Positions 1-64,000 of a DNA stretch of 64,000 bases are shown here, one piece after another (the first letter of the stretch is position 1; each line of letters opens with the position of its first letter). Location of the stretch: NCBI RefSeq assembly GCF_005869845.1, contig NZ_VAWF01000001.1:1612001-1676000 (forward strand), given 5' to 3'. Both the position numbers and the translations under genes were made by a program. The notes under the pieces were generated by a model. It had not been told where the DNA came from. It did no database searches and was given only the letters and a program-made list of their open reading frames with translations. Source of the stretch: Fodinibius saliphilus. Its GTDB lineage: Bacteria > Bacteroidota > Rhodothermia > Balneolales > Balneolaceae.

Positions 1-512
1 GCCACACAGGCCCCACATCCAATACAAGTAGCATAGTCAAAAGCGGTATCAGCTACCGATTTATCAACCGGAATGGAGTTGGCATCTGGTGCTGAACCGG
101 TCTTAACAGATACATATCCACCGGCTTCAATAATACGGTCAAAAGCACTGCGATCAACCACCAAGTCTTTCACAACAGGGAACCCCTTAGCACGAAACGG
201 TTCAATAACAATAGTATCACCGTCACTGTAATTACGCATATGCAGCTGGCACGAGCAGGTCATTGCTTTGGGCCCGTGCGCTTGACCATTGATCATCAGG
301 TTGCAAGACCCACAAATACCTTCGCGACAATCGTAATCAAATTCAACAGGAACACCGCCCTCTTTTACGATCTCTTCGTTGAGAACGTCGAGCATCTCTA
401 AAAATGACATATGCTCGTTAACTTTATCAAGAGTATAATCGACTAACTCACCGGGTTCGTTGGGACCGTCTTGTCGCCAAATTTTAAGGTGAACGGTAAA
501 TGTATCAGCCAT
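1..512 (-). CDS. sdhB: Succinate dehydrogenase/fumarate reductase iron-sulfur subunit (partial, 3' end outside window)
   Basis: Electron-transfer subunit of complex II, carrying electrons from the flavoprotein to the membrane anchor. The visible N-terminal 170 residues begin [16 protein letters not shown]. They contain the plant-type [2Fe-2S] ligand pattern CREGICGSC, with a further Cys in MTCSCQ. At the window edge comes CIGCGAC, the start of the C-terminal [4Fe-4S]/[3Fe-4S] domain. The start at 512 is the first ATG and lies 58 bp after the sdhA stop. It is the last gene of an sdhC-sdhA-sdhB operon, the order usual for Bacteroidota-type complex II. The end of the gene lies beyond base 1. Confidence 0.95.
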
Positions 513-570
513 AATTCTTTAATCTATTAAATTGGAACGCAAATAATATTGCTAGTAAATCAGCGCTCTA

Positions 571-2490
571 TTACTTATAACTTCTCTGCTTCAGTTCTAC
601 AAACTCAAATTCGAGATCTTCTTTGTGGAGCTCTTCCTGCAACTCTCCATTTACTCCTTGGAATTCCCAAGCAGCTACATATGAATATTCCTCATCATTA
701 CGCAGTGCTTCTCCTTCCTCAGACTGGTGCTCAGCCCGGAGGTGGCAACCGCAGGATTCGTCACGGTGCAAGGCATCTTTCGCCATCAGTTCACCTAGCT
801 CAAGGAAATCAGCAACACGACCAGCAAACTCCAAGTACTTATTGTAGTTGGCAGCTTCACCAGGTACGCGAACATTATTCCAGAACTCCTCGCGAAGCTC
901 TTGGATCTGCTTAATTGCTTCTTTCAAACCTTCTTCGCTACGAGAAATCCCTACTTTATCCCACATAATTTGTCCCAGCTCACGATGGAACTCGACAACG
1001 CTTTTGTCACCATCAACTTCGAAGAGCTTATCAATATGCCCTTGCGCATTCTCAGCAGCCTCATCAAACGCTTCATGATCTTTGCTAACATCAGGCAACT
1101 CTTCACCGGCAATGTAATTACCGATTGTATAAGGGATAATAAAATACCCGTCAGAAAGTCCTTGCATTAATGCACTGGCGCCCAATCGGTTGGCACCGTG
1201 ATCAGAGAAATTTGCTTCTCCAGCCACGAAAAGCCCCGGGATATTACTCATCAGGTTATAATCTACCCAGAGCCCGCCCATGGTATAGTGCACAGCCGGG
1301 AATATCCGCATCGGTTCTTCATAAGGATTATTATCTGTAATATTTTCATACATCTCGAAGAGATTTCCATACTTGTCAGATATCGCCTGTTTTCCTTCAC
1401 GCTCGATAGCATCACGGAAATCAAGGTATACTGCACGACCTGTTGGCCCTACCCCCATGCCTTCATCACATACAATTTTGGCGTTACGAGAGGCAACATC
1501 ACGTGGTACCAGGTTACCGAAAGCAGGATATTTTTCTTCGAGGTAATAATAACGTTCGTCTTCTGGAATATCATTAGGATGGCGATCATCTCCCTTCTCT
1601 TTGGGTACCCAAACACGTCCGTCGTTACGGAGACTCTCACTCATCAGCGTAAGCTTAGACTGGTAGTCACCGGAAACGGGAATACAAGTTGGGTGTATCT
1701 GAACATAACATGGGTTTGCAAATGCAGCACCCCGTTTATGGCATCGCCATGCAGCCGTTACGTTTGAGTTAATAGCATTCGTAGACAAATAAAAGGCATT
1801 CCCATACCCGCCACTGGCCAGTACAACAGCATCGGCCATCCAGCGCTGGATTTCGCCGGAAACCAAGTCACGCGTAATAATACCACGTGCTTTTCCGTCA
1901 ACTATTACCACGTCTAACATTTCCTGCCGGGTCTGCATATCAATTTTCCCGTTGTGCACTTGGCGCATCATCGCCTGGTAGGCACCGAGTAGCAGCTGCT
2001 GTCCCGTTTGACCACGAGCGTAGAAAGTCCGCGACACCTGTGCCCCACCAAACGATCGGTTAGCAAGCAGACCGCCATATTCACGAGCGAAAGGCACACC
2101 CTGTGCTACCGCTTGATCAATAATTTCATTTGATATTTGAGCCAGCCTGTAGGTATTGGATTCACGAGATCGATAGTCACCGCCTTTAATAGTATCATAA
2201 AACAGACGCCAGATTGTATCACCATCATTGGGATAGTTTTTGGCTGCGTTTATTCCACCCTGTGCTGCAATACTATGTGCACGACGGGCAGAATCCTGTA
2301 TACAAAAACTTGTAACATTGTATCCCAATTCAGCCAAACTAGCGGCAGCAGATCCACCGGCCAACCCGGTACCCACTACAATCACATCGTGTTTACGCTT
2401 ATTGTTGGGCGCTACCAATTGAATATCGTTAAGATGCTTGGACCATTTATCTTCTAGCGGTCCGGAGGGAACTTTTGAATCTAAGTTCAT
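571..2490 (-). CDS. sdhA: Succinate dehydrogenase/fumarate reductase flavoprotein subunit
   Basis: Catalytic subunit of complex II, oxidising succinate to fumarate with covalently bound FAD; 639 residues, normal length for the family. A Rossmann FAD-binding motif, [19 protein letters not shown], lies near residue 40. The flavin-attachment segment [14 protein letters not shown] follows, and the substrate-site segment [10 protein letters not shown] lies mid-protein. The C-terminus carries the charged Arg-rich segment typical of the family. There is no signal peptide, as expected for a subunit facing the cytoplasm. It lies 64 bp downstream of sdhC and 58 bp upstream of sdhB and is probably cotranscribed with both. 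Confidence 0.97.
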
Positions 2491-2554
2491 AATCGAATCA
2501 TGTTAGAATTAGAGAACACAGATGAATTATTGTTGCTTATCATCTAGGTTCTAA

Positions 2555-3253
2555 TCAGTAAGAAATTAAAGCTGCATCAGGTCCTGCGAAATAGATATAC
2601 AGCGGGATAAAGAGAAATCCGACAGCCATCAAAATTGCAAAGATGATACCCACGGTATATATAAGTGTAGAATACCGGTTGTGCTTCATCGTCAACGAGG
2701 TGAAAGCGCTCCAAAAGCCATGACCAAGGTGAAGACCTAAAAGAATCATTACAACGGTATAACCAAAAGCATAAATAGGATCTTGGAAGGTCTCTATTAC
2801 TAACGCCTTCAAATCTCGGGCTTCGTGGCCATTGAGCATAATCGTCTCGGTGGCTCCAAATTTAAACGTATCAATATGGATAACGATAAACACGAGCAAT
2901 ACAATGCCGGTGAAGATCATAGACTTGGCCGCCCATGTTTGATGACTGGGGCCGCCTTTGCTTTTATACTTCTTGTAGCCTTCGGGGCGAGCTTTGCGAC
3001 GATTCCACCAAATAGAAATACCGATATAAGCATGTAATAAAAAAGCTGTTGCTAAGCCTGCTTCAAGGAAATAGAGTAAAAATCCTAAATTCTCCAGAAA
3101 ATAGGTATACTCATTAAAGGCTTGAGGCTCGCCAAAAAGAGCTAAATTCCCAATGAGATGAAAAATTATGAAAATAATGAGGCCAACTCCTGTTATACCT
3201 GTTAAAATCTTGCGGCCAACCTGAGATTTTAGCGCGTCTAGAAATGATGGCAT
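2555..3253 (-). CDS. sdhC: Succinate dehydrogenase cytochrome b subunit
   Basis: Membrane anchor of complex II with a quinone site and haem b; 232 residues. Hydrophobic segments spread through the sequence are consistent with the five-helix, single-polypeptide anchor of the Bacteroidota/Wolinella type. Histidines suited to haem ligation occur within helices (IIFHLIGNLALFG, FLLHAYIGISIWW, LGLHLGHGFWSAF). No separate sdhD is seen, which fits this class. It is the first gene of the operon. Its start is close to the divergent yigZ-like gene, so the promoters must lie in 3254-3494. Confidence 0.93.
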   Translation of the reverse strand: MPSFLDALKSQVGRKILTGITGVGLIIFIIFHLIGNLALFGEPQAFNEYTYFLENLGFLLYFLEAGLATAFLLHAYIGISIWWNRRKARPEGYKKYKSKGGPSHQTWAAKSMIFTGIVLLVFIVIHIDTFKFGATETIMLNGHEARDLKALVIETFQDPIYAFGYTVVMILLGLHLGHGFWSAFTSLTMKHNRYSTLIYTVGIIFAILMAVGFLFIPLYIYFAGPDAALISY

Positions 3254-3494
3254 CGTAGTATAATATTTGATCTATTATGTTTACTCCGTTGCGTTAACGC
3301 CAACGTACGGATCCTCGTTCCGAGGGGTAGAAGATGTGGCTAAATGGATAAAAAGGCAAGGTTATAGGAGCATTTTAAAACCAAAATTCTTATTCAGAAA
3401 TGTTCTAAATTGGAAGTTATTTTCTCTAATAAAAATCCTTAATTTCGAAAGTGATGAAAAAGTTTTTAACCCCAATACCATCATTCTGCAAAAT

Positions 3495-4115
3495 TTGAAT
3501 ACTGTCAGTAATTCAATTCAGACTAATTTTCGCGAAAAAGGGTCAAAGTTTATTGGCTACCTGTTTTCAGCTTCTTCGACAGAAGCGTTCGATGACCAGC
3601 TCCAACAGGTTAAATCAAAATATCCGGATGCTACCCATCATTGCTATGGCTGGCGTATTAATCCTAATAATATAGAAGAATTTGCACAAGATGACGGCGA
3701 ACCCAGTGGTACAGCTGGACTCCCAATCCTAAACAAACTCAAATCTTATGAAGTAGTAAATTGTGGATGTGTAGTGGTTCGTTATTATGGTGGAACAAAA
3801 CTTGGTAAATCAGGATTAATTGAAGCCTATGGCCGTTCCGCAGAACTTTGCCTGCAACAAGCACCATTAGCAACATTGATTCGCACTCAAAATTTCAAAG
3901 TTCAATATCCCTATTCTGCTCAATCAGAAATCGATCGTTTAAAAAATAAATTCGACCTTAAAGAGCTAAATGCCGAGTATCTTGAAGAAGTAACCGTTAC
4001 CCTTGCATGTCGAACATCTCAGTCAGAGCAGTTTGAACACAACATGCAAAAGCTGGAACACAATGGGATTAACACTGAATTAATTGGTCCCAGCTTTGTA
4101 ACGATGAGCAGATAA
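3495..4115 (+). CDS. YigZ/IMPACT-family protein
   Basis: Protein of the UPF0029/IMPACT family (YigZ), whose members resemble the eukaryotic translation regulator IMPACT; the precise bacterial role is unsettled. The family core is clear: FREKGSKFIGYLF, HHCYGWRI, DDGEPSGTAGLPIL and VVRYYGGTKLGKSGLIEAYG. A DUF1949-like ferredoxin-fold tail follows. An open frame extends upstream to 3267, but that would leave 13 bp to sdhC, and the extra 76 residues do not resemble the family. I therefore prefer the TTG at 3495, which gives MNTVSNSIQTNFREKGSKF and the usual length of about 206 residues. The exact start is uncertain because no Shine-Dalgarno sequence is visible. Confidence 0.88.
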   Translation: MNTVSNSIQTNFREKGSKFIGYLFSASSTEAFDDQLQQVKSKYPDATHHCYGWRINPNNIEEFAQDDGEPSGTAGLPILNKLKSYEVVNCGCVVVRYYGGTKLGKSGLIEAYGRSAELCLQQAPLATLIRTQNFKVQYPYSAQSEIDRLKNKFDLKELNAEYLEEVTVTLACRTSQSEQFEHNMQKLEHNGINTELIGPSFVTMSR

Positions 4116-4193
4116 CCTTCTTTTCGTTTTCACCTGAAAGTGTGCTTATCACTCCGTACTTTAGCCTATCAATTTTTCTACAAAACAATTGTC

Positions 4194-4745
4194 ATGAAGA
4201 TATACACCAAAAGAGGCGACTCCGGAGACACTTCACTATTTGGTGGTCAACGTGTTTCTAAGTCTGCAGAACGTATTAAAGCGTATGGAAATGTCGATGA
4301 ACTAAACTCTTTTGTTGGTTTGGCTGCCAGCTATGAGCTTTCTGACCGAGGAACAGATCTACTTAATACTGTTCAGGAACTGCTTTTTACATTGGGAGCA
4401 GACCTTGCAACGCCTCCGTCATCTGAAACACGTATCGAACGCATCAGCGAAGAAAATATCACCTTTCTGGAAGAGGCCATTGACAACATGGAGGAAGAGT
4501 TGGAGCCCCTGAAAAATTTTATTCTTCCCGGTGGATCGCAACCCGGCGCCACCTTACATATAGCACGAACGGTATGCAGAAGGGCTGAACGCGCTGCCGT
4601 TGCCTGCCAAGAAACTGATAAAATATCTGACAATTGTGTCAAATTTTTAAATCGCCTTTCCGATTTTTTATTTGTAATCGCTCGCTATGAAAATAAACTT
4701 GCCGGGGTGCGAGAAGAAAATTGGACTCCCGAACGCAGTAAATAA
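4194..4745 (+). CDS. Corrinoid (cob(I)alamin) adenosyltransferase, PduO/MMAB type
   Basis: Transfers the adenosyl group of ATP to cob(I)alamin to form adenosylcobalamin. The N-terminal ATP-binding motif is plain (MKIYTKRGDSGDTSLFGG). The C-terminal half has the family segments ARTVCRRAERAAV and NRLSDFLFVIARYEN. The frame is open back to a GTG at 4140, but homologues begin at the ATG at 4194, giving 183 residues. It is a cytoplasmic helical-bundle trimer in characterised relatives. Its presence shows that the cell makes coenzyme B12, which matters for the B12 riboswitch at 14850. Confidence 0.93.
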   Translation: MKIYTKRGDSGDTSLFGGQRVSKSAERIKAYGNVDELNSFVGLAASYELSDRGTDLLNTVQELLFTLGADLATPPSSETRIERISEENITFLEEAIDNMEEELEPLKNFILPGGSQPGATLHIARTVCRRAERAAVACQETDKISDNCVKFLNRLSDFLFVIARYENKLAGVREENWTPERSK

Positions 4746-4798
4746 TTAGTAGTTTTGAAAAATTTAGATTTATAACCCACTTTTAAAAAAATCACTTT

Positions 4799-6145
4799 AT
4801 GAGTTTAATGATTTCGGTCTCGGGCATCCGGGGCATTTTCGGCACAGACTTGACACCTGAAAACCTTAGCCGTTTTACCGCTGCTTTCGGAAACTGGACA
4901 GGCAATGGGAAAGTGATTGTAGGCCGTGATACAAGGGTAACCGGCCAAATCTGCGAGGATATCGTATCAGCCACTTTACAATCAGTGGGATGCGAGGTTG
5001 TCAAAGTGGGTGTTGTACCCACCCCTACTGTAGCAATGTCGGTTCTAAAGCATAATACTGATGGAGCTATTATTATTTCTGCCAGTCATAATCCTGCCGA
5101 CTGGAATGCTTTAAAGTTATTAAATGGCAAAAGTGAATTTCTGGATGCCGAACAAGGCAAAGAAATTATCCGTATAAGCGAAGAGAAATTATACTCTTAC
5201 GCAAGCTATGATGATATCGGAACTGTTACAACCGATACAGATGCGCTGGATCAGCATGTGCAATCAATTTTAGACCTTCCATATATTGATCCAGAACTTA
5301 TTGCCTCAAAAAACTTTTCCGTAGGGATTGATCCTGTAAATGGAACCGGGGCCATTGGTATCCCTGCCATCCTTAAGGCGCTTGGCGTGGAAATAATTCA
5401 TATGATCAATGAAGAAACCAACGGAAGGTTTGCGCATAATCCAGAACCCCTGCCCGAACACTTGCAGGATGTATGCGACCTAGTTAAAAATAAAAACTGT
5501 GATTTAGGAGTTGTCACCGATCCCGATGCCGACCGCTTGGCCCTTGTTACTAACACAGGTAAACTCTTTGGCGAAGAATACACACAGGCTACTGCTTTCG
5601 ACTTTATGCTGGGAAAAAAGAATGGTCCCTGCGCTACCAACCTTTCTTCTTCCAGGGTAGCAGAAGATGTAGCGCAAAAGCATGACCAGCAGTGTTACCG
5701 ATCTGCAGTGGGCGAAATTAATGTTGTAAAGAAGATGCAGGAAGTTGGAGCCGTAATAGGCGGAGAAGGCAACGGCGGTGTTATCAATCCCGATCTGCAT
5801 TACGGTCGTGATGCCCTTGTGGGGGTAGCAATGGTCCTACAACTGTTAGCTGAACGCGATATCACTTCTGATGACTATCGCAACACCTTGCCCGACTATT
5901 CAATGCGCAAAAGTAAGATACAACTGGCTGATGTGGATGGAAATGCCATACTTGAAAAAGCGAAATCTATTTATTCCGATTATGAGCCGGATACCACCGA
6001 TGGCGTAAAAATTGACTTTAAAGATGGATGGGTACACCTGCGAAAATCAAATACTGAACCCATTATACGTGTTTATTCCGAGGGAATAACGGCGGAAAAG
6101 GCGAAATCATTGGCAGAACAGGTTGTTGATAAAGTTCAAGCGTAA
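4799..6145 (+). CDS. glmM: Phosphoglucosamine mutase / phosphohexomutase
   Basis: Alpha-D-phosphohexomutase family, 448 residues. The catalytic phosphoserine is Ser96 in SASHNP. The Mg-binding loop is TDPDADRLA. The sugar loop is GEGNGGVI and the phosphate-binding loop is RKSNTEPIIR. The GEGNGGVI form and the overall length match phosphoglucosamine mutases of the archaeal/Bacteroidota type, which supply glucosamine-1-phosphate for peptidoglycan and LPS precursors. Phosphomannomutase activity cannot be excluded from sequence alone. It starts 53 bp after the adenosyltransferase gene and is followed by a 263-bp gap. Confidence 0.88.
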   Translation: MSLMISVSGIRGIFGTDLTPENLSRFTAAFGNWTGNGKVIVGRDTRVTGQICEDIVSATLQSVGCEVVKVGVVPTPTVAMSVLKHNTDGAIIISASHNPADWNALKLLNGKSEFLDAEQGKEIIRISEEKLYSYASYDDIGTVTTDTDALDQHVQSILDLPYIDPELIASKNFSVGIDPVNGTGAIGIPAILKALGVEIIHMINEETNGRFAHNPEPLPEHLQDVCDLVKNKNCDLGVVTDPDADRLALVTNTGKLFGEEYTQATAFDFMLGKKNGPCATNLSSSRVAEDVAQKHDQQCYRSAVGEINVVKKMQEVGAVIGGEGNGGVINPDLHYGRDALVGVAMVLQLLAERDITSDDYRNTLPDYSMRKSKIQLADVDGNAILEKAKSIYSDYEPDTTDGVKIDFKDGWVHLRKSNTEPIIRVYSEGITAEKAKSLAEQVVDKVQA

Positions 6146-6408
6146 TTTCTTTAAAGAGTTTGCCAAACTTTATTCCTTACTACCGGCTGATTATTTCATC
6201 GACGCCCTAGCCTTTCAACGGGAACACAACTCCCTCGAAACTAGTGGTTAGCAAATTTTTCAAACATCACTTTAGGATAGTTAAATTCATTCCGAATTAT
6301 CAGGAATCAACACGTACTAGGATGGGTGGAAAGTAACAATTTTGTTGAGAAACATTCTTTCGTATCTTCTGTCGTCGCTTTTTTAAATTTTTACCAGAAA
6401 ATGTTGCT

Positions 6409-7290
6409 ATGATCAAATCCATGACCGGTTTTGGCCGAGGTGAATCTTCTGCCAATGGTATTACTGTAACTGTTGAACTTAAAACAGTGAACAGTCGATA
6501 CCTTGATATTTCATTCCGACTTCCTCAATCTCTTCAAAATAAAGAGCTGGAACTCAAAGAGTTATTGCAAATTTATGTAGAAAGAGGCAAAGTAAATGTA
6601 TCTATACGGATTGATAAAGCAGATACCGGAATCCCAGAAATTACGTTTAATAAAAACTTAGTTGAAGGGTATAAAAAGTTACTTAATGATCTTCGAGAAG
6701 CTGCAGGTATTGAAGAGCCTGTTCAATTAGAAACCTTGTTGGAGTTCAAGGATATTTTTGAGTCGCGAGAACAGGATGCTGAAGAAATTGAACAAATCTG
6801 GCAGCTTACCAAAGATGCAACAACATCAGCGGCTGAAAAACTGGTAGAGATGCGACTTCAAGAAGGTAGCCAGCTCGAGGAGGACCTCAATAACAGAGTA
6901 GCCCATATTGATGAAATGCTTACGATCATAATGGACAAACTTGAAGGACGTACCCAAGAGATCCGCGATGACCTGTTGAAGCGTATCAATGATCTTATAG
7001 ATAACGATAAAATTGATGACGAACGTTTGGAAATGGAAGTGGCGGTGTTAGTTGACAAGCAGGATATCACTGAAGAAATAGTCCGCACACAGGCTCATAT
7101 TAAGTTTTTCCGAGAGGCCATCAATAATAATGATGCCGTGGGACGTCGCTTGAATTTTCTAAGCCAGGAAATTAACAGAGAGATAAATACCATCGGATCA
7201 AAAGCCAATGATTCAGAAATCTCTCAATACGTAGTACAAGCAAAAGAAAGTTTAGAACAGATTAGAGAACAGGTGCAAAACGTTGAGTAA
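6409..7290 (+). CDS. yicC: YicC family endoribonuclease
   Basis: YicC-like protein, 293 residues, beginning MIKSMTGFGRGE, the hallmark N-terminus of the family. The N-terminal YicC domain (VELKTVNSRYLDISFRLP) is followed by a coiled-coil middle. The C-terminal DUF1732 domain includes EAINNNDAVGRRLNFLSQE and INTIGSKAND. Characterised members are RNases acting on small RNAs; that is family knowledge. It overlaps gmk by 8 bp and opens the conserved yicC-gmk-rpoZ-coaBC cluster. The 263-bp upstream gap should hold the promoter, but I recognise no clear element there. Confidence 0.94.
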   Translation: MIKSMTGFGRGESSANGITVTVELKTVNSRYLDISFRLPQSLQNKELELKELLQIYVERGKVNVSIRIDKADTGIPEITFNKNLVEGYKKLLNDLREAAGIEEPVQLETLLEFKDIFESREQDAEEIEQIWQLTKDATTSAAEKLVEMRLQEGSQLEEDLNNRVAHIDEMLTIIMDKLEGRTQEIRDDLLKRINDLIDNDKIDDERLEMEVAVLVDKQDITEEIVRTQAHIKFFREAINNNDAVGRRLNFLSQEINREINTIGSKANDSEISQYVVQAKESLEQIREQVQNVE

Positions 7291-7861
7291 CAAGAAAGCA
7301 GGAAAGATTATTGTCATTGTAGCGCCCAGCGGAGCCGGTAAAACAACTATTGCCCGAAAACTGCTTGCTGACAATCCGAAAATTAAGTTTTCTACCTCGG
7401 CCACCACTCGTCCCCCACGCAAAGGCGAAAAAGACGGGCGAGAGTACTATTTTTTGAGTGAAGAAGAGTTCAGCAGGAAAGTAAAAGAGGATGATTTTTT
7501 AGAATGGGAAGAATACAGCGGTAATAAATACGGGACCCTACAATCTGAAGTTGATAAACTGGTGGAATCTGGGTATTTTCCTCTGCTTGATATCGAAGTA
7601 AAAGGTGCACTCAACGTACAGCGCATTTATGAAAAAGATAGCCTGATTTCGATTTTCATCAAACCGCCCTCAATGGATGTTCTCAAAGAACGATTGGCCA
7701 ACCGGGGCAGTGAAACGGATGAGTCGCTCTCAAGACGGCTAGAACGTGCTAAGATAGAGTTGCAGCATGCTGAAGACTTCGATTATTCTGTGGTCAATGA
7801 TGATTTAGAAACGGCATACACAGAAGTCAAGGAAATTATAGAATCTTTTATCACCGACTAA
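7283..7861 (+). CDS. gmk: Guanylate kinase
   Basis: Phosphorylates GMP to GDP using ATP; 192 residues, cytoplasmic. The P-loop is APSGAGKTT near residue 14. The GMP-binding region shows STSATTRPPRKGEKDGREYYFLS, in pieces recognisable as the usual S-TTR-PR-GE-G--Y-F pattern. The LID follows with ERLANRGSETDESLSRRL. It overlaps the end of yicC and precedes rpoZ by 16 bp, so the four genes are probably one transcript linking nucleotide supply, transcription and CoA synthesis. Confidence 0.97.
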   Translation: MSNKKAGKIIVIVAPSGAGKTTIARKLLADNPKIKFSTSATTRPPRKGEKDGREYYFLSEEEFSRKVKEDDFLEWEEYSGNKYGTLQSEVDKLVESGYFPLLDIEVKGALNVQRIYEKDSLISIFIKPPSMDVLKERLANRGSETDESLSRRLERAKIELQHAEDFDYSVVNDDLETAYTEVKEIIESFITD

Positions 7862-7877
7862 AAAGCTGGATTACAAC

Positions 7878-8168
7878 ATGGGTATAAAAACGCTAGATAT
7901 TGAAAAGCTCAACAAAGACACTGGTAATCAGTATGAATTGATTACTATTATGTCTAAGCGGGCACGACAAATTGCCGCTAATGAAAAGCTTCAGCTCGAC
8001 GAAAAACTGAAGTATTTTGAAGGCTTTGACGATGATGACGATTTCTCTTTTAACGAAGAGCAAGAAAACATCTCTAAGGATTTTGAAAAACTTCCACACG
8101 CTACACAGCGAGCTATTGATGAGATGCGACGTGGTGAAGTTTATTTCCGTTATCCAGAAGAAGATTAA
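7878..8168 (+). CDS. rpoZ: RNA polymerase omega subunit
   Basis: Small RNA polymerase subunit of 96 residues that binds beta-prime and helps assembly. The omega signature is visible as NQYELITIMSKRARQIA near residues 16-32, corresponding to the R(F)-L---A--RA-QI pattern of the family. An acidic stretch (GFDDDDDFSFNEEQE) follows, and the end is VYFRYPEED. Position between gmk and coaBC is the classical location for rpoZ and supports the call for this small protein. Confidence 0.93.
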   Translation: MGIKTLDIEKLNKDTGNQYELITIMSKRARQIAANEKLQLDEKLKYFEGFDDDDDFSFNEEQENISKDFEKLPHATQRAIDEMRRGEVYFRYPEED

Positions 8169-8171
8169 TTT

Positions 8172-9368
8172 ATGTTATCCGGCAAACGGATAATACTTGG
8201 TGTTACTGGAGGAATTGCAGCCTATAAGGCTGCTTTTCTTTTACGGGCCTATCAAAAAGCGGGGGCCGAGGTACGTGTAACTATGACTCCTGCTGCTACC
8301 CGATTTGTAGGTGTTGAAACTTTTTCTTCTCTCTCCAAACATGAAGTAGCCGTAGAGGTTTTCCCAGAAAATCACGCTGCTACAGAGTCGTGGACTCAGC
8401 ATATCTCTTGGGGCGAATGGAGCGATCTTTTTGTTGTGGCCCCTTGTACAGCCAATACGCTGGCTAAAATTGCCCATGGAATTTCTGATAATATGCTCAC
8501 TGCTACCGTACTGGCAGCACGTTGTCCGCTTCTTATTTGCCCTACCATGGACGGGGAAATGTATGAGGCTCCTGCTGTTCAAACGAACCTAGAAACCATC
8601 CACGACCTTGGATACTACCTGCTGGAACCCGATGAGGGATACCTGGCCAGTGGGCTTGAAGGAAAAGGACGATTGCCAGACGTGTTTAAAATACTGGATA
8701 AAAGTAATCAAGTCATACAAAAGGAAAAGTCTGATGGTCCATTATCTGGAAAAAAAGTGCTAGTAACAGCAGGACCTACCCGGGAACACATCGACCCTGT
8801 TCGTTTTATCTCCAATCCTAGTTCAGGAAAGATGGGCTTTGCCATGGCCGAAGCGGCTCGTAACCTTGGGGGCGAAGTAACTCTTATCCATGGACACGTC
8901 ACCATACCAAAGCCGTACGGTATTAGTACCGTTGAAATTGAATCAGCGGCCGACTTGTTTGAAGAAGTGAAAAAAGAGTCGGATGCTGATGTTGTTATCA
9001 TGGCTGCAGCCGTTTCTGATTTTACCCCACAGGAAAAGAAACAGCAAAAAATAAAAAAGGAAGGGGCAAATACTGACCTCCACCTCATAAGAACTCAGGA
9101 CATACTGGCTTGGTTAGGTGAGCATAAGAAAAAGGGACAGCAATTGATCGGTTTTGCAATGGAGACCGAAGATCTTCTTAAAAATGCACGTTCAAAATTA
9201 GAGAAGAAAAAGGCAGATTGGATCGTAGCAAACTCTATCTCTGATCCTGATGCTGGCTTTCAATCTGATACCAACAGAGTGCATCTTATTAATAATAGAA
9301 CCAACAAAGAATATAAAGGCAGCAAAAAAGAAGTAGCTAATAGGGTCTTGCAAAAAATACTTGGATAA
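8172..9368 (+). CDS. coaBC: Bifunctional phosphopantothenoylcysteine decarboxylase / phosphopantothenate-cysteine ligase
   Basis: Carries out two consecutive steps of coenzyme A synthesis. The N-terminal CoaC flavoprotein domain begins [17 protein letters not shown] and contains [18 protein letters not shown] and PTMDGEMY. The C-terminal CoaB domain begins [19 protein letters not shown] with [13 protein letters not shown], followed by AAAVSDF and IGFAMET. At 398 residues it is full length. The start is 3 bp after rpoZ, indicating tight coupling. It converges on the histidine kinase gene with an 11-bp gap and no visible terminator. Confidence 0.97.
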
Positions 9369-9379
9369 TCTTATTCGCT

Positions 9380-11512
9380 CTACTTTTCTTCGATTCCCGC
9401 AAATTGAGGCTTACTGGCTTGCTCTGTTTTTTGAAAGCAGACCTTAAAGCAACTTCCACCATCGTTGTACACCTGAAGTGAACCATTTAACTGCTGGGTT
9501 AAAGTCTGAATGAGATTCATCCCAATTGAATTTTGATTCTCAATTGAAAAATCCTCTGGTAGCCCTACCCCGTTATCTTGTATTTTCAGATTAATACGAT
9601 CTGCATTTCGCTCAAGGCTAATCCAAATCTTGCCAGCATCTCTCCCTTGAAAAGCATGCTTATATGCATTCGTAACTAGTTCATTGATTAAGATAGCACA
9701 TGGTATAGCCTGGTTGATGTCGAGCGCAACATCGGAAGCACTAATGTCGATATCAATATGCTGATAGTTCAGTGGAAGCGTTTTTTCCACAGTTTCAATA
9801 AGCCGTTTAACATAAGTTTCAAATGATATATCGGCAAAATCATCCGACTGATAAAGCATCTCATGTACAATTGCTATTGACTGAATACGGAGCTGACTGT
9901 CACTGAGCACCTCTTTAATTTTAGTATCCTCAATTTCAAAAGCCTGCAATTGGAGAAAACCTGAAATAATCGCAAGATTATTTTTTACTCTGTGATGTAT
10001 CTCTTCAAGGAGAACCTGCTTCTCTTTGACCGACTTTTGAAGTTTTCGCTCATTTTCCTTGCGGGCAGTAATATCAGTATATACTCCAAACCCAGCTATC
10101 GGATCATCATCCAAAAAAACAGGAATAGCAGCCAGCAACACATCTTTCGCCTCCCCGTCTTTGGTATAGCGGACCACGTCCTCATATAACTTACCATCTC
10201 GAAAAACTTCTGCAGGTTTTTGTGGAACGGTATCGTCATGTTCAGGAACAATAATGGTATCAATATCTCGATCCAAAACTTCTTTTTCTGAGTATCCAAA
10301 AAGTTGTTCAAAACTTTCATTCACCCTTTTTACCCGATTATTTTCATCAACCATTACAATGGCACTGGGGGCATTGAGAAAAAGCTTATGAAACATCTTT
10401 TCATTTCTTCTGACCATCTTCTTGACTTCCTTTTGGGCAGTAAGATCCCTAACTATAGCCTGCACATATTCCTTTTCTCCCAGTTCTATCTTATTTAGGC
10501 TCACCTGAGTATCAACATTTGAGCCATCTTTTTTTTGATGTACCCACTCAAATACCTGGGGCGTACCATTAAACGCCTCATTTATTTTTTCCAAAGCTTT
10601 CTCTTTCGACGATCTGCCATCGGGCTGGTATTCCGGAGAAAATACATCTGGAGTTTTTCCCAATACCTCCTTTTTTTGAGAACATCCGAACATATTTACA
10701 ACCTGCTTATTGCATTCAACAAATGTAGCCCCATCCATTAAAAAAATACCATCATTTGCGTTCTCAAAAAGTCGTTGGTATTTATGCTTCGTTTTCATCA
10801 CTTCCGTGATATTTTCCATAAAGGTTAATACAGATACCAACTGTCCTTCATCGTCGCGAAGGGCTGAGCCGTGTATCCGTAAATAAACCACCTCTCCCTC
10901 GATATTTATAAGTCGTGTATTAAAAACCACCCTATCTGCTTTACCAGAGGTTATATCTTCTACCTTCTTTTCTACTACTGCTTTATCGGCAGGATCTTTA
11001 TACCGAAAGAAAAAAGGCGTTTTCCCCATAACCTGATCTTCGGTATATCCCATCATTTCTTGGGACCGTTGCGACCATTTGATCACTCTAAAACCGGCAT
11101 CCCATTTAATCATAGCCAGTGGACTTTCTTTCACATGGTGATTAAGTTCATTAAATGCACTTCTCGCCCGATTTTCAGCAATAACACGATCAGTCACATC
11201 ATGAATAAAAACTACCCGAGCATTTTTCCCTTCATATTCAAAGTCATGTGAAGATAAATTCACATAAAAAGGCTTTCCGGTTTTTGACTGATGATGTACA
11301 GATTTAGGTTCTCTATCATTGTTATCAAGCGCTTTATACAGTTCCTCTTTTCTCTCGGGTGGGCGAATATCCTCGAGAGTTAATGTCTTTACCTCTTCTT
11401 GGGAGTACTCATATTTTTTTCGAAAACTATCATTTACGCTCAGAATTCGAAGAGTCCCTTTCTCATATATCAATATGGGATTGGGGTTTACATCAAATAG
11501 AAACTGATCCAT
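9380..11512 (-). CDS. Multi-PAS sensor histidine kinase (HisKA_2 type)
   Basis: Soluble sensor kinase of 710 residues without transmembrane segments. About four PAS domains are arranged in tandem (roughly residues 1-110, 120-240, 245-360 and 370-490), each ending in a PAC-like segment such as VVFIHDVTDR, LTFMENITEV, AIVRDLTAQ and GVYTDITAR. The dimerisation/phosphoacceptor region is of the HisKA_2/HWE class with LLEEIHHRVKNNLAIISGFL, where the His is phosphorylated. A HATPase domain follows with INELVTNAYKHAF and LKIQDNGVGLP. No response regulator gene is adjacent, so the partner is unknown. Cytoplasmic redox, light or ligand sensing is possible but not determined. Confidence 0.93.
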   Translation of the reverse strand: MDQFLFDVNPNPILIYEKGTLRILSVNDSFRKKYEYSQEEVKTLTLEDIRPPERKEELYKALDNNDREPKSVHHQSKTGKPFYVNLSSHDFEYEGKNARVVFIHDVTDRVIAENRARSAFNELNHHVKESPLAMIKWDAGFRVIKWSQRSQEMMGYTEDQVMGKTPFFFRYKDPADKAVVEKKVEDITSGKADRVVFNTRLINIEGEVVYLRIHGSALRDDEGQLVSVLTFMENITEVMKTKHKYQRLFENANDGIFLMDGATFVECNKQVVNMFGCSQKKEVLGKTPDVFSPEYQPDGRSSKEKALEKINEAFNGTPQVFEWVHQKKDGSNVDTQVSLNKIELGEKEYVQAIVRDLTAQKEVKKMVRRNEKMFHKLFLNAPSAIVMVDENNRVKRVNESFEQLFGYSEKEVLDRDIDTIIVPEHDDTVPQKPAEVFRDGKLYEDVVRYTKDGEAKDVLLAAIPVFLDDDPIAGFGVYTDITARKENERKLQKSVKEKQVLLEEIHHRVKNNLAIISGFLQLQAFEIEDTKIKEVLSDSQLRIQSIAIVHEMLYQSDDFADISFETYVKRLIETVEKTLPLNYQHIDIDISASDVALDINQAIPCAILINELVTNAYKHAFQGRDAGKIWISLERNADRINLKIQDNGVGLPEDFSIENQNSIGMNLIQTLTQQLNGSLQVYNDGGSCFKVCFQKTEQASKPQFAGIEEK

Positions 11513-11592
11513 ATCCTAAATACATATTTTTATATTATCACCCCAAAAAGGGCAACTAAATTTATATTTGCAAATATAAACTGTTCCTTTTT

Positions 11593-12735
11593 TTAAAACT
11601 CCCATTTGTAGGTTCTGTGGGTTTTATGGTGATAACATCCCAATGCTTCTAAACTTCGCTGCATCAACCAATTTTTTTCACTAACCCAAGCTCCTTCCAA
11701 ATATTCTAAGGTGGGAGCTGCTTCCTTTGTATATTGTATCCCGCGTGTAAATGTTAAGGCTTCTAATCCCATCTTTCGATACTCCGGACGTGTACCATAA
11801 ACCAACGTACGTAAGTGTTTAGCCCGGCGTTTAAACCAGAACAATTTGGGATAATGCCACCAACGAAGTTTACCCCCGGTTTCTCTTGAAATTTCATTTA
11901 AATCAGGAACGCAAACTATAAAAGAGGCAGGACGACCATCAACAAAAGCAATTAATACGCTTTCGGCAATAAGTACCGGTTTAAGTTTGTCGATCATATC
12001 TTCGATTGTATCTTGCGTCAACTCTGTAAACTCTTCTTCCCGCTCATCAATATCCTGTTCTCTCCATGCATCATTATAGATCTCCCGAATATATTCGGCA
12101 TCCCTGTAGATATTATTCATATCTATTGGGCGAAGCTCAACATCATCACGGCTTTCGATGCGATCAGTAATACGTTTCATCCGCTCAGGGATGGGCTGTT
12201 CAAAATCCCGTTTGTAACTCCAGTGATCATCCAGTTTTTGAGCCCCCGTTTGTTCCAATAACTCTTTGTAGTAAGGGGGGTGATAAAACATGCCATAAAT
12301 GGGAGGCTCATCATAGTTTTCTACCAACAATCCCCAATACGTATCATTTTCCCCAAAATTGATTGGCCCCTGCATAGCATTATATCCTCGCTGGCGGTGC
12401 CACTTTTTAGCAAAGTCAATAATAGCTTGGGCCAAATCAGGATCATTTTGCATCTCAATAAATCCCAGCCCACCCATAGGAGGGTCTAATACTTTATCAC
12501 GTTCAGGTGTATTCATTACTGCAAAACGTCCTACCACAGTGCCATCATCTTTTACCAGGTAACGCTCGCACTCCCCCTTTTCAAAAAAAGCATTAGAGTC
12601 AGGATCAAAAATATTTTCAATTTCAAATCGAAAGGGTGGCCCCCACTGGGGATAGTCCTCATAAATTTGAAATGGCAGCATATGAAAAGCCTCTACCTGT
12701 TTGTCAGAGCAGACCTGTTCAAAATCAAACGACAT
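11593..12735 (-). CDS. GNAT-like N-acetyltransferase-fold protein, function unknown
   Basis: A 380-residue protein conserved, as far as I recognise, in Bacteroidota relatives as a GNAT-type acetyltransferase-like protein. Visible features are an aromatic N-terminal half (YEDYPQWGPPFRFE, GPINFGENDTYWGLLVENYD) and a segment LIAFVDGRPASFIVCVPDLNE that resembles a GNAT core strand. Near the C-terminus GTRPEYRKMGLEALTF looks like the acetyl-CoA loop region (R/Q-x-x-G-x). There is no signal peptide and no Cys-rich motif. It lies alone on the minus strand, 80 bp from the histidine kinase start and divergent from the next gene. The substrate cannot be inferred. Confidence 0.7.
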   Translation of the reverse strand: MSFDFEQVCSDKQVEAFHMLPFQIYEDYPQWGPPFRFEIENIFDPDSNAFFEKGECERYLVKDDGTVVGRFAVMNTPERDKVLDPPMGGLGFIEMQNDPDLAQAIIDFAKKWHRQRGYNAMQGPINFGENDTYWGLLVENYDEPPIYGMFYHPPYYKELLEQTGAQKLDDHWSYKRDFEQPIPERMKRITDRIESRDDVELRPIDMNNIYRDAEYIREIYNDAWREQDIDEREEEFTELTQDTIEDMIDKLKPVLIAESVLIAFVDGRPASFIVCVPDLNEISRETGGKLRWWHYPKLFWFKRRAKHLRTLVYGTRPEYRKMGLEALTFTRGIQYTKEAAPTLEYLEGAWVSEKNWLMQRSLEALGCYHHKTHRTYKWEF

Positions 12736-12874
12736 ATATATTTTAATTTATCCTTTTTATAATTATACCAGTAGAAGAAAGAGTTACACCCAGCACAAAA
12801 TTCCGATAGATTTACATCAGAATAACAGCTATTATTAGGTGGCCCAAATGCCAACTTAATATCTAGTATCTGGC

Positions 12875-13843
12875 TTGAAGGAACAAAAGAAAAAAAGAAT
12901 AATTGCGCTACTTTTATTTACTGCCTGTGCAATTAGTGGGTATATGTTTTTCGTTACTTTTGATAGTGCACCAAAGCACCTCCAGAGCTTTGCCCAAGCC
13001 GATTCGCTGATACAAACCGAACTTTCTAATTTTAATATTCCTCAGCGGCAAGTTCGGATTTCAACAATCAACGTTACACCTGATTTTTCACGTAAAAGCT
13101 ATCAGCTTGGTGTACCATATCAATTCTCGAAAACACACTTTCATGCAGAGCTGAATAAACGCTTCCATTTTTATTCGGTCGAAACCCCCGCCCGGGTTAC
13201 CTTTCCACAAGAAGATATGGATATCCACTTGGTATACAAGGGCACTGTCATCCGCTCTATTAGCCTCCAAACAGATCCGGACTTGGCATATCGCAGAGAC
13301 CAAGCCAGCTTACTGATCTCTTTTGATGAGATGCCCGGAGAACCTGTTATTGATCAGATTCAACAATATGGAGAACCCATCCCTATTGTTTTAAAGATTG
13401 ATAACCCTATGCAAGCTAATGACTGGCGAAAAAAGCTTGGCAGCAGATATAATCGAATTATATTTTGGTTGCAAAATCACGATGGCGAGGACCTTATTAA
13501 GGTGAACCGTTCTACGGCTATCGACAAAATAAAACAACTTCAACAGGTTCTGCCCGAGACAACAATGATGTATCTCAGTAGTTCAGAAAAATCATCAGCA
13601 AAAAAAGAACTTATCGAACAAACAAAAATGTCCTTTGTGGATGCTGATAATGCCCTTATCTTGCACTCCGATATGGGTAAGGGGGCTTTTATTAAAAAAT
13701 TGGAAAATTTAACAAAGCCAGACACCCCATCTATTGCACTGATCTCCGGCAATGAGATAACGCTGTCTTGGCTTACTGAAAAGCTACCAGAGTTAAAAAA
13801 ATCCGGAGTCGATATAATACCGCCGCCAAAAGCTGATTATTGA
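12875..13843 (+). CDS. Membrane-anchored divergent polysaccharide deacetylase-like (YibQ/DUF610-like) protein
   Basis: A 322-residue protein with an N-terminal hydrophobic anchor (residues about 8-25) and a TTG start, the first start codon in the frame compatible with the anchor. The C-terminal half follows the order of the divergent polysaccharide deacetylase family. ASLLISFDEMPG stands where these proteins have the strand ending in DD-G, and LQNHDGEDLIK stands at the NNHMGS position. MMYLSSSEKSSAKKELIEQ stands at the FLDSRTS segment, and LISGNEITLSWLTEKLPELK stands at the final GHP-peT segment. The first catalytic His (H-P-M motif) is replaced by IDNPMQ, so it may be catalytically dead. It is followed after 1 bp by the lipase gene. 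The assignment is by eye. Confidence 0.6.
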   Translation: MKEQKKKRIIALLLFTACAISGYMFFVTFDSAPKHLQSFAQADSLIQTELSNFNIPQRQVRISTINVTPDFSRKSYQLGVPYQFSKTHFHAELNKRFHFYSVETPARVTFPQEDMDIHLVYKGTVIRSISLQTDPDLAYRRDQASLLISFDEMPGEPVIDQIQQYGEPIPIVLKIDNPMQANDWRKKLGSRYNRIIFWLQNHDGEDLIKVNRSTAIDKIKQLQQVLPETTMMYLSSSEKSSAKKELIEQTKMSFVDADNALILHSDMGKGAFIKKLENLTKPDTPSIALISGNEITLSWLTEKLPELKKSGVDIIPPPKADY

Positions 13844-13844
13844 T

Positions 13845-14705
13845 ATGATTGACCGTCTCGATACTAACAAATGGCTTAAACGATTTGAAATAGATGAATT
13901 TCCTGAGCCCGAAAGTATTACTCTCAAACATCCGGTTCTGCTTTGCCACGGTTATGGAGCAATTGCATCTTTGGTAAAACCCTCCCCTCTTTATGATGTT
14001 GCCATGCTGCTGCGCACCCATAATGTACCGGCCTTTGCTCCTAACATTGTACCCTATGCCAAAATTGAAACACGCGCTAAGGGATGGGTCAAGCTTATCA
14101 AAGAACTTACCGAGGATTTACCTGGTGGTAAAGTCAATATTGTTGCCCATAGTATGGGAGGATTAGATATGCGATACGCGCTGACAAAGCTTGATATCGC
14201 TAAACAGGTGGCATCTTTCACTACAATATGTACACCGCATCGGGGAACCAGCCTAGCTGAACTTACCCTTAAAACCCCCGACGCTATTCGCGATAAACTA
14301 GCCGATTTTCTTGATTGGATGGGAGATCGTATCTATCCCAAAACCAAAAGTGATTCGGTGGGTTCTGCCGAACAACTAACCAGGAAATATGTTACTGAAG
14401 TTTTTAATCCTCAGGTACCTAATGTTCCTGACATTCCTTACTACTCTTATAGCTCAGCTGTAGGTAAAGGGACAAATGCACCTATTCGTGTTATAGCACG
14501 CTACCAGAACAAACATATCTTTGATTTAGAAGGCATTAATGATGGTATGGTATCCGTAGCAAGTGCAAAGTGGGGAGAACATATCAAAACTCTTAACCTC
14601 TCGCACCTGGAACAGATGAACCTGCGGGTCAAGGACGATCGACAGGATATTTATAAACACTTTTGGTTGGAAGTTGTTAAAACGCTGAATGAGAAGGGCC
14701 ACTGA
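13845..14705 (+). CDS. Alpha/beta-hydrolase lipase
   Basis: Lipase or esterase of 286 residues. It has the oxyanion-hole region PVLLCHGYGA near residue 30 and the nucleophile elbow AHSMGG with Ser103. Acid and His candidates occur in the C-terminal third (GINDGMVSVASAKWGEH and LSHLEQM). The layout resembles triacylglycerol lipases of the Pseudomonas/Burkholderia type, including CTPHRGTSLAEL after the elbow. No signal peptide is visible, so export would have to be by another route, or it acts in the cytoplasm. It is translationally adjacent to the deacetylase-like gene (1-bp gap), suggesting a joint envelope or lipid role. Confidence 0.85.
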   Translation: MIDRLDTNKWLKRFEIDEFPEPESITLKHPVLLCHGYGAIASLVKPSPLYDVAMLLRTHNVPAFAPNIVPYAKIETRAKGWVKLIKELTEDLPGGKVNIVAHSMGGLDMRYALTKLDIAKQVASFTTICTPHRGTSLAELTLKTPDAIRDKLADFLDWMGDRIYPKTKSDSVGSAEQLTRKYVTEVFNPQVPNVPDIPYYSYSSAVGKGTNAPIRVIARYQNKHIFDLEGINDGMVSVASAKWGEHIKTLNLSHLEQMNLRVKDDRQDIYKHFWLEVVKTLNEKGH

Positions 14706-14849
14706 TACTCCATTTCTGTACAATATTTTCTCTCTTTGTTCTCATCATTATTAGCTTTTCCATTATCCTATTTGTTTAACTCTCAGTACCCCCTATTGTT
14801 GAAAACTCCGTCTTTTTGTGGAAAAGTATTCGTTGACAATGGCGATAGT

Positions 14850-15040
14850 ACCCTTTTTCTTAAGTTCTGATTCCAAGGTGTCTGCCAGTCGGCAGATGAA
14901 AAGGGAATCCGGTGTAAAACCGGAACTGTTCCCGCAACTGTAATCCGATTTTTTTTGATATAAACCACTGTCTCAACCCCAAAAGAGACGGGAAGGTATC
15001 AGGAAACTGTTCGGTAAGTCAGGAGACCTGCCTTTGAATC
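14850..15040 (+). promoter_or_regulatory. Cobalamin (adenosylcobalamin-type) riboswitch upstream of nrdBA
   Basis: The conserved B12-box landmarks occur in order. A small hairpin TCTGCC-agtc-GGCAGA lies at 14881-14896. GAAAAGGGAATCCGGTG-aaaa-CCGG follows at about 14898-14923, then CCCGCAACTGTAA at 14931-14943. A variable arm comes next, and finally AAGTCAGGAGACCTGCC at 15016-15032. It sits in the leader of a ribonucleotide reductase operon and should repress it when B12 is abundant. The sense strand is that of nrdB. Exact ends are approximate. The 145 bp before it (14706-14850) is T-rich and must contain the promoter; a TTGACA at 14833 has no convincing -10 partner. Confidence 0.93.
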
Positions 15041-15085
15041 AAGTAAACGAGGCCTTCGGGAGTTAAGGCGTTGTTGAAAGGCAGG
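15027..15085 (+). promoter_or_regulatory. Two nested hairpins at the 3' edge of the riboswitch (candidate expression platform)
   Basis: CCTGCCTTT (15027-15035) pairs perfectly with AAAGGCAGG (15077-15085). Inside it, GCCTT (15052-15056) pairs with AAGGC (15065-15069). The left arm of the outer helix is itself the conserved 3' end of the aptamer, so formation of this helix and of the ligand-bound aptamer would compete. There is no U-tract after it, which argues against simple transcription termination at this spot. Confidence 0.55.
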
Positions 15086-15142
15086 ATTGTATTAGACAGC
15101 TTGACCCTTACATTACCGTATCTTCTTATCTCTGCCTCTCAA

Positions 15143-15179
15143 CGTTTTAGCCCCCTTCTCATAATTCAAAGCTAAAACG
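15143..15179 (+). promoter_or_regulatory. 9-bp inverted repeat just upstream of the nrdB start
   Basis: CGTTTTAGC (15143-15151) is exactly repeated in inverted form as GCTAAAACG (15171-15179). The right arm ends 8 bases before the nrdB ATG, over the region where a ribosome would bind. It could be the translational part of the riboswitch. No Shine-Dalgarno sequence is visible. Confidence 0.5.
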
Positions 15180-15187
15180 AAACTACT

Positions 15188-16174
15188 ATGGCTAGTAAAT
15201 TAATAGGTCGTACTTCGGTACGCGAAAATATTCAACTAAGCGCAGATCCTTCCTATCCTATCTTCAAGAAACTATATGAAAAGCAGAAAAAAGTTATTTG
15301 GTTCCCAGAGGAGTTGAACATCCAGCAAGATGCCCTGGACTACCACTCACTATCGGAGGATGAGAAACGCCTGTTTGATACCGCGGTTGGGTACTTCTGT
15401 TCTTCGGAACTGCTGGTACAAAACGTGCTGGTAAACTCATTCTTTCCACTGCTGACTGATCCCCATGCCAAGATGAGCTTTAGTACACAGCTGTTTATGG
15501 AGAACATACACAGCGACTTTTTTGAGATTGTATTGCAGTCCTTTGGCATGGATCGTGAAAAGATGTATGATGTCGCATTTTCCGACCCTATCCTGCGAAA
15601 AAAACAGTCGCTCGTTGTTGATGAAATTGACAAAATCAGCCATGGTAAAATCGATCCCGAAAGTCTGGAGGGACAAAAACAGATATTGCGAGCCATTCTG
15701 CTGAACAACATTGTTCTCGAAGGCATCTTTTTCTACTCCTCTTTCGCCCATTTTTTTGCGCTTAAGGATATGGCCAAAATGAAAAATGTGGTATCGGGGG
15801 TAGAACTGGTACTTATTGATGAATCACTGCACCTACAAAATGGGATTGAAGCTATTCTCATTATGCTGGAAGAAAACCCAGCAATCGTCGAAGACTCCGA
15901 ATATGTGCAAGATATCCGCAATGTTATTCTGGAAGGAACGGCCCTTGAAATTGAATACGTAAAACACCAGTTCGCCGATCGTACTATCCTGGGCATTTCA
16001 TCCGGTGAAATGGAGCGCTACCTGAAATATATCACCGACCGTCGCCTGCAGGAACTTGGTTTCCAACAGGAGTTCCATGTGAATGAGAATCCCTTGCGAT
16101 TTCTCCAGAAAGAGGACGTGAAGAAGCTTATCAATTTTTTCGAGGTCTCCTCCACCGAATACACGAATTACTAG
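15188..16174 (+). CDS. nrdB: Ribonucleotide reductase beta subunit (R2), Phe-type resembling class Ic
   Basis: Radical-generating subunit of class I ribonucleotide reductase, 328 residues. Metal ligands correspond to Glu74 (where E. coli has Asp84), Glu105, His108 (MENIHSDFF), Glu178 (NNIVLEGIFFY), Glu212 and His215 (LIDESLH). The radical tyrosine position (E. coli Tyr122) is Phe112. The Glu-for-Asp and Phe-for-Tyr pair is the signature of the Mn/Fe class Ic enzyme described in Chlamydia trachomatis. Trp38 in VIWFPEE corresponds to E. coli Trp48 of the electron-transfer chain, and the C-terminus ends EYTNY. It is preceded by a B12 riboswitch and lies 93 bp upstream of nrdA. Confidence 0.95.
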   Translation: MASKLIGRTSVRENIQLSADPSYPIFKKLYEKQKKVIWFPEELNIQQDALDYHSLSEDEKRLFDTAVGYFCSSELLVQNVLVNSFFPLLTDPHAKMSFSTQLFMENIHSDFFEIVLQSFGMDREKMYDVAFSDPILRKKQSLVVDEIDKISHGKIDPESLEGQKQILRAILLNNIVLEGIFFYSSFAHFFALKDMAKMKNVVSGVELVLIDESLHLQNGIEAILIMLEENPAIVEDSEYVQDIRNVILEGTALEIEYVKHQFADRTILGISSGEMERYLKYITDRRLQELGFQQEFHVNENPLRFLQKEDVKKLINFFEVSSTEYTNY

Positions 16175-16181
16175 ATCATTC

Positions 16182-16230
16182 TTTGTCATGCTAAACTTGT
16201 TTCAGCATCTCGACCAACGGAGAGATGACA
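16182..16230 (+). repeat. Palindromic intergenic repeat-like element between nrdB and nrdA
   Basis: The segment contains GTCATGCTAAACTTGTTTCA followed by CATCTC (16206-16211), a short loop, then GAGATGAC (16222-16229). It can fold as CATCTC/GAGATG with outer GTCAT/ATGAC. It resembles, in my recollection, the dispersed 'GTCATGCTGAACTTGTTTCAG' elements frequent between genes in Bacteroidota and relatives. No second full copy is visible in this window. Confidence 0.5.
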
Positions 16231-16267
16231 GTAGAAACCAAATTATATCTATAAACATATCAATATT

Positions 16268-18679
16268 ATGAAACGTACCGTCATAAAGCGTGATGGAACA
16301 GAACAACCATTTCGCACTCAAAAAATCATTAATGCCATCTTTAACATCATACAGGGACTGGAGGTAGAGGACGATTATGAGCTGGTCTTCCTGATCATGA
16401 AAGAGCTGGATCTAAAAGTCCCTGAACGAGTCACCACCGAAGAACTCGACCGGCTGGTCTTGAAGGCCATCGAGCAGCTTATTCCCAAGCACCCAGTGTA
16501 TGATACACTGGCCACGCGACAACTGCTCAAAATCATCAATAAGGATATAGACCGGCGGCTGGATGGGTTCCGAGCCTACCTTGACCAGGCATTTGAACAG
16601 AATCTGCTGGATGACCGACTTAAAGAATTTGACCTCGACCTGCTCGCAAATACACTCGATTTCGAACGTGATGGTCTGCTCGGCTACTTCGGACTTACCA
16701 CCCTTAACGATCGTTACCTGATGACAAACCGGGACGATCAGACTATCGAAAAGCCGCAGTGGTTTTTTATGCGAGTAGCTATGGGGATCGGTAACTCCAA
16801 CGAGGAGATCGTGAAGATGTACAATAAGCTCTCCAACCTGGAATACCTGCACTCCACGCCTACCCTCTTTAATTCCGGGACAACGACCTCACAATATTCT
16901 TCGTGCTATGTCAGTGTGATTGATGATTCACTGGATTCCATTATGGATAAAGCCCGCGAGACTGCTTTCTTAGCCAAATATGCCGGCGGCGTAGGTACCG
17001 ATGTGAGCCGTATCCGGGCCACAGGTTCTAATATAAAATCCTTGAATGCCCCATCATCGGGAGCCATCCCCTTTATCAAAATATTTGACACGCTGGTCAA
17101 TTCTATACAGCAGGGCGGCCGTCGCCGGAGCTCGCAGGTTATCTCAATGCAGCCGTGGCACCTCGATATTGACGGGTTCTTGGATCTGCGCGAAACCACC
17201 GGAAACGCCTATTTCAGAACGCCCTCTCTTAATACTAGCATCTGGATGCCCGACGAAATGATGCGCCGAATCCGGGAAGATGAACCTATTTATCTGTTTG
17301 ATCCCGGCGAATGCCCGGAACTTGTGGAAGCTATGGGCGACGATTTCAAGAAGAAATATGAGAAGCGCATTGAGCAAGCAGAAGCAGGTGGGTTAACCCA
17401 GTACGACAAACGCGACAGTAAGAACTTTTTCAAAAAATACCTGTTTAAGCTGGCCAAAACCGGACACCCGTGGCTTATATTCAAAGATGAGCACAACCGC
17501 CACAATCCATGTCCGCAGTACAGCGCTATCAACAGTTCTAACCTGTGTACCGAGATCTCTATCCCCAATCGACCGGATTCTACCGCCGTATGTACGCTAG
17601 CCTCTGTAAACCTTTCCAAACATGTAAAAGATGATCACAGCGATGTCGACTGGGATAAGCTCGAAGATACGCTGGAAACCATGACCCGCGGACTCGACAA
17701 TATTCTGGACAAAAATTTCTACCCCTCCGAAGAAGCCAAAAAGAACACTATGGACCTACGTCCGCTGGGGATCGGCCTGATGGGCTTTGCTGAGGCACTG
17801 TTAGATCTCGGTATCCCCTATGACTCGGAAGAAGCAGTACTACTGGCTCGAAAATTAGGCTCATTTATGCGGGAGGTTACCTATCGTACCTCCCAAGAGT
17901 TGGCCGAAGAGCGAGGAGCTTTTGCGCACTACGAAGAAGTAAAAGAAAAGGGCAATGCCTACGATTACAAACCGCGCCGAAATGCCGTGCTACTTGCCAT
18001 TGCCCCTACCGCTTCGATCTCTATCATCTCGGGTACCACTTCATCTATCGACAGCTATTTTAGCAATCTCTACTCCCGTGATACCCTTTCCGGCAAAAAC
18101 ATTGTCATCAATCAACAGCTCATTGAAGACCTGGAAGAAAAAGAGCGATGGAATGACGATATGGCTCAAAAGATCAAGGCCAATAACGGATCGGTACAAC
18201 TTATCGCAGAGCTGGATGGTGTTATCGATAAAGACCTGTACAAAACAGCCTATGAGATACACCCCAAACGGCAGATTGATATTGCAGCGGCCTTCCAAAA
18301 GTCTATTGATCAGTCGGTATCAAAATCTCTTTATATCGATGAACGGTACCGCGACGATATGGAAGAGATCTACCTCTATGCCTGGGAGGAAAAGCTGAAA
18401 TCTACCTACTACTGCTTTATAGACAAGGTAGTGAAGGGCGAAAAGTATACCGAGGAAGTTAACAAGCGGGGTTCTCGCAAAGGGTTCGGTGCTGCTACCG
18501 CTAATAATGGTTCAACGCCCAAGAACAAAGAAAAGCCCGAGGATATGGACACCAAAAAACTGGAAGCTAAAGCCCGGAAAAAGTTCGGCGATGAAGTTGT
18601 GGAAAAAGCACTCAATGCTGATACCGACTCCTGCCCTACCGATCCAATGCTCAGGAAAATCTGTCCAAGCTGTGAATAA
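16268..18679 (+). CDS. nrdA: Ribonucleotide reductase alpha subunit (R1), class I
   Basis: Catalytic subunit reducing ribonucleoside diphosphates; 803 residues. An ATP-cone for activity control occupies residues 1-90 (VIKRDGTEQPF; TRQLLKIIN). The reducible cysteine pair is Cys213 (SSCYVSVIDD) and Cys442 (AVCTLASVNLS). The catalytic Cys427 lies in NLCTEI with Asn425 and Glu429 matching E. coli N437, C439 and E441. The C-terminal thioredoxin-accessible pair is CPSC at the very end. A Lys/Glu-rich linker lies near residues 740-790. It follows nrdB and probably shares its riboswitch-controlled transcript. A strong hairpin stands 4 bp after the stop. Confidence 0.97.
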   Translation: MKRTVIKRDGTEQPFRTQKIINAIFNIIQGLEVEDDYELVFLIMKELDLKVPERVTTEELDRLVLKAIEQLIPKHPVYDTLATRQLLKIINKDIDRRLDGFRAYLDQAFEQNLLDDRLKEFDLDLLANTLDFERDGLLGYFGLTTLNDRYLMTNRDDQTIEKPQWFFMRVAMGIGNSNEEIVKMYNKLSNLEYLHSTPTLFNSGTTTSQYSSCYVSVIDDSLDSIMDKARETAFLAKYAGGVGTDVSRIRATGSNIKSLNAPSSGAIPFIKIFDTLVNSIQQGGRRRSSQVISMQPWHLDIDGFLDLRETTGNAYFRTPSLNTSIWMPDEMMRRIREDEPIYLFDPGECPELVEAMGDDFKKKYEKRIEQAEAGGLTQYDKRDSKNFFKKYLFKLAKTGHPWLIFKDEHNRHNPCPQYSAINSSNLCTEISIPNRPDSTAVCTLASVNLSKHVKDDHSDVDWDKLEDTLETMTRGLDNILDKNFYPSEEAKKNTMDLRPLGIGLMGFAEALLDLGIPYDSEEAVLLARKLGSFMREVTYRTSQELAEERGAFAHYEEVKEKGNAYDYKPRRNAVLLAIAPTASISIISGTTSSIDSYFSNLYSRDTLSGKNIVINQQLIEDLEEKERWNDDMAQKIKANNGSVQLIAELDGVIDKDLYKTAYEIHPKRQIDIAAAFQKSIDQSVSKSLYIDERYRDDMEEIYLYAWEEKLKSTYYCFIDKVVKGEKYTEEVNKRGSRKGFGAATANNGSTPKNKEKPEDMDTKKLEAKARKKFGDEVVEKALNADTDSCPTDPMLRKICPSCE

Positions 18680-18683
18680 TAAC

Positions 18684-18720
18684 ATAGCGATGCTATCACC
18701 CGAAGTGATAGCATCGCTAT
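18684..18720 (+). terminator. Perfect 16-bp hairpin after nrdA
   Basis: ATAGCGATGCTATCAC (18684-18699), loop CCGAA, then the exact inverse (18705-18720). It begins 4 bp after the nrdA stop. The following bases (TTAACTTATTTGG) form only a weak U-rich tail, so it may act as a terminator or as a 3' stabiliser. Confidence 0.65.
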
Positions 18721-18828
18721 TTAACTTATTTGGTACGTTTGAGGGCTAAGCCGGGAAGTTCCCTTCAAAAAACTAAGACAATAGCGAGATGCTTCAGTAT
18801 CTAACACATTTGCACATTGGGGGGATTA

Positions 18829-19596
18829 CTATAGCTCGATATCTTCAATATCTTTGAGCAACGAATATGCTGTCATATCATATTGGATGGGCGTCAACGA
18901 AGCATATCCTTTTTCAAGTACGTTTACATCTAAATCCTCACCTTCGTCTAGCAGCTGTAGTCGCCCGGTCAGCCAGTAATAATCTCGGTCATTGGGATCT
19001 ACACGTCCCTCGAACTCTTCAACATAACGACTGTTTGCTTGTCGTGCCCATTTGATGCCTTTTAATGGACCGGCAGGAACATTCAAGTTCATTGTTACTC
19101 CTTTGGGAAGCCCTTCACTCAGTACATACCCGATCACTTTACGTGCCGCATCTTTAGCTCCGGAGAGATCGGCTTCTTCATCAAAATCGGTGCAGCTTAC
19201 AGCAATAGAGGGATATCCTAGGATAGTTCCTTCTGTAGCAGCACTCACCGTTCCTGAATAGAGGATATTAACCCCTGCATTACTTCCGTGATTAATACCG
19301 CTTACTACTAAATCAGGCTTTCGCTTCATTAACTGATCGTGTCCCAGTTTTACAGAATCTGCTGGAGTTCCGGTGACCGCCTGTCCCGTAAAGCGCCCAT
19401 CAAGTTGAAAAGATCGCGAACGAAGCGGGGTATTTACCGTAACAGCATGCCCTACTGCGCTTTGCTGCCGGTCAGGCGCAATAATTTCTACATCCCCGAA
19501 TTCATCAGCCACCTCGGCCAAGGCTTTAATACCAGGAGAAAAGATTCCGTCATCATTACAAACTAGAATTACCGGCTTCTTGTCAGATTTACTCAT
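18829..19596 (-). CDS. surE: 5'/3'-nucleotidase SurE
   Basis: Metal-dependent nucleoside monophosphatase, 255 residues. The N-terminal metal-binding motif is LVCNDDGIFSPGI. VSGINHGSNAGVNILYSGTVSAA, readable as the SG-N-G-N-G----YSGTV-AA pattern, completes the active site. Family members dephosphorylate NMPs and exopolyphosphate. It is the last gene of a minus-strand run beginning with comF, located 5 bp after panB. Confidence 0.96.
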   Translation of the reverse strand: MSKSDKKPVILVCNDDGIFSPGIKALAEVADEFGDVEIIAPDRQQSAVGHAVTVNTPLRSRSFQLDGRFTGQAVTGTPADSVKLGHDQLMKRKPDLVVSGINHGSNAGVNILYSGTVSAATEGTILGYPSIAVSCTDFDEEADLSGAKDAARKVIGYVLSEGLPKGVTMNLNVPAGPLKGIKWARQANSRYVEEFEGRVDPNDRDYYWLTGRLQLLDEGEDLDVNVLEKGYASLTPIQYDMTAYSLLKDIEDIEL

Positions 19597-19601
19597 AAGT
19601 A

Positions 19602-20432
19602 TTAATCGTATTGCTCATTATCATTTGGAAAATCACCGGATTTAATATCCGTGATATACTGTTGCACTGCATCTGTCATTGAAGAATGCATATCTGCATA
19701 GCGGCGTAAAAAACTAGGATTGAATTCCTTATTTAATCCTAGCATATCGTGTGTTACCAATACCTGTCCGTCGCACTGATCACCGGCACCAATCCCAATC
19801 GTAGGAATAGAAATAGCCTCAGTAACTTTTGCAGCAAGGGTTGCCGGAATTTTTTCCAAAACCAGAGAAAAACAACCGGCCTCTTCTAACCTCTTGGCAT
19901 CCTCCATAAGCTGATCCGCCTCAGCATTTTCTGTCGCACGCACCTTATACGTGCCGAATTTATAAATGCTTTGAGGCGTAAGTCCCAAATGTCCCATAAC
20001 AGGAATACCGGCATTTACAATTTTTTCAACAGTATCAGCTACAACCTCTCCGCCTTCGAGTTTAACACCATGGGCACCTGCTTCTTTCATCATACGCCCG
20101 GCATTAGTTAGGGCTTCATTAGCCGTTACCTGGTAACTCATAAAAGGCAGGTCTGCAATAACCAAGGCTTTATCTGCCCCCCTGACTACGCATGAAGTAT
20201 GGTAAATCATCTGCTCCATTGTCATTGGCACAGTCGTTTCATGTCCGGCCATCACATTGCTGGCAGAATCACCTACTAAAATCACCTCAATACCTGCCTG
20301 ATCAATAATACGAGCCATCGTAAAATCGTAGGCCGTGAGCATACTTATCTTTTCGCCCTGTTCTTTCATCTCTACGACCGTTTGGGTCGTTACTTTTTTG
20401 GGCCTGTTCGAAGACTTTTCAGTACTCATCAT
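19602..20432 (-). CDS. panB: 3-methyl-2-oxobutanoate hydroxymethyltransferase
   Basis: First committed enzyme of pantothenate synthesis, forming ketopantoate from alpha-ketoisovalerate and methylenetetrahydrofolate; 276 residues. Recognisable segments are [62 protein letters not shown] and HDMLG. Its start overlaps the end of fabZ by 4 bp, suggesting translational coupling. Together with coaBC at 8172 it shows that the window covers two parts of CoA synthesis. Confidence 0.97.
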
Positions 20433-20875
20433 TCCTCTTCTTTAGGTACAATCGCTGCAGAAGCTTCCAGTTCACAAACAACTTTATCATCTACCGTTGC
20501 CGTGCCTTCCATATTAATAAAGTTACGACGCTGGTTAACCAATTTTACTTCCATGATAAGCTGATCACCGGGAACTACTGACTTACGAAACTTTGCTTTG
20601 TTAATGCCGGTAAATACCATTAATGACTCATCAGGGTCTTCGATGTGCGAATGCATCATCATAAGGCATCCACTCTGAGCCATCGCTTCTACCTGTAGCA
20701 CCCCTGGCATCATTGGACGATCGGGGAAATGGCCGTTAAAGAACTCTTCGTTTACACTCAGGTTTTTTAATGATAAAATTCGTCCCTCTTCAACTTCCAA
20801 CACACGATCTACTAGTAAAAAGGGATAACGGTGGGGAATTAATTTTTTTATATCGGCAATTTTCAGCTTATCCAT
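20429..20875 (-). CDS. fabZ: 3-hydroxyacyl-[acyl-carrier-protein] dehydratase FabZ
   Basis: Hot-dog-fold dehydratase of fatty-acid elongation, 148 residues. The N-terminus [15 protein letters not shown] and the catalytic segment [20 protein letters not shown] with His49 and Glu63 are typical. It stands alone rather than fused to LpxC, as it is in many Bacteroidota, and is not beside lpxA or lpxD. It is overlapped by panB. Confidence 0.95.
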
Positions 20876-20920
20876 AAAAATTGTTTTCCTTTGATAATAT
20901 GATTTTTGAATATAGGTGAT

Positions 20921-21610
20921 TTATTTAACAGTGCCTACGTAGATATAAGCGATACCTCCCGTTAACTTTTCAAACATCTGGGATGTAAAGCAGTTGGCCT
21001 CTTCCATGAGTGTAATAAAATGATTTCCTGCCGGAAATTCTGCACTTGTTCTCGGCAAGTAGGTATAAGCCTCGCGATTACCACTTATCCAGCCCCCGAG
21101 TGTAGGCATAATATACTGGCTATATAGCTCATACGGATATTTAAGTAATCCTTTAGGCTGTCCAAATTCTAATACCACAACTTTCCCTCCAGGCCGTACA
21201 ACACGTCCCATCTCTTTGAGCGCCTGTACCGGATCATCCACATTACGGATACCAAATGCGATACTGCAGATATCAAATCGATCATTCTCATATGGCAAAT
21301 CCATAGCATCCGCCACCTCAAAATCAACATCGAGGTTGTTTTGTTTAGCTTTAGCCGGTGCGTGCTCGATCATCTCTTTGCAAAAGTCTGTTCCCAACAC
21401 ATATCCTTTACTACCCACTTTTTCTTTAAACTCCAGTGCCAAATCTCCGGTCCCGGTAGCACAGTCGAGAACATTGTCGCCCTCTTTAGCTCCACTAAGC
21501 TGTACAGTTCTATTTCTCCATGCATGATGGACACCAAATGACAAAATAGAATTAACCCTATCATAATCATCGGCGATATCGGCGAACATATTGCGAACTT
21601 TTTCGCTCAT
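20921..21610 (-). CDS. ubiE: Demethylmenaquinone/ubiquinone methyltransferase UbiE/MenG
   Basis: SAM-dependent C-methyltransferase of quinone synthesis, 229 residues. Class I methyltransferase motif I is VLDCATGTGDLALEF. Family signatures are MFADIADDYDRVNSILSFG at the N-terminus and FDICSIAFGIRNVDD in the middle. Given the menaquinone-based respiration expected for this group, MenG (menaquinone) is the likely role, but sequence alone does not separate it from UbiE. It is relevant to the complex II and alternative complex III genes, which use the quinone pool. Confidence 0.94.
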   Translation of the reverse strand: MSEKVRNMFADIADDYDRVNSILSFGVHHAWRNRTVQLSGAKEGDNVLDCATGTGDLALEFKEKVGSKGYVLGTDFCKEMIEHAPAKAKQNNLDVDFEVADAMDLPYENDRFDICSIAFGIRNVDDPVQALKEMGRVVRPGGKVVVLEFGQPKGLLKYPYELYSQYIMPTLGGWISGNREAYTYLPRTSAEFPAGNHFITLMEEANCFTSQMFEKLTGGIAYIYVGTVK

Positions 21611-21658
21611 AAAATCTCAATAATTTCTTGTTAATGCTGTTTATAAAAAATCAGTTTA

Positions 21659-22294
21659 TTATCCTTTCTTCTCGCTATCGTTTTCAAGGTGCGCAGTACG
21701 ATTCAGATAAATCGGTTTAAAAACGCTGCCGTTCCATTTCAGATGATATAAGGCCCCATTGGTATGTGGCACCTTGTGCATCCCTGTGAGCCCATATTGC
21801 AACCAGTGCGACACCAATATTCTTATTAATCGGCCGTGCAAAATGAATAACAAGTTATTTCCCTGCTGCTCATTCATAATTTTTTCGATCCGTTCTGTCG
21901 CTCGGCGTAGCACCATTTCCGGGCTTTCGGCCTGTTCATAGGCAAATGCAGTATCTCCAGCTTTCCATTTATTGTGTAACTCTTCGAGCTTCGATTCTAT
22001 TTCAGATATCGGACGCCCTTCCAAGGGGCCGAAATCCATCTCATCGAGATCTGCGTAAGATTTCGGTTTTAAATCGTGGATATCACCTACTACCTGTGCG
22101 GTCTCAAAAGATCGTTTTAAACTACTACTAAACAACTGATGTAGTTTTATATTCTCAAAACAGGTAGCAATAGCACGGGCCTGCCGGTGACCGGTATCAT
22201 TAAGTGAAGCGTCGATACCGCGTCCTTGGATCTGGTTTAATCGATTATATTCTGTTTGACCGTGCCTAGCGAGATAAATATTTGTCAAAGCCAA
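21659..22294 (-). CDS. Histidine phosphatase family protein
   Basis: Phosphoglycerate-mutase-like phosphatase of 211 residues. The phosphohistidine motif is YLARHGQTEYN near residue 8, with the usual continuation IQGRGIDASLNDTGHRQA. The acid region is MDFGPLEGRP, and the second catalytic His lies in LLFILHGRLIRIL. Substrates in this family range from sugar phosphates to cobalamin precursors (CobC), so the specificity is open. It lies 5 bp from the following gene in a compact minus-strand run. Confidence 0.88.
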   Translation of the reverse strand: MALTNIYLARHGQTEYNRLNQIQGRGIDASLNDTGHRQARAIATCFENIKLHQLFSSSLKRSFETAQVVGDIHDLKPKSYADLDEMDFGPLEGRPISEIESKLEELHNKWKAGDTAFAYEQAESPEMVLRRATERIEKIMNEQQGNNLLFILHGRLIRILVSHWLQYGLTGMHKVPHTNGALYHLKWNGSVFKPIYLNRTAHLENDSEKKG

Positions 22295-22299
22295 TGCTA

Positions 22300-22980
22300 T
22301 TATTTTTTTCCTTTTCTACTACTGGCCAAATCTACAAATTTTTGCTCCATCCCACGCACCTTATCCGGCGCCATATTGTAGTGCATAGCATATTTCGTTA
22401 GAATCATCTTAAATACACGATCATTAAGTGAAAGCTCTTTCTGAGTACTCCGGTCTAATTTATCCCATAACATTTTCAGGAGCCCCAGCTTCATCAGGAA
22501 AAAGAATACAAGCCCTGTCCCAGCTGCTAAATATTGCCCATCCATTCCTAAAAAACTAATTACTACTAAAGAAGTAACCAACAGATAGCCATCAGTATTC
22601 ATCAGTTTCAGTACTTTGCCCAAGTAGACCGTTACAAATCCACTTTTGGAACGGTACCAGAAGAAGTGAAATGCAACAGCGATAGAGACAGCAAGTATCG
22701 GATGAACAAATAGTAGTAATCCCAACAAAAGGCTCAGTGATAAACTATCGGCACTGCGCACCCATGCAATTGCTTCTTCTACCAATTTATCAAGTGGGCG
22801 CTTCTCCAATAAACCGGGTACGAAATCCTCAATGTATTCCGAGGTTGTATGGAACCAGTCACCGGTACGGGTTACAATCCCTAATTGGGTTTCAATAAAT
22901 ATATCGTTAGAACGCGGACTGTAATTTTTCATAGGCCTCAAAATATCCTTCTTTTTGCAGAAAATGAATTTTTCTAACAT
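22300..22980 (-). CDS. Conserved membrane protein, unknown function
   Basis: I do not recognise the family. The product has 226 residues (210 if it starts at the ATG at 22932, giving MKNYSPRSNDIFIE). It contains at least three or four hydrophobic segments in the middle (SLSLSLLLGLLLFVHPIL, VSIAVAFHFFWY, LLVTSLVVISFLGM, AAGTGLVFFFLMKLGLL). The C-terminus is charged and ends KGKK. It lies between comF (6-bp gap) and a histidine phosphatase gene (5-bp gap), so it is expressed with them. No motif points to a function. Confidence 0.75.
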   Translation of the reverse strand: MLEKFIFCKKKDILRPMKNYSPRSNDIFIETQLGIVTRTGDWFHTTSEYIEDFVPGLLEKRPLDKLVEEAIAWVRSADSLSLSLLLGLLLFVHPILAVSIAVAFHFFWYRSKSGFVTVYLGKVLKLMNTDGYLLVTSLVVISFLGMDGQYLAAGTGLVFFFLMKLGLLKMLWDKLDRSTQKELSLNDRVFKMILTKYAMHYNMAPDKVRGMEQKFVDLASSRKGKK

Positions 22981-22986
22981 GGAAAA

Positions 22987-23697
22987 TTAAGCCTGGGCTA
23001 CAGTAAGAATAATAACACTTTGCGCCCCTGCCTCCTGAACAGTTTTACTAAGTTCAAAAGTGGTTGCCCCAGTGGTAAAAACATCATCAATAATTACTAC
23101 AATCTTATTTTTAACCGCAGAACAATTTTTAACTTCAAAAGCCCCCGCCATATTTTGTAACCGCTGATCCAGTGAGAAGCCCGTTTGCGTACGGGTATTT
23201 TTGTGGCGAATAACATCACCTCTATTACAAATCGGTATATCACGATATCCCTCACAAAATCCTTTTGCAATTTTAAATGCTTGATTAAATCCACGATAGC
23301 GGTATTTTAGATAATGCAGGGGAACCGGCAACAACTGTACTTCTTGTGCCATCAATAAATTATTGAGATCGGTGTTTCGGGCTACTCGTTCTCCCAGCTT
23401 GCCTCCCAAATCGCTACCAATGGTAGTAAGGCGATGGTATTTAAGCTGATGTAACAGATGCTGGAGTACACCTCCTTTATCAAACTGCCACAGTGCTTGC
23501 TGAAACAATATGCCATTCGGAAGCAGGGTATCGCTAGAGGCCCGTTCATTATCAGGATTAGCATCTTCAAATCGTTCATGTAAACAGAAAGAACATAACT
23601 GATGCTTTTTCTGCGTATTTTCATGCCCACAACAGACACAGACATTGGGAAAGGCAATTTGGGAAAATCCGGCTACTATTGAACTGAATATAGACAT
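22987..23697 (-). CDS. ComF-family phosphoribosyltransferase-like protein
   Basis: ComF/GntX-type protein, 236 residues. An N-terminal Cys cluster (CVCCGHE, CSFC) forms the zinc-binding part. The C-terminal phosphoribosyltransferase domain has the PRPP loop VVIIDDVFTTGAT. The segment YRGFNQAFKIAKGF, ahead of the KNTRTQTGFSLDQR motif, is typical of the family. ComF is needed for DNA uptake in competent bacteria; that role is not proven here. It is the first gene of the minus-strand run and is divergent from the RodZ-like gene across a 155-bp gap. Confidence 0.92.
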   Translation of the reverse strand: MSIFSSIVAGFSQIAFPNVCVCCGHENTQKKHQLCSFCLHERFEDANPDNERASSDTLLPNGILFQQALWQFDKGGVLQHLLHQLKYHRLTTIGSDLGGKLGERVARNTDLNNLLMAQEVQLLPVPLHYLKYRYRGFNQAFKIAKGFCEGYRDIPICNRGDVIRHKNTRTQTGFSLDQRLQNMAGAFEVKNCSAVKNKIVVIIDDVFTTGATTFELSKTVQEAGAQSVIILTVAQA

Positions 23698-23852
23698 TCG
23701 GTTTGAGTTCTATTAAGCTCTTTTTATATATAAGACCGCCCGGGCATTGATATCCTTACAAAGGATCTTGCCAAAAAACTTTTGCCTACCACTATATTTG
23801 TTTAGATTTACGACACTTTAATGGTCCCATTATATAAACTTGATCATCTTCT

Positions 23853-24944
23853 ATGCCATCACTTGGAAATGACTTGGCCAATATTCGTAAAGAGCAAAAG
23901 CTGACACTTAATGATATTTATGAGGTCACAAAAATTCCTAAACATATTCTCAATGCCATAGAAGATGAAACCATCTTTTCGGAGTTTGAGAAAAATCCTA
24001 CATATATACGAAGTTATATACGTAGCTATGCCAAAGCTCTTTCTATTAAAGAAGAAAAAATCATTTATGCCTTAGACAAAAGGCAAAAAAATGATTACCA
24101 GGGCTCACTCCAAGAGCTATTGGAAAGCGATGCTAAACAAAGCGTTGAACCAGATGATGATGAAAAAAGTCTCCAACCAACGGAAGAGAAAGCCCCTGAA
24201 GAAGAAAATGAAGAATCAGTCGAAGGTACTTCTGCCCCGATTGCCAAACCCAGCACCCTCGAATCGGAATCTGATGTCCATTCTGTTGACTGGGTAGATA
24301 TGGGACGTCGTTTTCAACCACTGGAATCCACAAAATCGAAAGTATGGGTCGGTATTATAGCTATTATTATTATCGTTGTGTCTGGCACCTATCTATATTT
24401 TTATAATTTTCAGAATGCCGAGACTCCACCCAAAAATAACGATGACCAGCAATCAACGGAAGTAGCCAAAGAAGCGATTGCCAGTGACTCGTTACAGCTG
24501 GATATTGTTCCCTCCCCCGAATCTAATACGGATACCATGTCGGAGAGTACTATTACTACAGAAGAAAACGAATCTCTTACGTCCCTGCCTGATACTCTTA
24601 CGATGGTAATTTATGCAGCCTACGGAAAACTGGAACCCGTTCGCGTATACTCTGATGTAACTGATAGCATTAATCCCTACTGGATTGAAAAATCGGAAGC
24701 GATACGCTTCGACTTTATAAATGAAATAGAAATAAGAGGACAATATAGTCGGATGGTTCTCTTGCTAAATGGTCATGTAATACCAAGTATTCGGGAAACG
24801 TTTTATAATCCTGATTCACGGTTACTAGAAATTAACCGTTCCTATTTTGAAGGTGACTCCACCTGGCTACAACCACCACCCGACTCGTTGAGCATTGATG
24901 CTCCCCCACCTTCCGTTATCAAGAACAGACCTACTTTTAATTGA
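23853..24944 (+). CDS. RodZ-like helix-turn-helix membrane protein
   Basis: A 363-residue bitopic protein. The N-terminal helix-turn-helix domain (residues about 5-75: LANIRKEQKLTLNDIYEVTK, followed by YIRSYIRSYAKAL) is the HTH_25 form found in RodZ. An acidic linker (residues 95-140) leads to one transmembrane helix (residues 164-184). A periplasmic C-terminal domain follows, with a proline-rich end. In RodZ the HTH binds MreB in the cytoplasm and helps keep cell shape. It is 18 bp upstream of ligA. Confidence 0.82.
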   Translation: MPSLGNDLANIRKEQKLTLNDIYEVTKIPKHILNAIEDETIFSEFEKNPTYIRSYIRSYAKALSIKEEKIIYALDKRQKNDYQGSLQELLESDAKQSVEPDDDEKSLQPTEEKAPEEENEESVEGTSAPIAKPSTLESESDVHSVDWVDMGRRFQPLESTKSKVWVGIIAIIIIVVSGTYLYFYNFQNAETPPKNNDDQQSTEVAKEAIASDSLQLDIVPSPESNTDTMSESTITTEENESLTSLPDTLTMVIYAAYGKLEPVRVYSDVTDSINPYWIEKSEAIRFDFINEIEIRGQYSRMVLLLNGHVIPSIRETFYNPDSRLLEINRSYFEGDSTWLQPPPDSLSIDAPPPSVIKNRPTFN

Positions 24945-26963
<2,019 letters not shown>

Positions 26964-27086
26964 TCCTCAAATAGTTTGGGAATATGAATTCGGGTTGGTA
27001 TAATTTTGTATTCGAAGTATCTTAGTGTAATTAATCAACGTTTCGCGGGTACATTTTTCGCCCAATAAACGGACCTAATCGATATT

Positions 27087-29522
27087 ATGAATATTCTTGA
27101 AAAGCTGGGGCTAGCCCCCAAGAAGCGGCGAGGAGCACCTGTTATAGGTGAAAAAAAGAAAAAACAGGAAAAGGCTTCCTCGTTACGCTATAACAATTAT
27201 ATACAGGGATTTATCCTTTTTGGCTTTCTTGCTGTCCTTATCTTTTCAGTACCTCATGCCTCCTTTAAAGAACCTATAAATTACAGTGTAGGTGAACCAT
27301 GGCGAGCCGATGACCTTACTGCTCCCTTCACTTTCCCTATCCAAAAGAGCAGTGAACAAATTGAAAAAGAACGACAGACTATTCGGGAAACCACTCCCCC
27401 TATATTCCATACCGACAATAGTGCCAAAGTTGAAATTCAGGCCAAACTGGACTCTCTTTTCCAGCATATGCAACCTCTTGCCGAAAGCTACAAACAGTGG
27501 CAAGCAACCAAAGAGAATATTCAAAATGCACAACGCGACAGTATCCGTTTTAACAATCTTAAAAATCAAGCACCCGTAAAACTTCCTGATAAAAGCTGGA
27601 ATATTCTAATTGACAATTACTATGCTCTTCAAGGCAATACACCAACAGGCAATGAAACCGGCGACCAGTTTACTGCAGTCAACCTAGAAATGCAGCTTAA
27701 AAATCTGGTGAATGATATGCTTGATGATGGGGTCATCAGTATTACTAAAGATGAACTTTCTAATGATGAAATAACGGTTAGAAATCTTAACCAGCGAACA
27801 GAACAAACATTTAACCTCGTGAATGTGCGGGATATGCCCGAAGCACAGGAATATGCAAAATATCGAATTTCCAGAAACTACTACGAAGAACTGGCAAATG
27901 TTGCTACACAAATATTCAACAGGGTTATTCAACCTAACCTCATTTTTAATAAGAAAGAAACGCAGCAGAAAATTGAGGAAGCGATGGCTGATATTTCTAC
28001 CTCAAAGGGAGCCGTAGCACAGGGACAGGTAATTATACGACGGGGCGATATCGTCACGGAAAAGAAATATAACATGCTACAGAGTCTTGCCAAAGCAAGA
28101 GCCCAAAATGCCAGCACAACCGAATTGTGGTTACGGTATGGCGGTGATGTTCTGGTGATCATGGCCATTCTCACCATCTTCTTCTTTTACCTATACCTAT
28201 ACAGACGACATATTTTTTCTAATAATGCCATGTTATTATTGGTTGTTATTGCTATGTCTCTTATTTGTATAGGAAGTTCTATAGTATACGACATCGAAAA
28301 TATTTCTCCCTATATAGTGCCTGTAGCAATAGCCCCCATCATATTGACCATTATTTTTGACTCACGGGTTGGTTTACTTGCCACCTTTACGCTGGCTTTG
28401 CTTACCGGTCTCATCAATGGCAATAATTTCGAATATATTACAGCTACCACAGTTGCATGCAGCCTTGGTTTATTTTCTGTGAGGGACATCAAAAAACGAT
28501 CACAATTTTTCTTTACGACCCCCGGTATTGTTTTTATCTCTTATGCGATTGTTATTCTTGGTTTTAACATGACCTCTTTTAATAGCTGGAGCCATTTGGG
28601 AAACGAGCTATTTTTCGTAGGAATCAACGCTATTTTTATTCTATTTACGTATCCCCTGATACTGTTATTTGAAAAAACTTTTAAAGTTACTACGGATTTT
28701 ACTCTCATTGAGCTTAGCGATACAAACCTACCAATGCTCAAGCAACTCATGACAAGAGCTCCGGGTACGTTCCACCACAGTCTTCAGGTTTCTAATCTTG
28801 CCGAAGCCGCAGCCGGAGCTATTCGTGCCAATGCCCTGCTATGTCGTGTCGGGGGCTTATATCACGATATTGGAAAAATGGAAAACCCCGGCTACTTTAC
28901 TGAAAACCAAACCGAAACTAATGAACATGATAACCTGAAGCCACGCATGAGTGCTTTGGTTATTAAGGCACATGTTACTAACGGAGTTAAGCTAGCCGAG
29001 GAACAAGGGTTACCCGATGTCGTTATTGACTTTATTAAAACACACCATGGTACCTCTTTGATCAAATTCTTTTGGGATAAAGCCCAAAAACAGGCTGATG
29101 AAGATAAAAAAGAGATCCGAGAAGAAGATTTTAGATATGATGGCCCCCTGCCCCAAACCAAAGAAACCGGCATTCTCTTATTGGCCGACTGTATAGAAGC
29201 CTCTTCACGAGCTATGAAAGATCCGAACTACCAAAAGCTCGAAAACCTTATAGATCGCATGGTTGACGAACGGGTAAACGAGGGGCAGCTCAGTAAAACA
29301 CCGCTCACTTTCCAAGATATTCATGCTATTAAAGAGACCTTTCTCAATATCCTGGTCGGTATCTACCATAGCAGAGTTGATTATCCTGATGACGAAGAAA
29401 AAGAACAGGACCATGACAAGGTTATAAAAGAGAAACCTTCTGCTGATTCTGGAGAGGAGATCCCCAAACATCCCGAAGCCCCGGAAAGTCCACCCCCGGT
29501 TGATGAATATTATAACTCCTGA
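27087..29522 (+). CDS. 7TMR-HDED/HD phosphohydrolase membrane protein (PgpH-like)
   Basis: An 811-residue membrane protein of the PgpH class, which degrade cyclic di-AMP in characterised members. The order is one N-terminal transmembrane helix (about 35-55), an extracytoplasmic 7TMR-HDED domain (about 60-340), a cluster of about seven membrane helices (about 350-540), then a cytoplasmic HD domain. His and Asp of the HD domain occur in GTFHHSLQVSN (about residue 560) and GGLYHDIGKM (about 592). The C-terminus is charged and Pro-rich. Cyclic di-AMP hydrolysis is inferred from the family. Confidence 0.92.
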   Translation: MNILEKLGLAPKKRRGAPVIGEKKKKQEKASSLRYNNYIQGFILFGFLAVLIFSVPHASFKEPINYSVGEPWRADDLTAPFTFPIQKSSEQIEKERQTIRETTPPIFHTDNSAKVEIQAKLDSLFQHMQPLAESYKQWQATKENIQNAQRDSIRFNNLKNQAPVKLPDKSWNILIDNYYALQGNTPTGNETGDQFTAVNLEMQLKNLVNDMLDDGVISITKDELSNDEITVRNLNQRTEQTFNLVNVRDMPEAQEYAKYRISRNYYEELANVATQIFNRVIQPNLIFNKKETQQKIEEAMADISTSKGAVAQGQVIIRRGDIVTEKKYNMLQSLAKARAQNASTTELWLRYGGDVLVIMAILTIFFFYLYLYRRHIFSNNAMLLLVVIAMSLICIGSSIVYDIENISPYIVPVAIAPIILTIIFDSRVGLLATFTLALLTGLINGNNFEYITATTVACSLGLFSVRDIKKRSQFFFTTPGIVFISYAIVILGFNMTSFNSWSHLGNELFFVGINAIFILFTYPLILLFEKTFKVTTDFTLIELSDTNLPMLKQLMTRAPGTFHHSLQVSNLAEAAAGAIRANALLCRVGGLYHDIGKMENPGYFTENQTETNEHDNLKPRMSALVIKAHVTNGVKLAEEQGLPDVVIDFIKTHHGTSLIKFFWDKAQKQADEDKKEIREEDFRYDGPLPQTKETGILLLADCIEASSRAMKDPNYQKLENLIDRMVDERVNEGQLSKTPLTFQDIHAIKETFLNILVGIYHSRVDYPDDEEKEQDHDKVIKEKPSADSGEEIPKHPEAPESPPPVDEYYNS

Positions 29523-29528
29523 ATTTTT

Positions 29529-30437
29529 ATGCACTATACAGAGGAGCTCAAGCGTTATCTGCAATTTATTAAATTAGAAAAAAATCTTTCTGAGAATTCG
29601 GTAGTCTCCTATGAAAGAGACCTTCGGCGATACCTCAACTTTGTTGCAGATAACTTACGTATTCAACAGCTAGATGGAGTTAGCCTACAACATATTGAGC
29701 AATATCTCGAAGAGCTTACCGCTATGGACCTTTCGGTAAGCTCCATAGCCCGAAATATCTCTAGTATCCGTGGATTTCATGAATTTGCCGTTGTTGAAGG
29801 TATGGCGGAGGCAAACCCTGCAGAGCTGGTTGAACTCCCTAAGAAAGCCCAAAACCTGCCTGAGGTTTTAAATCAAGATGAAGTTGCTGCAATTATTGAC
29901 ACTCCCAACCGAGAGTCAAATGCTGGCATTCGCAATGCTGCTATCCTCGAAACACTCTATGCTACGGGAATGCGAGTTAGTGAATTGACCAGCCTGGAAG
30001 TTGACAACCTCTTTTTTGAAATTGGTTTTATACGGGTTGTTGGTAAAGGCAATAAAGAACGTTTGGTCCCCGTGGGTGAGGTAGCTCAATCTGCACTGGA
30101 ACATTATATCGAGGTTGTTCGGCCGATATTCATTAGTGATAAAAATCCACAGAAAGCAGAGCACAAAGTATTTTTAAGTCAACGCGGCAATCCTTTATCA
30201 CGGATGAGTATTTGGAATGTCGTCAATGATGCAGCCGAACGGGCCGGTATTGAGAAAAATGTTTATCCACATATTTTCCGGCATTCTTTTGCCACCCATC
30301 TACTCGAGGGCGGAGCGGACCTACGGGCCGTACAAGAAATGTTAGGACATTCTTCAATCCTTACAACAGAAATTTACACCCATGTAGACCGTTCACTTCT
30401 ACATCAAGTGCACAAAGAATTCCATCCCCGTGCTTAA
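29529..30437 (+). CDS. xerD: Tyrosine recombinase XerC/XerD
   Basis: Site-specific recombinase of 302 residues that resolves chromosome dimers at dif with its Xer partner. An N-terminal SAM-like core-binding domain (residues 1-90) precedes the catalytic domain. The full active set is visible: Arg149 (ATGMRVSEL), Lys173, His248 and Arg251 (HIFRHSFATH), His274 (LGHSS) and Tyr283 (TTEIYTHVD). Length and spacing fit the housekeeping Xer proteins rather than a phage integrase, and no attachment site or prophage is adjacent. XerD is chosen over XerC by general resemblance only. Confidence 0.9.
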   Translation: MHYTEELKRYLQFIKLEKNLSENSVVSYERDLRRYLNFVADNLRIQQLDGVSLQHIEQYLEELTAMDLSVSSIARNISSIRGFHEFAVVEGMAEANPAELVELPKKAQNLPEVLNQDEVAAIIDTPNRESNAGIRNAAILETLYATGMRVSELTSLEVDNLFFEIGFIRVVGKGNKERLVPVGEVAQSALEHYIEVVRPIFISDKNPQKAEHKVFLSQRGNPLSRMSIWNVVNDAAERAGIEKNVYPHIFRHSFATHLLEGGADLRAVQEMLGHSSILTTEIYTHVDRSLLHQVHKEFHPRA

Positions 30438-30549
30438 GATTTTTATTTTAGTATAAGATCTTGTAATTAGTACCAAGAACATCTACAGATGTAAAATTAT
30501 TTCATCTACATAGCACGCTAATGCTATTAACTTTCCATCTTAATAATCG

Positions 30550-31107
30550 ATGAGTAAGAAAAGGTTTACCAAGCTATTAAAAAATCTCAGAGATCCTAAA
30601 AATAAGTGCTATGATGAACTATTTTCCCAGATTTATAGTGAACTAAAAAGACTTGCCTACTCAAAGCTTCAAAAAGAACGAGAGGATATTACCTTAACAG
30701 AAACAGCGTTAGTACATGAGGTTTATCTCAAAATGATAGATCAGACACAGATTCAGGCTAATGACAAAAATCACTTCATGGCCATAGCAGCACGATGTAT
30801 GCGTCAAATACTTATCGACCATGCCCGCAAAAAGAAAGCGGAAAAGCGTGGTGGTGATAAAAACGACGTAACGTATATTGATGAACTTCTTAAACAAAGG
30901 CACAAAACAGAAGAACTAATCGACATTGATAACGAACTCAATAAGTTGGCAAAGCTTGACCAGCGGATGGCCGATGTTGTAGTACTTCGTTTCTTTGGAC
31001 AGATGACAGTATCCGACACAGCAAAAGCCTTGAACATATCAGAACGAACGGTTAAAAGAGATTGGGCGAAAGCACGCGGATGGCTTTATAAAGAACTAAA
31101 AGGATAA
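30550..31107 (+). CDS. ECF-type RNA polymerase sigma factor (kinase-associated family)
   Basis: A 185-residue extracytoplasmic-function sigma factor. Region 2 is present (LKRLAYSKLQKE, LVHEVYLKM, FMAIAARCMRQILIDHARKK). Region 4 contains a helix-turn-helix (VVLRFFGQMTVSDTAKALNI, SERTVKRDWAKARGWLY). The form IDHARKKKAEKRGG is that of sigma factors usually found beside serine/threonine kinases with TPRs in Planctomycetota, Rhodothermota and relatives. The kinase gene follows after 23 bp. No anti-sigma factor gene is adjacent. I propose it reads the TG(T/A)CCyC-N16-CGCA promoters downstream at 35063-40135. That motif is absent from its own 112-bp upstream gap. Confidence 0.93.
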   Translation: MSKKRFTKLLKNLRDPKNKCYDELFSQIYSELKRLAYSKLQKEREDITLTETALVHEVYLKMIDQTQIQANDKNHFMAIAARCMRQILIDHARKKKAEKRGGDKNDVTYIDELLKQRHKTEELIDIDNELNKLAKLDQRMADVVVLRFFGQMTVSDTAKALNISERTVKRDWAKARGWLYKELKG

Positions 31108-31130
31108 TCTTAACCAAGCTTCACTTTTCT

Positions 31131-33947
31131 ATGGAGCAAAATCAATGGGAAAAGGTCAACAAAATTGTTGACACTGCACTTGAGCTAGATAAAAAAGAGA
31201 GAACTACTTACATCGAAGAAAATTGCAAAAATGACAACAAGCTTAAGCAACACGTAACCCAACTTCTGGCTGCAATTGAAGAATCAGAAACCGAAGATTT
31301 TTTAGCAACACCTGCCACCTATATCGATGAAATGGCCGGCGAGTTAACTGCAACAGATGCCACTGCCTCATCCATGGTTGGCCAACATATTGGCAACTAT
31401 CACCTTGATGAACTTATTGGCCATGGTGGTATGGGATCTGTTTTTAAAGGTAGGCGCGCCGATGGAGCCTATGAAAAAGAAATAGCCATCAAGATATTAC
31501 GGCGCGGTATGGACACCCCTTCCAATATTGCACGGTTTAAAAGGGAACGAAATATTTTGGCAAATCTGGAACACCCGAATATTGCCCGCCTACTAGATGG
31601 AGGGCTTACCGAAGAGGGCTTGCCCTATTTAGTCATGGAATATGTGGACGGCACTCCCTTGCTCGAATACTGTAACCAAAATAATCTAACCATTGAAGAA
31701 CGATTAGAATTATTTGAACAAGTTTGTTTTGCTGTTCAACATGCCCACCAAAATGCCATTATTCATCGCGACCTGAAGCCTTCTAACATCTTAGTTAATA
31801 ATGAAGGCAAGGTCAAAGTTCTGGATTTTGGTATTGCAAAACTTATAAGAGCGGAAAGTTCGGAGGGAGTAACCTTTCAAACTCGCACCGGCGCCCGCAT
31901 GCTAACAGTAGGTTATTCGTCACCGGAACAGCTGGAAGGTCAAGCCATAACTACGGCTACCGACGCTTATGTCCTTGGAATATTGCTATTTGAACTCTTG
32001 GCAGATGTTCATCCATTTGAAATGGATGATAAAAACTTGGTAGAAATTGAAAAACAAGTACGAGAAAAGCGTCCCAAAAACCCTTCGGATAAATATGCGC
32101 AACTATCTTCTACTGAAAAGAAAAAAATCGCTCAATACCGGTCTACTGATACAGCTAAATTAACTAGTCTACTTACAGGCGACCTTGATGCTATTGTGAT
32201 GAAAGCCCTTCGCAAAGAACCTGGTCACCGATATAGTTCTGCTGAGCAACTTCTGGAAGACCTTAACAGGCGGAAAACGAACCTCCCCATTATTGCTAGG
32301 GAAGATACCTTCCGTTATAATTCCTCCAAATTTTTAAAACGGCACAAGACCAGGCTTTCTGTAGCAGCAGCTTTTTTGTCGATTATTATCAGCCTTACCG
32401 TTTTTTATACTTGGCAAATTGCTCAAGAAAAAGATAAAGCACAATTAGAGGCACAAAAAGCACAAGAAGTAAGCAGCTTTTTAACGGATATGTTTAGGGC
32501 CAGTAATCCAAATTATAATCCTAAAGATACCGTTACTGCTGCCACGTTTTTAAAACGGGGGCAAGAACGTATTGATCAACTTAATGACCAGCCGGAGATA
32601 CAAGGCCAGCTGCTTGAAATAATGGGGCGAGCATATTCCGAGATTGGACAATTTGATAAAGCAGCCCCCCTTCTAAATAAAAGTCTCAAACTCCGGGAAA
32701 CATACCAAGGAACTACAAGTACTGCCTATATACAAAGTCTTGACGCATTGGGTGTTCTTGAACGACTCAAGGGAAATTTCGCAGAGGCAGAATCCCTTAC
32801 TCAACGCTCTCTCTCGGTGCTCAAAAATAATCAGCCTAATAATAAAAAGCTTCTTGTCAATGGGTTAAATGAGCTTGGGCTAATACTTGACCAACGGGGT
32901 AAATATGAGCAGGCCGATTCTGTTTATAAAGAGGTGCTTTACATTCAACAACAACTATATAAATCCGAACATCCTAAACTAGCACATATTTTCAATAACA
33001 GGGCGGGAGTTTTACGAAAACTTGGGAAGTATGAAAAAGCAGAAGAACTTTACCGAAAAGCTTTAAATATTTGGAAAGCCCAATACGGTGATATTCATCC
33101 AAGTACCGCCATGGGCTACCATGACCTTGCCTTAATACTTAACCAACGAGGAAAATTAGAGCAAGCCGATTCCCTTTATCATAAAGGGTTAACAATTGAC
33201 AAAAAGTTATACGATGCCCCAGAAAGACACATTGCTCAATCGTATAATAATATTGGCATTTTTTATGGGCAACAAGGCCGATACCAAGAAGCTAAGCCTT
33301 ACTTAACCAAGGCAGTAGCTATGCGCCGTAAACTATTTGATGAATACCATCCCAAACTTGCGGAAAGTTTGAATAATTTGGGTCGACTTAATATCGAACT
33401 GGGAAACTACGAAAAAGCCCATTCTTATCTTGAAGAAGCACTTAAAATTGATCGAAAAAATTTTGGCGGAAACCATCCTTATATAGCCGGTGATTTGGCA
33501 AATCTAGCACGCATTGAAAAAGAAAAAGGTTCACTGGATATTGCCAAAAAGCATTTCGAAAAATCCTTGTCAATATTTAAAGCTAACTTACCTTCAGATC
33601 ATAGAAAAATAGCTGGTATACTTACAGAGATTGGAAAACTGCATATCATCAAAAACAATATATCGGAAGCTATACCAATGTTAGAAAAAGCATTGGCTAT
33701 CAAAAAGAAATCATATGACAAGAGGAGTTGGCAAATTGCTTACACAAAATCGATATTGGGTAACGCTTTGGGTAAGAATATGGAATATACCAAAGCTGAA
33801 TCTTATTTAATTCCAGCCTATGAAACACTAAAAAAAGAACGCGGTTCCTCTGATACTTTTACCAACCATGCTAAAAATAGTATAATAGAACTCTACAAGG
33901 ACTGGGGTAAAACAGATATGGCAAAGAAGTATTCTTCAACTGAATAA
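31131..33947 (+). CDS. Transmembrane serine/threonine protein kinase with C-terminal TPR repeats
   Basis: A 938-residue kinase. Residues 1-65 form a small helical N-terminal domain (WEKVNKIVDTALEL; VTQLLAAIEESETEDFL). The Hanks-type kinase domain spans about 88-380: glycine loop GHGGMGSV, Lys121 in EIAIKIL, IHRDLKPSN at 211-219, DFG at 232-234 and GYSSPEQ at 261-267. One transmembrane helix lies at about 408-428. The remaining 500 residues are tetratricopeptide repeats (for example ALGVLERLKGNFAEAESL, NNLGRLNIELGNYEKAHSYL). The kinase should face the cytoplasm and the TPRs the periplasm. It is cotranscribed with the ECF sigma gene and likely controls it or its targets. Confidence 0.94.
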   Translation: MEQNQWEKVNKIVDTALELDKKERTTYIEENCKNDNKLKQHVTQLLAAIEESETEDFLATPATYIDEMAGELTATDATASSMVGQHIGNYHLDELIGHGGMGSVFKGRRADGAYEKEIAIKILRRGMDTPSNIARFKRERNILANLEHPNIARLLDGGLTEEGLPYLVMEYVDGTPLLEYCNQNNLTIEERLELFEQVCFAVQHAHQNAIIHRDLKPSNILVNNEGKVKVLDFGIAKLIRAESSEGVTFQTRTGARMLTVGYSSPEQLEGQAITTATDAYVLGILLFELLADVHPFEMDDKNLVEIEKQVREKRPKNPSDKYAQLSSTEKKKIAQYRSTDTAKLTSLLTGDLDAIVMKALRKEPGHRYSSAEQLLEDLNRRKTNLPIIAREDTFRYNSSKFLKRHKTRLSVAAAFLSIIISLTVFYTWQIAQEKDKAQLEAQKAQEVSSFLTDMFRASNPNYNPKDTVTAATFLKRGQERIDQLNDQPEIQGQLLEIMGRAYSEIGQFDKAAPLLNKSLKLRETYQGTTSTAYIQSLDALGVLERLKGNFAEAESLTQRSLSVLKNNQPNNKKLLVNGLNELGLILDQRGKYEQADSVYKEVLYIQQQLYKSEHPKLAHIFNNRAGVLRKLGKYEKAEELYRKALNIWKAQYGDIHPSTAMGYHDLALILNQRGKLEQADSLYHKGLTIDKKLYDAPERHIAQSYNNIGIFYGQQGRYQEAKPYLTKAVAMRRKLFDEYHPKLAESLNNLGRLNIELGNYEKAHSYLEEALKIDRKNFGGNHPYIAGDLANLARIEKEKGSLDIAKKHFEKSLSIFKANLPSDHRKIAGILTEIGKLHIIKNNISEAIPMLEKALAIKKKSYDKRSWQIAYTKSILGNALGKNMEYTKAESYLIPAYETLKKERGSSDTFTNHAKNSIIELYKDWGKTDMAKKYSSTE

Positions 33948-33968
33948 AGACTTTTCATCTTTTAAAAA

Positions 33969-33997
33969 AGCCTGCCAGGCAAAAAACCTGGCAGGCT
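33969..33997. terminator. Bidirectional rho-independent terminator
   Basis: AGCCTGCCAGG (33969-33979), loop of seven, then the exact inverse CCTGGCAGGCT (33987-33997). On the minus strand it is followed by six U, ideal for ending the collagen-like gene. On the plus strand the tail AATATTTTTT ends the kinase transcript. Confidence 0.85.
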
Positions 33998-34034
33998 AAT
34001 ATTTTTTGAAGTTAGATTGGTTCCCTTATCGACA

Positions 34035-34096
34035 AGAGCCGAAATAGTCTGCTATAGCTTGATGATCCAAGCCCCCAAGATCAAGCTCTCGGCTCT
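34035..34096. repeat. Two-tier imperfect inverted repeat
   Basis: AGAGCCGA (34035-34042) pairs with TCGGCTCT (34089-34096), and inside it AGCTTGAT (34056-34063) pairs with ATCAAGCT (34080-34087). A 13-base bulge lies on the left side and a single base on the right. It sits between the kinase terminator and the end of the collagen-like gene. Its role is unknown: 3' UTR structure, small RNA or operator are possible. Confidence 0.45.
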
Positions 34097-34121
34097 GCCT
34101 TCGGAAGGTTTTCATTATTGT

Positions 34122-35015
34122 TCAATTATTTTTTATACCAAAATACTTTTTTACCTCTTCATAGTTATTCAAATCAATTGGTAGCTTTCCGACCTTGGCT
34201 TTTGTTTTCAGTTGCTTTCCGCCGGGAATAAGCACATACCGAAAACTGCTACTTGTTCCAATAGCTCTGGGAAGAGTACCAGTAGCATCAGGATTCATAT
34301 AACCAATCCGTAATTGTTGCGGGTTTAGCTGAAAAAAGAAACTGTAATTAGGATTTCCGGGGCTACTTGCCTTAGCTAACGGCAATGCATAAACCGATTG
34401 AGTATTAAAATCGGTATACACTTTTACAATCCCCTTATCAATAATATCTTGTGTCATGGCATTTGCCGAGATATCAAAGTACCGATATTTAGTCGTACTT
34501 TGCGTATTTCCATTCCATTGCGAAGGATTTACCCAATTGGAATACATTACATTGGCAGTACCTTTTAGATTAATGGGCGTTCCCCAACCACTAGCTGTCT
34601 TGGGGCCATACAGATTGAAGGTACTTTTATTTAAATAATAATCTCCCTCTTTACCCAATGATGATTGTGGTGCTGAACTTCCGGAATAAATTTGGCTACC
34701 ATCTTTGCCATCTTGTCCATCCTGACCGGGAGGGCCCTGCAGGCTTATTGGCGTTCCCCATCCCTGGTCATTTTTGGGCCCATACATATCACCAGTACTG
34801 GTATCTAAATAGTAATCTCCCATATCTCCTTTGCTACTACCGGGTACCCCCTGTCCGGAATAAATCTTACTCCCATCATCCCCGGCCGGGCCTACGGGAC
34901 CTTGCTGTCCTTCAGGACCTTGTGGTCCTTGTTCACCGGCAGGACCTTCACAACCAAAAAACAAAGGTAAAGTTGCGATCAAAAATAGCGTCAATACTCG
35001 TAACAATCGTCTCAT
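34122..35015 (-). CDS. Collagen-like lipoprotein with duplicated module (paralogue 1)
   Basis: A 297-residue predicted lipoprotein. The signal peptide ends in a lipobox, LPLFFGC, with Cys22. Directly after it are about eight collagen-type Gly-x-y triplets (GPAGEQGPQGPEGQQGPVG). Two copies of a module of about 45 residues follow, each running from IYSG through YYLdTstGdMYGPK to GWGTPI, with more Gly-x-y between them (GPPGQDGQDGKDG). The C-terminal 130 residues are a separate, unrecognised domain. It should be attached to the outer membrane or cell surface. It has its own candidate ECF promoter at 35063-35089 and lies in tandem with a paralogue. Confidence 0.88.
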   Translation of the reverse strand: MRRLLRVLTLFLIATLPLFFGCEGPAGEQGPQGPEGQQGPVGPAGDDGSKIYSGQGVPGSSKGDMGDYYLDTSTGDMYGPKNDQGWGTPISLQGPPGQDGQDGKDGSQIYSGSSAPQSSLGKEGDYYLNKSTFNLYGPKTASGWGTPINLKGTANVMYSNWVNPSQWNGNTQSTTKYRYFDISANAMTQDIIDKGIVKVYTDFNTQSVYALPLAKASSPGNPNYSFFFQLNPQQLRIGYMNPDATGTLPRAIGTSSSFRYVLIPGGKQLKTKAKVGKLPIDLNNYEEVKKYFGIKNN

Positions 35016-35062
35016 AATTACAATCTGGTTTAATTAGTTTTCATTAATACCACATTGCATAC

Positions 35063-35089
35063 TGCGAGAAACCATTTGAAGAGAGGACA
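35063..35089 (-). promoter_or_regulatory. Candidate ECF promoter (TGTCCTC-N16-CGCA) for collagen-like paralogue 1
   Basis: On the minus strand TGTCCTC begins at 35089 and CGCA occupies 35066-35063, exactly 23 bases from the first T. The CGCA ends 48 bases from the start codon. It lies just downstream of the terminator of the preceding gene, so this gene has its own transcript. The form TGTC---N16-CG-- is like promoters of known ECF groups (for example ECF41). Confidence 0.7.
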
Positions 35090-35094
35090 AATTA

Positions 35095-35129
35095 AAAAGG
35101 ACCCCACAAAAAAATTGTAGAGCCCTTTT
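35095..35129 (-). terminator. Terminator of collagen-like paralogue 2
   Basis: On the minus strand AAAAGG-GCUCUAC can pair with GUGGGGU-CCUUUU, using several G-U pairs, around a U-rich loop. It is followed by UUUAAUUU. It begins 18 bp after the stop codon of the gene ending at 35148. Confidence 0.65.
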
Positions 35130-35147
35130 AAAAAAAGCTAAAACTCA

Positions 35148-36002
35148 TCACTCAAAGTTATAAAACTCCTTAAATGACTGCTGATCTACTACCTCCATTT
35201 TTTTAAGAGTCACAATCCCTGTATCGTCTACTTCTGTATTGTCTTGGGTATTATTGGCCTCTGTACGAATGATCTCAATTTGATCATAAGGTATGCCTGT
35301 TTTATTCGGCTCTGTATTTATCCGGAAATATACATTCCCGTTAACAAAATTGTGCTCTACAGAATACTGGATATTTCGAGCGCGTCCCGGTACTGAATAA
35401 TAGATCTGATTGCTTCCGGTATCATACATTAAGTACACCGACCAAGAACTCTGTTTCATCTCTGTTTCTGTTAAATTACTGAAGACGGCAACAAACTGTG
35501 GACTTGAACTAAAGTCATGTTGAGGATAAATATAGCGCGTTACATTCGCATTCCCATCAGCTCCTTTTAAATTCACGGCAGTTCCCCACCCTTGACTTGT
35601 TTTGGGACCATACATATTGTAGTTGGATTTATCCAAGTAAAAGTCTCCATTCTCTCCCAATGAAGAAGCTGGTGCACCAGATCCCGCATGAAATTTGCTG
35701 CCATCTTCCCCATCTTGGCCCATCAGTACCATAATCGGGTTCCCCCAACCGCTATCTTTCTTGGGACCATACATTTCTCCGGTATTCGTATTCAGGTAAT
35801 AATCACCATTACTGCCAGTACTGCTTGCGGGCGCACCCTTTCCGGAGTACATCATACTCCCGTCATCACCGGCCGGTCCTACCGGTCCCTGTGGACCTTC
35901 AGGGCCTTGGGTTCCTTGCTCTCCGGCGGGGCCTTCACACCCCATAAAAAGGGGGAAAACTGCTATCAAAAATAATATAACCACTCGTGAGAATCGTCGC
36001 AT
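35148..36002 (-). CDS. Collagen-like lipoprotein with duplicated module (paralogue 2)
   Basis: A 284-residue predicted lipoprotein, clearly homologous to its neighbour ending at 34122. It has the same signal peptide pattern with lipobox FPLFMGC at Cys22 and the same Gly-x-y run (GPAGEQGTQGPEGPQGPVG). It also has the same two modules (MYSGKGAPASSTGSNGDYYL and FHAGSGAPASSLGENGDFYL, each ending in GWG). The C-terminal domain differs from that of the paralogue, so the tandem pair shares the anchor and stalk but not the tip. A weaker copy of the local promoter motif lies at 36045-36071, and a terminator separates it from the next gene. Confidence 0.88.
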   Translation of the reverse strand: MRRFSRVVILFLIAVFPLFMGCEGPAGEQGTQGPEGPQGPVGPAGDDGSMMYSGKGAPASSTGSNGDYYLNTNTGEMYGPKKDSGWGNPIMVLMGQDGEDGSKFHAGSGAPASSLGENGDFYLDKSNYNMYGPKTSQGWGTAVNLKGADGNANVTRYIYPQHDFSSSPQFVAVFSNLTETEMKQSSWSVYLMYDTGSNQIYYSVPGRARNIQYSVEHNFVNGNVYFRINTEPNKTGIPYDQIEIIRTEANNTQDNTEVDDTGIVTLKKMEVVDQQSFKEFYNFE

Positions 36003-36044
36003 AACTCTATAGTTTTATGAATATTATAAGTTCACATAGAATAA

Positions 36045-36071
36045 TACGTAATCGAAAGTGAAGTGAGCTCA
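36045..36071 (-). promoter_or_regulatory. Weak copy of the ECF-type promoter motif for collagen-like paralogue 2
   Basis: On the minus strand TGAGCTCACTTCA starts at 36071 and CGTA occupies 36048-36045, again 23 bases from the first T. It agrees with the copy at 35089 (TGTCCTCTCTTCA) at 10 of 13 positions but lacks the TGTCC core. CGTA is a common ECF -10 element. The distance to the start codon is 43 bases. Confidence 0.4.
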
Positions 36072-36367
36072 AAGCAGCTGTTCTAACTTTATTGTTCAAA
36101 TGCTATTGATGATGTTTGTTAGCTGGGTGACTCACAGACTGTCACTCGGTTGCATGAACCATCATTAATACAGATAGAAATGCACTGGCGTATGTGCACT
36201 AATTTTAGTCAACGACCAGCTTTTACTTTCATATGCAATTGGACTGTTATAGTTTCGGCTTCATTCATAAAAAGCCACCACCAAAATCAGAATGAATCAT
36301 CATAACAAGAAAATATTGGCCTACCCTTTTATTAAAATCCGCCTTTAAAATAGAGATAAATAAAAAA

Positions 36368-36395
36368 GCCCACAGCAAAATAAATTGCTGTGGGC
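36368..36395 (-). terminator. Rho-independent terminator of the PD40 lipoprotein gene
   Basis: A perfect 11-bp stem, GCCCACAGCAA (36368-36378) with TTGCTGTGGGC (36385-36395). On the minus strand it is followed by six U. It lies 22 bp after the stop codon. Confidence 0.85.
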
Positions 36396-36416
36396 CTGAA
36401 GGGGCATGTAATTTAC

Positions 36417-37598
36417 CTATTTTACCGGGCTCCAGAACGGAAAACGGTCGCTAGCAGAGTTTACTGTTAGGTTGGTCGCGCTCGTGCCATCGGTATTAAT
36501 AATATACACTTCGTCATTTCCATCCCGATCGCTTTGGAATGAAAGCTTACTACCGTCCGGTGACCATGAAGGGAAAACATCACTCCCTGAATTATTGGTT
36601 ACCCGCTTGAGATCACTGCCATCGGTACTCATAATATATATCTCATTGTTTCCATCCCGATCACTTGCAAACGCAATTTTCGAGCCATCGGGGCTGTAGA
36701 TAGGTATCCCATCATAATGCGTGTTATCAGTTATTTTTTGCAGGGCCGTTCCTTGGGAATTCATCGTATAAATTTCATCATCACCATCTGCATCACGACT
36801 ACTTACAAACGCAATGCGATCACCATCGTGGGACCATGTTCCAGCTACATCTTGAGCATTCGGATTATTTGTTAGATTTGTTTGGTTACTCCCGTCAGCA
36901 TTCATCATATAAACTTCATAGTCTCCATCACGATCTGTGCTGAAAAGAATCTGGCTGCCATCCGGCGACCAGCGTGGAAGCAGATCATGTCCCGAAGAAT
37001 TGGTAAGTTGAGTACGATTGGAACCGTCGGCGTTGATCATGTATATATTGTTGTCTGACCAACTGGTGTATGCAATCTTGGTACCGTCGGGAGAAATTGA
37101 AGGATAATATTCCATTTCTGCATTGTTGGTTATCCGCTCTTGACCGGTACCGTCCGGATTCGTTACATACAAATCGGGATTAGTATTGCGACCACTGAGA
37201 AACACAATTTGATTGCTCAAAACAGCCTCACATGTAATATCAAAACTAGCCGTAGTTGTATTTTCCGCGGTAATATCCACTTTTTTAGGATTATTTCCGT
37301 CTACCGAGCAGTTATCGGCAATGCCCGAGAGTTCGGCATCGTAACTGCTCTCTTCTAGATCTTCTACGGTGATCGTCTCGTCAGTCCCAATGGAATGGTC
37401 AGCCCCATCCACAGTAATAGTATATCCGTCAGAATCCACATCCGAGCCACTGGTACTGGTTGTCACTTCCAGAGTACCTGTTGTGGGTTCTTCTGGGGCT
37501 GGTTCAGGGTCTGAATCAGTACCGGTACTGTTATCACTGCAAGAAATTATTAATCCTATTAACAAAAGTGGTATTAAAGTTCGTAGTAGTTTCCTCAT
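36417..37598 (-). CDS. TolB-like PD40 beta-propeller lipoprotein
   Basis: A 393-residue predicted lipoprotein with lipobox LIGLIISC followed by an acidic/Pro linker. A small beta domain rich in Thr and Asp (residues about 42-130) resembles PEGA-type domains. The rest is a beta-propeller of about six PD40 (WD40-like) repeats with the pattern SPDG-KIA--S---DGN-EIY-M--DGS----LTNN. Such propellers bind proteins or glycans at the cell surface; the ligand is unknown. It shares the candidate ECF promoter motif (37786-37812), although 188 bases upstream, so its leader is unusually long. Confidence 0.88.
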   Translation of the reverse strand: MRKLLRTLIPLLLIGLIISCSDNSTGTDSDPEPAPEEPTTGTLEVTTSTSGSDVDSDGYTITVDGADHSIGTDETITVEDLEESSYDAELSGIADNCSVDGNNPKKVDITAENTTTASFDITCEAVLSNQIVFLSGRNTNPDLYVTNPDGTGQERITNNAEMEYYPSISPDGTKIAYTSWSDNNIYMINADGSNRTQLTNSSGHDLLPRWSPDGSQILFSTDRDGDYEVYMMNADGSNQTNLTNNPNAQDVAGTWSHDGDRIAFVSSRDADGDDEIYTMNSQGTALQKITDNTHYDGIPIYSPDGSKIAFASDRDGNNEIYIMSTDGSDLKRVTNNSGSDVFPSWSPDGSKLSFQSDRDGNDEVYIINTDGTSATNLTVNSASDRFPFWSPVK

Positions 37599-37785
37599 AA
37601 TTTTAACCTTTATTTAATATGATTGCTATGATTATTTAAGAATCCTTCAAGACCCCATCACAATCAATTCCTAACTAGTTCATTTAAGAAGATGGAATTG
37701 TATAACCTTTGCTAAAGCAAAGCCCTCTTGGAATTCATTCTATCTGTAGATGTTGTCTTATTATCTAATCTGTTACACAGCACTA

Positions 37786-37812
37786 TGCGAAACGTTCAAT
37801 TGAAGGGGGACA
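37786..37812 (-). promoter_or_regulatory. Candidate ECF promoter (TGTCCCC-N16-CGCA) for the PD40 lipoprotein gene
   Basis: On the minus strand TGTCCCC starts at 37812 and CGCA occupies 37789-37786, 23 bases from the first T, identical in spacing to the sites at 35089, 40077 and 40109. The CGCA ends 188 bases from the start codon. The TGTCCCCC block also forms one arm of the hairpin at 37804-37848. Confidence 0.65.
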
Positions 37813-37848
37813 TTTTTTAATAGCTAATGCTCTATAAAAAAGCCCCCT
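37804..37848 (-). terminator. Long hairpin after the IPT lipoprotein gene
   Basis: On the minus strand AGGGGG, UUUUUU and AUAG pair with CUAU, AAAAAA and CCCCCU, forming an interrupted stem of about 16 bp. It starts 41 bp after the stop of the gene ending at 37889. There is no U-tract after it, so termination is uncertain. It overlaps the -35 block of the next promoter. Confidence 0.45.
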
Positions 37849-37888
37849 ATTAATCAATAACTCGTCATGAATAAAAGTCCTACTCTGT

Positions 37889-40012
37889 TTATTGCTGTTC
37901 ACACTTAAGGGTCATACCAGTAATCCACATATCTTTACCCCCCTTAGGATCAATGTTATCATCATCGCTACGCCCTGGCCAGCTCGAAGTTGTGACCCCC
38001 ATCGTAAATACATGCACCTTGTTGTTTGCATCACGATACGTTTCTACTGCCGAAGGGAATCCTCGGCCTTTCTTGTCATTCTCAAACTCAAAAAACGTGG
38101 ACTTTTTACTACCATCGATGAAGAGAGGCATTCCCTCATCCGCATAAACCCCCAAGTATGGAAGTCCACCAATCTCAGACGCATTTTGTCCCACAAGAAC
38201 AACTCCTCCACCAGGTATTCGCACACCTCCATTGTATTTGGTAGATCCACTATCATCAAATTTTTGCTGGTGTACCCATTGCTCAACCCCACTGGGTCCA
38301 AGTCGCTGTACATAAGCATCTTTGATATATACATTAACATCAGGCTCAAGCGAAGTAGCCGTATTGCCATATACAACGGCTCCTCCATCCGGCATTGGAA
38401 TAGGCTGTTTAATTTGTCTTGTTAGCTGTTTGCTTGAGGCTTCGATTTGCAAATTACTGTTAAGTCTGGCAAATATGGTATTACCATTATCATTTCTTGC
38501 ACCCAAAAATATACGGCTTTGGTCGTCAGCAGCTATGCTGTAAGGTGCCGTATACGCCTCAATTTGTTTCACAGTCTGGAGGGTGCCATTTTTTTGAAAT
38601 TTAGCAATAGCTACATCATGAGATCCCTTGTTTGGCTCTTTATTTTTGGGTGTAAAAGGACCGCTCATTCTAGCAGAAACCAATATTTCACCCGACGGTA
38701 GCACGGCAATCGTTTCATGATTTAGCTCGTCGAGATCAGGTGAGCCAAACTGCTGGGCCCATTCAAGACTTCCAGAACCGGCATCAAGACGTGCTAATAC
38801 TACATCTCTACCCCCTGTATTAGAATTGCCATCTTTTAGAGTTGAGAAGTGATACTTTAGCTTTGCTTCTCCTAATCCTTGATTGGTAACACCACGCTCT
38901 CCCACGATATACACACTGTTACCGTCAACTTCAATACCTCTCCATGTCGTAGATTTTAATTTTGAATCAAATCTTGATTCCCAAACTTTATCTCCTTCAG
39001 TATCATATTTTGCAGCTACCCCTCGGTCACGCAGTACCATATATAAATTGCCATTCGAATCCATGGCCATGTCCTGCGATTTATCGTCTTTATCCGAGGT
39101 TGTAAGTCCCTGACTAACCCACTGCAGATTAGCATCAAGCTGGACGTCATTTCCATAGCATGCCTGAATATTGGTAATAACCTGCAAGGGAACACCATCA
39201 GAAATTTGTTCTCCAACAACAACTTTTACAGGACCGCCGCTAACACCTTCGGGCACAACCGTATAAAGCGTATCACTACTGACGCTATCAACATCTGCCA
39301 TTATACCCCCAAAGGAGATCTTATTTTTTGAAGATTTCTTTGCAAAATATTTACCCTTTATGGCTATAGTTGCCCCTATAACAGCGGTATCGGGCTCCAT
39401 AGCAATTATTGTGGGTGCTAACACATCAAAATCAGGTCCTGTTGCAGATTTCTGTTTTACTGTTACCTTAACCGGTCCATCACTGGCATTGTCCGGAACC
39501 TTTGTTATTAATCGATCTTTTGATGCATCATTTACTGGAGCTGCCGTCCCATTAAATGTGATTGTTATATCAGAAGAATTCGTACTAAAATTCATACCCT
39601 CAATCGTAACCTCAGTACCGACTATTCCACTGTCGGGTTTTATTGAACTGATACCAGGGGCTTTGGCTTCTACCGTAAATTGGGGACCGGACACCGTCTC
39701 CCCACCGACCGTAACTTTTACTGGCCCACTGGATGCTCCTTTTGGCACCTTGGTTTTCAATTGCGATTCTGTGGCACTTTCAACTGGAGCAGCTTCTCCC
39801 CCTATGGTAATGGCATTAGACGTCTTTTCGGCACTAAATCCCTTTCCAGATATTGTAACCAACGTCCCGGGAGGACCGCTATCGGGTTGTATACCTGTAA
39901 TTTCCGGATTCGGCATACCGTTTCCACCTCCACCACAGGAGGTTAAGAAAAATGCCATAATCAGTATTACAAATAGTCTTAATGAACACCTGATGTAGTT
40001 TAATATCTTCAT
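37889..40012 (-). CDS. IPT/TIG-domain surface lipoprotein with beta-propeller
   Basis: A 707-residue predicted lipoprotein with lipobox AFFLTSC followed by GGGGNG. Three IPT/TIG immunoglobulin-like domains follow (residues about 35-115, 120-200 and 202-285). Each begins I---PDSG--GT-VTI-G--F and ends GPVKVTV. The C-terminal 420 residues look like an SBBP-type beta-propeller (for example DSNGNLYMVLRDRGVAAKYD, DAGSGSLEWAQQFGSPDLDE, RLGPSGVEQWVHQ). It should be surface-exposed. Its candidate ECF promoter lies at 40051-40077, in a short region shared with the divergent small gene. Confidence 0.88.
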   Translation of the reverse strand: MKILNYIRCSLRLFVILIMAFFLTSCGGGGNGMPNPEITGIQPDSGPPGTLVTISGKGFSAEKTSNAITIGGEAAPVESATESQLKTKVPKGASSGPVKVTVGGETVSGPQFTVEAKAPGISSIKPDSGIVGTEVTIEGMNFSTNSSDITITFNGTAAPVNDASKDRLITKVPDNASDGPVKVTVKQKSATGPDFDVLAPTIIAMEPDTAVIGATIAIKGKYFAKKSSKNKISFGGIMADVDSVSSDTLYTVVPEGVSGGPVKVVVGEQISDGVPLQVITNIQACYGNDVQLDANLQWVSQGLTTSDKDDKSQDMAMDSNGNLYMVLRDRGVAAKYDTEGDKVWESRFDSKLKSTTWRGIEVDGNSVYIVGERGVTNQGLGEAKLKYHFSTLKDGNSNTGGRDVVLARLDAGSGSLEWAQQFGSPDLDELNHETIAVLPSGEILVSARMSGPFTPKNKEPNKGSHDVAIAKFQKNGTLQTVKQIEAYTAPYSIAADDQSRIFLGARNDNGNTIFARLNSNLQIEASSKQLTRQIKQPIPMPDGGAVVYGNTATSLEPDVNVYIKDAYVQRLGPSGVEQWVHQQKFDDSGSTKYNGGVRIPGGGVVLVGQNASEIGGLPYLGVYADEGMPLFIDGSKKSTFFEFENDKKGRGFPSAVETYRDANNKVHVFTMGVTTSSWPGRSDDDNIDPKGGKDMWITGMTLKCEQQ

Positions 40013-40050
40013 AAGAAAGTATACGCTTAATTATCACTTTACATACAACA

Positions 40051-40077
40051 TGCGTACACTTTTGAAAAAGGGGGACA
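40051..40077 (-). promoter_or_regulatory. Candidate ECF promoter (TGTCCCC-N16-CGCA) for the IPT lipoprotein gene
   Basis: On the minus strand TGTCCCC starts at 40077 and CGCA occupies 40054-40051, 23 bases from the first T. The CGCA ends 39 bases from the start codon. It faces away from the matching plus-strand copy at 40109-40135. Confidence 0.7.
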
Positions 40078-40108
40078 AAAAATAACAAACCAGTTTTTAA
40101 GAGTAATT

Positions 40109-40135
40109 TGACCTCTCTTCGTCCAAATTTCCGCA
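40109..40135 (+). promoter_or_regulatory. Candidate ECF promoter (TGACCTC-N16-CGCA) for the 60-residue protein
   Basis: TGACCTCTCTTC starts at 40109 and CGCA lies at 40132-40135, 23 bases from the first T. Its -35 block matches that of collagen-like paralogue 1 (TGTCCTCTCTTC) at 11 of 12 positions. The CGCA ends 33 bases before the ATG at 40169. Confidence 0.65.
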
Positions 40136-40168
40136 TGTAATAGTAAAGAGGACAAACTACTTGTAGTT

Positions 40169-40351
40169 ATGGAAAAACAACGTTGGCAACGAATAGAAAC
40201 AATTATCGAAGAAAGTTGGGCTTTTGAGACGATGCAAGAAAAAAAAGAGTATGCCCAAAAAGCATGTAGTAATAATATGCAGCTTTATAAAGAAGTGGTT
40301 GCACTTTTAAAAGGAATACACCATGCAGAAAAAGAGGGATTTTTAGAGTAA
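40169..40351 (+). CDS. 60-residue protein resembling only the N-terminal domain of the neighbouring Ser/Thr kinase
   Basis: The product begins MEKQRWQRIETIIEESWAF and ends LLKGIHHAEKEGFLE. It aligns over its whole length with residues 1-58 of the kinase at 31131 (MEQNQWEKVNKIVDTALEL ... LLAAIEESETEDFL). Shared positions are Trp6, the Y-----C spacing, and V--LL--I---E-E-FL. The stop follows exactly where the kinase linker begins, and no kinase sequence continues downstream in any frame I read. It has its own copy of the local ECF promoter motif, so I favour a real small regulator gene over a kinase remnant. A decayed pseudogene remains possible. Confidence 0.6.
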   Translation: MEKQRWQRIETIIEESWAFETMQEKKEYAQKACSNNMQLYKEVVALLKGIHHAEKEGFLE

Positions 40352-40831
40352 CATCCTTTTCAGTCCGGAACATACAACCGTTACTATGGTAAAGGTGACT
40401 ATTCCTTCAATTAAATATTAATGAGAGCCTGCCCCAGGGATTTAATATCCAGTCACTTTTCAAGCACCATTATATTTTTTGGAATACGTTATAAAAACAT
40501 TGGCCTCTGTAGGGATGGCCTCAAACTCAGCGGAGGTTGTTTCTACATAAGTATCATTCTGAGGATTTAATAGAACTGACATCAGGCAATGGCTATGAGT
40601 TTATTTACATAAAGAGAGGTAACTATTTACTCTCTGATTACTAAATGATTAAGATAAACCAGTTTGGAATCCTCACATTAAATAGTGTCAAAAGGTATAG
40701 ACGGCAAAAAAATCAATTTAAAAACTGGATACTAATATTTAGATATTTCCCTTCTATTACCTTACCATTCCAATAATAATTATAGGATACTCTTCTTTTG
40801 AACTACAACATTTAAAAAATTATCGTATCTG
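40352..40831. other. Intergenic region of 480 bp
   Basis: AT-rich stretch between the 60-residue gene and ggt. I read it for a continuation of the kinase (glycine loop, HRDLKP) on the plus strand and found none. There is no RNA gene, clear repeat or promoter that I can support. It may be decayed coding DNA, but nothing shows this. Confidence 0.6.
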
Positions 40832-42544
40832 ATGAAAAATAATAACAATGCTCGATTTTTTATTTGGTCGATCTTACTTGCTATTTTTCTATTTATACAC
40901 AATAAAAATCTTGCCCAGGTAGGATCAGCCAAATCATATGAAAATGGCTTAGTCGTATCAGCAGAGCAACGAGCTTCTGCTGTAGGAAAAGAGATTTTAC
41001 AACAGGGAGGAAATGCTATAGATGCGGCCGTCGGAGTACAGTTTGCATTGGCAGTAACATTACCTCGAGCCGGTAATATTGGTGGTGGAGGATTTATGGT
41101 ACTGCATACTTCAGATGGTAAAACGCACGCACTGGACTTTCGCGAAAAAGCACCTATGAAAGCATCGAGCAAAATGTATCTCCGTGATGGAAAATATATC
41201 CCTAAACTGAGTAGACTTGGGGCATTGGCAGTAGGTGTCCCCGGCGTTGTGGACGGCATGATCAAGGCACTGGAACGCTACGGACGCCTCCCCCTTGAAA
41301 CGGTTATGCAACCGGCAATTGACCTTGCAGGTGAGGGATATAAATTATCTTCAGCCCAAGCCCAAAGCCTCAATGATAAAGCTGGGGATTTTGAACAATT
41401 CAAGAGCTCTTCCAAATATTTTTTAAAGAAGGATGGCACCACTTGGCAAGAAGGCAACTTATTTGTTCAAAAAGACCTTGCCCAAACTTTACAGCGAATT
41501 GCCAATCGTGGGCGTAAGGGGTTCTATTCCGGGAAAACAGCTGATCTTATTGTTGAAGAAATGCAAAATCAAAGAGGGCTCATATCGTATGATGATTTAC
41601 AGTCATACGAAAGCGTCTGGCGTAAACCAGTAAAAGCTTCTTTTAAAGATTACAACCTCCATATTATGCCTCCCCCCAGCAGTGGTAGCATAGCGGTACA
41701 TCAAATTTTAGAAATGCTTGATCCTTTTGACCTCAAAAAAATGGGGTTCAATTCAGCAGACTATGTACATTTGGTCACTGAAACTATGCGTCGTGCTTTC
41801 GCTGACAGGGCATACTTCCTCGGCGATCCCGACTTTGTAGATATCCCTCGAGAGCGTTTACTGAGCAATAGCTACAATAAGAAACGCATGCAAAGCTTTA
41901 AGCACGATAAAGCAAGCTCAAGTGATAAGATTGGCCATGGTGATATCCCCTTTTTACAAGAGTCTGACCAGACTACCCATTTTTCTATTTTAGATAAAGA
42001 AGGAAACGCTGTATCAGTTACTACTACCCTCAATGGAAGCTTTGGTAGCAAACTAGCTGTAGGTGGAGCCGGCTTTGTTCTTAATAACGAGATGGATGAC
42101 TTTACGGCCGAACCTAGTGAACCCAATATGTACGGGTTAATACAAGGAAAAGCCAATATTGTACAGCCTCAGAAACGGATGATTAGCAGTATGACCCCCA
42201 CTATTGTGACTAAAAAGGGGGAAGTTCGCATGGTTTTAGGTGCTGCAGGCGGCCCACGCATTATTACCGCGACACTTCAAAACTTTCTGAACTTAACCGT
42301 ATTTAATATGGCCCCTCAACAGGCGATCTCTGCCCCCCGCTTTCACCATCAGTGGATGCCGGACAAACTCTATTATGAAGAGTTTGGGTTGAGTCCTGAC
42401 ACCCAAAAAAAGCTCTCCAATATGGGCCATACCCTGCAACCCAGAGGCCACATCGGACGTGCGCATTCGATCTATGTTAACGAAAAAGGCTTAAAATATG
42501 GAAGTGCCGACCCTCGGGCCCACGGTTCGGCTGAAGGGTACTAA
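40832..42544 (+). CDS. ggt: Gamma-glutamyltransferase
   Basis: Exported Ntn hydrolase of 570 residues that removes or transfers the gamma-glutamyl group of glutathione and similar peptides. An N-terminal signal peptide (hydrophobic residues 9-22, then NLAQ) is present. The large-subunit motif AVTLPRAGNIGGGGFM follows. Self-cleavage is expected before Thr381 in DQTTHFSI, which becomes the catalytic N-terminus of the small subunit. VTTTLNGSFGS, NNEMDDF and RMISSMTPTIV are also present. It is isolated, with 480 bp upstream and 80 bp to mtnA. The physiological substrate is uncertain in an organism that may use bacillithiol. Confidence 0.95.
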   Translation: MKNNNNARFFIWSILLAIFLFIHNKNLAQVGSAKSYENGLVVSAEQRASAVGKEILQQGGNAIDAAVGVQFALAVTLPRAGNIGGGGFMVLHTSDGKTHALDFREKAPMKASSKMYLRDGKYIPKLSRLGALAVGVPGVVDGMIKALERYGRLPLETVMQPAIDLAGEGYKLSSAQAQSLNDKAGDFEQFKSSSKYFLKKDGTTWQEGNLFVQKDLAQTLQRIANRGRKGFYSGKTADLIVEEMQNQRGLISYDDLQSYESVWRKPVKASFKDYNLHIMPPPSSGSIAVHQILEMLDPFDLKKMGFNSADYVHLVTETMRRAFADRAYFLGDPDFVDIPRERLLSNSYNKKRMQSFKHDKASSSDKIGHGDIPFLQESDQTTHFSILDKEGNAVSVTTTLNGSFGSKLAVGGAGFVLNNEMDDFTAEPSEPNMYGLIQGKANIVQPQKRMISSMTPTIVTKKGEVRMVLGAAGGPRIITATLQNFLNLTVFNMAPQQAISAPRFHHQWMPDKLYYEEFGLSPDTQKKLSNMGHTLQPRGHIGRAHSIYVNEKGLKYGSADPRAHGSAEGY

Positions 42545-42624
42545 TTAGAAAATCCAAATCTCCTTTTTTAGGATCTGTTAATTTACTTCCTTAAGTAGGA
42601 AAAGAAATTGAACAACACATTTAT

Positions 42625-43677
42625 ATGAGTAACAATACTGTAGTACAATCTATTGAGTGGCGTGAAGACCACGTTCGTATTCTCGACCAAACCTATCTAC
42701 CCAACCGTGAAGTCTATAGTGATATACGTGACGTAGGCCGTATGTGGGAGGCTATAAAAAAGCTTCGCGTTCGCGGGGCCCCTGCCATTGGTATTGCCGC
42801 AGCTTATGGTTTTTACTTAGGAATTAAAGATCTGCCCGAAAATGCCTTCGAAAGCTTTTGGGTAGAAGTGGAACGTGTTGCCGAATATCTAGAAACAGCA
42901 AGGCCTACTGCAGTAAATCTAAATTGGGCCTTAGAACGACTTAAAACAACCATTCGAGCACACAAAGATAAAGGTATTTCAGAAATCAAGGATATCGTTT
43001 TAGAAACAGCCCAAACGATCCATGCCGAAGATAAACGCACCTGTAAAAAGATTGGTGAAAATGGCGTTGAGCTCGTCCCCAATGACGCTCAGATACTAAC
43101 ACACTGTAATACCGGTAGCCTGGCCACCGGTCAATATGGAACGGCCCTTTCAGTGATTTTCCACGCTCAGGAGGAGGGGACCGATCTACATGTATGGGTC
43201 GATGAAACACGTCCCCTGCTCCAAGGGGCACGCCTCACTTCATGGGAGTTGATGAACGCAGAAATCCCCATGAAACTTATTACTGATTCTACTGCCGGCT
43301 CCCTTATACGACGAGGAAAGGTTGATATGGTTATTGTAGGAGCCGATCGCGTAGCTGCTAATGGAGATACTGCTAACAAAATCGGCACCTATCCACTTGC
43401 AGTTATAGCAAATGAAAATGATGTTCCCTTCTATATAGCCGTACCCCTTTCTACCATTGATATGGAATTAGAAAATGGTGAAACCATCCCTATTGAAGAA
43501 CGAGACGGAGATGAAATTGCCAGTTTCAACGACTCAAATGTGGCACCAAAAAAAGTTGAAGCCTATAACCCGGCTTTCGATATCACCCCACATAAGTATA
43601 TTACAGCATTTGTAACCGAAGAAGGAATCATTGAGCCATCTTTCGAAGAGAACTTTAAAAAGCTATTTGAAGACTAA
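42625..43677 (+). CDS. mtnA: S-methyl-5-thioribose-1-phosphate isomerase
   Basis: Methionine-salvage enzyme converting methylthioribose-1-phosphate to methylthioribulose-1-phosphate; 350 residues, eIF2B-alpha-like fold. Family segments are VRGAPAIGIAAAYG and RPTAVNLNWAL, the catalytic Cys in THCNTGSLATGQYGTAL, DETRPLLQGARLTSWEL, and the catalytic Asp in VGADRVAANGD followed by NKIGTY. No other methionine-salvage gene is adjacent in this window. Confidence 0.96.
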   Translation: MSNNTVVQSIEWREDHVRILDQTYLPNREVYSDIRDVGRMWEAIKKLRVRGAPAIGIAAAYGFYLGIKDLPENAFESFWVEVERVAEYLETARPTAVNLNWALERLKTTIRAHKDKGISEIKDIVLETAQTIHAEDKRTCKKIGENGVELVPNDAQILTHCNTGSLATGQYGTALSVIFHAQEEGTDLHVWVDETRPLLQGARLTSWELMNAEIPMKLITDSTAGSLIRRGKVDMVIVGADRVAANGDTANKIGTYPLAVIANENDVPFYIAVPLSTIDMELENGETIPIEERDGDEIASFNDSNVAPKKVEAYNPAFDITPHKYITAFVTEEGIIEPSFEENFKKLFED

Positions 43678-43695
43678 GTAATAATGATAGTTATC

Positions 43696-43716
43696 GGGCA
43701 TCAAACGTTGGTGCCC
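43696..43716 (+). terminator. Weak hairpin after mtnA
   Basis: GGGCATCAA pairs with TTGGTGCCC (one G-U pair) around a three-base loop, 19 bp after the mtnA stop. The tail AATAAATAG is not a strong U-tract. Confidence 0.4.
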
Positions 43717-43780
43717 AATAAATAGTTCAACACCCAGACTCCTCCATTTTCAATCGATAGGAGATAAAGTATTTTGCACG

Positions 43781-44170
43781 TTAACGTTCCACCTTATCGA
43801 TGATAACATCTGTGTCAATACTTCCGTGTGACGCATGCCAAACCACCTTTTTGTTATCAATAATAATAACCTGTGGCGATTCATGCCGTATATCTAATTC
43901 AGAAGCGATATAATCGGAAGCAGAACGGTTGCGAACGACATTTAAAAAATGCATATCCGCAAAATCGAGAATCTCCGTTGCTGCTTTTTCTAAACTTCCC
44001 TTACTCATAAAACATACACTACATAAGTGACTGTGTTTATAAATAAGCTGCGCACGATCTCTCGACATCTCCAATATTGTTCTAAAATCACCCTGTTCAG
44101 AAATACTATTCCAAATATCATTGGTCCTAGCTCCAGAAATCTTTTTACCTATCGTATCAAATAATCCCAT
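43781..44170 (-). CDS. Bacilliredoxin-like protein, YtxJ/DUF2847 family
   Basis: Small thioredoxin-fold protein of 129 residues of the YtxJ (BrxC) family, which reduce protein-bacillithiol disulfides in bacillithiol-using bacteria. The active-site segment is YKHSHLCSVCFMS. The usual form has a single Cys (HS--C--S), whereas here the second position is also Cys (Cys50 and Cys53), giving a C-x-x-C pair. The frame is open upstream to 44251, overlapping pfkA, but homologues begin MGLFDTIGKK, so the ATG at 44170 is chosen. It lies 31 bp after pfkA on the same strand. Confidence 0.85.
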   Translation of the reverse strand: MGLFDTIGKKISGARTNDIWNSISEQGDFRTILEMSRDRAQLIYKHSHLCSVCFMSKGSLEKAATEILDFADMHFLNVVRNRSASDYIASELDIRHESPQVIIIDNKKVVWHASHGSIDTDVIIDKVER

Positions 44171-44201
44171 AATGTGTTTTTTGAATAATTTTAAAAAGGT
44201 T

Positions 44202-45278
44202 TTAATCACCAAGACAAATACCAATATCTCTGGCTGTCTGCACTGTATCACTTTCCAGCGGTACCGATTTCATCTTTCCCTCAATACTAGTAATTGGAAT
44301 CCGCGTTAACTCATTATCTTGGAGCACCACTAATTTATTGTAATCTCGCTGTTGCACACACCGAATAGCAGCTGCTCCATACCGTAATGAAATTAATCGA
44401 TCATAGGTCGAGGGAGAACCGCCACGCTGTAAGTGCCCAAGTACCACCGAACGAGACTCTTTGCCGGTGCGTTCAGACAGCTCATCAGCAACGCGCCCGG
44501 CGATACCGCCAAGCTGCACTTGCTGGCCAATAGATTTACCCTTGGTAACGAGTTCACCATCTTTCTTTTTAGCTCCTTCAGCCACCACAATCATCGTATA
44601 ATGCTGTCCATTGTCTTCCCGTTCATTAATTTTTTCGACAATAGAATCGTACGAGAATGGGATTTCTGGTATAAGCACCACATCGGCTGACGATGCAATA
44701 CCAGCATATAAAGCGATCCACCCGGCATAACGCCCCATCACTTCTACTGCCATAATGCGATGATGCGATGCAGCTGTTGTTGTGATACGATCTAGGGCTC
44801 CAGTTGCAATATCTATTGCAGTATCAAAACCTAATGATACATCACAATTAAAAATGTCGTTATCAATCGTTTTAGGCACCCCAACAACATTGAGACCTTT
44901 CTTAATTAAGCGGCTGGCAATACTCATAGATCCGTCACCGCCGATTGCAACCAGCGCATCAATTTCGTGTTCATCGAATGTATCAATAAGCTGATCCGAG
45001 ACATCACGCGTATCCCAACTGCCATCATCTTTCTGATATGGCATATCAAAAGGGTTTCCTCTATTAGCAGTACCTAATATCGTACCCCCCTGCAACGTAA
45101 TCCCGTGTACTTTTTCAGCATCAAGCTTAATAAAGGGGTCATCGGTATATATTGATCCATAGCCATTTTTAATACCGTAAACTTCCCAGCCTCTTTTAAG
45201 TGCAGCCAGAGTAGCAGCTCTTATTGCTGCATTTAATCCGGGAGCATCACCACCCCCGGTATTTATTGCTATACGCAT
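44202..45278 (-). CDS. pfkA: 6-phosphofructokinase (G104/K124 type)
   Basis: Glycolytic phosphofructokinase of 358 residues. The nucleotide loop starts with INTGGGDAPGLNAAIRA. The phosphate-donor motif is GGDGS at 113-117, with Gly116 at the position that distinguishes ATP (Gly) from pyrophosphate (Asp) enzymes. The catalytic loop is PKTIDND at 135-141, with Lys136 where E. coli PfkA has Gly124. The mixed Gly/Lys combination is known from group III enzymes, for instance actinobacterial ATP-dependent ones, so ATP use is likely but not certain. MGRYAGWIAL and LGHLQRGGSPS are also present. It starts 3 bp after the Sua5-like gene. Confidence 0.94.
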   Translation of the reverse strand: MRIAINTGGGDAPGLNAAIRAATLAALKRGWEVYGIKNGYGSIYTDDPFIKLDAEKVHGITLQGGTILGTANRGNPFDMPYQKDDGSWDTRDVSDQLIDTFDEHEIDALVAIGGDGSMSIASRLIKKGLNVVGVPKTIDNDIFNCDVSLGFDTAIDIATGALDRITTTAASHHRIMAVEVMGRYAGWIALYAGIASSADVVLIPEIPFSYDSIVEKINEREDNGQHYTMIVVAEGAKKKDGELVTKGKSIGQQVQLGGIAGRVADELSERTGKESRSVVLGHLQRGGSPSTYDRLISLRYGAAAIRCVQQRDYNKLVVLQDNELTRIPITSIEGKMKSVPLESDTVQTARDIGICLGD

Positions 45279-45281
45279 AAG

Positions 45282-45953
45282 CTATATCTCTTCCTCTAAT
45301 GGTTCTCCTTCCATCCGAAACACCTCTTCAAACTCTTCGGCTCCCAGATCACGACGTAAAATCTTCGTATTATCATCAGTCATATCCAGAATTGATGTTT
45401 CCCTAGAGGGTAGTTTCTGCTGGTTATCAATAGTAACATCCACCACCTTTTCAAATTCTCTTAAGAATGGTTCTCGTTCATACTTTTCCAGTGCGTTCCC
45501 ATTCATATTGGGCTTTTTAGCTGTAATAGCAAGCATAGGATTACCCAATTCACGAACCAACCCTTCTGCAATAGGGTAATCGGGCACACGAATGCCCACC
45601 GTTTTTTTCTTGGGATGCACCAGCAGCTTGGGTACTTCTTTAGTAGCCGGCAATATAAAGGTATATGGGCCCGGAATCAGTCGCTTAATCAATTTAAAAT
45701 TGTGATCTGATATATGAGCAAACTTAGAAATACCAGACAACGAATCGCACAAAATTGTCAGGTGATCATCTTTTCCTAAGGCACGTATTTCTCGAATTCT
45801 TTCAATCCCTTTTTTATTCTTATAATCGCAACCAATTGCATACTGGCTGTCCGTCGGAAATAATACAACCGCGCCATCTCGAATTTTATCAGTTACTTCA
45901 AAAAGTCGCTTAACATGTGGTGTTTCCGGGTGCAGTTTAACTCGTTCTGCCAT
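45282..45953 (-). CDS. L-threonylcarbamoyladenylate synthase-like protein (Sua5/YciO/YrdC family)
   Basis: A 223-residue protein of the YrdC fold. Members make threonylcarbamoyl-AMP for the t6A modification of tRNA, or are the related YciO with less certain function. Visible are the substrate-binding strand GAVVLFPTDSQYAIGCD, then LCDSLSGISKFAHI, GPYTFILPATKEVPK and VGIRVPDYPIAEGL. Length and segments resemble YciO more than TsaC. It is the first gene of a minus-strand unit with pfkA and the YtxJ-like gene. Confidence 0.87.
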   Translation of the reverse strand: MAERVKLHPETPHVKRLFEVTDKIRDGAVVLFPTDSQYAIGCDYKNKKGIERIREIRALGKDDHLTILCDSLSGISKFAHISDHNFKLIKRLIPGPYTFILPATKEVPKLLVHPKKKTVGIRVPDYPIAEGLVRELGNPMLAITAKKPNMNGNALEKYEREPFLREFEKVVDVTIDNQQKLPSRETSILDMTDDNTKILRRDLGAEEFEEVFRMEGEPLEEEI

Positions 45954-46181
45954 GTTTAAAACCTCAAAATTTTTTGACTATTAAAACTATTTCAGATAAG
46001 CAAAAAATGTGTGGGAATGTTCTCCGTTTAGCTGTTGTGATTATGAATGAAATAACATATTACCTATTATCTTTATGGAAACATGATATTAGGTTTTCAC
46101 AAATGTGAATTTCATTAATAACACATTGATTTCGGATAATCAATTCAATTTCTAATAATCATTAATTAAATCATTCTATCT

Positions 46182-46889
46182 ATGGATACATCAGTAAAAG
46201 CACAGTGGTTAGGACACTCCGCTTTTAAACTTGTAAGTCCTAACGATAATACCATTTTGATCGATCCGTTTCTTTCTCAAAATCCTGCTACACCTGATGA
46301 ATATAAACAACAGGATGAGGTTGATTATATTTTACTTACCCACGGCCATGAAGATCATGTGGGTGACACCCTTGAAATTGCCCAAAACACCGGCTGTAAA
46401 GTAGCTACTATGGTTGAGCTTTCTCGTCTTCTTGTGGGCAAGCATGGGCTCAGCGAAGACCAGGCCATAGAATTCAACAAAGGAGGAACGGTCGACTTCG
46501 ATGATTTCTCTGTCACAATGGTATCGGCAAATCACAGTTCCTCTTTTAAAGGCGACTATGCCGGGGACCCCGCGGGGTTGGTTATCACTTTCGATAATGA
46601 TATCACCTTTTACCATCTGGGAGATACTAATATCTTTTATGATCTGGAACTCTATGGAGAGCTATACGAGCCAGATATTATAGCAGTTCCTATGGGAGAC
46701 CATTATACTATGGGACCAGAAGAGGCTGCAATGGCTTGCGAACTTATTGAAGCCGACTATGCAGTGCCTATCCACTATGGTACTTTTCCCGTACTAACCG
46801 GCGACCCCAAGGTCTTCAAAGAAGAAACCGAAGATTGTTGTGATACAGAAGTTTGGATTCCCAAAGCCGGCGAGAACTTCCTGGGATAA
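46182..46889 (+). CDS. UPF0173-type metal-dependent hydrolase (beta-lactamase fold)
   Basis: A 235-residue metallo-beta-lactamase-fold protein. Residues 51-61 contain the metal motif LTHGHEDHVGD (His54, His56, Asp58, His59). The N-terminal WLGHSAF, the later FYHLGDTN and the C-terminal PIHYGTFPVL fit the UPF0173/UlaG-like group. Substrates of this group are mostly unknown. It is a single gene with 228 bp upstream and a palindromic terminator downstream. Confidence 0.9.
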   Translation: MDTSVKAQWLGHSAFKLVSPNDNTILIDPFLSQNPATPDEYKQQDEVDYILLTHGHEDHVGDTLEIAQNTGCKVATMVELSRLLVGKHGLSEDQAIEFNKGGTVDFDDFSVTMVSANHSSSFKGDYAGDPAGLVITFDNDITFYHLGDTNIFYDLELYGELYEPDIIAVPMGDHYTMGPEEAAMACELIEADYAVPIHYGTFPVLTGDPKVFKEETEDCCDTEVWIPKAGENFLG

Positions 46890-46913
46890 ATTTCTTGTCC
46901 TGGCTTACCTTAA

Positions 46914-46941
46914 GAAGGGACACGATATATCGTGTCCCTTC
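46914..46941. terminator. Perfect 28-bp palindrome between convergent genes
   Basis: GAAGGGACACGATA is followed directly by its exact inverse, giving a long stem with a minimal loop. It lies 25 bp after the hydrolase gene and 73 bp after the convergent DUF420 gene. It probably serves as a terminator for either direction, with the tail CCTCTATT on the plus strand. Confidence 0.65.
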
Positions 46942-47013
46942 CTCTATTAATAAGTCCTGTTTTCTAAACGCCAAATACTTATATATAGGCAAAATAATTT
47001 ATGTGCTTCCTCC

Positions 47014-47580
47014 CTAACTATACATCCTCAGCAAGAAAAAAACAGCTACACCTGTTACCGATACATATAACCAAACCGGAAGAGTTACTTTTGACACCTT
47101 TCGATGTAATTTTAGTTTACCGGAAAAGGCCAAGTAAAAGCTGGTAAGAATAAGAGGCATTACTAAAGCAGAAAGAATAATATGAGAGATCAAGATAAAG
47201 AAGTAGATCGGCCGGACAAAGCCTTCACCGGTAAAAGAAGTACTTCCATGGAAATTATGGTATATCACATAACTGATCAGAAAAAACGTAGATGTTACAA
47301 AGGCCGTTAGGTTAAACTTCATATGCTTGCTAAAATTCCTATTTCGTATAGCCCGATATCCAAATAGTAATAACACTGCACTTGCACTATTTAATAAAGC
47401 ATTTAGAGCAGGCAAGCTCGTAATGAGGGTAGATTCATAATCGCTCCCCCCTTTGAAGTAGATCAACCAAATAAGAAAGGTAAATGAAATAGCACTTATT
47501 AATAGGATAACAGCAATAGCTTTGCCAAGACTTATATCCTTCAACAGATCAATAGTAAATGGCTCAGAGGAGTTCATCAC
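47014..47580 (-). CDS. DUF420 membrane protein
   Basis: A 188-residue membrane protein with about five hydrophobic segments (AVILLISAISFTFLIWLIYF, ALLNSASAVLLLFGY, AFVTSTFFLISYVIYH, IYFFILISHIILSALVMPLI, WLYVSVTGVAVFFLL). HSASAV-like and IYHNFHGST segments supply histidines within helices. DUF420 proteins are commonly encoded beside cytochrome oxidase genes, and here it is divergent from the respiratory operon across 369 bp. A role in oxidase assembly is inferred from this position only. Confidence 0.85.
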   Translation of the reverse strand: MMNSSEPFTIDLLKDISLGKAIAVILLISAISFTFLIWLIYFKGGSDYESTLITSLPALNALLNSASAVLLLFGYRAIRNRNFSKHMKFNLTAFVTSTFFLISYVIYHNFHGSTSFTGEGFVRPIYFFILISHIILSALVMPLILTSFYLAFSGKLKLHRKVSKVTLPVWLYVSVTGVAVFFLLRMYS

Positions 47581-47949
47581 ATTGTATAATTAATCATTAA
47601 TTTTTGAAGAAGCTTAAGGTACAAATTTTACTATATATATAGCAGTCATTTGATAAGAGTTTAGAATATGCTTAAAAAAACAACCTTAAATAATATCACC
47701 CTGCCAATATTTCATAATTTTCTGAAAACTATTCATAGATTCGGTTAAGCATTTTTGATAAATAGATTATATCTTAGGCCACCTACTTTCGGGCTATATG
47801 TTGGAGCGGCAGCCACTATTTAGAATCGGTATAAATATACACCTTGTCTTTTTTAGGGGTTCTAAAAACGCCGGATTTTCCATACATTCAGGCCGAAACT
47901 TTTATGATGAATATCTGGAATTCAAGCAACGATAAATTCTACGTAACCT
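47581..47949. other. Divergent promoter region of the DUF420 gene and the respiratory operon (369 bp)
   Basis: This gap must contain the promoter of the 13-kb act-cox operon. It is AT-rich, with a TATATATATA run near 47632 and a second A/T-rich block near 47830. I cannot assign -35/-10 elements or an operator with confidence, and no small gene or RNA is evident. Confidence 0.6.
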
Positions 47950-48600
47950 ATGGCTCAGATCTTTCCCAAATGGGCAAATGAAGTTCCGCACCAGATTTTG
48001 CTCGGGCTTATCATTTTCGCAACAGCAACAGTAGCAGGAGTTTGGTACTTTTTCTCCCCTGAATATACCGATGTCGGTTATGCTCCCGAGCAGCCCATTG
48101 CGTACAGCCATAAATTGCACGCAGGCAAACTCGATATCGATTGCCAATACTGCCACACCAATGTTGGAAAATCTAAACACGCGAATGTGCCGGCTACGCA
48201 AACATGCATGAATTGCCACAACCAAATTGATTCCAACAACCCTGACGAGGTTGAAAAAATTCGCGAAAGCTGGAAATCTGACGAATCTATTGAATGGGTC
48301 CGCGTACATAATCTCCCTGATTACGCATATTTCAACCACGCAGCACACGTTAATGTTGGCGTAGGGTGTGAAACATGTCATGGTCGCGTAGACCGTATGG
48401 AAGTTGTTGAACAAAAAGAAACTTTAAGCATGAGCTGGTGCCTGGATTGCCATCGAAATCCCGAACAGTACGTTCGCCCGGTGGAAGAAGTCACTACAAT
48501 GGGCTATGAGCCTAACAAAAAGCAGCTAGAATTAGGGCGTGAACTTGTTGCAAAGCATAATATTGCACCGCCAACTTATTGCCAAGGCTGCCACTACTAA
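47950..48600 (+). CDS. actA: Alternative complex III pentahaem cytochrome c subunit ActA
   Basis: First subunit of the quinol:electron-acceptor oxidoreductase (alternative complex III); 216 residues. One N-terminal membrane anchor (residues about 16-34) leads to a periplasmic domain. Five CxxCH haem-binding motifs lie at 65-69, 86-90, 140-144, 164-168 and 211-215, matching the pentahaem ActA of Rhodothermus marinus. The last motif is two residues from the C-terminus. It opens the operon and is 39 bp upstream of actB. Confidence 0.95.
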   Translation: MAQIFPKWANEVPHQILLGLIIFATATVAGVWYFFSPEYTDVGYAPEQPIAYSHKLHAGKLDIDCQYCHTNVGKSKHANVPATQTCMNCHNQIDSNNPDEVEKIRESWKSDESIEWVRVHNLPDYAYFNHAAHVNVGVGCETCHGRVDRMEVVEQKETLSMSWCLDCHRNPEQYVRPVEEVTTMGYEPNKKQLELGRELVAKHNIAPPTYCQGCHY

Positions 48601-48639
48601 TTTTATTAAACGAATCTGAACTAACTCAATCGTAACCGA

Positions 48640-51600
48640 ATGAGCGAAGACGTAAAAAATCCCAATTACTGGAAAAGTCTGGGCGAACTTGCCAGAAATG
48701 ATGAATATGAGAAGTTCGTCGAGCGCGAATTCCCGGAAAATGCTACAGAACTTAATGATGAGGTATCCCGGCGCAGTTTCTTGCGTGTAATGGGAGCTTC
48801 CATTGCCCTGGCAGGCTTTGCTGCCTGTCGGCGTCCCGTTCAAAAGATAATGCCTTACAGCAAGATGCCGGAAGATGTTGTTCCCGGCAAACCGATGTTT
48901 TATGCATCAGCAATGCCTTTTCAAGGTGCTCTGGATGGTATTGTAGTTGAAAACAACGAGGGGCGACCCAGCAAAATTGAAGGTAACGAACTACACCCTT
49001 CAAGTAACGGAAACACCAGTATTTTTGGACAAGCTGCGATCCTGAACATGTACGACCCGGATCGTTCTCGTAAAGTCCGAAAGGATGGAGAACAATCATC
49101 GGTAAGTGCTTTTGCTAAGTTTTGTAGTGAGCATTTTACTGATACTGAGCAAAATATCGCTTTTATCTCAGAAGCGAACTCTTCTCCTACTTATAATAGG
49201 CTTAAAGCACAGGCTCTTAACAAATTTTCTAATGCTCAGTGGGTAACCTACGAAGCATTTGGCGAAGACAATGCTCTTGAAGGAACAAATATTGCATTTG
49301 GTAAGCGCCTGCGTACGGTTAATCACTATGACAAGGCTGAAACAATTGTCAGCTTCGACGATGACTTCTTAAATCCAGCCGGAGATCAAAACAGCGTCCA
49401 AAATACGAAGCAGTTCACTGACGGACGTGATGTTACCTCTCCCGAGGACGAGATGTCTCGCTTTTATGCTATTGAAAGCACCTTCTCTATCACCGGCTCC
49501 AATGCTGATAACCGTCTGCGAATCAAATCAGGTGAAATAAACCTCTTTATATATGCTCTGGCAGCTGAATTGGCCAAATCTGTTGATGGATTATCGGCAT
49601 TCAGCGGTTACAGTAACAAATTTTCTGATCACGAATGGATTCCCGTTCTCGCTGAAGAATTATTAGAGAACAAAGGAGAATCTATTCTTACTGTCGGACG
49701 AGATCACAAACCGGCTCTTCATGCGGCTGTATCAGCAATGAATGCTGCTCTTGGCAACGCTGAAGAAACGGTTACTTATCATGAGGTACCTTATATTAAT
49801 GATCAAAACAACAATGAAGCATTTGCCAATGTTGTTGAAGAGTTAAAGAATGGTAATGTTGATACGGTAGTACTAGTAGGGACAAATCCTGCATTTACTG
49901 CCCCGGCCGACCTTAACTTCTCTAATGCACTTTCAAGTGCCGGTCAGGTTATACATCTCTCGCAATATTATAATGAGACCTCGAAACTAGCCAACTGGCA
50001 TATTAATCGCGCCCATTTCCTTGAAGCATGGGGCGATGGCTACTCTTATAGTGGCACACGTTCTATTATCCAGCCGCAAATTGAGCCGCTGTATTCCGGT
50101 GTTAGTGAAATTGAGTTTTTAAGTACCGTGCTCAATGGCGAGAAGCCAAAAGGATATGATCTCGTTCAAGACACATGGAAAGATTATTACTCTTCAGAAT
50201 TCAAAAGCCAGTGGGAAAAAGCACTGCACGATGGTATTGCAGACGATACTGGCTTCCCATCGGAGTCTGTTAGTATTTCTAGAACTTTTAATAACCGTGC
50301 TAGTGACTTCCTCAGTAAGGCTAGTACTTCTGAAGGGATGGAACTGGTTATTCGCACGGATTCTACCGCTTTTGACGGACGATTTGCCAACAATGGCTGG
50401 CTGCAGGAGCTTCCTGAGCCAATGACAAAAATCACCTGGGATAATGTTGCGCTGATGAGTAAGAAAACAGCCGACAAACTGGGAGTCAAAGAAGCCGGGT
50501 TAGGCAAATCTGAAGTAGAAATGATTGCTATTACTGTTGACGGTACTACCGTTGAGATGCCAGCGTGGGTCCAACCTGGCCATGCCGATGACAGTATTAC
50601 CATCACCGTGGGTTACGGACGCGAAGGTATCGGGCGTGTTGCAAATAAAACCGGATTCGACACCTATCCGCTCCGTACAACCGAAAACATGCACTTCGCA
50701 AGTGACATTTCTGTAGAAAAAACAGGAAAAATGTACGAAGTAGCCTGTACACAGGACCATAACACTATGGAAGGTCGTTCCCTGTTGCGACATGCGACGC
50801 TTCAGGAATATCGCGAAGATCCGCATTTCTCTTCATATGAATCATCTTATGATGCTGAAATGCCGGGAGTTGCATTTGCCGAAGAGCATGGCGAGGACGA
50901 TCCACTATCGATATTTAATCCAATTGATGAACAAGAATACCCGGAAGACCAACCGCAGTGGGGCATGTCTATTGACTTGAATGCCTGCACCGGTTGTGGT
51001 GTCTGTACTATTGCTTGTACGGCAGAAAACAACATCCCGATTGTCGGTAAACGCGAAGTGAACCGCGGTCGTGAAATGCATTGGATCCGAAATGACCGCT
51101 ATTATGAAGGCGATGTTAATAATCCAAAAGCACTGCACCAGCCGGTACCATGTATGCACTGCGAATTGGCGCCTTGTGAACAAGTGTGCCCTGTTGCTGC
51201 AACAACTCACAGTGAAGACGGCATGAATCAGATGACCTATAACCGCTGTATTGGTACACGTTACTGCGCTAACAACTGTCCGTATAAAGTTCGTCGCTTC
51301 AACTTCTTCAATTATTCGAAAGAATTCTTGACGGGAGGCGATGATCCTGAAATTGTACAGATGGCAATGAATCCGGAGGTTACCATTCGTTTCCGCGGTG
51401 TGATGGAAAAATGTACATACTGCGTGCAACGTGTTAACCGAGCAAAAATTAATCGAGACATTGAAACAAACGGTGAATCGAAAAAACCAGTAGACGGTTC
51501 CGTAGAGACTGCTTGTCAGCAAGCATGTCCTGCAGATGCTATCTACTTCGGTGATCTTACCGATCCAGAGAGTGAAGTAGTGAAAACGAAGAAGAACAAT

Positions 51601-51690
51601 CGTAACTACTTGCTACTCGAAGAGCTTAATACACGTCCTAGAACGTCATATCTCTCAGAACTTAGTAACCCCAATCCGAAATTGGCTTAA
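48640..51690 (+). CDS. actB: Alternative complex III iron-sulfur/molybdopterin-fold subunit ActB
   Basis: A 1016-residue fusion protein. It has a twin-arginine type motif, [10 protein letters not shown] (Arg44-Arg45), followed by a hydrophobic stretch. The large N-terminal part resembles molybdopterin oxidoreductases; ActB proteins of this type are known to lack the cofactor. The C-terminal ferredoxin part, from about residue 780, carries four Cys clusters: [31 protein letters not shown] and CTYC with CQQAC. These are expected to hold three [4Fe-4S] and one [3Fe-4S] centre. It passes electrons between quinol site and cytochromes. Confidence 0.95.
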
Positions 51691-51707
51691 TTTCCAACAA
51701 ATTTACG

Positions 51708-53141
51708 ATGAGCACAGATTACCAATACGTACCAGAGCCAAAACTCGTAAAAGGTGACCACACCTTTGGGAGTATTACTGATATTATTGCTAAGACTCCC
51801 TTATCCCCCACACCTAAATTGTGGTACCTGGCATTTGGTGTTGCCAACGTCTTATTAATCACTCTTTTAGGAGCAATAGGTTATCTCGTTTGGGATGGAA
51901 CCGGTATTTGGGGCCTTAACAACCCTGCTGGATGGGGTTGGGCTATTATAAACTTTGTTTGGTGGGTTGGTATCGGTCACGCGGGAACGCTTATTTCTGC
52001 TATTCTTTTCCTTTTCCGACAAGGCTGGCGAACAGCAATTAACCGCTTTGCGGAGGCTATGACCATTTTTGCTGTGATGTGTGCAGGTATTTTTCCTGCT
52101 ATTCACGTTGGTCGTATTTGGGTTATCTACTGGGTTTTCCCGGTTCCCAATCAAATGGCAGCATGGCCTAACTTCTCTAGTCCTCTGTTATGGGATGTTT
52201 TTGCAGTAAGTACCTACTTTACTGTTTCCTTACTCTTCTGGTATGTAGGGCTTATTCCTGACTTTGCTACTCTTCGCGATAAAGCGAAAAGCAAAGTTGC
52301 TAAAATCTCTTATGGTATTGCCGCTCTGGGATGGACAGGTAGTTTTAAAAACTGGTGGCACTATGAAAAGGCCTACATGATTTTGGCTGGTCTTGCCACT
52401 CCACTGGTACTTTCTGTACACACCATTGTATCTTTTGACTTCGCTGTTTCTGTAATTCCGGGCTGGCACAGTACCATTTTCCCACCCTACTTTGTCGCCG
52501 GTGCTATTTATTCCGGTTTTGCCATGGTATTAACATTGATGTTAATCGCTCGAAAAATATACGGTCTCCAAGACATCATGAACATTGATATCATGGAGAA
52601 AATGAATCTTGTGATGATGGTAACAGGTAACTTAGTTGCTTTCGCTTACCTGATGGAGGGGTTTGTTGCCTGGTACAGTGGTTATATTTATGAACAAGGA
52701 ATTTTCTGGCTCTACGTCGTTGGTCCTTATGCATGGGGCTTCTGGATACTGATGTTTTGTAACGTTATAACCCCTCAGTTCTTATGGTTTAAAAAGATAC
52801 GACGTAATGTAGCCTTTACATTTGTGATCTCAATTATTGTAAATATCGGTATGTGGTTTGAGCGATTCATGATTTCTGTGGCATCGCTTGCTACTGATTT
52901 CATGCCTTCAGCATGGGATTATTATTCACCGACATTGTGGGATATCCTCACTTATGTGGGTACCTTTGGGCTTTTCTTCACTTTCTTCCTACTCTTCCTG
53001 CGGTTCTTGCCAATGGTAGCTATTGCAGAGGTTAAAGGTGTTATGCCCCAAGCCGATCCGCATAATTACGATGAGGAGACTAAAGAATTCGATATATCAA
53101 AAACTGAACCTGTTGTGGTTCAACAAGAGCAAACTGTTTAG
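51708..53141 (+). CDS. actC: Alternative complex III NrfD-like membrane subunit ActC
   Basis: Integral membrane protein of 477 residues with about ten hydrophobic helices. Typical NrfD-family segments are [35 protein letters not shown] and [20 protein letters not shown]. ActC is thought to form the quinol site and a possible proton path. It follows actB by 17 bp and precedes actD by 12 bp. The C-terminal cytoplasmic tail is acidic. Confidence 0.95.
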
Positions 53142-53153
53142 TAACTGATATCT

Positions 53154-53702
53154 ATGGAAGCAGAAAACAAAGACGTATACGGCGTATTAGCCGAGTTCCG
53201 TAATCCGAAGGAGCTTGTTGATGCGGCAGAATCTGTAAAAAAATCCGGCTACAAGGATTTTGACACCTATGCCCCTTTTCCCATCCACGGGATGGAAAAG
53301 GCAATGGGAATCAAAGAATCTCCGTTGGGGTGGATTGTTCTCGGTGGGGCCCTTACCGGAATGATAGGGGCACTTGCCCTGATGATTTGGGTAATGGGTT
53401 ATGAATACCCTATGAACATCAGTGGTAAGCCGTTTATCAATATTCCGATCTATATTCCTATTACTTTTGAGCTAACCGTCTTACTTTCTGCCTTTGCAGC
53501 GGTATTCGGAATGATTGGCCTTAACAAGCTTCCACGTTTTCACAATCCATTATTTAACGTAGATCGTTTTGATAAAGCTTCGGATGATGGCTTCTTTGTA
53601 TGCATTGAAGCAACCGACAGTTTATTTGCCGAAGAAAAAGTTACCAAACTGCTCCAAGACAACGGGGCTACTCATATTGAAACTGTTTACGATTCGGAAT
53701 AA
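53154..53702 (+). CDS. actD: Alternative complex III subunit ActD (DUF3341)
   Basis: Membrane subunit of 182 residues of the DUF3341 family. The N-terminal soluble part includes YGVLAEFRNPKELVDAA and the segment YAPFPIHGMEKAMG, characteristic of the family. Two transmembrane helices follow (about 60-83 and 97-122). The role in the complex is structural as far as known. Confidence 0.93.
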   Translation: MEAENKDVYGVLAEFRNPKELVDAAESVKKSGYKDFDTYAPFPIHGMEKAMGIKESPLGWIVLGGALTGMIGALALMIWVMGYEYPMNISGKPFINIPIYIPITFELTVLLSAFAAVFGMIGLNKLPRFHNPLFNVDRFDKASDDGFFVCIEATDSLFAEEKVTKLLQDNGATHIETVYDSE

Positions 53703-53737
53703 TCACCATAAAAATCTTTAGTTTGCACAACGATCCG

Positions 53738-54727
53738 ATGAAAGCTTCTAAGTACTTATTATTTGCAGCTATTGCTCTACCACTAGTATTATCTTCTTGC
53801 CGTGGTGAACGCTTTAAGCATCAGCCCGTCCATCCTAACATGAATATGGACCAGCAAGAACGTTTTGAACCTCAAGAGGAAAACAATTTCTTCGAAGACA
53901 ATCGTGCTATGCGTAAACCCGTGGACGGAACAATTGCCCGCGGTAAACTCAAAGCTGATAAAGCTTTTTATGAAGGTGTCAACGAAGATGGAGACTACAT
54001 TGAAAATATTCCTGTTGACGTAACAAAGTCTTTCCTTTATCGCGGAAAGAAACAGTATGAAGTATTCTGCACGCCTTGCCACGGTCTTAAAGGGGATGGT
54101 AATGGTATTATTATGGCCAACAATTATGGCTATGTTCCTGCTCCAGACTTTCACACAGACTTTGTTCGCGAGCGTAATGAGGGTTACTATTATGCTGCTA
54201 TTGCAAATGGTGTTCGCACTATGCCTTCGTACGCTACTCAAATTGAAGTTAAAGACCGTTGGGCTATCGTTGCTTACATTCGGGCGCTGCAATACAGCCA
54301 AAATGTTTCTAAAGATGAAGTTGAACAATATGATGTCAGCTTAGACTCTTTAAATCAAGCTTTCGCAAAAAAGCAGGAAGAAGAGCAAGCAAAAAAAGAA
54401 GCTCAGAAGGCGAAAGGCGGTGGAGAAGTATCAGTTGAACGCGGTAAGACTATAGCAACTAATAATGCATGTAATACCTGTCACTCTACCGATGGCTCAC
54501 GATTAGTAGGGCCAACTTGGAAAGATCTTTACGGCAGCGAACGTACCTTAGACAATGGGGAAACAGTTGTAGCAGATGAAGAGTATCTACGTACAGCTAT
54601 TGTAGACCCTACAGCACAAGTTGCTGAAGGTTTTGCACCATCAATGGTGCCTTATGACCACTTGAGTGACAGTAAAATCAACTCTTTGATTGCTTACATC
54701 AAGTCACTGAGTAAAAACGCGGAATAA
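53738..54727 (+). CDS. actE: Alternative complex III cytochrome c subunit ActE, dihaem form
   Basis: Lipoprotein cytochrome c of 329 residues starting MKASKYLL; the frame is open to a TTG at 53723, but the ATG gives a proper signal peptide. The lipobox is LVLSSC (Cys21). A first haem motif CTPCH at 111-115 lies in the usual ActE domain. A Lys/Glu-rich linker (residues 210-228) then leads to a second cytochrome c domain with CNTCH at 245-249. ActE of Rhodothermus marinus is, to my knowledge, monohaem, so the second domain is an addition. It closely resembles the cytochrome domain of CoxB in the same operon. Confidence 0.93.
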   Translation: MKASKYLLFAAIALPLVLSSCRGERFKHQPVHPNMNMDQQERFEPQEENNFFEDNRAMRKPVDGTIARGKLKADKAFYEGVNEDGDYIENIPVDVTKSFLYRGKKQYEVFCTPCHGLKGDGNGIIMANNYGYVPAPDFHTDFVRERNEGYYYAAIANGVRTMPSYATQIEVKDRWAIVAYIRALQYSQNVSKDEVEQYDVSLDSLNQAFAKKQEEEQAKKEAQKAKGGGEVSVERGKTIATNNACNTCHSTDGSRLVGPTWKDLYGSERTLDNGETVVADEEYLRTAIVDPTAQVAEGFAPSMVPYDHLSDSKINSLIAYIKSLSKNAE

Positions 54728-54782
54728 TTACAGAATTTCTTTAAAAACGTATTTTACGAATACAAATAATTTGGTTTAATCT

Positions 54783-55967
54783 ATGAGCAAGCCCAAAATA
54801 ACCGATACACTGGAGTTCCCCTCTGACTTAAATATAACCAAATCGCTATTTGGTGTGGGTATCGTGGGACTCTTGGCTACGGGGGTAGGATATTTCTTAC
54901 AACACGATCAGTTTTTCTTCTCATATCTGGTAAGCTTTTCATTCTTTTCCAGTATAGCTTTAGCCAGTTTGTTTTTTGTAATGCTGCAACATTTAACCCG
55001 TTCGCATTGGAGTACTGCTATACGACGTATTCCTGAAGCTTTATCTTCAAATCTCTGGATTTGGGCTATCTTCATTATTCCTGTACTTATGGGAATGCAC
55101 TCCCTCTATCACTGGACTCACGCCGATGCTATAGCTCATGATCCTGTGATGAAAGGCAAAGTCCCCTATTTGAACAGTACATTCTTCATCATTCGACAGT
55201 TCATCTACTTCGCTCTTTGGAGCTTTTTAGGATACCGTATGTACTCAAAGTCCGTTGAGATGGATGATAGCGGTGACTGGGGTATTCAAACCCTATTACG
55301 ACGCACAAGTGGGCCGGGACTCTTTTTCTTTGGGATCACTCTTGCTTTCGCTTCTTTCGACTGGTTAATGTCACTCGATCCTCACTGGTATTCTACTATT
55401 TTTGGAGTTTACTACTTTGCGATGAGTTTCCAGGGACTTTTTGCAACACTCATTCTCATTGTAATGTATTTGTGGAAGCAAGGCTTGTTGACGAATACTA
55501 TTAAGAAGGGACATATCTATGATCTGGGTGTTCAGATGTTCGGCTTTACTGTATTCTATGCCTATATCGCCTTTAGCCAATTTCTATTAATCTATTATGC
55601 AAACATACCGGAAGAGACCGTATGGTTTTTGGAACGTCTCAACGGCGGATATGAGTATCTGGCCTATTTCTATATGTTCGGGCGCTTTATTATTCCCTTT
55701 GTAGTATTACTTTCAAAGCGTGCAAAATCGAATTACAAAATTGTTACCAGCATCTCTGTTTTAATCTTGGTATCTCACTTAGTTGAGCTCTATTGGATTG
55801 TGATGCCGGTATTGAATCACCATGGCTTCCATTTGAACTGGATGACAATCACTAGCTTCTTCGGTCTAGGAGGAATCTTCTTTGGGCTCTTTTTCTATCG
55901 CTTTAAGCAAAATAAAATGATACCCGTTAATGACCCTACACTAGGTGATTCACTAAACAAACATTAA
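54783..55967 (+). CDS. actF: Alternative complex III membrane subunit ActF
   Basis: Integral membrane protein of 394 residues with about ten hydrophobic helices, distantly related to ActC/NrfD. Segments such as MGMHSLYHWTHADAIAHDP, SFDWLMSLDPHWYSTIFGVY and LVELYWIVMPVLNHHGFH are typical of ActF. It completes actABCDEF. A 68-bp gap separates it from the next gene of the operon. Confidence 0.94.
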   Translation: MSKPKITDTLEFPSDLNITKSLFGVGIVGLLATGVGYFLQHDQFFFSYLVSFSFFSSIALASLFFVMLQHLTRSHWSTAIRRIPEALSSNLWIWAIFIIPVLMGMHSLYHWTHADAIAHDPVMKGKVPYLNSTFFIIRQFIYFALWSFLGYRMYSKSVEMDDSGDWGIQTLLRRTSGPGLFFFGITLAFASFDWLMSLDPHWYSTIFGVYYFAMSFQGLFATLILIVMYLWKQGLLTNTIKKGHIYDLGVQMFGFTVFYAYIAFSQFLLIYYANIPEETVWFLERLNGGYEYLAYFYMFGRFIIPFVVLLSKRAKSNYKIVTSISVLILVSHLVELYWIVMPVLNHHGFHLNWMTITSFFGLGGIFFGLFFYRFKQNKMIPVNDPTLGDSLNKH

Positions 55968-56035
55968 AAAACTCAACAGCTAACACGTTGAACGCAGTCA
56001 GGGTCTGCCCGCTGCGAACTAAGCTTTAAATTTTC

Positions 56036-56596
56036 ATGGCAAGCGAAGACAAAAATTATACTTCGGAGTTTAAAAAGGAAGTTGCCCAAAAGGCACTTGA
56101 GCAGAATAAGAAAGACTTAGATAAACTCTCTGAAAAATATGAGTTATCAGTCTCAGTTATCTTAATGTGGGCAACGGAACTGGAAAAGGCCATCGATAAC
56201 GATTCAGATATTGATGAAGTATTTGTTACTGAACCAGAAGAAGTGGCTACAGAAAAACCTCAAGACGTTGATGTAGAAATTAATGATGAAAGAGTAGCAT
56301 CAGCAGTTGAACATGGCGTTATGGACGATAAGCTGAACTATAAACGACTTGTTTTCTGGAGTGTTCTGGGTACAGTTCTTGTTGTTATCTTTGTGATAGC
56401 ACTCTTTGAAATGTTCCAGCACAATGAACAACAACTTAAGAACAGTGTTTCAGCAGATAGTGAATACTACCAGGTAAATAATATGAAACGTGAAGCTGAA
56501 GAAGAGCTTAATAGCTTTGGCGTTGTAGACACTGAAAATGATATTTATAGAATCCCTATCGACAGCGCTATTAATAAGATAGCTGCCGATAAATAA
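56036..56596 (+). CDS. Single-pass membrane protein with transposase-like helix-turn-helix, in the respiratory operon
   Basis: A 186-residue protein I do not recognise as a known respiratory subunit. Residues about 8-52 (YTSEFKKEVAQKALEQN, then LSEKYELSVSVILMWATELE) look like the N-terminal helix-turn-helix of IS3/IS911 OrfA transposases. An acidic linker (55-85), one transmembrane helix (about 105-127) and a periplasmic tail of about 60 residues follow. There is no transposase catalytic domain and no inverted repeat nearby, so it is not an insertion sequence. It sits between actF and the SCO gene and is expressed with them. It may be an assembly factor or a membrane-tethered regulator. Confidence 0.7.
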   Translation: MASEDKNYTSEFKKEVAQKALEQNKKDLDKLSEKYELSVSVILMWATELEKAIDNDSDIDEVFVTEPEEVATEKPQDVDVEINDERVASAVEHGVMDDKLNYKRLVFWSVLGTVLVVIFVIALFEMFQHNEQQLKNSVSADSEYYQVNNMKREAEEELNSFGVVDTENDIYRIPIDSAINKIAADK

Positions 56597-56611
56597 TGAT
56601 TGTGTAGTATA

Positions 56612-57448
56612 ATGAAATATGTTGGGCTAATAGCGGCATTATGCCTGTTACTACATCCGGTAACAACACGTGCTCAACTGAACAAACAAAAGCCGCGCAA
56701 TTTAAAGGATGTTGGCGTAACAGAACAATTAGGCGAACAAATACCGCTGAATTTAAAGTTTGCAACAGCGGATGGCGACTCAGTAACACTTGGTGATTTA
56801 TTTACTGAAGATAAACCAGTACTCTTGAATCCTGTTTACTATGAATGTCCGCAACTGTGCTCCATGGTAAAAGAGGCGATTTATAAAGGCATTGAAGACC
56901 TTAAATGGAGCCCTGGATCAGAATATAATATCGTTACTTTTAGCTTCGATCCCAGTGAAGGGCCTGATGTTGCAGCCAAGAACAAACAACGTTTTTTAAA
57001 AAAACTGGATCGGGAAGGCGCTGCAGATGGTTGGCACTTTCTCACTGGTAATAAAAAAAATATTAAACAACTTACTGATGCCATTGGATTTGATGTCCAG
57101 AAATTAGAAAACGGACAATATGCTCATGGCGCAGCAATCACTTTTTTGAGCCCCAATGGGGTAGTGACACGTTACCTATATGGTCTCAAATATGATGAGT
57201 TCAACATGCGAAATGCCTTGTACGAAGCCGCAGACGGTAACATAGGCAGCACCGCAGAACAGGTACTATTATACTGTTATCAATACGATGCAGATGCCAA
57301 TACCTACGTACCCGTTGCCTGGCGAATTATGAAAATTGGAGGCTTTGCTACCATGTTTATTCTAGGTATTTTTCTTAGTTTTATGTGGTTGCGACATAGA
57401 TATTCAAATAACGAACAGCAAATAACAGATACGAATGGACGCGCTTAA
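56612..57448 (+). CDS. SCO1/SenC-family copper chaperone
   Basis: Exported thioredoxin-fold protein of 278 residues that helps load copper into the CuA site of cytochrome oxidase subunit II. It has a signal peptide (MKYVGLIAALCLLLHP) and the copper-binding CxxxC (Cys79 and Cys83 in YYECPQLCSM). A His downstream (NGQYAHGAAITFLSPNG) fits the third ligand, and a C-terminal membrane helix is present (MFILGIFLSFMW). The ATG at 56612 is preferred over an upstream TTG at 56600 because it begins the signal peptide. The end overlaps coxB by 14 bp, fitting its role in CoxB maturation. Confidence 0.92.
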   Translation: MKYVGLIAALCLLLHPVTTRAQLNKQKPRNLKDVGVTEQLGEQIPLNLKFATADGDSVTLGDLFTEDKPVLLNPVYYECPQLCSMVKEAIYKGIEDLKWSPGSEYNIVTFSFDPSEGPDVAAKNKQRFLKKLDREGAADGWHFLTGNKKNIKQLTDAIGFDVQKLENGQYAHGAAITFLSPNGVVTRYLYGLKYDEFNMRNALYEAADGNIGSTAEQVLLYCYQYDADANTYVPVAWRIMKIGGFATMFILGIFLSFMWLRHRYSNNEQQITDTNGRA

Positions 57449-58385
57449 CGATTTCTTTCTTCCACCGGCAAAATCAACGCTGGCAAGCCAGACCGATACG
57501 CTCTTTTGGTTTGTACATCTAAGCAGCCTTGCATTAACGATCGGCCTTATTGCCGTAATTGTATACTTTGTATATAAGTATCGTCGTAAGTCTGAGGACG
57601 AAGTTACCCCACTTATCACCCACAATAATAAGCTGGAGGTAACATGGTCTGTTATCCCTCTTATCTTAGTTCTTATTGTATTTGCCTGGGGATACGAGGT
57701 ATTCATGAACCAACGAGTTGTTCCAGACGATGCCTATGAAGTTAATGTTACAGCTCAAAAGTGGATCTGGCAGTTTAAATATGAGAATGGTGCACAAACC
57801 ACCGGTAAATTGCACGTTCCCGCCGGGCGCCCTGTTAAGCTTATTATGAGCTCAAATGATGTAATTCACTCTTTCTTTGTACCCGACTACCGAATAAAGC
57901 AAGATGTTGTACCTGGTCGATATACCGAAATGTGGTTTAATGCCCCGGAACCCGGAGAATCAATCATTTATTGCACCGAATACTGTGGCACCGCTCATTC
58001 CGATATGTTAGCAAATATTATTGTTCATGAACAAGAAGATTTCGAAAATTGGCTGGCTGAAAATGCCGGTGGGGCTTCGAAACCCGATGATCTGCCTCCC
58101 GCTGAATGGGGTAAACAAATTGCACAAGAGTATGCTTGCAATACTTGCCACTCTACAGATGGAAGCCAAATGGTTGGCCCAACATGGCAAGGAACTTTTG
58201 GTTCGGAACAAACATTTGCTGACGGTTCAACGGTAACTGTAGACGAAAATTATATTCGTGAGTCTATTCTAGAGCCGAATGCCAAAGTTGTTGAAGGTTA
58301 TCCTGCAGTGATGAATACTTACCAGGGACAACTCAATGATGAACAGATCAACGCGATTATTGAATACATCAAAACACTGAAGTAA
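57435..58385 (+). CDS. coxB: Cytochrome c oxidase subunit II with fused cytochrome c domain (caa3 type)
   Basis: Oxidase subunit II of 316 residues. Two N-terminal membrane helices (about 24-48 and 71-92) precede the CuA domain. The ligands are His145, Cys180, Glu182, Cys184, His188 and Met191 in the pattern [14 protein letters not shown]-terminal cytochrome c domain with CNTCH at 235-239 makes this a caa3-type oxidase able to accept electrons directly from alternative complex III. That domain is strikingly similar to the second domain of ActE. It overlaps the SCO gene by 14 bp. Confidence 0.95.
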
Positions 58386-58386
58386 T

Positions 58387-60132
58387 ATGGATACAGCAGA
58401 ATCTAGCTCAAATCTTAAGAAAATCCAGGTACAGCGGTTTAAACCCGACGATAATCCTGACAATCATTACCTTAACGAAGAAACTGGATTATGGTCATGG
58501 TTAACCACCGTCGATCATAAAAAGATTGGTATCATGTACTTGGCTTCCATTACCTTCTTCTTCTTTGTAGGAGGATTAATGGCACTATTGGTACGCACCG
58601 AGTTATGGACGCCGGCTAAAACGTTTATTGAGGCTAACACCTACAATCAGCTATTCACGCTACACGGTGCGGTGATGATTTTCCTCTTCCTGGTGCCCTC
58701 GGTTCCCGCTGCACTCGGTAACTTTATACTGCCACTACAGCTCGGAGCCAAAGATGTGGCCTTTCCCAGGTTGAACTTATTGAGTTATTATTTGTACCTG
58801 GCAGGCTCTTTTATTGCAATTTATGCGATCTTTAGTGGTGGTATAGACACTGGATGGACATTTTACACTCCCTACTCATCCTCAACGGGAGGTGCAGTAA
58901 CAACCATGACCTTTGGTGTTTTCGTCATTGGTTTCTCCTCCATTTTAACAGGGGTCAACTTTATTACGACCATACATAAGATGCGTGCTCCCGGTCTTAG
59001 CTGGGATAAACTGCCGCTTTTTTGCTGGGGTCTTTATGCAACTAGTGTTATACAAATTTTAGCAACGCCCGTGCTGGCTATTACGCTTGCACTTGTAGCT
59101 ATGGAGCGAATTCTGGGAATCGGAATTTTTGACCCTGCGCTTGGCGGAGATCCCGTACTCTACCAGCACTTTTTCTGGTTCTACAGCCACCCAGCCGTTT
59201 ATATTATGATTGTTCCGGGCTTTGGAGTAGTATCTGAAATTATTTCTACCTTCTCTAAAAAGCATATTTTTGGATACTGGGCTATCGCTCTTTCCTCACT
59301 TGCTATTGCCTTTATTGGTTTCCTCGTTTGGGGGCATCACATGTTCGTTTCCGGGCAGGCAACACTCGCTTCAATGGTATTTTCGTTCTTAACATTCTTG
59401 GTTGGTATCCCAACAGGTATTAAAATGTTCAACTGGACTGCCACACTCTACAAAGGGTCTATTAAACTGGCTTCTCCCCTGTTGTATATTTTTGGATTTT
59501 TCTTCCTTTTCCTCGTAGGTGGACTTACTGGAATTGTACTCGGATCTATTGCTCTTGACGTTCACCTGCATGATACCTATTACGTAGTTGCCCACTTCCA
59601 CTTTGTAATGGTTGGTGGTATGGTGATGGCCTTCTTAGCCGGATTGCACTACTGGTGGCCAAAAATTACGGGTAAAATGTATAACGAGACCATGGCAAAA
59701 ATTGCATGTGGTATCATATTCGTAGGCTTTAATGTTACCTTCCTGCCCCAGTTTGTTATGGGATCTCAGGGAATGCCACGACGTTATTTCAACTATATAG
59801 AACAGTTCCAGTCTTTCCACCAGGTTTCGACTATAGGATCCTATATTCTCGGACTTGGGTTCTTGATGGTTTTCTATTACTTGGTTAAATCGATTTATAG
59901 AGGTGAACAAGCCACATCAAACCCATGGGGAAGTCGTGCTCTTGAATGGCAAATATCTACCTTACCGCCCCTGCACAATTTCCATCATACCCCCGTTATT
60001 GTTAACGGACCCTATGATTATCACAAACCAATGGAAGAGTTCCAGTTGGGACTTGCTGAGTCAGGTAACGGACATGGTCACGATGCAGATCTCGAAGTAA
60101 CTAAAGAAGGCGAAGATCTTTCTGCCGAATAA
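58387..60132 (+). CDS. coxA: Cytochrome c oxidase subunit I (A2-type haem-copper oxidase)
   Basis: Catalytic subunit of 581 residues with about twelve membrane helices. A haem a ligand lies at LHGAVM (His93). The CuB region [10 protein letters not shown] has Tyr266-Ser267-His268 and Ala270 in place of the Glu of [14 protein letters not shown] carries the CuB histidines, and [17 protein letters not shown] carries the haem ligands. Lack of the helix VI Glu with a YS motif is the A2 subtype described in the Rhodothermus marinus caa3 oxidase. It starts 1 bp after coxB. The C-terminal tail is His/Asp-rich. Confidence 0.97.
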
Positions 60133-60167
60133 CTGAAACTCAATTTCTAAACTAGTAAAATCTGATT

Positions 60168-60827
60168 ATGGCAAATCATTCATCATCCGCATCTGAATCC
60201 AGCAGGTTTATGCAGCACCATTTTGTGGATGCAGACCAGCAGTTTGATGCTGCTAAAATGGGTATGTGGATATTCCTGGTAACAGAAATACTCTTTTTCG
60301 GTGGACTCTTTGCAGCCTACGTTATATACCGGGCGTGGTATCCCGAACTCTTTACATTAGCCTCAGAAGAGCTTAATACTCTGTGGGGTGGAGTCAACAC
60401 CGTTGTACTTATTGGAAGTAGCCTTACTGTTGCAATGGCTATTAAATCGGCCCAGCTTAACCAAAAGAAAAATATTGCCATTAATTTGGCCATTACGTTA
60501 GCACTAGCCGCCGTATTTATGGTTATTAAGTACTTTGAGTGGACTCACAAATTTCATATTGGAATATTCCCCGGAGAGTTCTACTCTTTTGAAGGAATTG
60601 ATCATCCTAAAGCCAACATATTCTTTAGCCTGTATTACCTGATGACCGGCCTTCACGGCATTCACGTGGTAATAGGAATGGGATTAATGGCATGGTTGCT
60701 TTGGCGCTCGTTAAAAGGCCATTTCGACAGCGAATACTATACCCCTGTCGAAATAACTGGCCTCTATTGGCACCTTGTCGACATCATCTGGATATTCCTT
60801 TTCCCACTCTTCTACCTAATTGATTGA
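60168..60827 (+). CDS. coxC: Cytochrome c oxidase subunit III
   Basis: Integral membrane subunit of 219 residues with about five hydrophobic helices. Typical motifs are KMGMWIFLVTEILFFGGLFA, TGLHGIHVVIGMG and ITGLYWHLVDIIWIFLFPLF. It begins 35 bp after coxA and stabilises the oxidase core. Confidence 0.95.
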   Translation: MANHSSSASESSRFMQHHFVDADQQFDAAKMGMWIFLVTEILFFGGLFAAYVIYRAWYPELFTLASEELNTLWGGVNTVVLIGSSLTVAMAIKSAQLNQKKNIAINLAITLALAAVFMVIKYFEWTHKFHIGIFPGEFYSFEGIDHPKANIFFSLYYLMTGLHGIHVVIGMGLMAWLLWRSLKGHFDSEYYTPVEITGLYWHLVDIIWIFLFPLFYLID

Positions 60828-60849
60828 TAACTCTAAATTTTTTTAGCTC

Positions 60850-61152
60850 ATGAGCGGACATCATATATCAACTGACAAAACATTACTCGGCGTTGCGGGG
60901 GCTCTGTTTGTCCTCACTATTTTAACGGTAGCAGTACACTTTATCCATATTCCCGGCCCGTGGTCAATTATTGTTGCTATGGGGATTGCGATCTTTAAGG
61001 CAACCCTGGTAGCAATGTTCTTTATGAACCTCTACTGGGATGAACAATTTAACACCTTACTATTCGTAGCATCTATTGCATTCTTTGCACTCTTAGTAGG
61101 TTTTACCCTGTTAGACACTTTATTCCGACCTGAAGTAATGCCAGGGTTCTAA
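60850..61152 (+). CDS. coxD: Cytochrome c oxidase subunit IV family protein
   Basis: Small membrane subunit of 100 residues with three hydrophobic helices (about 12-33, 38-58 and 72-92). The segment AIFKATLVAMFFMNLYWDEQ is characteristic of bacterial subunit IV (prokaryotic cytochrome oxidase subunit IV family). It is the last gene of the respiratory operon and is followed by a terminator. Confidence 0.92.
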   Translation: MSGHHISTDKTLLGVAGALFVLTILTVAVHFIHIPGPWSIIVAMGIAIFKATLVAMFFMNLYWDEQFNTLLFVASIAFFALLVGFTLLDTLFRPEVMPGF

Positions 61153-61173
61153 AGCAGACCTTATTTCTTGAAA

Positions 61174-61200
61174 GCCGATTAGGGGGCCACTCTAATCGGC
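61174..61200 (+). terminator. Rho-independent terminator of the respiratory operon
   Basis: GCCGATTAG (61174-61182), loop of nine, CTAATCGGC (61192-61200), then six T. It lies 21 bp after the coxD stop. Confidence 0.9.
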
Positions 61201-61309
61201 TTTTTTGGTATTCCCCTCCTCTCTTATACCTATCAATATAATCTATATCTTAAGATCATTTATCTTTCAAAAGATTTTTTTTAAACCTTAAATTTATATC
61301 GTACCAAAA

Positions 61310-62245
61310 TTACTCAGCTACCGGAAAAACGCTGTTTTTTATCAGCAAGAAGAGCAGAAACTCAAATGCTATTAGAAAGGCAACACCGGTAAGATGTACA
61401 ACTTGATACACAGGGGGGAGACTCAAATAATATAAGCCAATACCCGTCGTAATTTGTAAAAGGATAAGTCCATATACAGCCGTACCAATTTTCTTAATAA
61501 TTTGAGAATTATTTTTCCACCGGGCTAGATAAAATAACACTGTACCTGCAAAAAACACTATCCACGAAAAACTACGATGTACTTCATCTACAAAACCCAC
61601 TCTCGAAATCCACGTTTCTCTTGGTGGCGGTTCTGTGAGATTTTTCAAAACATCGATAACTTCACGAACCTGCGTTCCTAAGATTAACTGTATAAAGGTA
61701 CTTGCTATCACTATAGCAGTAACAACAAAAAACATCTGTTTCGAATCGTCTGAAAGCTGCACAGTAAAACTATCAGACGATGCATTGTAGACCGCGTAAA
61801 TAAGGGCCATCATAATGATCATCGCCAAAAGCATGTGCAAGGTTATCAACCATTCATCCAACCCTGTTGTTACTACCTGCCCCCCTAACCATCCTTGTAT
61901 TAGCACCAATACAAAAGCTGTAACTGAACTATAAAATACTTTAGGTTTCGTTTTACGATAACGAATTGACGAAACAGCCGTAGCACTAATAAGCAGTCCA
62001 ATTACAACTCCAATAAGGCGATTAATGTATTCGGTCCATGTTTTAAAGACATTGAATTGTGTTACTTCATAGCCTGCTGGTAACTCTGAAACTGATGTAG
62101 GCGGAATCCACATCCCAAAACATTTTGGCCAATCCGGGCACCCCAGCCCGGCCCCGGCTGCTCGTACCAATCCCCCCACAAAAATGAGAAATATGGTAGC
62201 CCCTAAAGTTGTAAGTGCAACTTTCTGATAGGTATTAAGCTTCAT
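61310..62245 (-). CDS. ctaA: Haem A synthase (COX15/CtaA family)
   Basis: Converts haem O to haem A for the oxidase; 311 residues with about eight membrane helices. The N-terminal motif FVGGLVRAAGAGLGCPDWPKC contains the extracytoplasmic Cys pair. Helical histidines in WLITLHMLLAMII, VDEVHRSFSWIVFF and YQVVHLTGVAFLI are candidate haem ligands. It is transcribed towards the cox operon and divergently from ctaB, with a shared 113-bp promoter region. Confidence 0.94.
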   Translation of the reverse strand: MKLNTYQKVALTTLGATIFLIFVGGLVRAAGAGLGCPDWPKCFGMWIPPTSVSELPAGYEVTQFNVFKTWTEYINRLIGVVIGLLISATAVSSIRYRKTKPKVFYSSVTAFVLVLIQGWLGGQVVTTGLDEWLITLHMLLAMIIMMALIYAVYNASSDSFTVQLSDDSKQMFFVVTAIVIASTFIQLILGTQVREVIDVLKNLTEPPPRETWISRVGFVDEVHRSFSWIVFFAGTVLFYLARWKNNSQIIKKIGTAVYGLILLQITTGIGLYYLSLPPVYQVVHLTGVAFLIAFEFLLFLLIKNSVFPVAE

Positions 62246-62358
62246 ATTTCGCCTTTCCTTCTTTCTTTGTTCCCCTTGGAGTATAAAACTGAATTATACG
62301 CTGGGAGAGTAACAATTTTCATATAAAATTGGTAACTTAAGCCGTCCTAAAAATACAG

Positions 62359-63270
62359 ATGCGCATGAAGTTAATTACAGATTCTACCCTTTCAAAGTTT
62401 TTTAATACAGAAATAATTTCGGCTTATTATGAACTAACTAAGCCCGGAATTACCCTTACTGTATTGGCTAGTATGATTATTGGCTTTGTGTTGGGTTCAG
62501 GAAATGAAATAAACTACATCCTGATGTTGCATGCCACACTCGGGACCTGGCTGATTGCATCCGGAACAGCTGCACATAATCAATTTATGGAATGGCGCTA
62601 CGACGGACAAATGAAGCGCACCCAAAGCCGACCAGTTCCTGCCAGTAAAATATCCCCAAAACAGAGTGTAATTTTTTCAATGACGCTCATCGCTACAGGT
62701 CTTATCTACCTGATATCTGTTGTGAATTTTGTAGCCGGTGCTGTTTCATTGGCAACAACACTCATTTATCTGGGAATTTATACTCCTATGAAACGTGTAT
62801 CGGTTGTTAATGTTTTTATCGGTGCAGTTCCCGGTGCCTTGCCCCCCGTCGGTGGTTGGGCAGCAGCAACAGGCCACTTGGGCAGTACTGCTATGTGGAT
62901 TTTATTTGCCATCGTTTTTCTTTGGCAAGTCCCCCACGTAATGGCAATCGCGTGGGTGTGTAAGGATGATTACAGCGGAGCCGGCTTCAAAATGTTTCCC
63001 AAGAACGATGCCGAGGGTTATAAGGCTTCAGCACTCATTCTTCCCTGTCTTATAGCGCTACTTCCTGTCTGTTACGGTTTATATCATGTTGGTATGAACA
63101 GCTGGCTGTATCTTTCGGGCTCACTCATCTGCAGTATCCTCTTTTTATACTATGGCCTCATCTTTACCATCAAAAGAGACAAACCATCAGCCAAAAAATT
63201 GATGTTTGCCTCATTCGGATATCTTCCCCTTATCTGGGTATTCGTTATTTTAGATCTGCTTATTTTGTAG
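62359..63270 (+). CDS. ctaB: Protohaem IX farnesyltransferase (haem O synthase)
   Basis: UbiA-family prenyltransferase of 303 residues that farnesylates haem B to haem O. The first prenyl-diphosphate motif is NQFMEWRYDGQMKRTQSRP. The second region is YTPMKRVSVVNVFIGAVPGA with PPVGGWAA, and the loop DDYSGAGFKMFP is typical. Nine hydrophobic helices are plausible. With ctaA it supplies haem A to CoxA. It begins MRMKLI; the second Met, two codons later, could equally be the start. Confidence 0.95.
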   Translation: MRMKLITDSTLSKFFNTEIISAYYELTKPGITLTVLASMIIGFVLGSGNEINYILMLHATLGTWLIASGTAAHNQFMEWRYDGQMKRTQSRPVPASKISPKQSVIFSMTLIATGLIYLISVVNFVAGAVSLATTLIYLGIYTPMKRVSVVNVFIGAVPGALPPVGGWAAATGHLGSTAMWILFAIVFLWQVPHVMAIAWVCKDDYSGAGFKMFPKNDAEGYKASALILPCLIALLPVCYGLYHVGMNSWLYLSGSLICSILFLYYGLIFTIKRDKPSAKKLMFASFGYLPLIWVFVILDLLIL

Positions 63271-63382
63271 GAATACTCACACAAAGAATGTGAAATACTT
63301 CGCATTTATTTCATAACTCTGACCTTTTCATAACCGAGAAGATCCCTTTCCTTTTTTCTTTTCTATACTCTGATTCAATAGA

Positions 63383-63436
63383 GCAAGCGTCCCCTACACA
63401 GAATAACACTAACTACCGCACAAGCGAGACGCTTGC
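63383..63436. repeat. Palindromic repeat-like element with GCAAGCGTC arms
   Basis: GCAAGCGTC (63383-63391) is matched by its exact inverse GACGCTTGC (63428-63436). The right part also folds alone as CAAGCG-AGA-CGCTTG (63421-63435). It resembles intergenic palindromic repeats known in this bacterial group, by recollection. No other copy is visible in this window. Confidence 0.45.
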
Positions 63437-63520
63437 ACGATGGCATTTTGATATCAATTATAACCGTTCTAACCCCAGCAAAAGTTATAGTAGTGCAAGA
63501 GGAAAATGGTTATAAAACAA

Positions 63521-63550
63521 ACCCCCGAAACTTTAAAAGTACCGAGGGTT
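63521..63550 (-). terminator. Terminator of the E1 dehydrogenase gene
   Basis: On the minus strand AACCCUCG (63550-63543) pairs with CGGGGGUU (63528-63521), using one G-U pair. It is followed by UGUUUU. It lies 25 bp after the stop codon. Confidence 0.7.
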
Positions 63551-63575
63551 AAGCTTATATTATAAAATAAAGCTA

Positions 63576-64000
63576 TTACTCATAAATAGGCGGGTACTTC
63601 GCCGGATTGGCTTCACTCATTAAAGCATAAACCGCCTCAAAGATATCCTCTTCATTAGGTTTGGAGAAGTAATCCCCATCGGAGCCGTAAGCTGCGCGGT
63701 GTTCTTTGGCCGTCAGGCACTGCGGCTCAGAATCGAGATAGTAGTACCCTTTCTGCTCCTGCAATACCTTGTTCATCATGAATGCCGATGCCCCGCCCGG
63801 CACGTCCTCATCGACAAAGAGAATGCGATTCGTTTTCTTGAGCGATTCTACAATATCGTGGTTGCGGTCGAAAGGTAAGAGCGTGCGCACATCAATGAGC
63901 TCTGCCGAGATACCTGCCTCTTCCAACTCCGGTAGTACCGACTCACAGATATTGCAGGTAGATCCATATGATACAATTGTGATATCAGATCCCTCAGAAA
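63576..64000 (-). CDS. 2-oxoacid dehydrogenase E1 component, C-terminal part (partial, 5' end outside window)
   Basis: The visible 141 residues are the transketolase C-terminal domain of an E1 (beta or fused alpha-beta) subunit. The frame remains open to the window edge, beginning SEGSDITIVSYGSTC. The domain pattern SAELIDVRTLLPFDRNHDI, then RILFVDEDVPGGASAFM, is that of pyruvate or branched-chain 2-oxoacid dehydrogenases. The domain ends at PPIYE. Which 2-oxoacid is used, and whether the subunit is fused to E1 alpha, cannot be seen here. Confidence 0.9.
   Translation of the reverse strand, partial: SEGSDITIVSYGSTCNICESVLPELEEAGISAELIDVRTLLPFDRNHDIVESLKKTNRILFVDEDVPGGASAFMMNKVLQEQKGYYYLDSEPQCLTAKEHRAAYGSDGDYFSKPNEEDIFEAVYALMSEANPAKYPPIYE

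Follow-up and report, generated by a model that had tools for sequence, protein, structure and literature searches.

Surface lipoprotein genes of Fodinibius saliphilus probably share promoters of a kinase-linked ECF sigma factor encoded beside them

The analysis of a 64,000-nucleotide stretch (the window) of the genome of Fodinibius saliphilus, a salt-loving bacterium of the Balneolaceae, indicates that the two-box sites found upstream of a row of surface lipoprotein genes and of one small gene are, in all likelihood, promoters of the ECF sigma factor at 30550, which is probably activated by the kinase encoded next to it (Table 1). In the chain that we propose on the basis of sequence comparison, the TPR region of the membrane kinase at 31131 would sense a signal from the envelope, and the kinase would phosphorylate the sigma factor, probably at an invariant Thr in sigma2.2; the sigma factor would then recruit RNA polymerase to TTTGTCCyC-N16-CGCATgTTaCTATGTA promoters; and the output would be the switching on of the surface lipoprotein genes and of a copy, about 60 amino acids long, of the kinase N-domain. 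This small protein probably binds the sigma factor or the kinase, giving feedback, and the lipoprotein gene behind the promoter at 36071 would be wired to a paralogous, clade-B sigma factor instead. To our knowledge, few cases of kinase-activated ECF sigma factors have been found; the present loci allow promoters, sigma clades, and targets to be compared side by side across about a dozen genomes, and a little-known kind of bacterial signalling becomes readable from DNA.

Table 1. Genes of the island and promoter sites in the window (positions are those of the window; aa, amino acids).
Feature	Coordinates	Strand	Basis or distance
ECF sigma factor, clade A; sigma2.2 motif TETA; recognition helix SERTVKRDW; proposed reader	30550..31107	+	TIGR02999 / Sigma70_ECF
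Hanks-type Ser/Thr kinase: N-domain, kinase, hydrophobic stretch (by eye), TPR region	31131..33947	+	profiles
Kinase N-terminal domain (~60 aa), same family as the small protein at 40169	31131..31310	+	alignment
Collagen-like repeat lipoprotein A	34122..35015	-	profiles; lipobox by eye
Clade-A promoter TGTCCTC-N16-CGCA	35063..35089	-	start codon of lipoprotein A 47 bases on
Collagen-like repeat lipoprotein B	35148..36002	-	profiles
Clade-B-type promoter TGAGCTC-N16-CGTA	36045..36071	-	start codon of lipoprotein B 42 bases on
PD40 beta-propeller lipoprotein	36417..37598	-	profile
Clade-A promoter TGTCCCC-N16-CGCA	37786..37812	-	start codon (PD40 gene) 187 bases on
IPT/TIG-domain and beta-propeller lipoprotein	37889..40012	-	domain searches
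Clade-A promoter TGTCCCC-N16-CGCA	40051..40077	-	start codon (IPT/TIG gene) 38 bases on
Small-gene promoter TGACCTC-N16-CGCA	40109..40135	+	start codon 33 bases on
Stand-alone kinase N-domain (60 aa), predicted three-helix bundle	40169..40351	+	alignment, predicted structure

The four strong sites of the original prediction lie at the coordinates that it had given, with CGCA beginning exactly 23 bases from the first T in each, and its weaker copy at 36071–36045 also has the sequence claimed. The sites precede four lipoprotein genes (signal assessed by eye) and one 60-aa ORF, at the distances listed in Table 1. The pattern TGWCCYC-N16-CGYA has four matches in the window, whereas dinucleotide shuffles contain 0.12 on average and never more than 1. 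Genome-wide (3.6 Mb), where pattern searches with reversed controls were used rather than a matrix scan, it has nine matches versus five for the reversed pattern; only four of the nine have CGCA, all of them inside the 5-kb cluster, and the remaining five have CGTA, hence no match of the CGCA form lies outside this cluster. The possibility, raised in the original prediction, that the motif occurs at the background frequency thus does not hold for CGCA-type sites in the 3.6-Mb pattern search. The conserved stretch is longer than the two boxes, beginning 2 bases ahead of TG and ending about 12 bases past CGCA, which makes the motif claim stronger than first written.

The sigma factor at 30550 (185 aa) consists of the sigma2 and sigma4 domains only; it matches TIGR02999 with 192.5 bits (curated cut-off 126.15) and also PF07638. 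Several paralogues are encoded in the same genome. The kinase gene begins 24 bases past the sigma gene, and this adjacency is kept in all clade-A loci; the motif is absent from the coding strand before both the sigma and the kinase genes of clade A, and there is no anti-sigma gene in the locus. Residues 90–375 of the kinase form a Pkinase domain, which a long TPR region follows; with the transmembrane stretch assigned by eye, the kinase shows the PknS-type order of N-segment, kinase, transmembrane stretch, and TPR. Its best solved relative is PknS of Xanthomonas citri (9EED), aligned over residues 4–380 (E 6e-56), hence the homology runs through the kinase N-domain; the N-domain profile on its own does not retrieve 9EED.

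All aligned sigma factors have an invariant Thr at the third DAED-equivalent position of sigma2.2, where the phosphorylation site of ECF43 is located; PknS phosphorylates the ECF43 sigma factor EcfK (PMC13147305). Taken together, a PknS-like kinase and a Thr at this position make phosphorylation by the linked kinase the likely switch. Charge is not fully lost from sigma2.2, since TETA keeps one Glu and several orthologues have TETE or SETE; among natural ECF43 members, 15.8% keep a negative charge beside the Thr (PMC13147305). As several clade-A sigma factors retain an acidic residue here, phosphorylation need not be the sole switch.

The sigma protein was searched against 147 related genomes, and close orthologues (67–86% identical) were found in eight, those named being Fodinibius halophilus and Aliifodinibius species. 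The gene order xerD / sigma / kinase / lipoproteins / small gene / ggt holds for the most part in the nine clade-A genomes, G077 excepted (another genus, where the genes flanking the clade-A locus differ); the number and kind of the lipoprotein genes vary among the genus relatives. In the eight other clade-A genomes, the longer form TTTGTCCyC-N16-CGCATgTTaCTATGTA is seen before almost all lipoprotein genes of the island and before the gene of about 60 codons, with the consensus TTTGTCC.C.TTt.G.......tTACGCATgtTaCTATGTA at the lipoprotein genes. The motif is thus conserved upstream of orthologues in eight other genomes with an orthologous sigma factor, in agreement with the original prediction. 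With an iterated matrix, 21 loci yield 42 sites scoring above 16 bits, whereas a Markov control of equal length yields none, the motif matrices having been built from the very loci scored.

A very strict long consensus had no match even in the genome of the window, and it was loosened to 20 positions with at most three mismatches. Genus genomes with the clade-A sigma factor have 2–7 matches each (8/8); four genus genomes without it have 0, 0, 1, and 1; and genomes outside the genus have 0–2, which equals the background. Matches with at most one mismatch are restricted to clade-A genomes. The motif also precedes genes unlinked to the island, e.g., that of a conserved CarboxypepD_reg lipoprotein (G003, G005, G009) and, in some other relatives, PD40 or collagen-like genes; hence, the regulon, predicted to be self-contained, is so in F. 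saliphilus as far as patterns show, but not in relatives.

The paralogous sigma genes adjoin lipoprotein, kinase, or enzyme genes of their own, with promoters of the same spacing and other letters. Clade-A sigma factors have SERT or SDRT in the recognition helix and promoters TGTCC-N18-CGCA; those of clade B mostly have SEST or SKST and promoters TGAGCT-N17-CGTA; clade C combines SERT with TGTCAC-N17-CGCA before the gene divergent from the sigma gene. By eye, this divergent gene resembles agmatine deiminase. When the sequences before lipoprotein or N-domain genes were scanned with the unbiased pattern TGNNN-N18-CGNA, clade-A loci gave 36 sites and clade-B loci 15, whereas reversed sequence gave none. 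Of the 36 clade-A sites, 29 are of the C/CGCA type, versus 0 of the 15 clade-B sites (Fisher p 5e-8 with shared ancestry ignored, a nominal value that overstates the case, as the sites have a common descent). Across 12 genus genomes, the B-type pattern has 30 matches (one in the control), and most of them lie before lipoprotein genes, the clade-B kinase, or other genes with an export signal (by eye); it has no match in G009 and G010, in each of which one sigma factor of the family was found, not of clade B. The exception is G004, where the clade-B sigma factor is present and the strict B pattern absent, the site there reading TGACCTG..CGTA. Overall, genomes lacking a sigma clade almost wholly lack its promoter type. 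Since promoter type tracks sigma clade and the recognition helices show the Arg/Ser difference, the linked sigma factor at 30550 is very probably the reader, and its nomination in the original prediction is supported by the comparison across genomes. The correspondence resembles a natural code, with a recognition-helix residue paired with a particular -35/-10 pair.

For the site at 36071 and the corresponding sites of G003, G004, G005, and G006, the clade-B matrix gives a higher score than the clade-A matrix does, and a similar site in G002 reads TGGGCTC..CGTA. A decayed weak copy was considered and rejected here, as the type recurs in relatives and fits the clade-B matrix better; of the original description, the sequence and spacing stand, whereas the membership does not, the promoter type being that of the paralogous clade-B sigma factor. 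In G009, where the clade-B sigma factor was not found, the collagen-like gene beside the small gene has the clade-A promoter TGTCACC..CGCA; the gene for the CarboxypepD_reg lipoprotein is preceded by an A-like site in G003, G005, and G009 and by a B-type site in G008, where the clade-A sigma factor was not found. We read the target genes as wired to one or the other sigma factor, with orthologous genes apparently switching between them.

Reading of the promoters by some other sigma factor, a paralogue or a different ECF, with little contribution from the one at 30550, is unlikely. Several paralogues exist to choose from, and clade C also reads a TGTC type; moreover, G001 and G011 retain the small gene with a motif-like site though the clade-A sigma factor is gone, hence another sigma factor must read that site there, and G010, also without clade A, has one strong A-like site. 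However, motif matches follow the presence of the clade-A sigma factor across the genus, and the paralogous loci bear different promoter types beside their own sigma genes. That the motif is no promoter at all but the binding site of a separate regulator would agree with the conserved stretch of about 45 bp, longer than a usual ECF promoter; it is highly improbable given the two boxes at a fixed spacing, with CGCA mostly 30–60 bases before start codons, resembling -35 and -10 elements, the covariation of both boxes with sigma clade, and the absence of any DNA-binding regulator gene other than that of the sigma factor among those seen linked in these loci. Hardly any weight is left for the motif as a remnant of duplication, copied together with the lipoprotein genes and free of selection. 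The collagen-like and PD40 genes do form paralogous families, but the motif is carried by unrelated genes as well (those of the TIG and CarboxypepD_reg lipoproteins and of the N-domain protein), the spacer varies in its middle part but not in its length, the boxes being conserved, and the motif persists between orthologues 68–86% identical at the sigma factor, which largely refutes this explanation.

The product of the small gene can be aligned to kinase residues 1–60, with M1, W6, I12, and L39 invariant in 20 sequences, and is predicted with confidence to fold into a three-helix bundle (mean pLDDT 88); judged by these comparisons, it is the N-terminal three-helix domain of the kinase in stand-alone form. 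This identity had not been part of the original prediction. Pfam, NCBIfam, and PDB sequence searches with the N-domain gave nothing credible, and a fold search with the model of the small protein gave generic three-helix matches only (best Z 5.3), with no informative family. The gene has a motif site in 8 of 9 clade-A genomes, G002 containing a degraded remnant of the gene. Could it be a non-functional fragment of a duplicated kinase? The degraded G002 copy fits this explanation, as do G060 and G057, where a clade-B-like sigma gene is followed by the N-domain alone, with no kinase body. We nevertheless consider a fragment improbable: the stand-alone copies from nine genomes are set apart from the kinases by a common one-residue loop insertion, the copies of G001, G008, and G011 belonging to this set as well, the ORF is intact, its promoter is conserved, and dN (0.105) is well below dS (0.87) in the one pair with measurable dS, indicating purifying selection.

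A functional stand-alone copy of the kinase N-domain leads us to propose feedback on the sigma/kinase pair. The conserved promoter, the selection, the insertion, and the N-domain-only genes of G060 and G057 suggest that the N-domain talks to the sigma factor and that the small protein provides this feedback, its role being the least certain part of our reading. More tentatively still, and at somewhat below even chances, the N-domain may be the sigma-binding part of PknS-type kinases, and its stand-alone copy a brake or titrating decoy that couples two paralogous sigma regulons; coupling is proposed because the small-gene promoter scores well with both the A and B matrices. The role of the N-terminal 83 residues of PknS has not been established, the authors stating that they "may play a functional role" (PMC13147305), and the present reading offers a testable proposal for the function of this segment.

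A limited search of the open-access literature found no promoter motif for a kinase-activated ECF group and nothing relevant on sigma regulons of Fodinibius or Balneolaceae, most subscription papers being outside its scope. ECF41 sigma factors, with which the original prediction drew its comparison, bear a C-terminal SnoaL-like extension, and their promoters, as stated there, are of a TGTC...CG type similar to the present motif. The comparison points to the wrong group, since the 185-aa sigma factor lacks the SnoaL-like domain and is kinase-linked; the kinase-linked ECF43-like group fits better, the family profiles matched being TIGR02999 and PF07638 only. As in classical ECF/anti-sigma pairs, a small regulator would be controlled by the sigma factor; unlike classical autoregulated pairs, the locus has neither an anti-sigma gene nor a site before the sigma gene, and the small protein belongs to the family of the kinase N-domain, not to a known anti-sigma family. 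The closest likeness is to the ECF43 pairs EcfK–PknS (Xanthomonas citri) and EcfP–PknT (Vibrio parahaemolyticus), in which the ECF sigma factor also adjoins a membrane Ser/Thr kinase, Thr replaces an acidic residue of sigma2.2 (QTTA/QATE there, TETA here), and PknS has the domain order of the kinase at 31131. The targets of these pairs are T6SS genes in Xanthomonas and polymyxin resistance in Vibrio (PMC8999054, PMC13147305); here, in contrast, they would be lipoprotein genes beside the sigma gene, preceded by a readable promoter motif, and the regulon would include a stand-alone kinase N-domain.

A third promoter type, TTTGTCAC-N17-CGCA, is seen in three species, where it occupies the intergenic region separating a clade-C sigma gene from a divergently oriented neighbour that resembles an agmatine deiminase gene. 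Nearly identical sites of the form TGAGCTT..TT.TCAAG......ACGTAT occur in four genomes with no clear lipoprotein gene downstream; the target there is possibly non-coding and conserved, or else a different gene family.

The small gene, a stand-alone copy of the kinase N-terminal domain (N-domain), is still present between xerD and ggt in two genomes (G011 and G001) whose loci lack the sigma, kinase, and lipoprotein genes; in both, a site similar to the clade-A promoter lies upstream. At the same clade-A position in the xerD–ggt interval, G010 has the kinase alone, without the sigma gene, small gene, or lipoproteins. In two further loci, L071 and L114, the sigma gene is followed by a stand-alone N-domain (59 and 68 aa, respectively), the kinase body being absent; in L071, the next gene resembles pckA by eye.

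Coordinates of promoter sites and of reduced or broken sigma/kinase loci (positions within the locus; for G000, on the contig)
Feature	Genome	Locus	Position	Strand
Clade-C type site		L056	16273	
Clade-C type site		L093	9742	
Clade-C type site		L121	6783	
TGAGCTT-type site		L141	1501	
TGAGCTT-type site		L145	1501	
TGAGCTT-type site		L136	1528	minus
TGAGCTT-type site		L150	1528	minus
Small N-domain gene with upstream site	G011	L115	7049-7322	
Small N-domain gene with upstream site	G001	L116	7708-7989	
Kinase alone	G010	L122	8064-10883	
Sigma gene, N-domain	G060	L071	4974-5800	
Sigma gene, N-domain	G057	L114	5052-5908	
Broken sigma/kinase pair	G000	C1	1365937-1366632	

The F. saliphilus genome itself carries a broken copy of a sigma/kinase pair, with the sigma gene in three frame pieces and the N-domain interrupted by a stop. 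One lipoprotein island of G003 (L062 and L063) houses two pairs in tandem, the second kinase being broken into frames of 465 and 363 aa. In G007, genes for PD40 (beta-propeller) lipoproteins with nearly identical promoters lie on three contigs (L081, L083, and L084), scattered as if copied around the genome.
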